A stretch of 51,240 bases of DNA from Bacteroidota bacterium (GTDB lineage: Bacteria; Bacteroidota; Bacteroidia; Palsa-948): the NCBI GenBank assembly GCA_023251675.1, contig JAHEYJ010000006.1, positions 1 through 51,240 on the forward strand, read 5' to 3'. The number at the start of each line of letters is the position of its first letter. Positions within the stretch are counted from its first letter, which is position 1. The notes under the pieces are model-generated. The model ran no database searches. It saw nothing but the letters and a program-made list of their open reading frames with translations, and was not told the DNA's origin. The translations under genes were made by a program, and so were the position numbers. Below, one piece after another: positions 1-51,240 of this stretch.

Positions 1-280
1 AAAAACGGTCCTTGAAAGTACCGGGTTCAGATTCATCGGCGTTGACCACGAGGTGACGAGGCACTCCGGGAGGTTTTGCAATGAAACTCCATTTCATTCC
101 GGCAGGGAATCCTGCTCCTCCTCTTCCGCGAAGGCCTGATTTTTTTACTTCCTCAACCAGTTCTTCGGGTTTCATCTTCAGCGCTTTTTCTATAGCCGTA
201 TAACCGCCATTGGCCTTGTAACCCGCCAGCGTGTTGATGCCTTCCTTGTCGAGATCGTTTATGAGCAGTTGTCTTCCCAT
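1..280 (-). CDS. nuoF: NADH-quinone oxidoreductase subunit NuoF, N-terminal part (runs off window start)
   Basis: Minus-strand translation from ATG at 280: [66 protein letters not shown]..., with the Nuo[15 protein letters not shown] motif; downstream of nuoE. Confidence 0.9.
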
Positions 281-281
281 T

Positions 282-762
282 TAGCCACAGATTACACTAA
301 TTCTCACTGATTATAAAATTATACGTTTATATTTTAAAGAATTTTCTCCAAAATTTATTAATACTCCTAATTTCAATTTAGAAACTGCAAGATAGTTTAT
401 CACTTGACGATAATGATCTTCAAGCGCTCCTTCTTGTGCTTTGACTTCTAAAATAATTCTTTCATCAATTACGAAATCGGCAAAATAATAATGAGGCAAT
501 ATGGTTCCTTTATATTGAATCTCGTATTTTTTCTCTCTTTCAAATGAAAGGTTTTTAGCTTTTAGTTCATATTCAATAGCATCTTTATAGACAACTTCTG
601 ATAAACCCCTTCCCAGTATTTTGTGAATCTCCATGCATAATCCTATTATTTGAAATGATTCTTCCTGAAAAGGATATTTATCCTTTGTGAAATATATTTC
701 TTGTTTATCCTGTAATTCCAGTTCCATGTCTTAATCTGTGCTTTCTGTGTAATCTGTGGCTA
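282..762. mobile_element. Putative mobile cassette: GxxExxY ORF bounded by perfect 16-bp inverted repeats
   Basis: tagccacagattacac at 282-297 and its exact reverse complement gtgtaatctgtggcta at 747-762, flanking a single ORF; inserted between nuoE and nuoF. Confidence 0.55.
311..727 (-). CDS. GxxExxY family protein (PD-(D/E)XK nuclease-like)
   Basis: 138 aa; GRGLSEVVYKDAIEYEL contains GxxExxY; ADFVIDERIILEVKA has a D...ExK arrangement. Confidence 0.85.
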   Translation of the reverse strand: MELELQDKQEIYFTKDKYPFQEESFQIIGLCMEIHKILGRGLSEVVYKDAIEYELKAKNLSFEREKKYEIQYKGTILPHYYFADFVIDERIILEVKAQEGALEDHYRQVINYLAVSKLKLGVLINFGENSLKYKRIIL

Positions 763-1362
763 TTGCTTGATATCCGAATGATTGGTAACTCGTTCTTTTC
801 TCCAGTGTGTTACGACTTCGCCTTTATTTTTGTAATTGTCTAATATTTTTTCAGTCTTTTCTAAAGTCAGATTTTCATGATAGGTCTCGCCGATCTGCAT
901 CATGGGAGCGGTTCCGCAGGAAGCGAGGCACTCAACCGTTTTCAGTGTGAACATTCCGTCCGGCGTGGTCTCACCTTCTTTGATGCCGAGTTTTTTCTCG
1001 ATGAACTTCACCAGGTCTTCTGCGCCCATCAGCCAGCACGGCCCGGTTCTGCAAACTTCAATCACGCATTTGCCGACCGGTTTGAGGTTAAACATGGAAT
1101 AAAAGGAAGCCACTTCATACACTTCGATCGGTTGTATCTTCAGCAGCATGGCAACATAATCCATCACCTGGGGACTGAGCCATCCGTCGAATTCAGTTTG
1201 AGCGATATGGAGTAGCGGAAGTAATGCAGATTTCTGCTTTCCCTCCGGATAGCGCTTCATGATCTTATGCGCGAGGGTAAGCGCTTCGTCGGAGAACCTG
1301 ACTGCTGTCAGGCCGGTTTTTATTTGTTTGCTTGTCACAAATTTTCTGTGTGATGACGGCAA
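760..1362 (-). CDS. nuoE: NADH-quinone oxidoreductase subunit NuoE ([2Fe-2S] 24 kDa family)
   Basis: EVASFYSMFNLKPVGKCVIEVCRTGPCWLMGAEDL...VECLASCGTAPMMQI, four-Cys 2Fe-2S pattern. Confidence 0.92.
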   Translation of the reverse strand: MPSSHRKFVTSKQIKTGLTAVRFSDEALTLAHKIMKRYPEGKQKSALLPLLHIAQTEFDGWLSPQVMDYVAMLLKIQPIEVYEVASFYSMFNLKPVGKCVIEVCRTGPCWLMGAEDLVKFIEKKLGIKEGETTPDGMFTLKTVECLASCGTAPMMQIGETYHENLTLEKTEKILDNYKNKGEVVTHWRKERVTNHSDIKQ

Positions 1363-1413
1363 ATGTATTATTTTCTAAATGCCCAAAAGACGATTTTTAT
1401 CATATTTTATGAA

Positions 1414-1442
1414 TTGCAAGCTGACCGATAATTCTATCTTTG
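1414..1442 (+). promoter_or_regulatory. Candidate Bacteroidetes sigma promoter (TTG -33 / TATCTTTG -7)
   Basis: TTG 1414-1416, TATCTTTG 1435-1442 (TAnnTTTG), 18-nt spacer, upstream of the 1471 ORF and ileS. Confidence 0.45.
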
Positions 1443-1470
1443 TCGCCCACTTTCGTTAAACACCATACAA

Positions 1471-1662
1471 ATGGAAAATCATCCGGACGACGCCAAAAAA
1501 ACTTCGCAGAAAGTAGGAGGACTTCTTTTTGTCGGATGCATGTTCATTGGCATGGCAGCAGGATTTTATTTTGGAAATCTCCTCGTAGGAATGTTCTCCG
1601 GAATGGGAATCGGTTTTATCATGATGGCCGTGGTTTGGATGTCAGCCGTAAATAAAAAGTAA
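1471..1662 (+). CDS. Small two-helix membrane protein (AtpZ/AtpI-like appearance, uncertain)
   Basis: 63 aa, hydrophobic GGLLFVGCMFIGMAAGFYFG and GMGIGFIMMAVVWMSAV; ATG start with upstream promoter. Confidence 0.6.
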   Translation: MENHPDDAKKTSQKVGGLLFVGCMFIGMAAGFYFGNLLVGMFSGMGIGFIMMAVVWMSAVNKK

Positions 1663-1701
1663 TTCGTTCCCTGATTCAATTTATAATAAGGTAGCAGAAC
1701 T

Positions 1702-4700
1702 GTGAGCAAATACCCTGAATATAAATTCCTTAACCTTCCCCAGATCGGGAAAGAAATTCTTGACTGGTGGGAGAAGGAAAATATATTTGAGAAAAGCGTC
1801 ACCACACGTGAGGGTGCTGAGCCATTCGTATTTTATGAAGGGCCCCCGTCAGCCAACGGAATGCCCGGCATCCATCACGTGATGGCGCGCACGATCAAGG
1901 ATCTGTTCTGCCGCTATCAAACGCTCAAAGGAAAACAGGTAAAACGTAAAGCTGGCTGGGACACACACGGACTTCCGATCGAACTGGCGGTGGAAAAAAC
2001 GCTGGGCATCACCAAAGAAGACATCGGCAAAAAAATTTCCATCGAAGATTACAACAAAGCCTGCCGCAAGGAGGTAATGAAGTTCCAGGATAAATGGGAA
2101 GAGGTTACGCGCATCATGGGTTACTGGGTGGACATGAAACATCCGTACATCACGTACGAGAACAATTACATTGAAAGTGTTTGGTGGCTGCTGAAAGAAC
2201 TTTACAAGAAAGGACTCATATATAAAGGATACACCATTCAGCCGTATTCCCCCGCCGCCGGAACCGGATTGAGCACGCATGAGCTGAACCAGCCGGGATG
2301 TTACAGGAATGTGAAGGACACGACTTGTACAGCGATGTTTAAAGTTATTCGTGATGATAAGTCTGAACATCTTTTTAAAGATGTTGAAACGGATGTTTAT
2401 TTTTTAGCGTGGACGACAACGCCCTGGACGCTTCCTTCCAATACTGCACTCGCGGTTGGGCATGATATTAAATATGTTCAGGTTTATGTGAGGAATAGAT
2501 ATTCTAAAAAAGTTATTTCAGTAATCTTAGCACAAGATTTATTTTATAACTATTTTCCCCGTATACTGATATCTGCGCAAGACTATGGATTATTTATGGA
2601 TAAAAATTACGGGATAAAAATTTTTACTGAGTACCAATGGAAACGATACAATGAAATTTCTCAAGAATTAGAAAACCCAGATCCAGATATAAATGTAGGG
2701 ATAAAGTTGATGATTGACGACCATCCCGGTGCAGTTCCCTTTGAAAATTTTAATGGTTTTGAATTGAAGAATATTTCTTACGAACCGTTGCTAAAGTTCG
2801 GAAAAATTTCTGAACCGATTGGTGGAACAAATGCTCCTTTTAAAGTTGTGTGCGATAATTTTGTAACAACCGTAGACGGAACCGGAATCGTGCACATCGC
2901 TCCGAGTTTTGGTGCGGATGACTTCCGCGTTGCAAAACAAAACGGAATTGGTTCGCTTACGCTCGTCGACAAACGCGGAAAATTTTTACCGGAAGTGAAA
3001 GATGGAATTTTTCTTTATGGAAGTGAATATGTGAAAGCGGAATATCTTACAGATAAGGAAAAAGAGAATGAAGTCAAAATTCAAAAGGAAAAACTTAAGA
3101 AGTCAAACGGAGGATATATTGAAGATACGAGCGATTTAAAATATCAAAGTGTTGACGAGAGGATTGTAAAAAAATTAGAAGTAGAAGGTAAGCTTTTCAA
3201 AAAGGAAAAATACGAGCATAGCTATCCGCATTGCTGGCGCACAGATAAGCCTATTTTATATTATCCGCTTGACTCCTGGTTTATAAAAACAACTGCGTGC
3301 AAGGATAAAATGGTGGAGCTGAACAAGACCATCAATTGGAAACCGGAACATACCGGAACCGGTCGTTTCGGCGAATGGCTGAACAATTTACAGGACTGGA
3401 ATTTGTCGCGCTCGCGTTTTTGGGGAATTCCGCTGCCGATCTGGAGAACAGAGGATGGAAAAGAAGAAAAGATGATCGGTTCTGCAGAAGAATTGAAAAA
3501 AGAAATTGAGAAAGCAAACCTGGAAGGGTTTAATTCAGATTTCAAAACAGAAGGAGCAGAGTTCGATCTGCATAAACCATTTATTGACCGGGTATTTCTT
3601 GTTTCCGATTCAGGAAAAAAAATGACGCGTGAATCTGACCTGATAGACGTTTGGTTCGATTCAGGCTCCATGCCGTATGCACAATACCATTACCCGTTTG
3701 AGAATAAAGAAAAATTTCCTCCCCTCTCCGGTGGGAGAGGGGTCGGGGGTGAGGTTTTCCCTGCCGACTTTATCGCCGAAGGTGTTGACCAGACCCGCGG
3801 ATGGTTCTACACGCTTCACGCTATTGCGGCTATGTTATTTGATTCAGTTGCTTTCAAAACGGTTGTGAGCAACGGACTGGTGCTCGATAAGAACGGAAAT
3901 AAAATGAGCAAGCGTTTGGGCAATGCCGTGGATCCGTTCGAGACCATCAATAAATACGGTCCGGATGCAACGCGCTGGTACATGATAACGAATGCATCGC
4001 CATGGGATAATTTAAAGTTTGATATCGAAGGTGTGGCGGAAAAGCAACGGAGTTTTTTCGGAACGCTGTACAACACGTATTCCTTTTTCGCGCTTTATGC
4101 GAACATTGACAAGTTCACCTATGCAGAAAAAGAAATTCCAGTAAAGGATCGACCGGAAATTGACCGGTGGATCTTATCCGAATTAAATACACTCATAAAA
4201 TTTGTGGATGAATCGTACGCTGATTACGAACCGACGAAAGCCGGGCGCGCCCTCGAGTATTTTGTTGATGAGCATTTGAGCAACTGGTACGTGCGGCTAT
4301 GCAGAAGACGTTTCTGGAAAGGTGAATACACCCAGGATAAAATTGCAGCTTTCCAAACCTTGTACCGTTGCCTGGAAGCCGTTACACAGCTTTCTTCGCC
4401 GATCGCGCCTTTCTTTTGCGAGAGGTTGTTCAAAGATCTGAATGACCTTACTCAAAAACAAAAAGCGGAGAGCGTTCATTTGAGTTTGTTTCCTGTGTGT
4501 GATGGTGGGTTGATCGATAAGCCGCTGGAAGAGCGCATGGAGATGGCGCAGAAGATTTCTTCCATGATCCTTTCCATCCGCAAAAAAGAAAACATCCGCG
4601 TGCGTCAGCCGCTGAATAAAATACAAATTCCGATCCTGGATGAAGCAACTAAAAAGAAAATAGAGGCTGTCAAGGATCTGATCCTTTCGGAAGTGAATGT

Positions 4701-5268
4701 GAAAGAAATGGAGTTTGTTGGTGAGGATGACGTTCAAATTGTAAAAAACCTGAAATTGAATTTTAAAACGCTGGGCAAAAAATGTGGGAAGCATATGAAA
4801 GCAGTCCAGGAGTATGCAGTTACGCATGCTAAATTGATAATTTCTTCTATCTCTAAGAACACGAATTATGAAATAAAAATCGGGAATGATATTATTACCC
4901 TAGTTCCCGAAGATGTAGATATTATTCCGGTCGATATTCCCGGCTGGAAGGTGGCGAACTCAGGGTCGATTACCGTTGCGCTCGATATCACGATCACACC
5001 CCAATTATGGGACGAAGGAATCGCCCGTGAACTGGTGAACCGGCTTCAGAATCTTCGAAAGGAGAACAAATTCGAGGTTACTGACAGGATCGATGTAAGG
5101 ATGAAAAATCACCCTAAAATTAATTCCGCTATTATTAATAATTTAGATTACATTCGCGCGGAAATTTTAGCAGATACGTTTGAAATTGTGAATGAGATTA
5201 ATGGGAACGGAGTAGAAATTGAAGTGGATGATGAGATCAGGACAATCGTTGCTATAAATAAAAATTAA
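1702..5268 (+). CDS. ileS: Isoleucyl-tRNA synthetase
   Basis: 1188 aa; GIHHVMART (HIGH-like), WFDSGSMPYAQ, NKMSKRLGNAVDPF (KMSKS), FPADFIAEGVDQTRGWFYTLHAI; GTG start. Confidence 0.96.
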   Translation: MSKYPEYKFLNLPQIGKEILDWWEKENIFEKSVTTREGAEPFVFYEGPPSANGMPGIHHVMARTIKDLFCRYQTLKGKQVKRKAGWDTHGLPIELAVEKTLGITKEDIGKKISIEDYNKACRKEVMKFQDKWEEVTRIMGYWVDMKHPYITYENNYIESVWWLLKELYKKGLIYKGYTIQPYSPAAGTGLSTHELNQPGCYRNVKDTTCTAMFKVIRDDKSEHLFKDVETDVYFLAWTTTPWTLPSNTALAVGHDIKYVQVYVRNRYSKKVISVILAQDLFYNYFPRILISAQDYGLFMDKNYGIKIFTEYQWKRYNEISQELENPDPDINVGIKLMIDDHPGAVPFENFNGFELKNISYEPLLKFGKISEPIGGTNAPFKVVCDNFVTTVDGTGIVHIAPSFGADDFRVAKQNGIGSLTLVDKRGKFLPEVKDGIFLYGSEYVKAEYLTDKEKENEVKIQKEKLKKSNGGYIEDTSDLKYQSVDERIVKKLEVEGKLFKKEKYEHSYPHCWRTDKPILYYPLDSWFIKTTACKDKMVELNKTINWKPEHTGTGRFGEWLNNLQDWNLSRSRFWGIPLPIWRTEDGKEEKMIGSAEELKKEIEKANLEGFNSDFKTEGAEFDLHKPFIDRVFLVSDSGKKMTRESDLIDVWFDSGSMPYAQYHYPFENKEKFPPLSGGRGVGGEVFPADFIAEGVDQTRGWFYTLHAIAAMLFDSVAFKTVVSNGLVLDKNGNKMSKRLGNAVDPFETINKYGPDATRWYMITNASPWDNLKFDIEGVAEKQRSFFGTLYNTYSFFALYANIDKFTYAEKEIPVKDRPEIDRWILSELNTLIKFVDESYADYEPTKAGRALEYFVDEHLSNWYVRLCRRRFWKGEYTQDKIAAFQTLYRCLEAVTQLSSPIAPFFCERLFKDLNDLTQKQKAESVHLSLFPVCDGGLIDKPLEERMEMAQKISSMILSIRKKENIRVRQPLNKIQIPILDEATKKKIEAVKDLILSEVNVKEMEFVGEDDVQIVKNLKLNFKTLGKKCGKHMKAVQEYAVTHAKLIISSISKNTNYEIKIGNDIITLVPEDVDIIPVDIPGWKVANSGSITVALDITITPQLWDEGIARELVNRLQNLRKENKFEVTDRIDVRMKNHPKINSAIINNLDYIRAEILADTFEIVNEINGNGVEIEVDDEIRTIVAINKN
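3719..3754. repeat. GC-rich palindromic element inside ileS, translated in frame as PPLSGGRGVGGEV
   Basis: cccctctcc(3721-3729)-ggtg-ggagagggg(3734-3742) 9-bp perfect stem, then tcgggggtgagg. Confidence 0.75.
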
Positions 5269-5283
5269 TCAACTCATACTGTA

Positions 5284-6093
5284 ATGGCAAAATCAAAAAA
5301 GAAGGCAAAAGCCAAAGCAAAGAAGGTTAAAAAATCTTCTGCAAAAAAAGTGAAGAAAGTCGTTAAAAAGAAAATTGCAAAGAAGAACGTTGTTAAGAAG
5401 AGAACCGCCAAGAAGAAACCCGGAACGAAAAAAACCGCAAAGAAAGTAAAGGCGAAAACTAAACCGGTTGCCAAAAAAGAAAGTAAAGAAACAAAACACG
5501 TTTTGGCCGTAAAGCCGGTTCCTGTTAAAGTAGATGTGGTTAAAACTTTAAAGGATGTTAAAAAAACAAAAGAAGAACTGGCTGAAGAGCGGGATCTCCT
5601 GGGGGAAGAAACGTATTCGTGGGACAGCGGTTCGTTTTCTGATATGAAAAATTATGAACCTACTCCGGTCTTCAGAAAACCCGATCCTCCGCAGCCTAAA
5701 TTCAAAGGAAAGAAAGATTCCCGTACACGCTATTCGGATAAGGAGTTGGATGAGTTTAAGGATATTATTTTTGAGAAACTTTTAGAAGCGGAGAAAGATT
5801 ATGAGCTTTTGAAAAATACACTCGCTCACCGCGATGAACACGGAACAGATGATACTTCTCCTACATTCAAAGTGCTGGAAGACGGATCCGATGCCATGTC
5901 ACGCGAAGAGATTGCTCAGTTGGCCGCACGTCAGGAAAAACATATCCAGAATCTGAAAAATGCGCTGATCCGTATTGAAAATAAAACGTATGGAATCTGC
6001 CGTGTAACGGGTAAGTTGATTCCTAAAGAAAGGCTGCGCAGCGTTCCCCATGCAACACTCAGCATTGAAGCAAAGTTGACACAACATTCTTAA
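5284..6093 (+). CDS. TraR/DksA-family protein with a long Lys/Ala-rich histone-H1-like N-terminal tail
   Basis: N-term KKKAKAKAKKVKKSSAKKVKKVVKKK...; C-term IENKTYGICRVTGKLIPKERLRSVPHATLSIEAK typical of Bacteroidetes DksA-like proteins; located between ileS and lspA. Confidence 0.85.
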   Translation: MAKSKKKAKAKAKKVKKSSAKKVKKVVKKKIAKKNVVKKRTAKKKPGTKKTAKKVKAKTKPVAKKESKETKHVLAVKPVPVKVDVVKTLKDVKKTKEELAEERDLLGEETYSWDSGSFSDMKNYEPTPVFRKPDPPQPKFKGKKDSRTRYSDKELDEFKDIIFEKLLEAEKDYELLKNTLAHRDEHGTDDTSPTFKVLEDGSDAMSREEIAQLAARQEKHIQNLKNALIRIENKTYGICRVTGKLIPKERLRSVPHATLSIEAKLTQHS

Positions 6094-6098
6094 AATTT

Positions 6099-6160
6099 GC
6101 AGTTTGCAGTTTACGGTTTACAGTTGAAATAACCGTAGACTGTAAACTGAAGACCGTAAA
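6099..6160. repeat. Intergenic inverted/iterated short repeat (cagtttacggtttacag ... ctgtaaactgaagaccgtaaa)
   Basis: gcagtttgcagtttacggtttacagtt followed by aaccgtagactgtaaactgaagaccgtaaa; words cagtttac/gtaaactg and acggt/accgt recur inverted. Confidence 0.6.
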
Positions 6161-6168
6161 TACCTTTT

Positions 6169-6840
6169 GTGAAAAAAGCAGCACTCATCGTATTCTCTGT
6201 TTTGCTGATAGACCAGTTTGTCAAGATCTGGATAAAATCACACATGACGCTGGGCGACCAGATCACCGTCATTGAAAATTTTTTCTACATACACTTTACG
6301 GAAAATTACGGAATGGCGTTTGGCCTTGAACTGGAAGGCTCGTATGGAAAGTTGTTGCTGAGTCTTTTCCGTATCCTGGCGGTCGGCGGAATCGGATGGT
6401 ACCTGTACACGCTTATCAAACAAAAAGCCCACAGCGGGCTTATTTTCAGTATTGCGCTCATCATGGCGGGCGCTATCGGAAATATACTGGACAGCGCTTT
6501 TTACGGATTGATCTTTTCAGAGAGCACACCCATGGATACGGCAGTTTTTTTACCGCAGGAAGGCGGGTATGCCGGATTCTTGCACGGTGCAGTAGTGGAT
6601 ATGTTTTATTTTCACACGCATTTGAATTCTGGTTTCTGGAGCAGTCAGCCATTTGATTTCACATTCCCGATATTCAATATTTCCGATTCCTCCATAACGA
6701 TCGGCGTTATTATCATTCTGCTCTTTCAGCGGCGGTTTTTCAGGCATGAAAAGAAGGAAGATGCGGCTGAGGCAAATACAACTTCTCCTGCGCAAACTTC
6801 AGAGTCAAAAGGACAGGTCTCTGAAAATAATCCCGCCTGA
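6169..6840 (+). CDS. lspA: Lipoprotein signal peptidase
   Basis: DQFVKIWIKSHM, NYGMAFG, GAIGNILDSAFYG, GAVVDMFYF, FPIFNISDSSI: family II signal peptidase motifs; GTG start. Confidence 0.92.
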   Translation: MKKAALIVFSVLLIDQFVKIWIKSHMTLGDQITVIENFFYIHFTENYGMAFGLELEGSYGKLLLSLFRILAVGGIGWYLYTLIKQKAHSGLIFSIALIMAGAIGNILDSAFYGLIFSESTPMDTAVFLPQEGGYAGFLHGAVVDMFYFHTHLNSGFWSSQPFDFTFPIFNISDSSITIGVIIILLFQRRFFRHEKKEDAAEANTTSPAQTSESKGQVSENNPA

Positions 6841-6882
6841 TTCGTTTTTGTATTTTCGTACAAATTATTTTTCTGCATTCTC

Positions 6883-7515
6883 ATGGCAAGGCCAAAAAGC
6901 AAATACTACGTTGTCTGGAAAGGAAAAGAGACGGGTGTATTTCATTCATGGGATGACTGCAAGAAACAAATTCAGGGATACACAGGAGCGCAGTACAAAT
7001 CGTTCACAACAAAAGAGGCCGCCGCGAACGCATTTAACAGATCCGCAAAAGATTTTATCGGTAAGGATGCATTCGTATCAGCGCTTTCACCTGAGCTATT
7101 GTCAAAAATAGGAAAACCGATCCTTGAAAGTATTTCTGTGGATGCGGCATTCGATGGCGATGTGATGGAGTACAAAGGAGTTTATACAAAGACAAAAAAA
7201 GTTTTATTTCAGCTGGGGCCGTTCGAGGATGCAACGAATAATATCGGAGAGTTTCTTGCCATCGTTCATGCGCTTGGTTACCTGAAAAAACAAAACAGTG
7301 CCGCACCCGTCTATTCCGACAGTTTAACAGCATTAACCTGGGTGAAGCATAAGCATGCAAAAACAAAACTTGTTTCAACGCCTGCTAACAAATCTCTTTT
7401 TCATTTGCTTGACAGGGCCGTTAAATGGCTGCATGAGAATAAATATCCCAACCGGCTTTTGAAATGGGAAACCAAAGCCTGGGGAGAAAACCCGGCGGAT
7501 TTCGGCAGAAAATAA
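6883..7515 (+). CDS. rnhA: Ribonuclease H with N-terminal viroplasmin (caulimovirus-type) domain
   Basis: MARPKSKYYVVWKGKETGVFHSWDDCKKQIQGYTGAQYKSFTTKEAAANAF (viroplasmin) plus RNase H region IGEFLAIVHAL...YSDSLTALTWVK. Confidence 0.88.
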   Translation: MARPKSKYYVVWKGKETGVFHSWDDCKKQIQGYTGAQYKSFTTKEAAANAFNRSAKDFIGKDAFVSALSPELLSKIGKPILESISVDAAFDGDVMEYKGVYTKTKKVLFQLGPFEDATNNIGEFLAIVHALGYLKKQNSAAPVYSDSLTALTWVKHKHAKTKLVSTPANKSLFHLLDRAVKWLHENKYPNRLLKWETKAWGENPADFGRK

Positions 7516-7696
7516 TTTTATTTTTTCTTTACTTCCAGTCCGCACGGATTTCCCCGCTCGGTAAAATAGTATCAGCTTAAGATAATTAATACTTGCTTTC
7601 CATATTTTCCTGATCTAAATTCGTTCTCGGATTGTCAGAAACGGGTCGGGGAATCATTCCAAACGTTATTTTTTATTAATCACTAATGAAATCGCC

Positions 7697-10687
7697 ATGA
7701 AACAAATTTCATTCTTTTTTCTGGTTGCTGCCACCCTAATCGCAGCCGTTTCTCCCCTGAAAGCGCAATCCGGTTTAACACTTCAGGATATTTACAACCT
7801 GATGGATGATCCGGGTGCGAATTATTACCAGGTTCAGAAAACGGCTGAACTTTATTTTGAAAACCGGCCGAAAGGGAAAGGCACCGGCTATAAACAGTTT
7901 AAGCGATGGGAAGCGGAAATGAAATACTGGATCGATGAACAAGGGAACAGAATTAATCCTCGTTTTATTCATGATGAAGCGCTCCTGTTCGAGCAGAAGT
8001 ATGCCAATAAAAGTGTTTCCGCTTTATCTGCTAATTGGGTTGAATTGGGCCCTACCTACTGGAATAAAACTTCCAGTTGGGCTCCCGGTCTTGGAAGGAT
8101 AGATGCCGTGGAAGTTGATCCGCAGAATAACAATCATATTTTAATAGGGTCACCCGAAGGGGGAGTCTGGAAAACCATCAATGGGGGAACTACCTGGTCT
8201 TCTTTAACAGATGGTTTGACCTACATGCAGATCGGGGATGTATCCATTGATCCGAATAATTCCAATACCTATTATATTGGGACATTGGGAGCGGGCATGT
8301 TAAAATCTACCGATGGCGGCGTAACGCTGAACCAGGTCAACTCCGGCTTTTCTTCTTCGGCTTCCGTCAGAAAAATAATAGTTGACCCGACGAATTCCAA
8401 CAATGTGTTGCTGGCTTCTTCATCAGGCGTTTACCGTTCAACAAATGGAGGAAGTTCATGGACATTATCGAAAAGCGGTTCTTTTTATGATATCGAATTC
8501 AAACCCGGTAATCCTGCAACTGTTTATTCCTGCGGAACAGGGTTTTATGTTTCTACCAATTCCGGGTCAACCTTTACAGCTGTAACGTCAGGGATACAAT
8601 ACAGCAGTGCGATGCGCCTTGCCGTGACGGCAGCAAATCCGAATGTAGTCTACATCGTACAATGCAACGGAAGTGTTTTCGGGGCCGTTTATAAATCCAC
8701 CAATTCAGGAACGAGTTTTACTGCTACTGTAACCGGCAATTCAGCGAACGGGACAAATTATTTCGGATACAGTCCAAACGGAACAGACACACAAGGGCAA
8801 GGATCCTATAATATTGACATTGCGGTTTCTCCTACGGACGAAAACGAAGTGCATATTGCCGGGATCATCACCTGGAAAAGCACAAACGGAGGTACAAGCT
8901 TTACGGCTACCACCGAATGGACCTATCCCAATACAAGAGGGTATACACACTGCGATATGCATGCCCTTGAGTATGCAGGCAATACTTTATACACCGGAAG
9001 TGATGGAGGAATTTTTATGTCAACCGATAAGGGAGATAACTTTACCAACATATCATCCGGTTTAGGTATAAGAATGTTTTACCGCCTTGGGTGCTCACCA
9101 ACTGATCCGATTAAGATCACTGCAGGTGCTCAGGACAACGGTTCCAGTATCCTGACTTCCACAGGATGGATCGACTGGCTGGGCGCCGATGGCCAGGAAG
9201 GAGCGATCGATAATACAAATTCAAATATCATTTACGGAAGTTCACAATACGGTGATTTATATAAAAGCACCAATGGCGGTACCACCTACTCGGGTTTAAC
9301 CGCTCCTGCTTCCAATGGTGACTGGACCACTCCCTTGATCCTGGATCCGATCGCAGCTAATACGCTTTATGTTGGATATACTGAAATCTACAAATCGACA
9401 AACGGGGGAAGCAGCTGGACTCAGATCTCAAATTTCGGGACCGGAAATAATTTCAAATACATGGCTATTGCGCCTTCCAACTCAAGTTATATATATGTTG
9501 CTCAAGGGACATCCATTTACAAAACGACAAACGGCGGCACCTCCTGGACCAGTATTGCTGCAGGGCTGGGAGGTTTATCCATAAATGGTATTGCTGTGCA
9601 CAACAGCGATCCGAATAAAGTGGCGGTAGCGACTTCCAGTTCGAAAATTTATACTTCCGCCAATGGAGGGTCCACTTGGACAAACAGCACAGGAAATTTT
9701 CCTGCAGTAACTGCCAGATGCCTGGCTTATCAAAACGGAGCGACGGAAGGAATCTATGTAGGTACAAATTCAGGAGTATATTATCAGGATAACACTATGT
9801 CGAACTGGATATCCTACAAGAATTTGCTTCCAAAAGTTGCTGTGAATGAATTGGAAATTCAGTATGGTGCCGGCAAGATCCGTGCGGCAACCTATGGAAG
9901 GGGAATTTGGGAATGCGATCTGTATTCTCCGGCGGTAACTCCGGTGGCTGCATTTTCTGCTCCTTCAGGAGTATGCATCAATCAGCCGGTTAATTTTACG
10001 GATCAGTCAACTAATTCACCAACTGCCTGGTCGTGGATATTCCCCGGCGGAATACCTGCAACATCAACACAGCAGAATCCGTCAAATGTTATTTGGAATA
10101 CACCAGGAACTTATACGGTAGCACTTTCTGCAACCAATTCTGCAGGAAATAACTCTGTCGGCCATGTGATCGTGGTTCATGCACTTCCTGTTGCCGGAGT
10201 AAGCCCTAACGTTTCAATTCAAGCCGGGCAAAACACTACGTTAACTGCCAGTGGAGGAACCGGTTATTCATGGACTCCATCGGCCGGTTTGAATAATACT
10301 ACCGGATCAAGTGTGGTTGCATCTCCAAGTGTAACTACAACTTACTCGGTAATCGTTACCGATGCAAACGGTTGCACGGGTCTAGGACAAGTGACCGTTA
10401 CCGTAAATGCGGTTGGTGTTTTTGATCCGGCAAACAATTCTATTTTAATGAATATTTATCCAAACCCCAATAACGGGCAATTTACTATTGTGGCAGGCGG
10501 AAATCTTACTTCGGATTTTCTGATCACTGTTGAAAATATGCTTGGCCAGGTTATTTATTCGGAGAAGACCACGCCTGGAAATCTTTTAAGTAAGACGGTT
10601 GATCTGAAAGGAGTGAAAAAAGGAATTTATTTTCTGCAAATCAAAGGTGACGGTGCGGAAGGATGTTCGAAGATAATTGTAGAGTAG
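7697..10687 (+). CDS. Secreted beta-propeller (sortilin/BNR-like repeats) protein with PKD domain and T9SS type A sorting domain
   Basis: Signal peptide; many STNGGxSW repeats; PKD segment; C-term IYPNPNNGQFTI...KKGIYFLQIKGDGAEGCSKIIVE. Confidence 0.9.
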   Translation: MKQISFFFLVAATLIAAVSPLKAQSGLTLQDIYNLMDDPGANYYQVQKTAELYFENRPKGKGTGYKQFKRWEAEMKYWIDEQGNRINPRFIHDEALLFEQKYANKSVSALSANWVELGPTYWNKTSSWAPGLGRIDAVEVDPQNNNHILIGSPEGGVWKTINGGTTWSSLTDGLTYMQIGDVSIDPNNSNTYYIGTLGAGMLKSTDGGVTLNQVNSGFSSSASVRKIIVDPTNSNNVLLASSSGVYRSTNGGSSWTLSKSGSFYDIEFKPGNPATVYSCGTGFYVSTNSGSTFTAVTSGIQYSSAMRLAVTAANPNVVYIVQCNGSVFGAVYKSTNSGTSFTATVTGNSANGTNYFGYSPNGTDTQGQGSYNIDIAVSPTDENEVHIAGIITWKSTNGGTSFTATTEWTYPNTRGYTHCDMHALEYAGNTLYTGSDGGIFMSTDKGDNFTNISSGLGIRMFYRLGCSPTDPIKITAGAQDNGSSILTSTGWIDWLGADGQEGAIDNTNSNIIYGSSQYGDLYKSTNGGTTYSGLTAPASNGDWTTPLILDPIAANTLYVGYTEIYKSTNGGSSWTQISNFGTGNNFKYMAIAPSNSSYIYVAQGTSIYKTTNGGTSWTSIAAGLGGLSINGIAVHNSDPNKVAVATSSSKIYTSANGGSTWTNSTGNFPAVTARCLAYQNGATEGIYVGTNSGVYYQDNTMSNWISYKNLLPKVAVNELEIQYGAGKIRAATYGRGIWECDLYSPAVTPVAAFSAPSGVCINQPVNFTDQSTNSPTAWSWIFPGGIPATSTQQNPSNVIWNTPGTYTVALSATNSAGNNSVGHVIVVHALPVAGVSPNVSIQAGQNTTLTASGGTGYSWTPSAGLNNTTGSSVVASPSVTTTYSVIVTDANGCTGLGQVTVTVNAVGVFDPANNSILMNIYPNPNNGQFTIVAGGNLTSDFLITVENMLGQVIYSEKTTPGNLLSKTVDLKGVKKGIYFLQIKGDGAEGCSKIIVE

Positions 10688-10792
10688 TTACGAGAACGGC
10701 CATAACCTTATTGCAATTTCAGTCAATGGCATTCATTCTCTTCCCGCCAAAGAGAATTTTTTTTGAATTTGTTAAAAGGAAAGAAAAGGAGT

Positions 10793-10844
10793 TGATCATT
10801 AATCAATGGAGCAACGAATGACCAATGGCTAATGATCGTTTGTT
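10793..10844. repeat. Intergenic near-palindrome (gatcattaatcaatgg ... ccaatggctaatgatc)
   Basis: Imperfect inverted repeat between the T9SS gene and tatA. Confidence 0.5.
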
Positions 10845-10853
10845 GGAGCCGTA

Positions 10854-11045
10854 TTATTTCGGTTCTTCTTTCTTCTCTGTATCATCAATTCCTTTCTGAG
10901 CATCTTTAAATTCCTTCATGCCTTTTCCGAGCCCGCGCATGAGTTCAGGAATTTTTTTGCCTCCAAAGAGAAGAAGCACAACAACAACAATAAGAATGAT
11001 TTCAGTTGTGCCGAGCATTCCAAGTAAGATAGTTGCAGTAACCAT
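10854..11045 (-). CDS. tatA: Twin-arginine translocase subunit TatA/TatE
   Basis: [52 protein letters not shown]. Confidence 0.93.
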
Positions 11046-11084
11046 AATATATTTTATTAGTTATGTAAATGTATGAATAAATTA

Positions 11085-11843
11085 TTACTTCCCTTCGAAA
11101 TGCTTGCCGGCTTCTGCCCAGTTCACAATATTCCACCAATTTGCAATGTAATCGGCGCGTTTATTCTGGTATTTCAGGTAATAAGCGTGTTCCCAGATGT
11201 CCAGAGCAAGCACAGGAGTTCCTTTCAATTCAGAAGTGTCCATTATTGGATTGTCCTGGTTGGGAGAAGAGCCAATTTCCGGCTTCCCATCATGATTGAT
11301 AACAAGCCAGGCCCATCCTGATCCGAAAACTTTCATTGCTGTTTCAGAGAATTTAATTTTGAAATTATCGAAAGAAGTATAGGTTGAATTAATGGCATCG
11401 CCCAGTTTGCCGGAAGGAGAGTTGGGTACAGTAGGGCTAAGAACGGAACCGCCATTTGGTTTCATTAGTTTCCAGAAAAGAGAATGATTATAATGTCCGC
11501 CTGCATTGTTTTTTATTGCTGTTGAATACTTCGAAACATTTTTGCAGAGGTCATCAAGAGAAACCCCGGTGATCTTTGCATCCGCCAGGGCTTTGTTCAG
11601 TTTATCTACATAGGCCTGGTGATGTTTGGTGTGATGGATCTCCATGGTTTGCTTATCAATGAACGGTTCAAGTGCATCGTAAGCATAGGGGAGAGGAGGC
11701 AGTGTAAAATCGCCGTCGGCTGCCGGAGTTAACGTTTCAGCAAAATCTATTGGATTGTTTTCCGATCCGAATGATTTACTGAGGATGACAATTCCGGCTC
11801 CTGCCAGAATGCCCTTTTTAAAAAAGTCTCTTCGTGTTGTCAT
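11085..11843 (-). CDS. Superoxide dismutase (Fe/Mn family) with Tat signal peptide
   Basis: MTTRRDFFKKGILAGAGIVIL Tat signal; HHTKHHQAYVDKLNKAL, GGHYNHSLFW, LALDIWEHAYYLKYQNKRADYI. Confidence 0.94.
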   Translation of the reverse strand: MTTRRDFFKKGILAGAGIVILSKSFGSENNPIDFAETLTPAADGDFTLPPLPYAYDALEPFIDKQTMEIHHTKHHQAYVDKLNKALADAKITGVSLDDLCKNVSKYSTAIKNNAGGHYNHSLFWKLMKPNGGSVLSPTVPNSPSGKLGDAINSTYTSFDNFKIKFSETAMKVFGSGWAWLVINHDGKPEIGSSPNQDNPIMDTSELKGTPVLALDIWEHAYYLKYQNKRADYIANWWNIVNWAEAGKHFEGK

Positions 11844-11893
11844 GGTATGGGGGTTGTGTCATTCAGAGAGAAAGGATTCGCTCGCAACGACGG

Positions 11894-12367
11894 TTAATTA
11901 AAACTTATGAGTAGCTGATTTTTTTCAATGGTGTCATCCTTTTTAATATGTATTTTTTTTATGCTTGCATCCGTTGGGCATTTCAGGATATTTTCCATTT
12001 TCATTGCCTGCAGCACAACAAGGGCATCGCCTTTTTTTACCTCTTCTCCTACTTTTACGCGCACATCAACAACCAAACCAGGCATCGGAGCTTTCACTTC
12101 TTTCACTTTTGCTGATGATGCATTGCTGAGGCCAAGTTTCTCCAGCAATTCATCGTACTTATCCTTCAGCTGAATGGTGTATTTATTCCCGTTCACACGG
12201 ATCACAAAACTTTTTTCTTCTTTATTCGTCTTCAGTACTTCCGCATTGTAGGACTTGCTGTCTTTAATAATGTGAAATATCCCGGATTTGACCTCGATGA
12301 TATCAAGCTCTTTTTCATTTCCATCCAGAACGAAATCGAATTTATTGTTGACTTTTGCTTTTAACAT
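11894..12367 (-). CDS. Biotin/lipoyl attachment-domain protein (biotin carboxyl carrier-like)
   Basis: VKAPMPGLVVDVRVKVGEEVKKGDALVVLQAMKMENILKCP, AMKM biotinylation motif. Confidence 0.9.
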   Translation of the reverse strand: MLKAKVNNKFDFVLDGNEKELDIIEVKSGIFHIIKDSKSYNAEVLKTNKEEKSFVIRVNGNKYTIQLKDKYDELLEKLGLSNASSAKVKEVKAPMPGLVVDVRVKVGEEVKKGDALVVLQAMKMENILKCPTDASIKKIHIKKDDTIEKNQLLISFN

Positions 12368-12388
12368 ATCTTGTCTGTAATAATTTAT

Positions 12389-13177
12389 TTATCCGGAAAT
12401 CCCGCAGTCGATCAGAAGTTTTTTAAAAGCCGAAAGTGGTATTTGATTTTCTGCATCCGATTTGGCTTTTGCAGGATCGGGGTGCACTTCAAAAAATAAT
12501 CCATCCGCACCCACCGCTACCGCCGCTTTTGCAATGTGCGGAGCATATTCGCGGTTGCCACCGGATTTATTTCCGTGGCCTCCGGGTTTTTGAAGCGAAT
12601 GCGTTACGTCCATCACTACCGGGAAACCCAGGTTCTGCATGTCGATGATATTTCTGAAATCCACTACCAGGTTATTGTATCCGAACATATTTCCTCTTTC
12701 GGTCAGGAGAATTTCTTTGTTTCCGGTTGACAGAACCTTTTTTACAGGATTCGCCATATCGTTTCCGGAAAGGAACTGAGCTTTTTTTATGTTGATGATC
12801 TTTTTTGTTTTTCCCGCAGCAACCAGCAGATCGGTCTGACGGCAGAGGAAAGCCGGGATCTGAATGATGTCGGCAACTTCAGATACCGGTTCTGCCTGAT
12901 GGGGTTCGTGAATATCGGTAAGGATGGGAATAGAAAATTTGTTTTTTACTTTTTCAAGAAGGGCAAGTCCTTTTTCAAGCCCGGGTCCGCGGAAGGAATC
13001 AACTGACGTGCGGTTGGCTTTATCAAATGAAGCCTTAAAAATAAAAGGTAGGTTCAGCGAAGCGCATATTTTCTTCAGCTCGCCGGCGGTTTGCATGATG
13101 ATCGCTTCGCTTTCGATCACGCAGGGACCCGCAATGATGAATTTATTTTTTTTCAGGATATCAAACAGCTTGCTCAT
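12389..13177 (-). CDS. kdsA: 3-deoxy-8-phosphooctulonate synthase (KDO-8-P synthase)
   Basis: FIIAGPCVIES, FKASFDKANRTS, ILTDIHEP, VVMDVTHSLQKPGG; overlaps kdsD start by 4 nt. Confidence 0.94.
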   Translation of the reverse strand: MSKLFDILKKNKFIIAGPCVIESEAIIMQTAGELKKICASLNLPFIFKASFDKANRTSVDSFRGPGLEKGLALLEKVKNKFSIPILTDIHEPHQAEPVSEVADIIQIPAFLCRQTDLLVAAGKTKKIINIKKAQFLSGNDMANPVKKVLSTGNKEILLTERGNMFGYNNLVVDFRNIIDMQNLGFPVVMDVTHSLQKPGGHGNKSGGNREYAPHIAKAAVAVGADGLFFEVHPDPAKAKSDAENQIPLSAFKKLLIDCGISG

Positions 13178-14139
13178 ACTTTTGCAATGTTATAGATCTG
13201 GAACACTCCTTTTATTTTATGATCTTCCGTAACCACCAGCGAAGTGATCTTGTATTTATTGCAAATAGCTTCGGCTTCGATCACTTTTGCATCCTTACTG
13301 ATCGTTCTTGGCTTCAATGTCATAATGTTTCTTGCTTTCAGGTCAAATAACTTCTCGTGATGCTTTTCAATCGCCCGGCGAAGATCTCCATCGGTAATGA
13401 TTCCTTTGAGTTTTTTGTTTTCAATGACAATGGCCATACCCAGTCTTCCTTCGCTCATAATGGAAATGACTTTTGACAAAGGTGTGGTAGTAGTAACGAT
13501 CGGCAGATTTTCTTTTGACATGAGATGCTCTACTTTGGTCAGCAATCTTTTTCCCAGCGACCCGCCGGGATGTAACATTGCGAAATCTTCCGGCTTAAAA
13601 TTCCGTTGCTTCATTAATGCAACGGCAAGTGCATCGCCCATAACGAGCGTTGCGGTGGTAGAGGAAGTAGGTGCCAGCTGCAGCGGGCAGGCTTCTTTCT
13701 TTACAGAAATATTGAGATGAAAATCAGAATGCTTCGCCAGTGTTGAATTTTGATTTCCGGTCATGGAGATCAGGGTGATATTTTTTTCTTTTAAATAGGG
13801 AAGGATCTGAATTATTTCTTCCGTTTCTCCTGAATAGGAAATGGAAAGTACAATATCACTGTGCGTGATCATTCCCAGGTCGCCGTGGTTGGCTTCTGCC
13901 GGGTGAACAAAAAGGGAAGGAGTGCCGGTGCTGGCAAGTGTTGCTGAAATTTTCTTGCCGATGTTGCCTGACTTGCCCATTCCGGTAACAATGACTCTTC
14001 CTTTTGTTTTCAGGATGGCCAATGCGGCATTTGAAAAATCAGCAGTAAGTGATTTAGAAAGATCACGGATGGCATCGCCTTCGATCCGGATAACTTCTTT
14101 TGCAGCTGCCAGTAGAACAGTTTCTTTATTCTTTTTCAT
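13174..14139 (-). CDS. kdsD: Arabinose-5-phosphate isomerase, KpsF/GutQ family (SIS + 2 CBS)
   Basis: VTGMGKSGNIGKKISATLASTGTPSLFVHPAEANHGDLGM; C-terminal CBS pair; coupled to kdsA. Confidence 0.93.
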   Translation of the reverse strand: MKKNKETVLLAAAKEVIRIEGDAIRDLSKSLTADFSNAALAILKTKGRVIVTGMGKSGNIGKKISATLASTGTPSLFVHPAEANHGDLGMITHSDIVLSISYSGETEEIIQILPYLKEKNITLISMTGNQNSTLAKHSDFHLNISVKKEACPLQLAPTSSTTATLVMGDALAVALMKQRNFKPEDFAMLHPGGSLGKRLLTKVEHLMSKENLPIVTTTTPLSKVISIMSEGRLGMAIVIENKKLKGIITDGDLRRAIEKHHEKLFDLKARNIMTLKPRTISKDAKVIEAEAICNKYKITSLVVTEDHKIKGVFQIYNIAKV

Positions 14140-14334
14140 TTTCAGAAACGAGTTTTAAATGTAGTAATTTACTTAATAGTAATGTGGCAGTAAAATGGAG
14201 AAGAAAGTTAATTAATGTGAAACAGGGGTTTTTAACTTGAAATAGGAGTAACTGTTAAAGCGTCAAAAAAGTATGACCCGTTTATAAAAAAATAAAAATG
14301 GGAATTAAAGCAAAAAAAAACGGAAAGGAATCTT

Positions 14335-14940
14335 CTAGGATTTCTTTCGTTTATTCAGTTCATCACGGATGCGGGAAGCGCGTTCGTAATTTTCTCCGTC
14401 AATGGCTTTCTTCAGCATTTCTTTCAGTTCTTCGGTAGACTTCTTGGAGAGGTCTTTATCATCTTTCTCGGGAGCCTTTTTTTCAACCGCTTCTTCAATA
14501 GAAACGGATGTTGCTCCTTCTTTTGGCTGGTCGTCAAGTATGATGCCGGCGGCGGAGAGAATGAATTCAAACGTGTAGATGGGACAATCGAACCGCACGG
14601 CGAGCGCGATGGCATCGGAAGTGCGGGCATCTATTTCCACTTCTTTTTCCCCGTTAATGCAGATCAGTTTGGCATAAAAGATCCCTTCTACCAGGTTGTA
14701 GATAATGACCTCGTTGAGTTTTATACTGAACGTATCCGAAAAATTTTTGAAAAGGTCATGTGTAAGCGGACGGCTTGGAGTCATTTTCTCCAACTGGATA
14801 GCAATCGCCTGGGCCTCAAAACCACCGATAATGATCGGAAGGCGTCTTTTGCCTTTTACTTCTCCAAGAACAAGCGCATACGCTCCAGCCTGTGTCTGGC
14901 TGTAAGAGAGTCCGATGATATCGAGTTTTACTTTCTTCAT
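14335..14940 (-). CDS. Bifunctional nuclease (DUF151) family protein with C-terminal UVR motif
   Basis: LPIIIGGFEAQAIAIQLE, ARTSDAIALAVRFDCPIYT; C-term ELKEMLKKAIDGENYERASRIRDELNKRK. Confidence 0.9.
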   Translation of the reverse strand: MKKVKLDIIGLSYSQTQAGAYALVLGEVKGKRRLPIIIGGFEAQAIAIQLEKMTPSRPLTHDLFKNFSDTFSIKLNEVIIYNLVEGIFYAKLICINGEKEVEIDARTSDAIALAVRFDCPIYTFEFILSAAGIILDDQPKEGATSVSIEEAVEKKAPEKDDKDLSKKSTEELKEMLKKAIDGENYERASRIRDELNKRKKS

Positions 14941-15062
14941 AAATCAACGAATGCCGAATCTATACGAATTTACAAAATTATTACACAGGAATTGCGGAAT
15001 AAATGGAGTGATGGACTTGTTAATAGGCATTTTTCCAATATTCCAATATTCCTGATTTCTTA

Positions 15063-16037
15063 TCAATGTGAACTTTTCAGTTTTTTTACTTCTTCTATAA
15101 ATTTCGGTACGGTTTCAAAGGCATCTCCGCAAACGCCATAGTTGGCTGCTTTGAAGAATGGAGCTTCTTTGTCGTTGTTGAACACAACCATCACTTTTGA
15201 TGAACTTACTCCGGCCAGATGCTGAATGGCTCCGGATATTCCGATAGCAATATAAAGGTTTGGTCCAATAGTGATCCCGGTTTGTCCCACGTGTTCGTGA
15301 TGCGGCCTCCAGCCCACGTCAGCAACGGGTTTAGAGCAGGCAGTTGCTGCACCTAAAAGTTCTGCAAGTTGTTCTACCATTCCCCAGTTCTCCGGACCTT
15401 TCAAGCCTCTTCCGCCTGAAACAACGATCTCCGCTTCGGTGAGCGCGATCTTTCCGGATGTCTTTTTTGCTTCTTTGAAAGTTGAATTGAATTCATTATC
15501 TCCGAAAGTGGGTGAGAAACTTTCTATGGAAGCACTCGCATCGCCTGAGTTGATGTGATAGGAATTCGGGATCAGCCCGATTATTTTTACATCGGATGAG
15601 ATCACTACATCTGTCAATCCTTTTCCTGAGAAACATTTTTTTCGGATCGTGAACGGAGAAGAAGAGGAAGGAAGCGCAATCGCGCCGGCAACCAAACCTG
15701 CTTTTAATTTTACGGTCACTCTTCCGGCTACCGAACGGCCGGAATACGTATAAGAAAGTACAATGAGTTTAGCATTTTCTTTTTGTGCCGCTTGTGCAAT
15801 GGCAGATGCATACGCCGATGGATTATGCGCGTTCAGTTTGTCGTTCTTTACGGACAAAACTTTTTGCGCTCCGTATTTTCCGAGCGACTTCATGTCGTCA
15901 TCGCTTACGTTTCCGATAACGACTGCCGTTACATTTCCTCCGGTTTGTTTTGCAAGTTCAGAACCGTATGAAATGGCTTCAAAGGTCGATTTTTTGAACT
16001 TGCCGTCCCAATTCTCTGCGAATATTAGTACACTCAT
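15063..16037 (-). CDS. etfA: Electron transfer flavoprotein alpha subunit
   Basis: ETF alpha C-term: VVSGGRGLKGPENWGMVEQLAELLGAATACSKPVADVGWRPHHEHVGQTG...YIAIGISGAIQHLAG. Confidence 0.94.
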   Translation of the reverse strand: MSVLIFAENWDGKFKKSTFEAISYGSELAKQTGGNVTAVVIGNVSDDDMKSLGKYGAQKVLSVKNDKLNAHNPSAYASAIAQAAQKENAKLIVLSYTYSGRSVAGRVTVKLKAGLVAGAIALPSSSSPFTIRKKCFSGKGLTDVVISSDVKIIGLIPNSYHINSGDASASIESFSPTFGDNEFNSTFKEAKKTSGKIALTEAEIVVSGGRGLKGPENWGMVEQLAELLGAATACSKPVADVGWRPHHEHVGQTGITIGPNLYIAIGISGAIQHLAGVSSSKVMVVFNNDKEAPFFKAANYGVCGDAFETVPKFIEEVKKLKSSH

Positions 16038-16098
16038 AAAATCGTTTGTTGTTTGTGGTTTTTTTTGCCTATTGCCAACTGCTGACTGCCAATTGGAT

Positions 16099-16836
16099 CT
16101 ATATTACTTTTGCTTCTGTATGTAATAAGTGAACGAGTTCTGCCATGTTATTCGGGTCAATCATTTTGCATTCACCTTTTGCCGCCGGAAGATCGAACAG
16201 CACAGAGCTGCTAAGATTAGCACAGGCAGCAGGTTCTGTCACTACAAGCGGTTTTGTCCGAGCGGTCATGATGCCGCGCATGTTGGGAATCCGCGGCTCA
16301 GACATTCCTTTCTGCGCACCGGCAACAAACGGAAGTTTTGCTTCTACCACTTCTTTTCCTCCGTCAATTTCTCTTTCAAGTGTGGCAACAGATCCATTGA
16401 TGTCAAGTTTGGTTGCGACAGAGACTGATGGAAGCCCCAGTAGTTCGCCGAGCATCATCGGAACCTGTCCTCCGTTATAGTCAATCGATTCTTTTCCGGC
16501 AAGGATAACATCGTATGTGTTTTTCTTCACCACTTCCGCGATCTGGAAGGCTACAAAATAAGCATCGGTAGGTTCAGCGTTCACGCGGATGGCATCATCG
16601 GCGCCGATGGCCAAAGCTTTGCGAAGGTTGGGTTCGGTGTTGGCGGGCCCGACATTGATCACGGAAACCGTTCCTCCCAGCGCTTCTTTCAGTTCAAGCG
16701 CGCGGGTCAGCGCAATTTCATCGGTTGGATTGATGATGAATTGCACGCCGGCAGCATTGAACGCTTTCTTGTCAGGGGTGAAAGTGATCTTTGTGGTAGT
16801 GTCAGGAACTTGGGAGATACAGACTAAGAATTTCAT
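16099..16836 (-). CDS. etfB: Electron transfer flavoprotein beta subunit
   Basis: MKFLVCISQVPDTTTKI...DEIALTRALELKE...ILAGKESIDYNGGQVPMMLGELLGLP. Confidence 0.94.
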   Translation of the reverse strand: MKFLVCISQVPDTTTKITFTPDKKAFNAAGVQFIINPTDEIALTRALELKEALGGTVSVINVGPANTEPNLRKALAIGADDAIRVNAEPTDAYFVAFQIAEVVKKNTYDVILAGKESIDYNGGQVPMMLGELLGLPSVSVATKLDINGSVATLEREIDGGKEVVEAKLPFVAGAQKGMSEPRIPNMRGIMTARTKPLVVTEPAACANLSSSVLFDLPAAKGECKMIDPNNMAELVHLLHTEAKVI

Positions 16837-17021
16837 AAAAGATTATTTTTTTTCAAGGGTGACAAATATAATAATATATGTACGGCTGATGCATGATTAA
16901 GTGAAGGTTTTGACCTCATTAGATCGTAAAAAGAAATCATGTTTTCTTAAATAGATACTGATAGTTTCCTGTTTAATTGCTCAGCCAATTTATTTTACAT
17001 TTGTATCCCCAATTTGTTTAT

Positions 17022-17999
17022 ATGAAAACAATCCAATTCCGAGAAGCCCTCCGTGAAGCCATGAGCGAAGAAATGCGCCGGGATGAACGTGTTTTTTTAA
17101 TTGGAGAAGAAGTAGCGGAGTACAACGGCGCTTACAAAGTGAGCCAGGGAATGCTGGCGGAGTTCGGCCCCAAAAGGGTGGTGGATACTCCAATTGCTGA
17201 ACTGGGTTTTACAGGCATCAGTGTCGGTGCCGCAATGAACGGGCTTCGTCCCATCGTTGAGTTCATGACCTTTAATTTTTCTCTTGTTGCCATAGACCAG
17301 ATCATAAACAGCGCTTCAAAAATGCTGAACATGAGCGGTGGACAGTTTCCGGTCCCGATTGTGTTTCGCGGAGCTACCGGTTCGGCAGGGCAGCTGGGTG
17401 CACAGCACTCCAACGCGTTTGATTCGTGGTATGCCAACTGCCCGGGGTTAAAAGTGGTGGTGCCCTCCAATCCGGCGGATGCAAAAGGACTGTTGAAATC
17501 CGCTATTCGCGATAACGACCCGGTGATCTTCATGGAAAGCGAGCAGATGTACGGTGATAAAGGCGAAGTTCCTGAAGGAGAATACCTTATTCCGATTGGC
17601 GTGGCGGAGATCAAACGAACCGGAACCGATGTTACCATTGTTAGTTTCGGAAAGATCCTGAAAGAAGTATATAAAGCCGCCGACGAACTGACCAAAGAAA
17701 ACATTTCAGCCGAAGTCATAGACCTGCGGACCATCCGTCCCATTGATTATGCAGCGGTAATTGAATCTGTCAAAAAGACCAACCGGCTTGTTGTGGTGGA
17801 AGAGGCCTGGCCGCTGGCTGCAATTTCCTCGGAGATTGCTTATCATGTTCAGAAAAATGCTTTTGATTACCTGGATGCGCCCGTATTGAGGATCAATTCA
17901 GCCGATGTCCCCCTTTCGTATGCTTCCACTCTTATTGAACCTGCCTTGCCAAATGCCGGAAAGATTATCAGGGCGGTGAAAGACGTGATGTATTTGTGA
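17022..17999 (+). CDS. pdhB: Pyruvate dehydrogenase E1 component beta subunit
   Basis: MKTIQFREALREAMSEEMRRDERVFLIGEEVAEYNGAYKVSQGML...; the ORF track starts upstream but the conserved N-terminus begins at ATG 17022. Confidence 0.93.
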   Translation: MKTIQFREALREAMSEEMRRDERVFLIGEEVAEYNGAYKVSQGMLAEFGPKRVVDTPIAELGFTGISVGAAMNGLRPIVEFMTFNFSLVAIDQIINSASKMLNMSGGQFPVPIVFRGATGSAGQLGAQHSNAFDSWYANCPGLKVVVPSNPADAKGLLKSAIRDNDPVIFMESEQMYGDKGEVPEGEYLIPIGVAEIKRTGTDVTIVSFGKILKEVYKAADELTKENISAEVIDLRTIRPIDYAAVIESVKKTNRLVVVEEAWPLAAISSEIAYHVQKNAFDYLDAPVLRINSADVPLSYASTLIEPALPNAGKIIRAVKDVMYL

Positions 18000-18051
18000 G
18001 CTAAGTCAAAAGGGCATAAGTCAAAATTCAAAAGAAGCAGCAGGCTACTAT

Positions 18052-18408
18052 TTATTTCTTCTTCAGATCGCAGGTCCCAACTAGTTTTCCATTGTAGAAT
18101 TTGCTGATCTTGATAAGATTTCCATCCGGGTCGTATTTGAAATGAAGGCCATAGATGAAGTAGAATTTGCTGAAGTATCCGCACTGCCCTATCTTATTTT
18201 GAAAATTATAGAGGCGGTTCCATCCGTCTCCGGTAAAATCGGGAGTATCGGTCTTTGAACCCGGTTTTGGAGGCCATGCCTTGTAAATGGAGTCGCAGTT
18301 GCATGAAATCAGTTTTAATGAATCCGATCTGTTGAACTTCCCTTTCGTTTGCGCTCTGACTGAGAAACTTGCGAAAATGATTATGAAGAGGAGCGTTATG
18401 GATTTCAT
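18052..18408 (-). CDS. Hypothetical secreted protein
   Basis: Signal peptide MKSITLLFIIIFASFSVRAQ; ATG at 18408. Confidence 0.6.
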   Translation of the reverse strand: MKSITLLFIIIFASFSVRAQTKGKFNRSDSLKLISCNCDSIYKAWPPKPGSKTDTPDFTGDGWNRLYNFQNKIGQCGYFSKFYFIYGLHFKYDPDGNLIKISKFYNGKLVGTCDLKKK

Positions 18409-18690
18409 GTTTGTAAAATTACATATATATATATAAATCCTTTTTGATTTGACCACAATCTTTCAAACAGGTATAAAGCCCGGGATAGGACAGGCAGGGT
18501 AATCCATTTCCCGCCAGGCTTCTCCTTACTGATATCTTGTTAGAAACTTTACCCTTTGGTTGAGGAACATCATAGACGTGTTGCAAAAGGAAAATTTATA
18601 TTCGCACAAAATATTTTTCTCCCTTGTACGCTATTCGCTCGATTTCACACCACCGCATCTTGAATTCCAAACTCTAAACTTTTTTTACAA

Positions 18691-19719
18691 ATGAAAAAAC
18701 TTTTACTTACTTCTGTCTTTTGCCTTCTTACTTCTTGCTTCCTTTTTTCCCAGATGGCCGGCAACGCCACTTATAACCAGGCGGCAGAAAACTACAAAGC
18801 CTCGATTTCTGCTGCTCCCAAAGCATCGTACGATCAGAATTACAATTACCAGCAGACACAAACGTATTATACCACCGCTACGGCAAACGCATGGGTTTTG
18901 AATGATTCGGTTTTTGAGTTAAGTGTAAACGCGTTGATGAATGTAAAAGCGAATTCATATGTAGTTCTACTTGGCGTATCGCAGGCAGCGGAGACCATTG
19001 ATTCCTGCCAGCGGATGATCAACGACCGGATCAACAGTTTTATAGCCCAGCTTACGAAGGCAGGAATTAAAAAAGAGGATATTTATGTTGACTTTGTTTC
19101 CCAGGTTCCGGTGTTTGAATATGCTGTTGAAAAAAAGATGTTCAGCAAGAGATACAACGAGATCCCCAGCGGATTTGAGCTGAAGAAAAACATTCACATC
19201 GCGTATAAAAAGAATGAAACCCTGGATGAGATCGTTACCACCGCAGCAAAAAGCGAGATCTACGATATTATCAAAGTAGATTATGTGGTGAGTAATCTTC
19301 AGGCAGTTTATGATTCGCTGCGCCAGGCCTCCATCAAACTGCTTAACCAGAAAGCGGAAGATTACAAGAAAGTAGGAATAAAGTTCAATCCGAAATTCCA
19401 GGTGATGGGAGAAGATGTGCAAAGCATTTATCCGATTGAAAGGTATCGGAACTATACGGCCTTCAACAATTCCTCCCTTCAGGCGCTGAAGAAAAGCGGC
19501 GTGTCGTCAACGAACATCACGTATCAGCCGAAACAGGCCACATTGTATTATGATAAACTGCCTTACAATAATTTCGACATCGTAATTAATCCGAACGTGA
19601 TCGAGCCGGTGGCGCAGTTCACCTATAATCTGAAAGTGAGATATACATACAAAGATGATTACTATCCAAAAGAAAAACCTGTGGTAGTTGCCCCTTTAAC
19701 AACTCCTAAACCGCATTAA
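18691..19719 (+). CDS. Secreted SIMPL/DUF541-like protein
   Basis: Signal peptide; SFIAQLTKAGIKKEDIYVDFVSQVPVFEY...GFELKKNIHIAYKKNETLDEIVTTAAKSEIYDIIKVDY resembles DUF541. Confidence 0.6.
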   Translation: MKKLLLTSVFCLLTSCFLFSQMAGNATYNQAAENYKASISAAPKASYDQNYNYQQTQTYYTTATANAWVLNDSVFELSVNALMNVKANSYVVLLGVSQAAETIDSCQRMINDRINSFIAQLTKAGIKKEDIYVDFVSQVPVFEYAVEKKMFSKRYNEIPSGFELKKNIHIAYKKNETLDEIVTTAAKSEIYDIIKVDYVVSNLQAVYDSLRQASIKLLNQKAEDYKKVGIKFNPKFQVMGEDVQSIYPIERYRNYTAFNNSSLQALKKSGVSSTNITYQPKQATLYYDKLPYNNFDIVINPNVIEPVAQFTYNLKVRYTYKDDYYPKEKPVVVAPLTTPKPH

Positions 19720-19724
19720 TGGTA

Positions 19725-19806
19725 CGAATCATGAATGAAAACGAATATTCGAATGAATTACAAAATACGGGTTGTTATTCGCAGATTCGTTTTCATTCGA
19801 GATTCG
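19725..19806. repeat. 22-nt inverted repeat (cgaatcatgaatgaaaacgaat / attcgttttcattcgagattcg)
   Basis: 19725-19746 versus 19785-19806; perfect 14-bp core, 20/22 over full arm; intergenic. Confidence 0.7.
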
Positions 19807-19860
19807 AACAACAAATAACTTCTAACTTTCCAACTTTCTAAACCTTTTAAACTTTCTTTA

Positions 19861-22800
19861 ATGAATCGAAAAATGATGTTCTTCCTCGCTGCGATCGTAG
19901 CGATGGGAATTATTTCCATTCCTTTTTTGAAAAAAGGCGGAAATGAAATGCGCGCTGAAAAAATCAATCCTGCTTTCAGCGAGTATATTTCGGCTTTCAC
20001 ATCCGGGTACATTTCAAAACAAAGCACGATCCGGATTTTCCTGGCAAGTGAAGTGGAAGGGGTGGAGCTGAACAAGCCGCTGGAAAATAAACTTTTTGAT
20101 TTCAGCCCGAAGATCGAAGGAACGATCGTTTGGGTTGATAACCGCACGGTTGAATTCCGCCCGAAGAGCAATTTACCTTCCGGACAGAGCTTTGAAGCCA
20201 CTTTTCATCTGTCCAATGTGGCGCAGGTGCCGCATGATTTTGAGGAATTCAATTTTTCTTTTACCGTTATCGTTCAGTCCATGGAAGTGTACATTGACGG
20301 AATGAAAACCATAGACAAAAAAGCCATGATCTGGCAGCGGGTTACCGGGTTAATTAACACGGCGGATGTTGCAGAGAATGCAGATGTGGAAAAGATCCTT
20401 ACTGCAACTGAAGACGGGCGAAAACTGAAAGTGATATGGGAACATGCGGAAGAGAATAAACACCGTTTTGTGATCGACAGCGTAGAGCGGAAGGAAAAAC
20501 CGATGGATGTGATCATTAAATGGTCGGGCAATCCGATCGGCGTTGATGTGAATAATTCCCAAACGTTTACGATTCCGGCATTGGGAGATTTCAAAGTGAT
20601 GGATATTAAAGTAGTGCAGGACCCCGAGCAATATGTTTCGGTTCAGTTCTCCGACCCGCTCCTGGAAAACCAGGTACTGGACGGGCTGATCAGTATCAGC
20701 GGAGGCAGCACCACTTTGAAATTCATAATTGAAGATAATATCGTGAAAGCCTATCCTGCGTCCCGCCAGTCAGGTGTCAGAACCATTTCTGCTGAAGCCG
20801 GAATCAAAAATATTCTCGGCTACCCACTCAAGGCAAAGATGTCGATGGAAGTAATGTTCGAGGAAATCAAACCGCAGATCCAGTTTATCGGTAAAGGTGT
20901 TATTCTTCCCAGTTCCAGTGAAGGATTTGTGCTGCCGTTCCAGGCCGTGAGTTTGAAAGCCGTGGATGTGAAAGTGGTAAAGATCTTTGAAAACAACATT
21001 GCCCAGTTCCTGCAGGTAAATGACCTGGGAGGGGAACGCGAATTAAAACGCGTCGGAAGAATGATCATGAAGAAAACGATCGTGCTGAATCCAAAAACTG
21101 AAATGGACCTTCATCGTTGGAACACGTATTATCTTGATCTCTCCGATCTTGTCAAAACAGAACCCGGCGCCATTTATAAAGTAACGCTGGGATTTCGTAA
21201 AAAGCAGGCTGTTTGCCATTGTGAAGGGGAAACAAAAGAGAAGACCAATCTTACTGAACCGGATGAAGAATTTAATGCGGATGATAACGAAGACGACCAG
21301 GCGCAAAGTTACTATAACGATTACGAATATTACGGAGATGAAGGGTACGACGGAGGTTACGAAGGGGATTATGAGGAAGGAGAGCAATACAATTACAATG
21401 ACAGGGAAAATCCATGCTCCCCTTCATTTTATTATTATAATCATAACCACGAAGTCAGCCGCAGCATTCTTGCTTCGGATCTCGGAATTATTGCAAAGAA
21501 AGGTACCAGTAGCCAGATGACGTTTGTTGTGACTGACCTGAAGACTACCAAACCGCTTTCGGGTGTGAATGTGGAACTGTATAATTACCAGCAGCAATTA
21601 ATTACTTCCGTTAAAACCGACAGAGAGGGAATGGCGCAGCTGGAGGAAATGAAAAAAGTTCCGTTCCTGCTCGTGGCAAAGAACGGAGATCAGCGCGGTT
21701 ATCTTAAACTCGAAGATGGCGCTTCGCTTTCACTCAGTATGTTTGATGTGGGCGGTTCCACGGTTCAGAAAGGACTCAAGGGCTATATTTACGGAGAGCG
21801 CGGCGTATGGCGGCCGGGCGATTCGCTGTTCCTTTCTTTTATGCTTGAAGACAAACAAAAAACATTGCCTGAAAATCACCCGGTAACTTTTGAGCTGAGA
21901 AATCCGAAGTGGCAGGTGGTTAAAAAAATAACCACCACCAAAGGGCTGAACGGTACTTACAGTTTTGTTACGGCTACGGATCAATCAGCGCCTACCGGAA
22001 ACTGGAACGCAAAGGTTACTGTAGGAGGAGCTTCATTCAGCAAAGACATCAAGATAGAAACCATAATGCCCAACCGGCTCAAGATCCATCTGGATTTCGG
22101 AAAGGATAAAATTTATGCCGATGCGGAAAAAACAAAAGGTGAGCTGGAAGTAAAATGGCTCCATGGTGCCATCGCGAAAAATTTACAGGCGCAGGTAGAT
22201 GTAACGCTCAACGAACAAAGCACTTCGTTCAAAGGATATGAGAAATATGTTTTTGATGATCCCACTGCGCGATTTTATTCCGAACAGCAAACGATTTTTG
22301 ACAGCCGCCTTGATGAGAATGGAAAAGCGGAAGTAGTTCCTGAACTGAAAGTAAAATCAACTGCGCCGGGAATGCTGCGCGCCAGCTTTGTATGCCGCGT
22401 GTTTGAAGAAGGCGGAAACTTCAGCATCGACCGGTTCACCCTTCCTTATTCTCCCTATAAATCCTATGTAGGAATTAAAATGCCGGAAGGGGACGGATAC
22501 GCCGGAACATTGGTCACCGACACCAATCACATTATCAATATTGCAACGGTGGATGAAGACGGTAAGCCGATATCAAGGGAAAATCTTACTGTAAAAGTTT
22601 ATAAAGTTCAGTGGCGCTGGTGGTGGGATCATTACGGTGATGATCTTGGACAATATGTAGGAGACGAATATCATCAGCCTTATTTTTCAAAAGAGATCTC
22701 TACTGTGAACGGAAAAGGCCAGTTTGTTCTGCGCGTGAACCGTCCGGATTGGGGACGGTTCCTGGTCCGCGTTACCGATAATGAAAGCGGCCATTCCACC

Positions 22801-25530
22801 GGCCAAACCGTTTATATTGACTGGCCCGCATGGGCCGGACGTTCCCAGAAAGAGGACAGCCAGGGAGCTGCCATCCTGAATTTTACTTCTGATAAAGAAA
22901 AATATGCTGTCAATGATAATATCAAACTCAGCATTCCTTCCGGAGAAGGAGGGCGTGCATTGATTTCTATCGAAACAGGGTCAAAAGTTCTCCAGGCTTT
23001 CTGGGCGGAAACAAAAAAAGGAACTACGGAGGTCTCCATTCCGATAACTGCAGAAATGGCACCGAATGTTTACGCGCACGTAACGCTTGTTCAGCCGACT
23101 GCCCAAACCGCCAACGACCTTCCGATACGGATGTACGGAGTGATCCCGATCTCCGTTGAAGATCCGAATACACATGTCCGCCCGACCATTCAAACAGCGG
23201 AATTCTGGCGGCCGGAAGAAAAAGCAAGCGTAACAGTAGGAGAAGAGAACGGAAAGCCGATGACGTATACACTCGCTATGGTGGATGAAGGCCTTCTGGA
23301 CATCACCCGTTTTGAAACCCCGAATCCGTGGAATAATTTTTATGCACGAGAAGCGCTCGGCGTAAAAACCTGGGATATGTACGACAATGTGATCGGCGCC
23401 TTTGGCGCCATGATGCAGAAACTGCTGGCGATCGGCGGTGACGGTGAAGGTGCAGGAAAAAGCGGAGCAAAAGCAAACCGTTTTAAACCCATGGTGAAAT
23501 TCATCGGGCCGTTCCATCTTGACAAAGGAAAAAAGACAACGCACACGTTCATGATGCCGCAGTATGTGGGGTCCGTGCGTGTCATGGTGGTTGCAGGTGA
23601 ACCGTCGGCCAAACCGGGCGGAAGCGCAGCGTATGGATCCGCGGATAAAACCGTTCCGGTGAAAAAGCCGGTGATGGTGCTTGCAACGTTACCGCGTGTG
23701 GTAGGCCCGAATGAAATTGTGGATCTGCCGGTCACGGTGTTTGCGATGGAAAAAAACATCAGGAACGTAAATGTGGAGGTGCAGGTCAATAAATATTTCA
23801 CTCCGCTGGAAGGGACGAAGAAAAGTATTTCGTTCAAAGAAATAGGCGATGAGGTCATCAACTTCCCGATGAAAATAAATCCGATCCTTGGAATCGGAAA
23901 AGTACGAGTGATCGCTACCAGTGGAAACGAAAAAGCAACGTACGATATCGAAATTGATGTGCGTACGCCGAATCCGAAGATCACCGACTTCATTGAAACG
24001 GTGATCGAACCCGGCAAAACCTGGAACTCGGATTACAAACCAAATGGAATGTCGGGAACCAATAAAGGCACGCTGGAGATTTCCAATATTCCTCCGGTGA
24101 ATCTCGATTATCGTTTGAAATACCTGATCCAGTATCCGCATGGATGCGTGGAGCAAACCACTTCATCGGTTTTTCCGCAGTTGTATCTTTCCGATATCAT
24201 GGAACTCAACAGCGATTTCAAAGCGGCGATAGACAACAACATCAAAGCCGGCATTCGCAGGCTGACCACGTTCCAGACCTCCAGCGGAGGATTTTCGTAT
24301 TGGCCGGGAAATTATGATGCATGCGACTGGGGAACAACGTATGGCGGGCATTTCCTGATCGAAGCGGAAGCAAAGGGATATACACTTCCTGCCGGGTTGC
24401 TTGACAACTGGAAAAAATACCAGAAGAAGATGGCCAACGCCTGGACCTATCATTCAAAAGGATATCAGTATTGGTATTTTAATGATGACCTGGAGCAAGC
24501 GTATCGTCTCTATACACTGGCATTAGCAAAATCACCGGAACTTGGAGCCATGAACCGGTTGCGCGAATCGCCTGAGCTTTCTGTGAATGCGAGATGGCGA
24601 CTGGCCGCTGCTTATGCGCTGGCCGGTCAGCCGGAAGTGGCAAAGCAACTGGTGTATGGTACTTCAACCAAAGTGAATAAGTACACAGAACTTTCCTATA
24701 CCTATGGCTGCAGCGACCGCGATGAAGCCATGATCATTGAAGCGCTTTGCGTTCTGGGCGATTATGTGAAAGCGGCACCGCTGGTGAAAGAACTTTCTGT
24801 TTCACTGAGCAATGGCGGTTACTGGATGAACACGCAGACAACGGCGTACTCGCTCATAGCGGTTTCGCGGTTTGCAAAAACAGGAGGAAGTTCCGGAACG
24901 ATGAGCTTTACTTCATCCATCAACGGTTCTGCTCCTGAAAGCAAGAACACAAAACTTCCTATGTCGCAGATGAACATCGGAATCAAAGGAGCGGAAGCAG
25001 GAAAAGTTTCTGTCACCAATTCTGGAAAAGGAATTTTGTACGCCAGGATTATTCTGGAAGGAATTCCCGAAGCGGGCGATCAAACCTCTTCTGAAAGCAA
25101 TTTGGGAATGGATGTTTCCTATCACACCATGGATGGAAAATCGCTTGACGTTTCCAAACTTGAACAGGGAACGGATTTTTACGCGGAAGTTACCGTTACA
25201 AATGCCGGTCTTAAGAACAACTGGTACAACGAAATGGCGCTCACGCAGATATTTCCTTCCGGATGGGAAATTCACAACACGCGAATGGATGAAACGGAGT
25301 CGGTCATCAAGAGTTCATATCCGACTTACCAGGATATTCGCGATGACAGAGTTTATACATACTTCAATGTGGGAAAAGGTTCGCCCGTAACATTCCGGAT
25401 CATTCTCAACGCAGCATACATCGGTAAATACTATTTGCCGACTGTTCTTTGCGAGGCGATGTATGACAATACCATCAATGCAAGAAAACCCGGCAAGTGG
25501 ATCGAAATTGTGAAGCCGGGAGCTATTTAA
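19861..25530 (+). CDS. Alpha-2-macroglobulin family protein (bacterial MG2/thioester type)
   Basis: 1889 aa; MG2-like GYIYGERGVWRPGDSLFLSFML; thioester motif YPHGCVEQTTSSVFPQLYL; adjacent to pbpC. Confidence 0.93.
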   Translation: MNRKMMFFLAAIVAMGIISIPFLKKGGNEMRAEKINPAFSEYISAFTSGYISKQSTIRIFLASEVEGVELNKPLENKLFDFSPKIEGTIVWVDNRTVEFRPKSNLPSGQSFEATFHLSNVAQVPHDFEEFNFSFTVIVQSMEVYIDGMKTIDKKAMIWQRVTGLINTADVAENADVEKILTATEDGRKLKVIWEHAEENKHRFVIDSVERKEKPMDVIIKWSGNPIGVDVNNSQTFTIPALGDFKVMDIKVVQDPEQYVSVQFSDPLLENQVLDGLISISGGSTTLKFIIEDNIVKAYPASRQSGVRTISAEAGIKNILGYPLKAKMSMEVMFEEIKPQIQFIGKGVILPSSSEGFVLPFQAVSLKAVDVKVVKIFENNIAQFLQVNDLGGERELKRVGRMIMKKTIVLNPKTEMDLHRWNTYYLDLSDLVKTEPGAIYKVTLGFRKKQAVCHCEGETKEKTNLTEPDEEFNADDNEDDQAQSYYNDYEYYGDEGYDGGYEGDYEEGEQYNYNDRENPCSPSFYYYNHNHEVSRSILASDLGIIAKKGTSSQMTFVVTDLKTTKPLSGVNVELYNYQQQLITSVKTDREGMAQLEEMKKVPFLLVAKNGDQRGYLKLEDGASLSLSMFDVGGSTVQKGLKGYIYGERGVWRPGDSLFLSFMLEDKQKTLPENHPVTFELRNPKWQVVKKITTTKGLNGTYSFVTATDQSAPTGNWNAKVTVGGASFSKDIKIETIMPNRLKIHLDFGKDKIYADAEKTKGELEVKWLHGAIAKNLQAQVDVTLNEQSTSFKGYEKYVFDDPTARFYSEQQTIFDSRLDENGKAEVVPELKVKSTAPGMLRASFVCRVFEEGGNFSIDRFTLPYSPYKSYVGIKMPEGDGYAGTLVTDTNHIINIATVDEDGKPISRENLTVKVYKVQWRWWWDHYGDDLGQYVGDEYHQPYFSKEISTVNGKGQFVLRVNRPDWGRFLVRVTDNESGHSTGQTVYIDWPAWAGRSQKEDSQGAAILNFTSDKEKYAVNDNIKLSIPSGEGGRALISIETGSKVLQAFWAETKKGTTEVSIPITAEMAPNVYAHVTLVQPTAQTANDLPIRMYGVIPISVEDPNTHVRPTIQTAEFWRPEEKASVTVGEENGKPMTYTLAMVDEGLLDITRFETPNPWNNFYAREALGVKTWDMYDNVIGAFGAMMQKLLAIGGDGEGAGKSGAKANRFKPMVKFIGPFHLDKGKKTTHTFMMPQYVGSVRVMVVAGEPSAKPGGSAAYGSADKTVPVKKPVMVLATLPRVVGPNEIVDLPVTVFAMEKNIRNVNVEVQVNKYFTPLEGTKKSISFKEIGDEVINFPMKINPILGIGKVRVIATSGNEKATYDIEIDVRTPNPKITDFIETVIEPGKTWNSDYKPNGMSGTNKGTLEISNIPPVNLDYRLKYLIQYPHGCVEQTTSSVFPQLYLSDIMELNSDFKAAIDNNIKAGIRRLTTFQTSSGGFSYWPGNYDACDWGTTYGGHFLIEAEAKGYTLPAGLLDNWKKYQKKMANAWTYHSKGYQYWYFNDDLEQAYRLYTLALAKSPELGAMNRLRESPELSVNARWRLAAAYALAGQPEVAKQLVYGTSTKVNKYTELSYTYGCSDRDEAMIIEALCVLGDYVKAAPLVKELSVSLSNGGYWMNTQTTAYSLIAVSRFAKTGGSSGTMSFTSSINGSAPESKNTKLPMSQMNIGIKGAEAGKVSVTNSGKGILYARIILEGIPEAGDQTSSESNLGMDVSYHTMDGKSLDVSKLEQGTDFYAEVTVTNAGLKNNWYNEMALTQIFPSGWEIHNTRMDETESVIKSSYPTYQDIRDDRVYTYFNVGKGSPVTFRIILNAAYIGKYYLPTVLCEAMYDNTINARKPGKWIEIVKPGAI

Positions 25531-25535
25531 TTTTT

Positions 25536-25578
25536 TCCTCCCCCATATCCCCCTCCAGAGGGGGATAAAGGGGGAGGA
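25536..25578. repeat. GC-rich palindromic element (tcctcccccatatccccctccagagggggataaagggggagga)
   Basis: Nested inverted repeats in the A2M-pbpC spacer; related in style to the elements in ileS and pbpC. Confidence 0.7.
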
Positions 25579-25591
25579 TTTATATTAACCT

Positions 25592-28012
25592 GTGTTTTCC
25601 TCTCTTAAAAATAAAATTTCACTTCTTAGAAGAAAGAAAAAAGTTTTTCTATTTCTCTTTTTAATTCTGTTTACCTGGTATTGCTTCTGCCTTCCTTCAA
25701 AACTCTTCAAAGATCCAACATCCACGGTTCTTGAAGATAAAGCCGGAGTTCTTCTTGCTGCGAAAATTGCAGATGACGGGCAGTGGCGGTTTCCGTATAA
25801 TGAAAAAGTGCCGGAGAAATTTGCAAAAGCGATCACTGTTTTTGAAGATAAATATTTTTACCGCCACCCGGGATTCAATCCTGTTTCAATGCTGCGTGCA
25901 GTGTATCTTAACTTTAAATCCGGAAAGATAAAAAGTGGCGGCAGTACTTTGACGATGCAGGTGATCCGGCTTTCGCGGAAAGGGCAGGGAAGAACGATTC
26001 TTGAAAAGATCATTGAAATGATCCTTGCTACCCGCACAGAAATTTCCTATTCCAAAAATGAAATTCTTGCGATGTATGCTTCCAATGCGCCTTTTGGCGG
26101 AAATGTGGTGGGACTGGATGCTGCTTCCTGGAGATACTTTGGAAGGAAAGCAGGAGAGCTTTCCTGGTCGGAATCTGCAACGTTAGCTGTTCTGCCCAAT
26201 GCACCTTCACTGATCTATCCCGGGAAAAATCATAAACGCCTTCGTGAAAAAAGGAACCGCTTACTTGTATCTCTGTGGAAAGAAGGGGAGATAGATTCAC
26301 TTAGTTGTGTGCTTGCACAATCAGAACCGCTTCCTGAAAAACCGTTCCCTCTTCCGCAGTTATCACCGCATCTTCTTGACCGCGCATCAAAAGAAGGGAT
26401 GGATGGTCAAACGGTAGTATCCACGCTGGAAGCAACGTTGCAGGAAAGAGTAAAAAATATCGTGGAAAAATTTTCTTTGAAATACCAGGGAAACCAGATC
26501 CATAACGCAGCCGCGCTGGTTGCTGATGTGGAAACAGGCAATGTAGTAGCGTATGTTGGAAATTCATCACCGCCAACGGTGCCTGTAGAAGATGAAGTGA
26601 AAAAGAAAAAGGAGAAGGATTTACATGGCAACTCCGTGGATATTATCACCTCTCCGCGCAGCACCGGCAGCATCATGAAGCCATTTTTATTTTCTGCGAT
26701 GCTCAACGAAGGAGAAATATTGCCGGGTACGCTGGTGCCGGATGTTCCGATGCAGATCGGAAATTTTTCCCCGCAGAATTATTACCTGACGTATGACGGT
26801 GCTGTCCCGGCCAGAAGAGCGCTGGCCCGATCGCTGAACGTTCCCTGTGTGAAGATGCTTCAGCAATACGGGGTGGACCGGTTTCATTATTTCCTGAAAA
26901 AAATCGGGATCACTACTTTGAAGAATTCAGCCGATCATTACGGGCTTACATTGATCCTTGGCGGTGCTGAAGCAACACTATGGGATCTCTGCGGAATTTA
27001 TGCAAGCATGGCAAGAAAATTGGCCCATCCCCTCCTTCCCGAAGAGAAGGAGGAAAACCAATCACATCCTCTGAAATATTTTACCCATGCAACTCCCCTT
27101 CCTTCGGGAGGGGCCGGGGGTGGGCTTCCTGACGTTGCCTCCATCTATTTAACATTCGAAGCAATGGCCGAAGTGAATCGTCCTGATTTTGATGCCAGCT
27201 GGCAGATGTTCTCTTCATCATCAAAGATCGCCTGGAAGACCGGAACCAGTTTCGGATACAGGGATGGATGGGCAATTGGTGTGACTCCAAAATATGTGGT
27301 GGGCGTTTGGGTAGGCAATGCAAACGGCGAAGGGCGACCCAATCTTACCGGTATCGGCACAGCGGCTCCGATACTTTTCCAGATATTCAGTGTGCTGGGA
27401 AAGCAGGATTGGTTTACTATGCCAAAGGACGATATGAAAGAGATCGAAATTTGCAAAGAGAGTGGATACCGTGCGTTGCCCATTTGTGAGAATAAGGAAA
27501 AACAATGGGTGCAGCCGGCCGGTTTGAAAACGGCACCTTGCCCGTATCACCGGCTTATTCATCTGGATGCAACAGGCAAATGGCGTGTGAACAGCGACTG
27601 CGAAGCTGTTACAAACATGATCCATAGATCATGGTTTGTTCTGCCTCCATCCATGGAATGGTATTACAAATCAAAAAATCCTACTTACAATGAACTTCCT
27701 CCGTTCAGAAAAGATTGCAATATTACTTCAACCAATTCTATGGAATTTTTGTATCCGAAGCAGGAAAGTAAAATATTTGTCCCTGTTGAACTGGATGAAA
27801 AGACAGGCAAAGCAGTTTTCCGCGTTGCGCATCGTAAACCCGAGACGACGATTTACTGGCACTTGGATGATAATTACATAGGAAGCACAAAAGGCATTCA
27901 CCAGATGGGCCTTTCCCCTGAACCAGGACAACATACACTCACGCTTGTGGATGAATTCGGAGAAACTATTTCCCAGAAGTTTGAAATAATCGGGAAGCAA
28001 GAAAAGAAGTAA
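25592..28012 (+). CDS. pbpC: Penicillin-binding protein 1C (transglycosylase/transpeptidase)
   Basis: KAITVFEDKYFYRHPGFNPVSMLRAV, SGGSTLTMQVIRL, RSTGSIMKPFLFSAML, KTGTSFGYRDGWAIG; GTG start. Confidence 0.94.
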   Translation: MFSSLKNKISLLRRKKKVFLFLFLILFTWYCFCLPSKLFKDPTSTVLEDKAGVLLAAKIADDGQWRFPYNEKVPEKFAKAITVFEDKYFYRHPGFNPVSMLRAVYLNFKSGKIKSGGSTLTMQVIRLSRKGQGRTILEKIIEMILATRTEISYSKNEILAMYASNAPFGGNVVGLDAASWRYFGRKAGELSWSESATLAVLPNAPSLIYPGKNHKRLREKRNRLLVSLWKEGEIDSLSCVLAQSEPLPEKPFPLPQLSPHLLDRASKEGMDGQTVVSTLEATLQERVKNIVEKFSLKYQGNQIHNAAALVADVETGNVVAYVGNSSPPTVPVEDEVKKKKEKDLHGNSVDIITSPRSTGSIMKPFLFSAMLNEGEILPGTLVPDVPMQIGNFSPQNYYLTYDGAVPARRALARSLNVPCVKMLQQYGVDRFHYFLKKIGITTLKNSADHYGLTLILGGAEATLWDLCGIYASMARKLAHPLLPEEKEENQSHPLKYFTHATPLPSGGAGGGLPDVASIYLTFEAMAEVNRPDFDASWQMFSSSSKIAWKTGTSFGYRDGWAIGVTPKYVVGVWVGNANGEGRPNLTGIGTAAPILFQIFSVLGKQDWFTMPKDDMKEIEICKESGYRALPICENKEKQWVQPAGLKTAPCPYHRLIHLDATGKWRVNSDCEAVTNMIHRSWFVLPPSMEWYYKSKNPTYNELPPFRKDCNITSTNSMEFLYPKQESKIFVPVELDEKTGKAVFRVAHRKPETTIYWHLDDNYIGSTKGIHQMGLSPEPGQHTLTLVDEFGETISQKFEIIGKQEKK
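27029..27053. repeat. Short GC-rich hairpin inside pbpC (cccctccttcccgaagagaaggagg)
   Basis: 7-bp stem cctcctt/aaggagg; in-frame HPLLPEEKEE. Confidence 0.5.
27093..27124. repeat. GC-rich palindromic element inside pbpC, translated as TPLPSGGAGGGLP
   Basis: ctccccttccttcgggaggggccgggggtggg; shares gagggg[t/c]cgggggtg[a/g]gg with the ileS element and the same reading frame. Confidence 0.7.
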
Positions 28013-28078
28013 AGCATCCGCTGTTTCCCGTACCTGATATTATTTGTAAATTTGCAATTCATTTCATTTCGCTTTACT

Positions 28079-29059
28079 ATGAAATATTTAATTGAAAATT
28101 TTCCAGGACAATTAAAAGAGGCATTCCGTATCGGAGAGCAAGCAAAACTTTCCGGAGCGAAGAAGATCTCAAATGTTTTTATCTCAGGGCTTGGAGGTTC
28201 CGGTATAGGCGGCACAATCGTGAGTGAACTGGTCGCTATGGAAGCAACCGTTCCCATTATCGTAGGAAAAGGATATTTTATTCCAAAGTTTGTAGATAAG
28301 AATACACTCATCATCATTTCTTCTTATAGCGGAAATACAGAAGAAACGCTGAACTGCCTGAATCTTGCCCTTAAAAGAAAAGCTAAAATAGTTTGCATCA
28401 CTTCCGGCGGGAAAGCGGCAGAGATTGCGAAAAAGAAAAAACTGGATGTTATTTTGATACCCGGAGGAAACCCTCCGCGTGCCTGCCTGGGATATTCCCT
28501 TACCCAATTGTTTTTTATTCTTTTTGCAAATAAAATTATCGGCAATAGATTCAAGCAACAACTGAGATCAGCAGTGGAGTTGATTGAAACCGAAAAACAA
28601 AATATTGTATATGAAGCAAAAACCATTGCAGAGAAATTGCATGGAGAAACACCAATCATTTATGCAACTACTTATTTTGAAGGCGTCGCCATTCGTTTCC
28701 GTCAGCAGTTGAATGAAAATGCAAAAGTGTTATGCAGTCATCATGTAATTCCTGAGATGAACCATAATGAATTAGTGGGCTGGCCAAGCGGTACAGAAAA
28801 AGTTGCGGTTATTTTTCTCCGAGATCAAGACGAATACGAACGAAATAATTCACGCATTGAAATAAGCAAAGAAGTAATTAAAAAATATACTCCGAATATT
28901 ACCGAGGTTTGGTCGAAAGGGAGATCGCAGATCGAAAAAGCGATTTATTTTATTCATCTTGTAGATTGGGTATCCTTATTTCTTTCAGAGTTAAGAGGAG
29001 TAGATGCTGTAGAGGTAAAAGTGATCGATCATTTGAAAGGTGCACTTTCCAGGATATGA
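28079..29059 (+). CDS. Bifunctional phosphoglucose/phosphomannose isomerase-type SIS protein
   Basis: FISGLGGSGIGGTIVSEL, IISSYSGNTEETLNCL, GGNPPRACLGYSLTQL, EMNHNELVGW. Confidence 0.88.
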   Translation: MKYLIENFPGQLKEAFRIGEQAKLSGAKKISNVFISGLGGSGIGGTIVSELVAMEATVPIIVGKGYFIPKFVDKNTLIIISSYSGNTEETLNCLNLALKRKAKIVCITSGGKAAEIAKKKKLDVILIPGGNPPRACLGYSLTQLFFILFANKIIGNRFKQQLRSAVELIETEKQNIVYEAKTIAEKLHGETPIIYATTYFEGVAIRFRQQLNENAKVLCSHHVIPEMNHNELVGWPSGTEKVAVIFLRDQDEYERNNSRIEISKEVIKKYTPNITEVWSKGRSQIEKAIYFIHLVDWVSLFLSELRGVDAVEVKVIDHLKGALSRI

Positions 29060-29124
29060 AAATTGAATCTCCCACAATCTCCCGTACAAAGGGGGTGAGC
29101 GAAGCAGGGGGATTTCAAACTCCC

Positions 29125-29820
29125 ATGCAAAAAATAATATTCCACGACTTGGGCTTAATTGATTACAAGGAATGCTGGGATTATCAGGAAAAACTTTTTA
29201 ACGAGACTGCGTCTGAGAAAACAAGCGCCCGAACCGAAAACCGAAAACCGAAAACCGAAAACTATTTGCTGTTTTGTGAACACCCGCATGTCTATACGCT
29301 TGGAAAAAGCGGGGATGAGAAAAACTTACTGCTGAATGAATCCCAGCTTAAAAATAAAAACGCAACCTACTACAAGATAAACAGGGGAGGAGACATAACG
29401 TATCATGGTCCAGGCCAGATTGTCGGTTATCCCATATTAGATCTCGATAATTTTTTTACTGATATTCATAAATATTTGCGTTACCTGGAAGAAACAATCA
29501 TTTTAACATTGAAGGATTATGGAATCGAATCCGGAAGAATAGAAGGTCTTACCGGGGTTTGGCTCGACTGGAAAGATCCAAAAGCATCGAGAAAAATCTG
29601 TGCAATGGGCGTACGGACATCGCGTTGGGTGACCATGCACGGATTTGCCTTCAATGTGAATTCGGATCTGGGCTATTTTAAGAATATTATTCCCTGCGGA
29701 ATCCAGGATAAAGCGGTCACCTCTATGAAAAATGAACTGGGGATCGAACTGAATATGAATGATGTCAAAGAAAAAGTAAAGAAACACTTTGCCGATGTTT
29801 TTGAATGTGAGTTCGCATAA
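29125..29820 (+). CDS. lipB: Lipoyl(octanoyl) transferase
   Basis: NYLLFCEHPHVYTLGKSG, NRGGDITYHGPGQIVGYPILDL, GLTGVWLD, KICAMGVRTSRWVTMHGFAFNV; start 29125, alternative ATG 29056 overlaps the previous stop. Confidence 0.92.
   Translation: MQKIIFHDLGLIDYKECWDYQEKLFNETASEKTSARTENRKPKTENYLLFCEHPHVYTLGKSGDEKNLLLNESQLKNKNATYYKINRGGDITYHGPGQIVGYPILDLDNFFTDIHKYLRYLEETIILTLKDYGIESGRIEGLTGVWLDWKDPKASRKICAMGVRTSRWVTMHGFAFNVNSDLGYFKNIIPCGIQDKAVTSMKNELGIELNMNDVKEKVKKHFADVFECEFA
29232..29262 (+). repeat. 7-nt tandem repeat (aaccgaa x4 + aac) inside lipB
   Basis: gaaccgaaaaccgaaaaccgaaaaccgaaaact at 29231-29263; translated ARTENRKPKTENY. Confidence 0.9.
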
Positions 29821-29864
29821 TGATTGAATATTCGTAAATTCGTTATTAATCATAATTACATAAA

Positions 29865-31043
29865 ATGAAACGCGTTCAGAAAATAGTATTGAAGTTTTTT
29901 AAATGGCTTTTGATCATCATCATCATCCTGAATGTTTTAATTCTCATATCTGGGAAAACGTATCTGTATAAAGGGTTTGCCAATACATATCTGAAAGGCA
30001 GAGTTACTGCTGATATTGATGAGTATAAAATATTTGATAACAGAATTGTTAAAGCAGGTAAAACTGAGGCGTGGGCGCTTGGGAAGGATTATAATACAGT
30101 AAAAATCCCTTCGCAATATACTGGCGATATAGAACGTGTTAAAACGATCGCCTATTTGGTGATAAAGGATGATTCTATCCGCCATGAAGAATACTGGAGC
30201 GGGTACAGCGATACCTCTCACACCAGTTCCTTTTCAATGGCAAAAACATTTATCAGCATTTTGGTAGGCATTGCTATAGAAGAGGGAAAAATAAAATCAC
30301 TCGACCAGCCTGTCTCGGATTTTCTTCCGGAGTTTAAAGAGGGGAGCAGAAGCAAAGTTACACTCCGGCATTTGGTGACAATGAGTTCAGCAATAAATTT
30401 TGATGAAAGTTATATCAATCCTATCGGTTTTGCTGCTGAAGCCTACTATGGAAGTGATTTGCGTAAATTGATTTTTAAATATGATGTTGAAGGTGACCCC
30501 GGAAAAAAATTCGAATACCTGAGCGGTAATTCACAGCTTCTTGGTTTTATTCTAAGCAAAGCAACAGGGAAGAGTGTCAGTGAATATGCTGCTGAGAAAT
30601 TATGGAAACCTATTCATGCAGCGTATGATGCGTATTGGAGCCTGGATCATAAAGACGGCGACGAGAAAGCGTATTGCTGTTTCAATTCTAATGTGCGTGA
30701 TTTTGCCCGTATTGGAAAATTATATCTTGATTCAGGAAGATGGGATACAACGCAAGTAGTTCCAGTAAAATATGTTTTAGAATCTATAAATCCGGCACCT
30801 ACGATTGATGATGGTTCACCCAATCAGCGTTATGGATATGCCTGGTGGATTATACCGGCTTATAAAGGGCATAAGATCTTTTATGCGCGCGGCATTCTAG
30901 GTCAATATATTATCGATATTCCGGACCTTAAAATGATTGTTGTCCGGCTTGGGAGAAAACGGGAATTAACTTCTGTGAACGGGCACCCTTCCGATTTATA
31001 TTGGTACATAGATGCGGCCTTGGAGATGTGCGAAAAGAAATAA
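29865..31043 (+). CDS. Serine hydrolase, beta-lactamase (class C-like) family
   Basis: SSFSMAKTFISILVG (SxxK), YLSGNSQLLG (YxN-like), N-terminal TM. Confidence 0.85.
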   Translation: MKRVQKIVLKFFKWLLIIIIILNVLILISGKTYLYKGFANTYLKGRVTADIDEYKIFDNRIVKAGKTEAWALGKDYNTVKIPSQYTGDIERVKTIAYLVIKDDSIRHEEYWSGYSDTSHTSSFSMAKTFISILVGIAIEEGKIKSLDQPVSDFLPEFKEGSRSKVTLRHLVTMSSAINFDESYINPIGFAAEAYYGSDLRKLIFKYDVEGDPGKKFEYLSGNSQLLGFILSKATGKSVSEYAAEKLWKPIHAAYDAYWSLDHKDGDEKAYCCFNSNVRDFARIGKLYLDSGRWDTTQVVPVKYVLESINPAPTIDDGSPNQRYGYAWWIIPAYKGHKIFYARGILGQYIIDIPDLKMIVVRLGRKRELTSVNGHPSDLYWYIDAALEMCEKK

Positions 31044-31044
31044 G

Positions 31045-31734
31045 CTATTCGATCCTCCAGTCGATTTCTTTTAATCCTTCCTTTCTCAAAAATTCATTTG
31101 TTTTTGAGAAATGTTTGCAACCGAAAAACCCCGAATGAACGGAGAAAGGGGAAGGGTGCGGTGCTTTCAGAATATGATGTTTTGATTGATCGATCAATAC
31201 TTCTTTTGCCTGTGCAAACCTTCCCCACAGCAAGAATACAAGTCCTTGTCTTTCTTCAGAAAGTTTCCGGATAATAGCATCTGTAAAATTTTCCCAACCT
31301 TGCTTTTGATGAGACCCCGGTTGATTAGCCCTTACGGTTAATGTTGCATTTAAAAGCAAAACACCTTGCCTTGCCCAAGGTTCAAGATCACCATATTTTG
31401 GGGTCGGTATGCCAACATCAGTATGAAGTTCTTTAAAAATATTCTGAAGAGATGGGGGATTTGAAACTCCGTTGCTGACTGAAAAACACAAACCGTTTGC
31501 CTGTTTTTCACCATGATAAGGATCCTGTCCTATAATCACGACTTTTACTTTATCAAATGGAGTTAAATTTAAAGCTGCGAATATCTTTGATGCTGGAGGG
31601 AAGATCATATGCTTCTTTCGTTCTTCTAATAGGAACATTTTCAATGACTTAAAGTACTCGCTTTGGAATTCTTCCTTAAGAACCTCCTTCCAAGTTTCGT
31701 CAATGTTTGGATTTATTGAAACCTTTTCACTCAT
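31045..31734 (-). CDS. ung: Uracil-DNA glycosylase
   Basis: VVIIGQDPYHGEKQANGLCFSV, GVLLLNATLTVRANQPGSHQKQGWE, APHPSPFSVHSGFFGCKHFSKTNEFL. Confidence 0.96.
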   Translation of the reverse strand: MSEKVSINPNIDETWKEVLKEEFQSEYFKSLKMFLLEERKKHMIFPPASKIFAALNLTPFDKVKVVIIGQDPYHGEKQANGLCFSVSNGVSNPPSLQNIFKELHTDVGIPTPKYGDLEPWARQGVLLLNATLTVRANQPGSHQKQGWENFTDAIIRKLSEERQGLVFLLWGRFAQAKEVLIDQSKHHILKAPHPSPFSVHSGFFGCKHFSKTNEFLRKEGLKEIDWRIE

Positions 31735-31800
31735 TATTCCGTTGTAGACAACAAAATTAACAACCTGTAGATTCTGTTAATAAAATCTGTTTTAATTTTT

Positions 31801-31831
31801 TTTGGTTATATGATTAAAATCATTACTTTTG
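31801..31831 (+). promoter_or_regulatory. Candidate Bacteroidetes promoter (TTTG-N19-TACTTTTG)
   Basis: TTTG 31801-31804 and TACTTTTG 31824-31831 upstream of the small lipoprotein gene. Confidence 0.6.
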
Positions 31832-31907
31832 CTTTCAAGTTAAGGTTTGGTACGAAGATTGCCTTTCAAATTCAACAAATCAAAACATTAAGTAATTTAA
31901 ACACACT

Positions 31908-32039
31908 ATGAAGAAAGTTCTCGCATTCATCGCAACCATCGCTCTCTTCGCTATCATCCTTTCGTCATGCAAAAGCCACGAACTTTGTCCAGCATATGGA
32001 AAAGCAGACGTTAAAGTGAAAACTGAAAAATCAGTTTAA
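31908..32039 (+). CDS. Small lipoprotein, 43 aa (missing from ORF track)
   Basis: MKKVLAFIATIALFAIILSSCKSHELCPAYGKADVKVKTEKSV*; lipobox LSSC; flanked by promoter and terminator. Confidence 0.75.
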   Translation: MKKVLAFIATIALFAIILSSCKSHELCPAYGKADVKVKTEKSV

Positions 32040-32061
32040 GAAATCTACCTTTTTGACATTT

Positions 32062-32093
32062 ATCCGCTTTCAGTAATGAAAGCGGATTTTTTG
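32062..32093 (+). terminator. Rho-independent terminator of the small lipoprotein gene
   Basis: 10-bp perfect stem atccgctttc-agtaat-gaaagcggat followed by tttttt; overlaps the 3' end of the convergent osmC-like gene. Confidence 0.8.
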
Positions 32094-32471
32094 CTTTATA
32101 TCCGGATGTAGGCTTTTTGATACCGGGCAGGTTAAAGCTGTATGTTCCATCAACGATTTATCCTTTTGAGCAAAGTCGTTTTTGAAATGCATATCCACGT
32201 GAATTTCAGCAACTCTTCGTGGATTTTCAGCCATTACTTTCAGTATTTCTACTTTTGTTCCGTCTAGGTCAAGATGGTGTCGCTTTGCAACAATACCCAT
32301 TACTGTTAACATGCAGCATCCTAACGATGTTGCTAAAATATCTGTAGGGGAAAAGGCTTCACCTTTACCATTATTATCAATAGGTGCATCGGTAATAATC
32401 AGTTGCCCTGATTTCAAATGAGTTGCCGTGGTACGCAGCTCACCTTTGTAAATTATTTCAGACGTTTTCAT
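32070..32471 (-). CDS. OsmC family protein
   Basis: LKSGQLIITDAPIDNNGKGEAFSPTDILATSLGCCMLTVMGIVAKR...LTCPVSKSLHPDIK; start at ATG 32471. Confidence 0.88.
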   Translation of the reverse strand: MKTSEIIYKGELRTTATHLKSGQLIITDAPIDNNGKGEAFSPTDILATSLGCCMLTVMGIVAKRHHLDLDGTKVEILKVMAENPRRVAEIHVDMHFKNDFAQKDKSLMEHTALTCPVSKSLHPDIKQKIRFHY

Positions 32472-32544
32472 TATGGATCGAATTTTGACCCTCAAAAGTA
32501 TTATTATTCCGTTATGTTTAATACTTTTGTCTAAGTCATATGCC

Positions 32545-33330
32545 ATGAAATATTTTGTTGCAATAATCAGTTGTTTTTTTTCATTCACATTTATTTCAGC
32601 ACAGGAAATAGCTACCGGCATTAATCCTGCCTTGAAACAGAATGACGATGTGCAATTGCTTTATCGCAATGAACAGGAGTTTGGTGCCCATATCCATTCT
32701 GCAGGATGGGGTTTTAATTACAGAAGGTGTAAACATATAACCGGTTATAAAAAGAGGATCTATGAAATCGAAGTAACGGGTTTGCATCATCCGAAAGAAA
32801 TTAAAATAGATGTGGCAGATGCTAACAGTAAAGGTTTTTTTTATGGCAAACAATACGTTGTAAAAGTTTTACGAGGGGGTTTCGGCTATCATAAAGTTAT
32901 TACCGGGAAGAGTGACCGGCGCGGTGTAGAACTCCGGTTGCTGACACTCGCAGGGCCATCCATTGCATTCGCCAAACCTGTTTATTTGAAAATATGGTAT
33001 CCTGATGCTTCACCCACACATCCCGGACAATGGGGAAATACAGTAATTGAAAAATATGATTCAACAAACCCTTATCATATTCCTGATCATATAAGCGGGA
33101 GGGCAGGTTATTTTACCGGTTTCGGTGAAATGAATTTTTTCCCCGGAGCCTTTTTTAAATTGGGATTAAGTTTTGAGCATTCCAACCTTGATGACGATAT
33201 CAAACTGCTTGAAACCGGAATTGTTGTTGATGCATATTATAAAACGATTCCTATTATGGCTAATACACGGAACAATCAGGTATATGTGAATGTTTACCTG
33301 AACCTTATGTTTGGGAAAAAATGGTTTTAA
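32545..33330 (+). CDS. Conserved hypothetical secreted/outer-membrane protein
   Basis: Signal peptide MKYFVAIISCFFSFTFISAQ; aromatic-rich barrel-like C-terminus. Confidence 0.65.
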   Translation: MKYFVAIISCFFSFTFISAQEIATGINPALKQNDDVQLLYRNEQEFGAHIHSAGWGFNYRRCKHITGYKKRIYEIEVTGLHHPKEIKIDVADANSKGFFYGKQYVVKVLRGGFGYHKVITGKSDRRGVELRLLTLAGPSIAFAKPVYLKIWYPDASPTHPGQWGNTVIEKYDSTNPYHIPDHISGRAGYFTGFGEMNFFPGAFFKLGLSFEHSNLDDDIKLLETGIVVDAYYKTIPIMANTRNNQVYVNVYLNLMFGKKWF

Positions 33331-33348
33331 CTAGAGAATTTATTTTTT

Positions 33349-34212
33349 GTGTCTGAACTTCTTGAAATTACCCGTACCCCAAAACCAGATTGGTTAAAGG
33401 TTAAACTCCCTGCGGGAGAAAACTACCTTCATCTTCGTGCGATTGTTGACAAGCATAAACTTCATACCATTTGTGAAAGCGGCAACTGCCCCAATATGGG
33501 TGAGTGTTGGGGTGAAGGAACAGCCACATTCATGATCCTTGGAAATATATGTACACGTTCTTGCGGGTTCTGCGCAGTTGCAACCGGAAAACCTGGAGCC
33601 GTAGATCAGGAAGAGCCCCGGCGGGTTGCAAATTCTGTAAAACGCATGAATGTAAAACATTGTGTGATCACTTCGGTTGACAGGGATGATCTTTCTGACG
33701 GAGGCGCCTCCATTTGGGTTGAAACGATCAGGGAAGTGAGAAAAATTTCTCCTTGTACAAAATTCGAAACACTTATTCCTGATTTTAAAGGGGAAAGAAT
33801 CAATCTGGAAAAGGTATTTGCAGAATGTCCTGAAGTCTTATCTCACAATCTCGAAACAGTTAAAAGATTAACCAAAGAGGTTCGTGTTCAGGCGAAGTTC
33901 GAAAGAAGTCTTGATGTCCTCCGTTTGGCAAAAGCGTATGGTCTCAGGACAAAATCGGGGCTGATGCTTGGATTGGGAGAAAAAGAAGCTGAGATTATAG
34001 AATCAATGCATGATCTGCGTGAAGCAAATGTGGATGTGTTGACCCTAGGGCAATATCTTCAGCCTACAAAACAACACTTGCCGGTCATTGAATATGTTCA
34101 TCCCGAAAAATTTACAATGTATAAGGAACTAGGATTGAAAATGGGCTTTCTTTATGTTGAAAGCGGACCGTTGGTGCGTTCGTCCTATCATGCAGAAAAG
34201 CATGTTCTGTAA
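33349..34212 (+). CDS. lipA: Lipoyl synthase (radical SAM)
   Basis: [36 protein letters not shown]: both LipA Cys motifs; GTG start. Confidence 0.96.
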
Positions 34213-34403
34213 CCTGTATTTTTCTGCACTCCCTGTGTAAAAAAAATATTTATTTCTGTTTCTCTTCTTTTAATAATGATTGCAATTTTTTTTACCTCTA
34301 TATATTAACTTGGAGTTGATTCAGTTATTCTGATTTTTACTTCTTTGATTTTCTCTTCGGGCAATTATAATTCGTAAATTCGAAACCATTTGTTATCCGT
34401 ACT

Positions 34404-35801
34404 ATGCAGTTTGAAGTAACTGAAGAATATTTAGATAAAATTTCTGTCGAGATCAGATCGAACGATATTAAATCGCTTGAGAAGAGGCTGAAAAAACTTT
34501 ATCCTGCTGATATTGCAGGTATTCTTAATGAGCTAAAACCTGAAGAAGGAAAGAAACTCTATAATTTTCTTGATGATAAGATCGCTGCTGATTCTCTTAT
34601 TGAAATGGAAGAAGATAAGCGCGAGCAGCTTCTTGCTTCCCTTACTTCCGAACAGATAGCTGACCATATTGATCACCTGCCTTCCGATGAAGCAGCAGAT
34701 GTAATACAGGAATTACCGGATAACGTCCAAGATGAAGTATTGCGGGAGCTGGAGAAAGATGATGCGGCCCAGGCAAGTGATATTGTTGATCTGTTAAAAT
34801 ATGATGAGAACAGCGCCGGAGGCCTTATGCAGAAGGAACTGGTGAAGGTAAATAAGAACCTGAACATGATTGAATGTGTACGAGAATTAAGAAAACATGC
34901 CGACCATATTGAAGATGTATATGCCGTTTTTGCAGTGGATGATGCCGACCGGTTAGTGGGCGTAATCACACTTAAAAAAGTGCTGACCTCTTCACTCAAA
35001 GCGAAGATTTCTGATGTATACGATCCGGAAGTTATTTCTGTAAAATCAAACATGGATGCGGAAGCCGTTGCGCAGTTAATGGAAAAATACAATCTTGTTT
35101 TTGTAGCTGTAGTTGACGAACTTGGCAAACTGGTTGGACGAATCAATATTGATGATGTGGTGGATGTTATTCGTAAAGAAGAAACCGAGGATCTTCAGAA
35201 AATGGCTGCCGTGCAGGTTCTTGAAGAATCATACATGAGCACTTCGTATTTTCAGATGTTAAAAAAAAGGGCCGGTTGGCTCGTGGTCTTGTTTGTAGGG
35301 GAAAGTTTTACAGCTACGGCAATGGGCTTTTTTGAAAATAATATAGCCAAAGCGGTAGTGCTTTCTCTTTTTGTCCCGCTCATTATTTCAAGCGGAGGAA
35401 ATACCGGATCGCAGGCTTCTTCCCTTATTATCCGCGCACTGGCACTGGGCGAGGTTTCTGTAAAAGAATGGTGGAAGATCTTAAGCCGCGAAATATGGAT
35501 TGGGCTTTCGCTTGGACTTATTTTAGGATTAATAGGATTCATCCGCGTTGCCGTTTGGTCGGCGTTTGTAGATGTGTACGGGCCGCATTGGCTCATGGTA
35601 GGTCTCACTGTGGGTATTTCTCTTATTGGGGTTGTCGTATGGGGAAATCTGATGGGTTCCCTGTTTCCGATACTTTTGAAAAGAGCCGGAATGGATCCGG
35701 CAGCGGCATCGGCGCCATTTGTTGCTACACTGGTAGACGTTACAGGGCTTATTATTTATTTCACAGTGGCAGCGGTTTTGCTTCGCGGAATTCTCCTTTA
35801 A
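34404..35801 (+). CDS. mgtE: Magnesium transporter MgtE
   Basis: MgtE N domain, CBS pair, TM domain with PLIISSGGNTGSQASSLIIRALALGEV. Confidence 0.95.
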   Translation: MQFEVTEEYLDKISVEIRSNDIKSLEKRLKKLYPADIAGILNELKPEEGKKLYNFLDDKIAADSLIEMEEDKREQLLASLTSEQIADHIDHLPSDEAADVIQELPDNVQDEVLRELEKDDAAQASDIVDLLKYDENSAGGLMQKELVKVNKNLNMIECVRELRKHADHIEDVYAVFAVDDADRLVGVITLKKVLTSSLKAKISDVYDPEVISVKSNMDAEAVAQLMEKYNLVFVAVVDELGKLVGRINIDDVVDVIRKEETEDLQKMAAVQVLEESYMSTSYFQMLKKRAGWLVVLFVGESFTATAMGFFENNIAKAVVLSLFVPLIISSGGNTGSQASSLIIRALALGEVSVKEWWKILSREIWIGLSLGLILGLIGFIRVAVWSAFVDVYGPHWLMVGLTVGISLIGVVVWGNLMGSLFPILLKRAGMDPAAASAPFVATLVDVTGLIIYFTVAAVLLRGILL

Positions 35802-35804
35802 AAC

Positions 35805-36761
35805 ATGAAAATCCTTTTTCTTGATACGGCGCATCCTTTTCTTAAAAAAGAACTGGAAGAAAATAATTTTTCCTGTGATGAAGATATTACTTCTTCAAAA
35901 GAAGAGATTGAAAAAAAGATATCTCAGTACGATGGAATTATTTTGCGAAGCAGGATTAATATTGATAAACAATTCATTGATTCTTTTTCTCTCCCTTCAG
36001 GGAAGGGGCGCTTTATTGCCCGAATAGGAGCCGGTATGGAACATATTGATGTGACGTATGCAGAATCCAAAGGAATAAAATGTATCTCTTCCCCCGAAGG
36101 AAATAGGAATGCAGTTGCCGAACATGCGCTTGGCATGTTATTGAATCTCCTTGATCATATTTCAAAAGCAAATGCTGAAGTAAAATCGGGTAAATGGATA
36201 CGCGAGGCGAATCGTGGAACAGAACTCGAAGGAAAGACAATTGGCATTTACGGATATGGAAATACCGGAAGTGCTTTTGCAAAAATACTGCAGGGATTTG
36301 GCGTGAAGATTCTTGCTTTTGATAAATACAAAAAGAATTTCGGGAATGCGCAGGTGAAAGAATCTGCAACGGATGAAATATTTTCAAATACCGATGTTTT
36401 GAGTTTGCATTTACCATTAACCGAAGAAACAAAGCACCTTGTCAATACGTCTTTCATTAGCAAATTCAAAAAAAATATTTACCTTATCAATACTTCGCGT
36501 GGGCCAATAGTGAAAACGGATGATCTTGTAAAAAATCTTGAGTCAGGAAAAATACTTGGAGCCGGTTTAGATGTTTTAGAATACGAAGAAACTTCTTTTG
36601 AGCTGATCCGGTCTTCAACAAAAATTGATCAGCCGGAAGCGCTGCAATATCTTTTTAATTCTAATAAAGTAATTCTTACCCCGCACATTGCCGGCTGGAG
36701 CTTTGAGTCGGGCGAAAAAATGGCCCGCATACTGGCACGAAAAATTATAGAGCTAAAATAG
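35805..36761 (+). CDS. D-isomer-specific 2-hydroxyacid dehydrogenase
   Basis: GKTIGIYGYGNTGSAFAKIL, LINTSRGPIVKTDDLV, ILTPHIAGWSFES. Confidence 0.88.
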   Translation: MKILFLDTAHPFLKKELEENNFSCDEDITSSKEEIEKKISQYDGIILRSRINIDKQFIDSFSLPSGKGRFIARIGAGMEHIDVTYAESKGIKCISSPEGNRNAVAEHALGMLLNLLDHISKANAEVKSGKWIREANRGTELEGKTIGIYGYGNTGSAFAKILQGFGVKILAFDKYKKNFGNAQVKESATDEIFSNTDVLSLHLPLTEETKHLVNTSFISKFKKNIYLINTSRGPIVKTDDLVKNLESGKILGAGLDVLEYEETSFELIRSSTKIDQPEALQYLFNSNKVILTPHIAGWSFESGEKMARILARKIIELK

Positions 36762-36804
36762 CAGCGGTTTTTTGATCCTAATTTATTGATCCGCTCACAA
36801 TCAA

Positions 36805-39525
36805 TTATTCTTCATCAACTATGATTTTGCCGGCAGAAAAACCTTTGCTGCCCTGAATCTTTATGAAATAAATTCCGTTTGCAGGAAGTTTCTCAAATGT
36901 AAAATTATGTTTCCCGACAGATAATTTCTGATTATCAGCTAAGGAAGCAACTTCTTTTCCCATCACATCAATTAATTTTACGGATACTACGTCCTCTTCA
37001 GACAGAAAAGTAGTAATGATTGACGAATTGGAAATTGGATTGGGATAAACCGCCAGGCCATAAGGAGCATTGGCATCCGTTTCAAAAATAGATGTAGCGG
37101 AACAATTTGCTGTAGATGTTCCTACTTGTATAGCCACAGCCCTTCTTCCAATCACCTGTCCGTTGTTTGCCAGGGCACGAACACTCGCCCAGATAATTGA
37201 AGTATTGGGAATATTAACTATCCAGCTTAGCCAGGCAGTCGTTCCCTGTGACACCATGTATTTTGTTCCCATGGCAAACACTTCATATCTTGTTGCCCCT
37301 GTAACGGCATTCCATGACATTTCAAAATTGGAAGGGCATCTGGATATAATCTGGAGATTGGTGGGGACAGGAATAATATTAAAACCATTGTCGCTTACAT
37401 CGGATTTGCCGTTACGTGAAACTCTGATCAGGGCCTGGCTGGTTATACCTGACGGTACTACCCAGGAGTAATATCTTGCCGTTCCGGCAACAGTGGAGGA
37501 TAATGTGCTCCACGTGGTTCCTCCGTCAGCGGAATATTCAACTAAAAAATTTCCCGTTGTTCCTTGTGCATCCCACCGGATGTATTCTGTTTCGGCGGGT
37601 ACAAGACTTTCTCCACCCATAGGGTAGGTGACCGTGATACTATCCGTAATAAATTCATAAGTACCCCAGTACTCTTGTGGCCCCTGAGGTACCAGCGTTC
37701 CCGCTACATTCAATGTATACGTTCCGGTAGCCGGATTCAAAACAGAGACCTGTTCCATATTATTGTCGTTATCTGTTCCTTTAATTGCAGCTGTTCCCGG
37801 ATTTAAAAAATCAAGTTCCCATGGTTTATAAGTCAGGGTGGCAGCGGATACTGTAATATCCAGATCATTGATGAGTGCTTTTGTAACACCTGCTGCTGCT
37901 GCGGGATCCGCCCAGTACACCATTACTTTCATTTCAGTTACATTGGCCGGAACTGTAATTACATGTGTGTTAGTGGCGCCGTTTGCTATGGTAGAGGAAA
38001 AGTAGCGTTGATCTTTAATGGCATTGTATGCTTTCCACACATTGATCCTTCCCCATCCATAGGTATAATCAGGGCCAGCATTTCCAAGGTCTTCAGCCGT
38101 GTTCAGAACAATTGCTTTCAGCTGTGCAAGTTTGGGATCATTCCCGGAATTAAGATCGCGATAGGCATGAATCAACTGCGAAAAACATCCTGCGGTGGCG
38201 GGAGAAGCCATGGAAGTTCCACTCATTGTATTGTAAACATTATTCGGATAAGTAGACATGACGTTGTCTCCTTTTGTACAGATATCCGGTTTTATGCGGC
38301 CGTCCTTTGAAGGGCCACGGCTGCTGTATGATGTGATCAGATCTTTGTAATCCAATGCGCCTGCAGCAATTGCGTTTTTTCCGGATTTGTAACCTCCCGT
38401 AATGGTAGACCATGCGGTTCCGCTGTTGCCGCAGGAATGCACATTGAACATAGAAGGCAAAGATTCGACTTCCAGGTCTGACATTCTAGCCGTACTTGTA
38501 TAGCCTGCGTTTACCGCTTCGCCTAATGAATGATTGGTAACCCGGATCTTGTCAGTGCCATTGTACAAAGCGGTTAAAGCCGCGACACTTGAAATATCGG
38601 CAAACCCGTTTGAATAAATCAGGTTAGCGCCGGGTGCGTGGCCTCTGTATCGTGGATTTATATTGCCTGCACCAGCTAAAATTCCGGCTACGTGCGTGCC
38701 GTGATCTGCGGCTCCGGTGGAGAGCCCCCCGATTTGTCTTCCTTCAAAATCAACATGAGTAAAATATTCCCCTCCGTCGCCAATTGAAACCCCAACACCG
38801 CTCCCGTCATAATGAAGGCCGCTGACCATGTATGAATTAATTGTATTTGACCGGTGTTCCGAAGTGCCGGAATTGTTTTCAAGCGTAAAGGGTTCAACCG
38901 GCTCAACATATTGTATGAAGAAAAGCTGGGAGAGTTTGTTTACCTGGTTTCTTTTCACTCTTACGTTCACCGTTTGTGAAGCATCATCCTGGCTCAGGAT
39001 TTTAATTCCTTTTATCTTTTTCTTTAATTCGTTTGCAATCATGCCGGCTGGAATGTCTTTAAAATAAATCAGCACGATATCTGCTTTCCCTTTTACGAGT
39101 TCGGCTTCTTTAGGCAGTTTATTGTTTGTGAGAGAAGGATGTATTTTGTATTCCGGGCTGACCTGCAGAATGGCCCGTATGTTCCCGTTCTTGTTTGCCT
39201 TTGATAAATCAGCAGATTGGCTGACAGACGCATAGAAGGCATAATTGGGCAAGTAAACCAGAAGTTCAATGCCCATGGATTGGAGCTCTTGTTTCTCCGG
39301 GTCAGAAGGAATTTCTTTGAACTGCATGATGCGATAATATTTTCCATTGATAACCTCGTCCTGTAAAAATTTGAAGGAAGAAGCGCCCTTTGTGTTTTCG
39401 GAAGGATGAACCGCCCCGGATAAAAGGAGGATATCGTATTTTTTATCTGCCTCCTGAGCAGAAAGGATTACGACTGCTGACATTATTAAAGACGTAACCA
39501 GTAAAGGCATCAATATCTTTTTCAT
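36805..39525 (-). CDS. Secreted S8 subtilisin-like peptidase with T9SS type A sorting domain
   Basis: DHGTHVAGILAG, NTMSGTSMASPATAG; C-term VYPNPISNSSIITTF...GIYFIKIQGSKGFSAGKIIVDEE. Confidence 0.93.
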   Translation of the reverse strand: MKKILMPLLVTSLIMSAVVILSAQEADKKYDILLLSGAVHPSENTKGASSFKFLQDEVINGKYYRIMQFKEIPSDPEKQELQSMGIELLVYLPNYAFYASVSQSADLSKANKNGNIRAILQVSPEYKIHPSLTNNKLPKEAELVKGKADIVLIYFKDIPAGMIANELKKKIKGIKILSQDDASQTVNVRVKRNQVNKLSQLFFIQYVEPVEPFTLENNSGTSEHRSNTINSYMVSGLHYDGSGVGVSIGDGGEYFTHVDFEGRQIGGLSTGAADHGTHVAGILAGAGNINPRYRGHAPGANLIYSNGFADISSVAALTALYNGTDKIRVTNHSLGEAVNAGYTSTARMSDLEVESLPSMFNVHSCGNSGTAWSTITGGYKSGKNAIAAGALDYKDLITSYSSRGPSKDGRIKPDICTKGDNVMSTYPNNVYNTMSGTSMASPATAGCFSQLIHAYRDLNSGNDPKLAQLKAIVLNTAEDLGNAGPDYTYGWGRINVWKAYNAIKDQRYFSSTIANGATNTHVITVPANVTEMKVMVYWADPAAAAGVTKALINDLDITVSAATLTYKPWELDFLNPGTAAIKGTDNDNNMEQVSVLNPATGTYTLNVAGTLVPQGPQEYWGTYEFITDSITVTYPMGGESLVPAETEYIRWDAQGTTGNFLVEYSADGGTTWSTLSSTVAGTARYYSWVVPSGITSQALIRVSRNGKSDVSDNGFNIIPVPTNLQIISRCPSNFEMSWNAVTGATRYEVFAMGTKYMVSQGTTAWLSWIVNIPNTSIIWASVRALANNGQVIGRRAVAIQVGTSTANCSATSIFETDANAPYGLAVYPNPISNSSIITTFLSEEDVVSVKLIDVMGKEVASLADNQKLSVGKHNFTFEKLPANGIYFIKIQGSKGFSAGKIIVDEE

Positions 39526-39855
39526 CAGAAAATGTTTAGGTGTTTGGCGAAAGAACGGATAAAGGACGGAAAAGAAAAATGAATTTCCAAATTTTAGATT
39601 AAATAACTGCGTTTCTGATTAAACGCTACCCGGCAAGACAGTGATTTCAGCTTGTAATTCGATATTTTAGGAAATGAAGCTATTGCTGACATGAACCATG
39701 ATGTCATTTTGGGAAGGAAAAAAGAAGAGAAGATGTATGAGGTATAGCTACTTAAAATAAGCAGCGGGTTTGAATCAAGTGGGATAGAGGAGAAGCGTAA
39801 GTTATACTGAAGCGAGTGATCTCCAGAGCAATAATTATGATTTGCGGTGTTCTTT

Positions 39856-39892
39856 TATAAAAAAATGAAGGAGCAGCCAACTCCTTCATTTT
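39856..39892 (-). terminator. Rho-independent terminator downstream of the 39913-40182 cytochrome gene
   Basis: 12-bp perfect stem aaaatgaaggag-cagccaa-ctccttcatttt; on the minus strand it ends in a T tract. Confidence 0.8.
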
Positions 39893-39912
39893 ATTCAATC
39901 CTTATCTCTTTA

Positions 39913-40182
39913 TTATTGTGCCGATTTAAAAAATGCAATTATTTTATTCGTTTCATCCTCTGTAAGATTTGCGCGCAGCTTCATATGGGTGCCAATGACT
40001 TCCCATTGGGCTCCGCTGAAATCAGAAGAGGAAGGGGAATTGTGGCATCTTCCGCAGTTTTCCCCCCAAAGTTGTGTACCGCTTTTAGCTGTTACCGTTT
40101 GTGAAGCGACGCATCCGTTTAAGGTTATTGCTACACTTATTACAGCGGCAATGGGGATAAATAATAATGTTATCTTTTTCAT
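39913..40182 (-). CDS. Small c-type cytochrome, probable lipoprotein
   Basis: Signal peptide with NGC lipobox; WGENCGRCHNSP (CXXCH). Confidence 0.85.
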   Translation of the reverse strand: MKKITLLFIPIAAVISVAITLNGCVASQTVTAKSGTQLWGENCGRCHNSPSSSDFSGAQWEVIGTHMKLRANLTEDETNKIIAFFKSAQ

Positions 40183-40233
40183 ATCTATGATTTTTAGTTT
40201 TTATAAAACATTTTTTAATTTATAATGATTTTT

Positions 40234-41445
40234 TTATAAACCTACTGCAAGAAGAGCTAATAATTGGTTTTGTTTTGTTCCGTCAGGCATGGTTGTGATC
40301 TCATAGGCAAACCGTAATCCGCTGCGCCAGTTCAACCAATAGCAAAGCCCTATATCCATTCGGGTGATGATTCCTCCTTTCCCATTCTTGTCTTTTGGGC
40401 ACCATATAGCATCTTTAGGAAGAGCCATTGAACTGTATCTAAACATGAGTTCGGTTTTTTTGATGCACTTACCATGAGCCATTGAAGGGCGAATAGAAAA
40501 TTGCGCATAATAATTCTTCATGGTATTATCAAACGTGTAGGTAGTTGAATCCGTTAAGTAGTAATTGGCTTTATCAACGGTTAACGTATTGTATTGTCCT
40601 CTGAAGCTAATTGTGGACTTTATAGCTTCAATGCTTTTCAGATAGGAAAAATCTACTGCAGTGGCTGTTGCTCCAATATTTTCATATACGGTGTCGCCTA
40701 TATCCCCTGCCAAACCGTGTTTGCCTGAAAAACCGATTTCCAGCGATGAATTTGAAAAAGGTAAAATTCCGATTCGACCGCCAACTTCCTTATTGTTATT
40801 ATTTTCATCCAGCAGATTTTCATACTGTACAACACCTGTAGGCCTTCCGTTTTCATCTTTCGATAATAAGGGGCCATTTGAAACGAACATGGAATAATTC
40901 ATTTTAGCGCTTCCGAGCGGAATGCCGCCTCGTACGTCTATTCCCATGATCGCACCCCAGTAAAGATGTGTGTCATCCGGAAGAAGATCATCATTAGGCC
41001 GCAGATGAGAATTCGGAAATTTTTCAATATGTACAGGCTCCCATCTTTCTCCATAAGCGCCAAACGGTGTAAGCATTCTTCCGGCTCCTACCGTCATGAA
41101 TTTATTCAGCTTATAGGATATTTTAGCATATTCAAGTTCCATTTCGCCGTTGTTTATTTCTATTTCGCTTTCAAAAAACATTTTATCAGAAAGTTTCCAT
41201 AGAAACATTGGGCTGAAACCATAGGTATTAAAACTGTTTTTGACATTGGTCTTTATGGTGTCATTCATATTAGCGTGGAACCCAAACCAAGCGACCCCTG
41301 TTAATAGCATTTTCGTGTTTCCAGGAAGGGCCATAAGAATTTTTTGATTCTTTTCCGTCTGTGTTGAATCCTGTGCAGTCGTTTTATTTGCAATCGACGA
41401 CAGCAGGAGCGCGGCGATTACAAGGTATTTTGAAGATGTTTTCAT
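40234..41445 (-). CDS. Outer-membrane beta-barrel (porin-like) protein
   Basis: Signal peptide; alternating beta-strand pattern; terminal hydrophobic strand LLALLAVGL; upstream of the cytochrome in transcription order. Confidence 0.7.
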   Translation of the reverse strand: MKTSSKYLVIAALLLSSIANKTTAQDSTQTEKNQKILMALPGNTKMLLTGVAWFGFHANMNDTIKTNVKNSFNTYGFSPMFLWKLSDKMFFESEIEINNGEMELEYAKISYKLNKFMTVGAGRMLTPFGAYGERWEPVHIEKFPNSHLRPNDDLLPDDTHLYWGAIMGIDVRGGIPLGSAKMNYSMFVSNGPLLSKDENGRPTGVVQYENLLDENNNNKEVGGRIGILPFSNSSLEIGFSGKHGLAGDIGDTVYENIGATATAVDFSYLKSIEAIKSTISFRGQYNTLTVDKANYYLTDSTTYTFDNTMKNYYAQFSIRPSMAHGKCIKKTELMFRYSSMALPKDAIWCPKDKNGKGGIITRMDIGLCYWLNWRSGLRFAYEITTMPDGTKQNQLLALLAVGL

Positions 41446-41529
41446 AAATTTATTTATTGATTATGATTTATTTTTATTTTTAGCCGAATCAGGTGTTTTT
41501 TATATTGCTGTTGTATGAATTGTTGAGTT

Positions 41530-42243
41530 TTACTTTTTTTTGTTATCCGCATGATTGTTGCTGATTTTATTTAATTCGTCTATATTCAGAAGGGCAATTT
41601 TTTTATCCACCTTACCAATCAGGCCTTGTTTTTCAAACGTGGAAAGTTTCCGGCTTACTTCTTCATAAGAGGTTCCAGTCAGGGCTGCAATGTCTTTTCG
41701 AGAGAGGGTAATATTCAATACGCCTCGTTTATTTACACCAAAACTTTCCAGCATCAGTAATAAAGCTTTGGCGAGTTTTATAGTCGTATGTTTTTGCCTG
41801 TCAATGATCAATCTCTTATCCACCTTCTGCATTTCGCGGGTGTAATACCGAATTAATGCCATTGTGAATTCCGGATTAATCTTTAGTAAATCATTTACAA
41901 ACTTATTTTCAATCGTGCAAACCACCGAATCTTCTATTGACTGAGTGCCAATCGGCAGTATTTCATCCAGGGAAAATATATCCCCGAGAATATCGCCCGC
42001 CTTGGCGAAACGTAAAATCATTGTTTTTTCTTTTTTTCCGACGGAAGTATAAATTTTGAATGCGCCTGATTTAATGAAATAAATATTCCTATCACTCACT
42101 GTCCCAGCGTGAATAATATCTTTGTTTCGTTTAACAAAGATCTCTGTTACTTTTTTTTGCCAGAAATGTTTGCCGGAAAAATGCTGTTTAATCAAACAGG
42201 GGCCGTTCGTGCAAGCGGTGCAGTTTGTTTTTTTTATTGACAT
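41530..42243 (-). CDS. Crp/Fnr family regulator with FNR-like cysteines
   Basis: Cyclic-nucleotide-like fold plus HTH (SRKDIAALTGTSYEEVSRKLSTFEKQGLI); Cys8, Cys11, Cys16 and Cys109. Confidence 0.9.
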   Translation of the reverse strand: MSIKKTNCTACTNGPCLIKQHFSGKHFWQKKVTEIFVKRNKDIIHAGTVSDRNIYFIKSGAFKIYTSVGKKEKTMILRFAKAGDILGDIFSLDEILPIGTQSIEDSVVCTIENKFVNDLLKINPEFTMALIRYYTREMQKVDKRLIIDRQKHTTIKLAKALLLMLESFGVNKRGVLNITLSRKDIAALTGTSYEEVSRKLSTFEKQGLIGKVDKKIALLNIDELNKISNNHADNKKK

Positions 42244-42348
42244 AAAATCGAATCAAAAACATTTCTTTATTTTCTTCCTGTTTTTTTTGAGATAAACTTC
42301 AGGAGCAGTAATGACATACTATTTCTTGCCCTTCTCCCCGAAGAACTT

Positions 42349-42705
42349 TCAGTTCAGCATCGAATCTTTTTTCTTTTCATCACCTTCAGGGAATAATATA
42401 GAATTTACAAAGGATAGCGTTTGATTGAGGTCCGCTATAGTTTGATGCGCATCGGTAACGGTCTGGTTGATGTCGTCAATTGTTTTGCGTACTTCCAGAA
42501 GAGTTTGGTGCATCTCCATGAGCAGTGCATGGTCGGATATGGGCATCTGGTTGATAGAGGTTACCCATCGAATACTGCTGAGTATCTGTCGTATATCAGC
42601 CATGGTGTAACGGATATGCTGATTGTTTTCTTCTGCGAGTTTGTCCTTTTTTCCTGCGTTCTCGATCACTCGGGCTGTATTGGATGTTTTTCGGTTTCGT
42701 TTCAT
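42349..42705 (-). CDS. Hypothetical coiled-coil protein
   Basis: Heptad-like MHQTLLEVRKTIDDINQTVTDAHQTIADLNQTLSFV. Confidence 0.6.
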   Translation of the reverse strand: MKRNRKTSNTARVIENAGKKDKLAEENNQHIRYTMADIRQILSSIRWVTSINQMPISDHALLMEMHQTLLEVRKTIDDINQTVTDAHQTIADLNQTLSFVNSILFPEGDEKKKDSMLN

Positions 42706-42710
42706 TTTAT

Positions 42711-42881
42711 TTAATTTTCAAGAAAAGAGATATAAGATAGCCAACACATCCAGGCAATTATAAAAGACATGCATGCAACTAATACAACAATGCAGCCGAT
42801 CGGAGTTTTATTCGCCTTTCCTGCAGGGTCAGAAACCTGCTGCTTATAAAAAGGCCACCATGTTTTTAGTATTTGTTTCAT
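42711..42881 (-). CDS. Small membrane protein, 56 aa (missing from ORF track), paralogue of 42887-43039
   Basis: MKQILKTWWPFYKQQVSDPAGKANKTPIGCIVVLVACMSFIIAWMCWLSYISFLEN*. Confidence 0.65.
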   Translation of the reverse strand: MKQILKTWWPFYKQQVSDPAGKANKTPIGCIVVLVACMSFIIAWMCWLSYISFLEN

Positions 42882-42886
42882 TGATT

Positions 42887-43039
42887 TCAATTTATTTTAA
42901 ATGATATATAAACCAACCAGCATATCCAGGCGATCATTGAAACTGAAAAAGCCATACAAAGAACCAGTACAACAAAGCATCCGAAAGGCATATCCTCTTT
43001 CTGTTTATAAAAACGCCACCAGGTTTTTGGGGTCGCCAT
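42887..43039 (-). CDS. Small membrane protein, 50 aa (missing from ORF track), paralogue of 42711-42881
   Basis: MATPKTWWRFYKQKEDMPFGCFVVLVLCMAFSVSMIAWICWLVYISFKIN*. Confidence 0.65.
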   Translation of the reverse strand: MATPKTWWRFYKQKEDMPFGCFVVLVLCMAFSVSMIAWICWLVYISFKIN

Positions 43040-43050
43040 TTTTTATTTGT

Positions 43051-43221
43051 TTATTCTTCGGCTATTTTATGATTAATGTTTGTTGAACTGACTTGCTGAG
43101 TTGAGCTGTCATTGTTGATTTCATTGTAAGTATATAGAGTTACAGCTATAAAAAAAATCAGTAACACATAGTGAAGGACAATGGTTTTTTCAAGAAAGAG
43201 ATTGTATTTATGTGTTGCCAT
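43051..43221 (-). CDS. Small membrane protein, 56 aa (missing from ORF track)
   Basis: MATHKYNLFLEKTIVLHYVLLIFFIAVTLYTYNEINNDSSTQQVSSTNINHKIAEE*; one TM helix; directly upstream of the two paralogues. Confidence 0.55.
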   Translation of the reverse strand: MATHKYNLFLEKTIVLHYVLLIFFIAVTLYTYNEINNDSSTQQVSSTNINHKIAEE

Positions 43222-43409
43222 GAGAAATTTAATTTCTTTGTTAGTTATTCAAGTGACTTTAGAAATCTTCTCATTTTACCTTTTTATCAGGCGCTTTTCA
43301 CTTTTCAAATCATAAAATATTCCATTTATTCTTCAAGCTGTTCTATTTGAATGGACAGCGTTTGCTGACCTTGAATTTGATTCTTTGATTATCATCTTTC
43401 TATTTTAAT

Positions 43410-43535
43410 ACATCAGGGCAGAAGGCGGGGTATAACCTCTATAAAAAACCCCATGCCCTCTCCCTGCATTTATTCTCGGTGACAAATTTTTCTATCCTAA
43501 TGAGTTTACCAATTACGCGTTCATTGCCCTGATGT
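43410..43535. repeat. 126-bp intergenic segment with 11-bp terminal inverted repeats
   Basis: acatcagggca 43410-43420 and tgccctgatgt 43525-43535. Confidence 0.5.
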
Positions 43536-43591
43536 GAAAAATCATTAACCTTTTAGTGTTTTCGTTTATTCATTTTCATATTTGCACAACA

Positions 43592-44539
43592 TTAACCTTT
43601 ATGAAAATTCCAGCGCCTGGTTATATTAAAACCAATCAAATATTGGCTTTTAGTATAATCATTTTGGTTGTAGAAATTATTGTTTTGTGGAAGAATGTAT
43701 TGATAGTTGCCCATAAATATTTGGAACGTGTGGGCTATTGTAACGAATTCAATTCCAAAGCTGATATTGGGATGCGGGTTATTCGTGAGGTGCTGTGTAA
43801 GCGGCTGATCATAATTTGCAATAATGCCCAAATAATCCAGAACCATGTATCTTCCCAATACGGCAACTGCAGCATGCTGGTTTTTCATCTTTGGCTGAAT
43901 GCTGCCATCCGTGGCCCTGTATCCATCCACATTATTAAAGTAGGACATGCTGGGAGCTACTTGCGCGGAAAACTTATCGGTTATTTTCCGGGCAATAATT
44001 AACTGGTTGAAATAGGCAATACGATCCGCATTGCTCACGAAATTATCTTTCTTGGCAAGGGTAGATACAGCCATGTTTCCGTAATAAGTTACGCTTACAG
44101 GACAGCCGCCGGCCTTCGCTTGTTTGGAAATAGAATATTTGACATTTCCATCCCATTGCATTTTGTCTTTGCAGATGCCAATTCCTAATTGCAGATTATC
44201 AATTGGAACATAATTCCATCCTAAGCGGATATTTGCGGGAGCAAATAATCCGGCAAAATCGGAATACCCGTTATTGATGGTGCCAAAGCGGTGCTGGATA
44301 GCAAACTCAAACGTATTTTTAATGGGCACCATCACCGTTTGGTTATCAATAATATAAGTTCCTCCAAAGGTGTTTTTTACACGGGCTATTTTAATATCAG
44401 CCTTTTTACTTGCTGTACTATCCTTTTTACTTGCTGTACTATCCTGCGCATAGCCCTGGTTGCTAATGGCACTGAGGGCAAATACAACAATTCCGTAAAG
44501 CAGTTTCTTCAGGATAAATTGTTTTTTTAGTATTTTCAT
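43592..44539 (-). CDS. DUF5777-like outer-membrane beta-barrel protein
   Basis: FGGTYIIDNQTVMVPIKNTFEFAIQHRFGTINNGYSDFAGLFAPANIRLGWNYVPIDNLQLGIGICKDK. Confidence 0.7.
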   Translation of the reverse strand: MKILKKQFILKKLLYGIVVFALSAISNQGYAQDSTASKKDSTASKKADIKIARVKNTFGGTYIIDNQTVMVPIKNTFEFAIQHRFGTINNGYSDFAGLFAPANIRLGWNYVPIDNLQLGIGICKDKMQWDGNVKYSISKQAKAGGCPVSVTYYGNMAVSTLAKKDNFVSNADRIAYFNQLIIARKITDKFSAQVAPSMSYFNNVDGYRATDGSIQPKMKNQHAAVAVLGRYMVLDYLGIIANYDQPLTQHLTNNPHPNISFGIEFVTIAHTFQIFMGNYQYILPQNNNFYNQNDYTKSQYLIGFNITRRWNFHKG

Positions 44540-44559
44540 ATTATTTATTAATTGTTAGT

Positions 44560-44964
44560 TTAATTTTTCTTCGCTCCTTGTTTGATCCATGCAAGCACCA
44601 GATCATTGATGCCGCCCGGATTGGTAGGTTTCCCTAAAGGCATTGCCGGGTTTAGTTTGCCGGTTAGCCGCTTGTATAATGTGCTGTTTTCAGGATCCTT
44701 AATAAGAACGAAATCCGGATCATCCATTAAAGAAGTATATGCTTTAGTCGCCATTAAATCAGGCGCATGGCCCCCATCTGCATGGCAACCGCCCAGCGCG
44801 CAATTTTTTGTAAAGAGCGGCACCAGGTCTTTGCTGAAAGAAACTGTTTTGGAAATTACTTTGGGCGCGGGCTTGATGATAAGCGTAGTGTTTTTCTGAC
44901 ATCCCGTGATTGCAGCGATTAACATTACACCAAGCGCAAGCGTTGTTACTATTGTTTTTTTCAT
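44560..44964 (-). CDS. Secreted cytochrome c-like lipoprotein with CX4CH motif
   Basis: Lipobox AAITGC; DLVPLFTKNCALGGCHADGGHAPDL...LTGKLNPAMPLGKPTNPGGINDLVLAWIKQGAKKN. Confidence 0.75.
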   Translation of the reverse strand: MKKTIVTTLALGVMLIAAITGCQKNTTLIIKPAPKVISKTVSFSKDLVPLFTKNCALGGCHADGGHAPDLMATKAYTSLMDDPDFVLIKDPENSTLYKRLTGKLNPAMPLGKPTNPGGINDLVLAWIKQGAKKN

Positions 44965-45038
44965 GATGGTTATTTAATTGTCAATCGTTTTTAGATTTGG
45001 GTATTGAGACAAAAAATAATCTCAATACCCAACTCCTG

Positions 45039-46436
45039 TTATTTTTTTATACGTCCATTGCCTCTCGCACCAAAATGCAATGTTAAGCCCGCCACAATAG
45101 CGTGTTGATTGTCGGCATGGTTAAACATAGCGCCTACACCAAAGGGCTGGTCGCTCAACGAAGAAAAATTAACGTCATTTACATTATCGCCTGTATTCAA
45201 TGCGCGTTTAAATAATACTCTCCAGCCACTACCAGTGAAATAAGCATTTGTGATTACATCGCCGCGGCTGCCTGTGTAGGAGCCAACAATGCTGCCGGGA
45301 ATGCAATTGGGTCCATCACCTCCAAATACTTGCTGATAGTTTGTTCCCGATGCCGCTGTGTTGGGATCAATCGTAACTCCATTGCTAAGTGTAAGAACGC
45401 CCATAGAGTCAACGGCAACAACTCGTTTTGCGGTGCTTCCCGTATCGCTCAGCATGATCGCGCTATACTTTCCTGCAGTAGATTGTCCGCCAGGTATTAC
45501 CCAGATCGGAACAGCCATTTTCGTAGTTTTGCCGGTAATTTTCAGAGATTGCTTATTGCTGTATCCACCGTCTGCAGCATACACATTTGTTGCTCCCGGT
45601 GACGACACGATTACGCCCGGTGACTGTAAACTTGGAGGCACTGAAGAGGAAGGCCCATTAAGTACCTGCCAGTCTCCATGAACTTCATTCTTATTCAATG
45701 CGCCGCTTTCGCCCAAGCCTACGCTTGAACCATCATCTATAAAACAATCGTTTGACTGATTGGTATTCATTACCTGGAGCATGCGTGCTCTCCATACATC
45801 TGTTCTTTCAGTAGGGCCGTTCGTGTACATCACACCACCTTCAGGAGTAACCGAATATCCGTAAGCAGAATTAACGTGGCAGGCAGCATAGCATGACATG
45901 GAATTAAAAGTTTGACAGGAAATATTAAACATAATAACGAATTGATCCTGCGAAAAAGGCGCCCTGTAACTTCCATCCGGGTTCAGATTTGTTAAATCTT
46001 CAGCGGTTTTTTCCTGTGCCCAAGTATGCGTGCTGGGTTTAAAGTACCATTGTGCGCTCATCACATTTTCTTGAGGAGTATTAAATTCCATAAGGAAGTA
46101 GATGTAGCTGGCATCATACATGGAACGCATGGTGATGTTCGTTGTGTTACCGACATATCCTTCAAAAGTCCCGTTTCCCAAATCAGGAACTACGGCACTT
46201 ACGGTTAAAGGTGTTGCGTCGCTCCATGCTCCTTCAATGCCTCCATCCCATGCAGCTCCATCAATGGGTTGAAGGGCAGCTGTTCCCGGAACAGAATATA
46301 AAGTATCAACATCCAATACCGGTGTTGGAGTTGTCAGGTCGAGCACTTGGTCATGTTTGGTGCAATTCGAAAGACCTGCTACGATGATAGCCGCCATCAA
46401 TACGTTTGGTGCTAAATAGTTTTTAATTTTTTTCAT
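45039..46436 (-). CDS. Ethylbenzene-dehydrogenase-related (EB_dh-like) heme-binding lipoprotein with CX3CH motif
   Basis: Lipobox GLSNC; GGIEGAWSDATPLTV...YDASYIYFLMEFNTPQ; SCYAACHVNSAYG at 45876-45893. Confidence 0.65.
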   Translation of the reverse strand: MKKIKNYLAPNVLMAAIIVAGLSNCTKHDQVLDLTTPTPVLDVDTLYSVPGTAALQPIDGAAWDGGIEGAWSDATPLTVSAVVPDLGNGTFEGYVGNTTNITMRSMYDASYIYFLMEFNTPQENVMSAQWYFKPSTHTWAQEKTAEDLTNLNPDGSYRAPFSQDQFVIMFNISCQTFNSMSCYAACHVNSAYGYSVTPEGGVMYTNGPTERTDVWRARMLQVMNTNQSNDCFIDDGSSVGLGESGALNKNEVHGDWQVLNGPSSSVPPSLQSPGVIVSSPGATNVYAADGGYSNKQSLKITGKTTKMAVPIWVIPGGQSTAGKYSAIMLSDTGSTAKRVVAVDSMGVLTLSNGVTIDPNTAASGTNYQQVFGGDGPNCIPGSIVGSYTGSRGDVITNAYFTGSGWRVLFKRALNTGDNVNDVNFSSLSDQPFGVGAMFNHADNQHAIVAGLTLHFGARGNGRIKK

Positions 46437-46450
46437 ATTTACTTATTATT

Positions 46451-46500
46451 AATTGTTTGTTTTATTGTTTGTTATTGTTTGTTATTGTTTGTTTTTATTG
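46451..46500. repeat. Tandem ttattgtttg(t) repeat
   Basis: attgtttgttttattgtttgttattgtttgttattgtttgttttt. Confidence 0.8.
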
Positions 46501-46629
46501 AATCTGGTTTTATAGTATCTGTTTTAGTTTTATTTGTTTTACTTGTATCCGTTTTGTCGATCTTTTTCTCATCCTGAATGGTACTTTTTTTATGGTTTTT
46601 TTCAGAAACTGTATTCGGTGTGTGCTGTC

Positions 46630-47100
46630 CTACTTTTTTTTGGCAAAGGTGCGCAGGTAGATCACTGCCTGCCAGCGTTGTTCTTCAGTTAAATCCTTTT
46701 TAAAAGCAGGCATAGGTTTTTTCCCTTCACTCAGTTTCCAGAAAAGTTCTCCATCGGTTTGTGCTTGCAAGTCCTCTTTGGTAAAATCGCTCGGTTCTTT
46801 GTCCAATTCAGCGACTTTGGGCCCATCCCCTCTTCCTTTTTTTCCATGGCAGATCTCGCAGTTGAAACTGTAGATCTTTTTTCCTGCAGCAATTGAAGCG
46901 TCATCAACTGCGATGGGATTTTTTTTCTTGCCGACTTCTGAAGGGGCAACCCATTTTTCAGGTCCGCTAAAGGAAGTACCGGATTTCACTTTATGCATAG
47001 GAATAAATGCAAAACAGAGTGCCAGTGATCCTGTGATTGCTGCAATTAAAATGAAACTTATTGATTTCATTTTTCTAATTTGTTGGATTCGTTTTTTCAT
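46630..47100 (-). CDS. Membrane-anchored monoheme cytochrome c
   Basis: N-terminal TM; YSFNCEICHGKKGRGDGPKVAELDKEPSDF...GKKPMPAFKKDLTEEQRWQAVIYLRTFAKKK*. Confidence 0.9.
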   Translation of the reverse strand: MKKRIQQIRKMKSISFILIAAITGSLALCFAFIPMHKVKSGTSFSGPEKWVAPSEVGKKKNPIAVDDASIAAGKKIYSFNCEICHGKKGRGDGPKVAELDKEPSDFTKEDLQAQTDGELFWKLSEGKKPMPAFKKDLTEEQRWQAVIYLRTFAKKK

Positions 47101-47125
47101 TGTATTTTGTTGTTATGGTTTATTT

Positions 47126-48001
47126 TCAGCTGTTTACCGTTAAATCTTCTTCTGTTTTTATTTTTCTTAACTGGAAGAACATAAAGAAATAGCAAAACCA
47201 CACTCCTCCATAAAGAATGGAAAGCGTTATGATGAGGCCCCAAGGCGCCTGGGCTCCCCAGATTTCGCGCGGAAATGGATCTTTTTCTAGAGGGACCACT
47301 TTTCCCCAGGCACAAGGACTTTGACTTTCTACAGTACCGTACATATCATTATCATCTATCCTGGCAACCACTGTCATATTGCCTGCTGTATCTCCGGGAA
47401 TCCCTTTTGGAAAAGAAAAAACAGCTTCTCCTTTTTCATTTGTATTAACCGTATGTTCTTCTGCAGCCGGCATGATGCCGAAGAGGCGCTGCACATAAAA
47501 ATTGATTGGAACATCTTTTACTCCTTTTACATTTCCGTCTGCGGTTATTTCTGTAACGGTTGCCGTCATAATCCTCGCGGTGTCATGCGGATTCAATTGA
47601 ATGGCCAGGTTGACATCTTTTAAGCGCAATTCTTCTTCCGAATTTTCATAAACGCTGTCGTTTTCCAATTTTACGGTAATGCCAAAATACCGGCCTGTAT
47701 CTAACGGCAAATCTTTAGGAAGAAGCGCATTGGTTTTTCCCTGTCCATCGGTAATTGATTTTGTAATCAAGACAAGCTCCTTCTCCTTCTTAGCATAAAA
47801 ACTGATGTGCGCATTTTTTGCGGGACTAAATTTTTCCCCGCTCTTTTTCCCCATCACCAATGCGTTAACAATCTTGCTGTTATCGGTTTTTTTTGAAAAT
47901 GACAATTGAATACTGCTTTCTGATTTTTGAGCTTGCGCAAATGAAACTCCGCAGAGCAGGACTGCTGCTGTTGTGATGCTGAATATTTTCATAATGTTCA
48001 T
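47126..48001 (-). CDS. Secreted Ig-like protein with C-terminal TM anchor, in an electron-transfer operon
   Basis: Signal peptide; two beta-rich repeats (NAHISFYAKKEK..., VPINFYVQRLF...); C-term GLIITLSILYGGVWFCYFFMFFQLRKIK. Confidence 0.6.
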   Translation of the reverse strand: MNIMKIFSITTAAVLLCGVSFAQAQKSESSIQLSFSKKTDNSKIVNALVMGKKSGEKFSPAKNAHISFYAKKEKELVLITKSITDGQGKTNALLPKDLPLDTGRYFGITVKLENDSVYENSEEELRLKDVNLAIQLNPHDTARIMTATVTEITADGNVKGVKDVPINFYVQRLFGIMPAAEEHTVNTNEKGEAVFSFPKGIPGDTAGNMTVVARIDDNDMYGTVESQSPCAWGKVVPLEKDPFPREIWGAQAPWGLIITLSILYGGVWFCYFFMFFQLRKIKTEEDLTVNS

Positions 48002-48014
48002 GATTCGTTTTTCG

Positions 48015-49487
48015 TTATTTGTTGCCGTTCGCCATTACGATTGTTGTTTTTCCTTTTGATGTTTTTGCATGTACTGATTCTGCTTTGAGTAATTCTTCTT
48101 CTTCGTGTTCTCCTTTTTCAGTTGCAATCCTTTTGTTCTCTTCAACTTTAGCCCCGTGTACCACTTCCCAAATCGACATCATGGGGAAGAGTTTTGCATA
48201 AAGCGTAATCACAATGAGGATACCTGAAAGGGCTCCCATCGTAACGGACCATTCTACCCAATTTGGAAAATATTGTGCCCAATCCTGTGGCACATCCTGT
48301 ATAGGTAAAAAAGGATGCAGGAGTGTAGGCACCACAATGAGATAGCGTTTCACCCATGCTCCAACCGCTATGAGCGAGCAAATAAAGGCAAGCATGCCCG
48401 GTGTGCGCCCTTTTGGAAAACACATGACTATGATGGGAAACAGCACGGTGCCGAACTGGCATAGCCAGAAAGCGGTAGAATAGCTGCCGCTGAATAAGTC
48501 ATGGAGCAAATGCCCTTCTGCCGTCGCCATTTTGTAAGCGGGTATCCAATATTCATTCAGATTCAGATACGCATAGATGAGTGTCAGCGCCAATACCACA
48601 CGCCCCATCAGGTCAAAATGCCTGTAGGTAATGTATTTTTCAAGATGGTAGAGTTTACGGAAAACAACCATGGCAAGAATAACTATCGCCGAACCGCTGT
48701 AAAGCGCGCCTGCTACAAAGTATGGCCCGAACACCGTACTGTTCCATCCCGGTCGAAGCGTCATGGCGAAAATGTAACTTACAACCGTATGCACTGAAAC
48801 GGCCACAGGAATAATCACGATCGTCATAATGGTCATTACTAATTCCAGCCGCTTCCATTGTGTTTTAGAACCGGTCCAGCCTATAGCCAGTTTTGTGTAA
48901 AGCCACTTTCTGAATTTTTTGAAGCGTGAATCGCATACGGTTAACCGGTCCCTGCTCAGCGCCATGTCCGGAATCATAGGCAGCCATAAGAAGATTGTAC
49001 TTCCTGTGAAATAGGTCAGGATAGACATCACGTCCCACATGAGCGGTGACTGCACTCTTCCGAAAATCACAAGGTTGGCTATTCTATCCGGACGGCCTAA
49101 ATCAATGATGGGCATTATACCGCCGAAGAGCAGAGATACAAAGGTCATTAGCTCGGCTATTCGTGTAATGGGCATTCTCCAGTCCTGCTTGGTGATTCGC
49201 AGGATGGCTGAAACAAGTGTTCCGGAATGGCTGATGCCGATGAAGAATACAAAAGTAGAAATGTACAATCCCCACGACACGTAGTTTCGCATTGCTGTTT
49301 CTCCCAATCCATGCCTCAATTGATGGATATAGGCATAAAGTCCCCATCCGGCAACCATCAATAAACAGCCGAGCCAGATTTGAGTGCTTCGTCCCCATTT
49401 TCTTGTAGGGCGAAGACTGTCTTCGCGGATAACCTCTACCGATAGTTCTGCCGGGATATTACTGTCTGGATATATTGTTTTGCTCAT
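48015..49487 (-). CDS. NrfD/PsrC/ActC-family polytopic membrane protein
   Basis: FVFFIGISHSGTLVSAILRI, GGIMPIIDLGRPDRIANLVIFGRVQSPLMWDVMSILTYFTGS; multiple TM helices. Confidence 0.9.
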   Translation of the reverse strand: MSKTIYPDSNIPAELSVEVIREDSLRPTRKWGRSTQIWLGCLLMVAGWGLYAYIHQLRHGLGETAMRNYVSWGLYISTFVFFIGISHSGTLVSAILRITKQDWRMPITRIAELMTFVSLLFGGIMPIIDLGRPDRIANLVIFGRVQSPLMWDVMSILTYFTGSTIFLWLPMIPDMALSRDRLTVCDSRFKKFRKWLYTKLAIGWTGSKTQWKRLELVMTIMTIVIIPVAVSVHTVVSYIFAMTLRPGWNSTVFGPYFVAGALYSGSAIVILAMVVFRKLYHLEKYITYRHFDLMGRVVLALTLIYAYLNLNEYWIPAYKMATAEGHLLHDLFSGSYSTAFWLCQFGTVLFPIIVMCFPKGRTPGMLAFICSLIAVGAWVKRYLIVVPTLLHPFLPIQDVPQDWAQYFPNWVEWSVTMGALSGILIVITLYAKLFPMMSIWEVVHGAKVEENKRIATEKGEHEEEELLKAESVHAKTSKGKTTIVMANGNK

Positions 49488-49530
49488 ATTAGTTTTTGAA
49501 TTTCTTTGAGATTAATTTCTTTTGTCCTTT

Positions 49531-50523
49531 TTACATAACCATGTTTCCCATATCCGAATTTGGTTTTTTACCATCATCCTTTTTTTCTTTACCTATTGAT
49601 TCCATATCCGGTTTCGGGTATTTTCTGTTTTTAGGAGGCAGGTAATAAACGCGCGGCTCTGTTCCCAGTTCTTCCATGTAGCGGTAAGCGCTGTTATCTT
49701 CGAGAAGCTGACTTAATTTTACGGTAACTCCTGCTGAATTGGTTACTGCGTCTTCATTCTGGTCTCCAAAATAGATCGTCTGCATGGGGCAACCCGTTAC
49801 ACACGCAGGCATCTTACCTTCACGAATCATGTGTGGGCAGAAATCGCATTTTTCACTCGTTCCTCTCTGGCGGGGAAATCCATGCTCAGGAGAGTAAGGA
49901 ATATTGGCAACTGCAACCGGTTGTATCGGATCCGACCAATTAAAGAAGCGGGTCGAGTAAGGACAAGCTGCCAGGCAGGAACGACAGCCAATACAACGTT
50001 CATCATCAATCAGCACAATACCATCCTGCCTTTTGAAAGTTGCACCAACCGGGCAAACTTTAGTGCAAGGGGGATTGTCGCAATGAAAACAGGGTTTGGG
50101 CATATAATAAGGTGCAGTAGTTTCCGCATCTTTCATCTTATACACCTTTATCCATTCGCGGTCGGGCTCGGTGAAGTGCATGGCCTGGCAGGCTTCCGTG
50201 CATTTTTTACAGCCATCGCATTTTGCCAGGTCAAAAACCATTACGAATTTTTTTCCGGCAATTCCTTTTCGTGCTTCTTCATTTGTGACAGGCGGCGCTT
50301 TGTATTCATGTAAACATTCCATGTCAGCTCTAAAAACCTTTCCATCGCGGGTGAACACAGTTGTATCGTCAGTTGAAGTTTTTTCTCCCTCTTTTGAAAA
50401 AACTTTTTCCAAACCGATGGCACCAGCGGCGAGAACACCTCCGGTGATCAAACTCTTTCTCAAGAAATCCCTGCGATTGTTTTTGTTGTCTTTCTTGTTG
50501 TCTTTCTTGTTGTCTTCTTGCAT
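49531..50523 (-). CDS. Tat-exported 4x[4Fe-4S] ferredoxin-type electron transfer subunit (PsrB/TtrB/NrfC-like)
   Basis: NNRRDFLRKSLITGG Tat motif; CDGCKKCTEACQ, CFHCDNPPCTKVCP, CIGCRSCLAACP, CDFCPHMIREGKMPACVTGCP; start at ATG 50523. Confidence 0.92.
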   Translation of the reverse strand: MQEDNKKDNKKDNKNNRRDFLRKSLITGGVLAAGAIGLEKVFSKEGEKTSTDDTTVFTRDGKVFRADMECLHEYKAPPVTNEEARKGIAGKKFVMVFDLAKCDGCKKCTEACQAMHFTEPDREWIKVYKMKDAETTAPYYMPKPCFHCDNPPCTKVCPVGATFKRQDGIVLIDDERCIGCRSCLAACPYSTRFFNWSDPIQPVAVANIPYSPEHGFPRQRGTSEKCDFCPHMIREGKMPACVTGCPMQTIYFGDQNEDAVTNSAGVTVKLSQLLEDNSAYRYMEELGTEPRVYYLPPKNRKYPKPDMESIGKEKKDDGKKPNSDMGNMVM

Positions 50524-50606
50524 ATATTTGATTATTATTAAAAGAATAAGTTCCTGCTTTACTATAAAACAAAGAACAGAAGTTGTGAAAGTATGGGCTA
50601 TGATAG

Positions 50607-50632
50607 GTGTCACTTATGCAATACGTGTCACT
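50607..50632. promoter_or_regulatory. Direct repeat gtgtcact-N10-gtgtcact upstream of the ferredoxin gene, possible regulator site
   Basis: gtgtcact at 50607-50614 and 50625-50632, 18-nt period. Confidence 0.3.
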
Positions 50633-50749
50633 GGGTATTTTGACATACCAGTAAATACGGATAGATGAAGAAGGGAATTTTAAAAAATGCAGATCAAATG
50701 CGAAAACGGGCAGCAGCAAAAGGCCGTATAGTTTTATCTGCGCTTTTGC

Positions 50750-51240
50750 CTATGCAATCATGTTTTGCTGGAGTGCATATTTAATTAAGGCAACGGTATT
50801 GTTGACATTTAATTTTTTCATCATGTTTTTCCGGTGTGTTTCTACCGTACGTACGCTAATGAATAGTTTGTCAGCGATTTCCTGATTGGATAATTCTTCA
50901 GCAATCCATTTCAGGATTTCTTGTTCACGTTTGGTCAGGGGATTAGAATTGGTTTTGTCGAAAAAATGTTTCTCAACCAAAATTTTTGACATGATGCTGC
51001 TGAAATAATTTTCTCCTTTTGCGATGGCTCTGATAGCCGTTTCAAATTCTTTTTTTCCGGCATTCTTATGCAAACAGCCGGTGGCTCCTGATTTGAAAAT
51101 CTGTTCAATGTATTCTATTTCGGTATGAATGGTCAGAACCAATGTTTTAACACGGGGCAAAGTTTCTTTTATAATTTTTATTGCTTCAATCCCGGTCATC
51201 ACAGGCATTGAAATATCAATAATCACGATATCGGGAGATA
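50750..51240 (-). CDS. LuxR/NarL-family response regulator (N-terminus beyond window)
   Basis: DISMPVMTGIEAIKII receiver; LTKREQEILKWIAEELSNQEIADKLFISVRTVETHRKNMMKKLNV HTH; frame still open at 51240. Confidence 0.92.
   Translation of the reverse strand, partial: SPDIVIIDISMPVMTGIEAIKIIKETLPRVKTLVLTIHTEIEYIEQIFKSGATGCLHKNAGKKEFETAIRAIAKGENYFSSIMSKILVEKHFFDKTNSNPLTKREQEILKWIAEELSNQEIADKLFISVRTVETHRKNMMKKLNVNNTVALIKYALQQNMIA

Follow-up and report, generated by a model that had tools for sequence, protein, structure and literature searches.

A GxxExxY gene between inverted word arrays at the nuoE–nuoF junction suggests an almost undescribed kind of mobile element in Bacteroidota

The GxxExxY locus between nuoE and nuoF

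The window, a stretch of 51,240 nucleotides of a Bacteroidota bacterium contig (JAHEYJ010000006.1), opens with nuoF, a GxxExxY gene and nuoE, all three read in the same direction, with nuoF starting at 280 on the minus strand. The GxxExxY gene lies between two inverted arms, together forming a cassette of approximately 480 bp. The features of the locus are as follows:

282 to 762, minus strand: whole GxxExxY cassette, recognised by its 16-bp perfect inverted repeat and by empty junctions in congeners
747 to 762, minus strand: 5' arm on the nuoE side, TAGCCACAGATTACAC, whose TAG is the nuoE stop codon
734 to 740, minus strand: second CACAGAT word of the 5' arm (the first is at 752-758; the word is defined as YRCNRAK)
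282 to 297, plus strand: 3' arm on the nuoF side, exact reverse complement of the 5' arm
286 to 311, plus strand: three-word array of the 3' arm (CACAGAT 286-292, CACTAAT 295-301, CACTGAT 305-311)
311 to 727, minus strand: GxxExxY protein of 138 aa, a predicted Cas4/RecB-like PD-(D/E)XK nuclease (TIGR04256, PF13366)
760 to 1362, minus strand: nuoE, upstream neighbour (TIGR01958, NF005725)
2 to 280, minus strand: nuoF, downstream neighbour, cut by the window end (TIGR01959)

A first-pass annotation had described a perfect 16-bp inverted repeat surrounding one GxxExxY ORF at this junction, and this was confirmed: TAGCCACAGATTACAC is found at 282-297 and its exact reverse complement at 747-762, with a single ORF between them. 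When both flanks were shuffled (1000 shuffles), the longest perfect arm obtained was 10 bp, and the observed 16-bp match is thus not a chance occurrence. In gene orientation, the cassette ends read ...AAGCAATAGCCACAG and ...CTGTGGCTAAATGGGA. The first three bases of the nuoE-side arm constitute the nuoE TAG stop codon and a single A separates the nuoF-side arm from the nuoF ATG, in agreement with the earlier reading, as is the presence of a second word inward on each side, with CACAGAT/CACTAAT/CACTGAT words located inside both arms. If the conserved termini GCCAC...GTGGC mark its ends, the element proper would extend from approximately 284 to 760. The exact 16-mer occurs in the genome as this pair only (282-297 and 747-762). 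Apart from this pair, one solo copy with a single mismatch is located on contig C27 (L003, G000:C27:19121-19136), between two genes and with neither an ORF nor a second arm.

Occupied and empty junctions in relatives

A comparison of 29 relatives with a resolved nuoE–nuoF junction revealed the GxxExxY cassette in only two, the window genome and the congener G006; in the remainder, the two genes overlap or are separated by a short spacer or another insert. The junction is empty in many relatives, with a gap of 2-3 nt or a TAATG overlap. The G004 junction is empty, with overlapping stop and start codons (CAATAATGAGC); the nuoE of this congener is the most similar to that of the window genome (89% identity, with 79% for G006). 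Both G055 and G009 similarly have a nuoE/nuoF overlap and no cassette. The proposal of an inserted unit is supported by these empty sites, and conservation of the gene at this locus across distant relatives was not found. The empty junction of G023 reads CAATAAATGGG; compared with this form, the window sequence, CAATA-[GCCAC...GTGGC]-TAAATGGG, would fit a 2-bp TA duplication. In the G006 copy of the shared cassette (L030, G006:C42), the probable nuoF start codon is a GTG inside the right arm. Other material found between nuoE and nuoF includes ORF-less palindromes in G002 and G011 and arm-like repeats in G003. From reading the sequence, we take the G050 insert to be an S23-type cassette, and that of G031 (L054, G031:C20) to be an MNT/HEPN-like gene pair.

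Six further GxxExxY junctions of the window genome were traced using a joined query of upstream gene ends, with gene names that we assigned by reading the proteins and that are thus presumptive:

DeoC-ALDH junction: empty in G001 and G006
aminotransferase-amidase junction: empty in G001 and G006, genes overlapping
SHMT-AlgH junction: empty in G001, genes overlapping
ABC-F-membrane protein junction: empty in G006, genes overlapping
PaaI-thiolase junction: empty in G001 and G006
SDR-amidohydrolase junction: empty in G001 and G004

Each of the seven junctions tested (nuoE–nuoF and these six) is hence found empty in one congener or more; for the FAD-2Fe2S junction, no usable orthologue was found. 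Congeners also carry other inserts at these sites: an S23-type cassette at aminotransferase-amidase in G005, a GxxExxY cassette with another word class in G004 at both DeoC-ALDH and PaaI-thiolase, and ORF-less repeats or palindromes at PaaI-thiolase (G002, G003) and SHMT-AlgH (G004, G005). The ORF-less palindrome of G003 at PaaI-thiolase (L231, G003:C228) has its arms in reverse order (CTCTGTG...CACAGAG). At the same junction in G004 (L249, G004:C88:56000-59000), a PaaI-type thioesterase is fused in frame to a GxxExxY cassette, giving a 304-aa frame. At the filled SHMT-AlgH site, the left side has ATGGTAAAGTT and the right side ATGGTAAAATT, whereas the empty site has one copy, indicating that the gene overlap is duplicated. 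No target-site duplication of fixed length was found at the junctions, the candidates being TA (2 bp) at nuoE–nuoF and 11 nt at SHMT/AlgH.

Arm words and the GxxExxY protein

The first-pass annotation had raised the possibility that the terminal repeat recurs around other GxxExxY genes. Inverted repeats are indeed present around most of the other GxxExxY genes in the window genome, but each has its own sequence and the same 16-mer is absent; neither a subfamily-specific arm sequence, nor spaced word arrays, nor recurrence across the phylum had been foreseen. Arms were scored by local alignment of the upstream flank against the reverse complement of the downstream flank, using a cut-off of at least 26. 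In the phylum sample, 98 of 145 GxxExxY loci reached this score, as opposed to 3 of 204 control genes and 4% of mismatched flank pairs, while about a fifth of GxxExxY genes are without clear arms. GxxExxY genes are present in half of the sampled genomes of the phylum.

The arms are arrays of the 7-nt word YRCNRAK, repeated every 8-10 nt. Arrays of at least three words occur 4 times in 291 kb, with none in the control. The word class is the same in both arms of 86 of 91 cassettes (20 expected), and word direction relative to the ORF agrees between arms in 87 of 92. Between the arms, word positions match at 87-100%, the free position in the word at 66% and spacers at about 71-79%, a contrast that is in part built in by defining the word on one arm of aligned pairs; the pattern is as for spaced binding sites rather than a continuous stem. 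Where the arms differ by transitions, G-U compatible changes are not favoured (132 compatible and 151 not, p 0.28). With neighbours assigned by longest ORF, 153 cassettes are codirectional with both neighbours and 7 antisense to both, where random orientation would give equal numbers. A solo arm pair with CGCTAAG-type words and no ORF, possibly a cassette remnant, was observed at L197:5799-5859, and L110 (G146:C4) has two neighbouring GxxExxY genes whose arms are not clear. At L246 (G000:C241:9500-13500), a GxxExxY domain is fused in frame to what we read as dxr, the link consisting of five tandem repeats that encode TTQTDANAAKKDELI-like units and have arm words inside them.

The arm word follows the protein. 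Mapped on a tree of 91 proteins, which has few columns and is incompletely resolved, the word class requires 25 changes compared with 53.5 when shuffled (0 of 200 shuffles as low), and the main split of the tree separates words ending in AG (40 of 43) from words ending in AT (45 of 48). The window's subfamily was sampled at 80 named loci representing 47 independent sites; the ends gCCACRRATTCACRRATT are conserved at most of these sites, and 38 of the 47 have an inverted-repeat score of at least 26. At one site, presumably tsaC-cca from our reading of the proteins, 27 Flavobacteriaceae-type loci hold the cassette, and in most of them the two arms change together (CCGCAAATTCGCAAATT, CCGCAGATTCGCAGATT, CCACGAATTCACGAAT). 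Three of the tsaC-cca loci (L302, L306 and L296) have nested arms, with an outer, older CCACGAATT-type pair around an inner, newer CCGCARATT-type pair, so that repeated insertion at the same place is also possible.

The window protein matches TIGR04256 (E 1.4e-37, 128.6 bits, curated cut-off 35) and PF13366 (PDDEXK_3; E 7e-34, 117.1 bits, cut-off 22). An AlphaFold model (pLDDT 90.5) was compared with known structures using Foldseek, giving chains of SSO0001 (PDB 4IC1), which we take to be a Cas4, as top matches (E 1.2e-5, TMq 0.54), followed by RecE and AddAB. A Holliday-junction resolvase was considered as the closest fold and rejected, as none is among the 50 matches listed and Cas4/RecB-like proteins come first. 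A sequence search for relatives of solved structure found none. The PD-(D/E)XK residues E44, D84, E94 and K96 are present in 225-227 of 228 sequences, and most GxxExxY sequences have a QxxxY motif after the active-site residues. The four-cysteine iron-sulphur site is absent, GxxExxY proteins having a median of 2 Cys and the window protein one. The prediction for the GxxExxY protein is thus a nuclease of Cas4/RecB-like type whose active site is intact. Comparison of the window gene with that of G006 gives dN 0.086 and dS 1.59, the latter saturated, which indicates purifying selection. Profile searches of the cassette matched GxxExxY/PF13366 only, with no known transposase or recombinase. Searches with the GxxExxY protein gave no match in a phage collection and, in plasmids, distant homologues only (<60% identity).

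Related systems and a possible mechanism

A similar arrangement is found for the PF05635 (S23/four-helix-bundle) genes of the genus, with inverted arms in 26 of 34 compared with 3% of mismatched pairs. Like the GxxExxY cassettes, the S23 cassettes are located in protein operons, have inverted arms and copy-specific repeats, and use the same junctions, namely nuoE–nuoF (G050) and aminotransferase-amidase (G005). They differ in encoding an unrelated protein and in having arms built from 7-nt tandem repeats, with a 7-nt periodicity (0.61 at lag 7, 0.59 at lag 14) as opposed to ~9 for GxxExxY. Examples are L017-L026 and L330-L355, where S23/four-helix-bundle genes lie between inverted arms of 7-nt tandem repeats. 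In Coxiella burnetii, the 23S intervening sequence has an S23p ORF together with heptamer repeats and a terminal stem of 28 bp, and RNase III cleaves it (PMC4990558). Such 23S rRNA intervening sequences (PF05635) resemble the cassette in their size (~430-480 nt), single small ORF and terminal inverted repeats, in the short tandem repeats of their 5' arm (GxxExxY arms are also repeat-built), and in being called selfish with no mobility enzyme known (PMC4990558). They are, however, located inside rRNA and excised by RNase III, with a four-helix-bundle ORF and heptamers (PMC4990558), whereas the GxxExxY cassette is found in protein operons, encodes a predicted PD-(D/E)XK nuclease and has a period of ~9. 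The window ORF is not S23/PF05635, as only PF13366 matches. GxxExxY cassettes look like a nuclease-bearing counterpart of the 23S intervening sequences in protein operons.

Free-standing homing endonuclease genes likewise consist of a lone nuclease gene between host genes. Unlike the single site of a homing endonuclease, one GxxExxY subfamily occupies at least 47 unrelated sites, and to our knowledge inverted word-array arms are not a feature of free-standing homing endonucleases. With the Cas4/RecB-family nucleases (SSO0001, AddAB, RecE), the GxxExxY protein shares the predicted fold and the D, ExK and QxxxY motifs; unlike Cas4, it is without the four-cysteine iron-sulphur site, and no CRISPR genes adjoin it at the window locus. 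Insertion sequences and MITEs resemble the cassette in their conserved terminal inverted repeats, empty sites, solo ends and ORF-less hairpins. In contrast to insertion sequences, the cassette has no known transposase, ends made of spaced word arrays and, at the junctions compared, no apparent target duplication of consistent length; unlike a MITE, which has no coding sequence, it has a conserved ORF, with ORF-less hairpins existing elsewhere. Intergenic heptanucleotide repeats of Beggiatoaceae, such as TAACTGA, form arrays by start codons and are suspected to be mobile, but are direct repeats and are not reported to be tied there to a nuclease gene or inverted arms (PMC4679880). In the literature searched, mostly open-access journals without preprints, this cassette class was not described.

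Comparison shows presence and absence of the cassette at the same junction in congeners, and the class at many unrelated junctions. The reading that we consider somewhat probable is that of a mobile cassette of minimal make-up, probably selfish, the ends of which are recognised by the predicted nuclease that it encodes. Its main rival, albeit an unlikely one, has the arms act at the RNA level: a stem in the mRNA could bring the nuoE stop beside the nuoF start, or be cut by RNase III as in 23S intervening sequences, so that the insert is tolerated in the transcript, and the protein may act on the RNA hairpin. This would account for arms that adjoin stop and start codons, for the sense orientation that is almost always seen and for the co-change of the arms at tsaC-cca; the Coxiella element, a substrate of RNase III, is laid out in the same way (PMC4990558). 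Selection on the arms for an RNA stem was nevertheless rejected, there being no G-U asymmetry: G-U compatible differences between arms are not in excess. Word positions are moreover kept while spacers and the free word position are poorly matched, and a plain stem would not need the word to go with the protein tree, as it does.

We regard as more doubtful the view that the arms are hairpin repeats mobilised by some unrelated enzyme from another locus, the GxxExxY gene being a passenger. Gene-less hairpins and single arms do exist (L197:5799-5859, L231 and contig C27) and S23 genes are found in a similar frame, but the word carried by the arms changes along with the protein phylogeny, and the period differs between the two protein families (9 versus 7 nt), where a shared outside enzyme would predict shared ends. 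It appears quite improbable that we are dealing with an ordinary autoregulated host or defence gene, spread by horizontal transfer and recombination, whose arms are operators for its own product; the purifying selection, the long retention at one Flavobacteriaceae site and the words near the start codon would agree with this, yet against it stand the second matched array downstream of the gene, beside the start codon of the neighbour, and the scattered occurrence of the cassette at numerous junctions, unrelated to one another, within housekeeping operons.

For the mobile cassette, the existence of the element and its class are well supported by the sequence comparisons. From the co-variation of word and protein we strongly infer that the nuclease recognises the arm words; that it drives cassette insertion is a weaker proposal. 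The nuclease would bind the word arrays at both cassette ends, and would cut at the arms, perhaps extruded as hairpins, and at tight stop/start junctions, following which host repair might copy or paste the cassette into the cut junction. Both neighbours would stay intact because an arm provides a stop or start codon where needed, and dependence of the nuclease gene on transcription from the host operon would maintain the sense orientation. The retention at tsaC-cca with matched arms, together with purifying selection, also fits a useful host gene and speaks against a mobile reading. The lack of a known transposase or recombinase, the candidate target duplications of differing length and the fifth or so of GxxExxY genes without clear arms weigh against it as well.

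These observations suggest that the GxxExxY cassette is an almost undescribed kind of mobile element. A broader reading, which we put forward tentatively and hold short of probable, is that of a categorically new class of mobile element. Its members would be nuclease-only cassettes that recognise arrays of spaced words at their ends, insert between co-transcribed genes where stop and start lie close together, and diversify in step with those words. The 23S intervening sequences would then form a branch of a larger family of elements, the common cassette design being served by small proteins unrelated to one another (GxxExxY, S23), with a repeat period particular to each. GxxExxY genes are annotated without function, and the name is rarely mentioned in the literature searched. 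If the mobile reading is true, these genes would be mobile cassettes that reshape operons while leaving the neighbours unbroken, and the match between protein and word would represent a natural recognition code for a small nuclease. The 23S rRNA intervening sequences, so far unexplained, would then gain a wider context.
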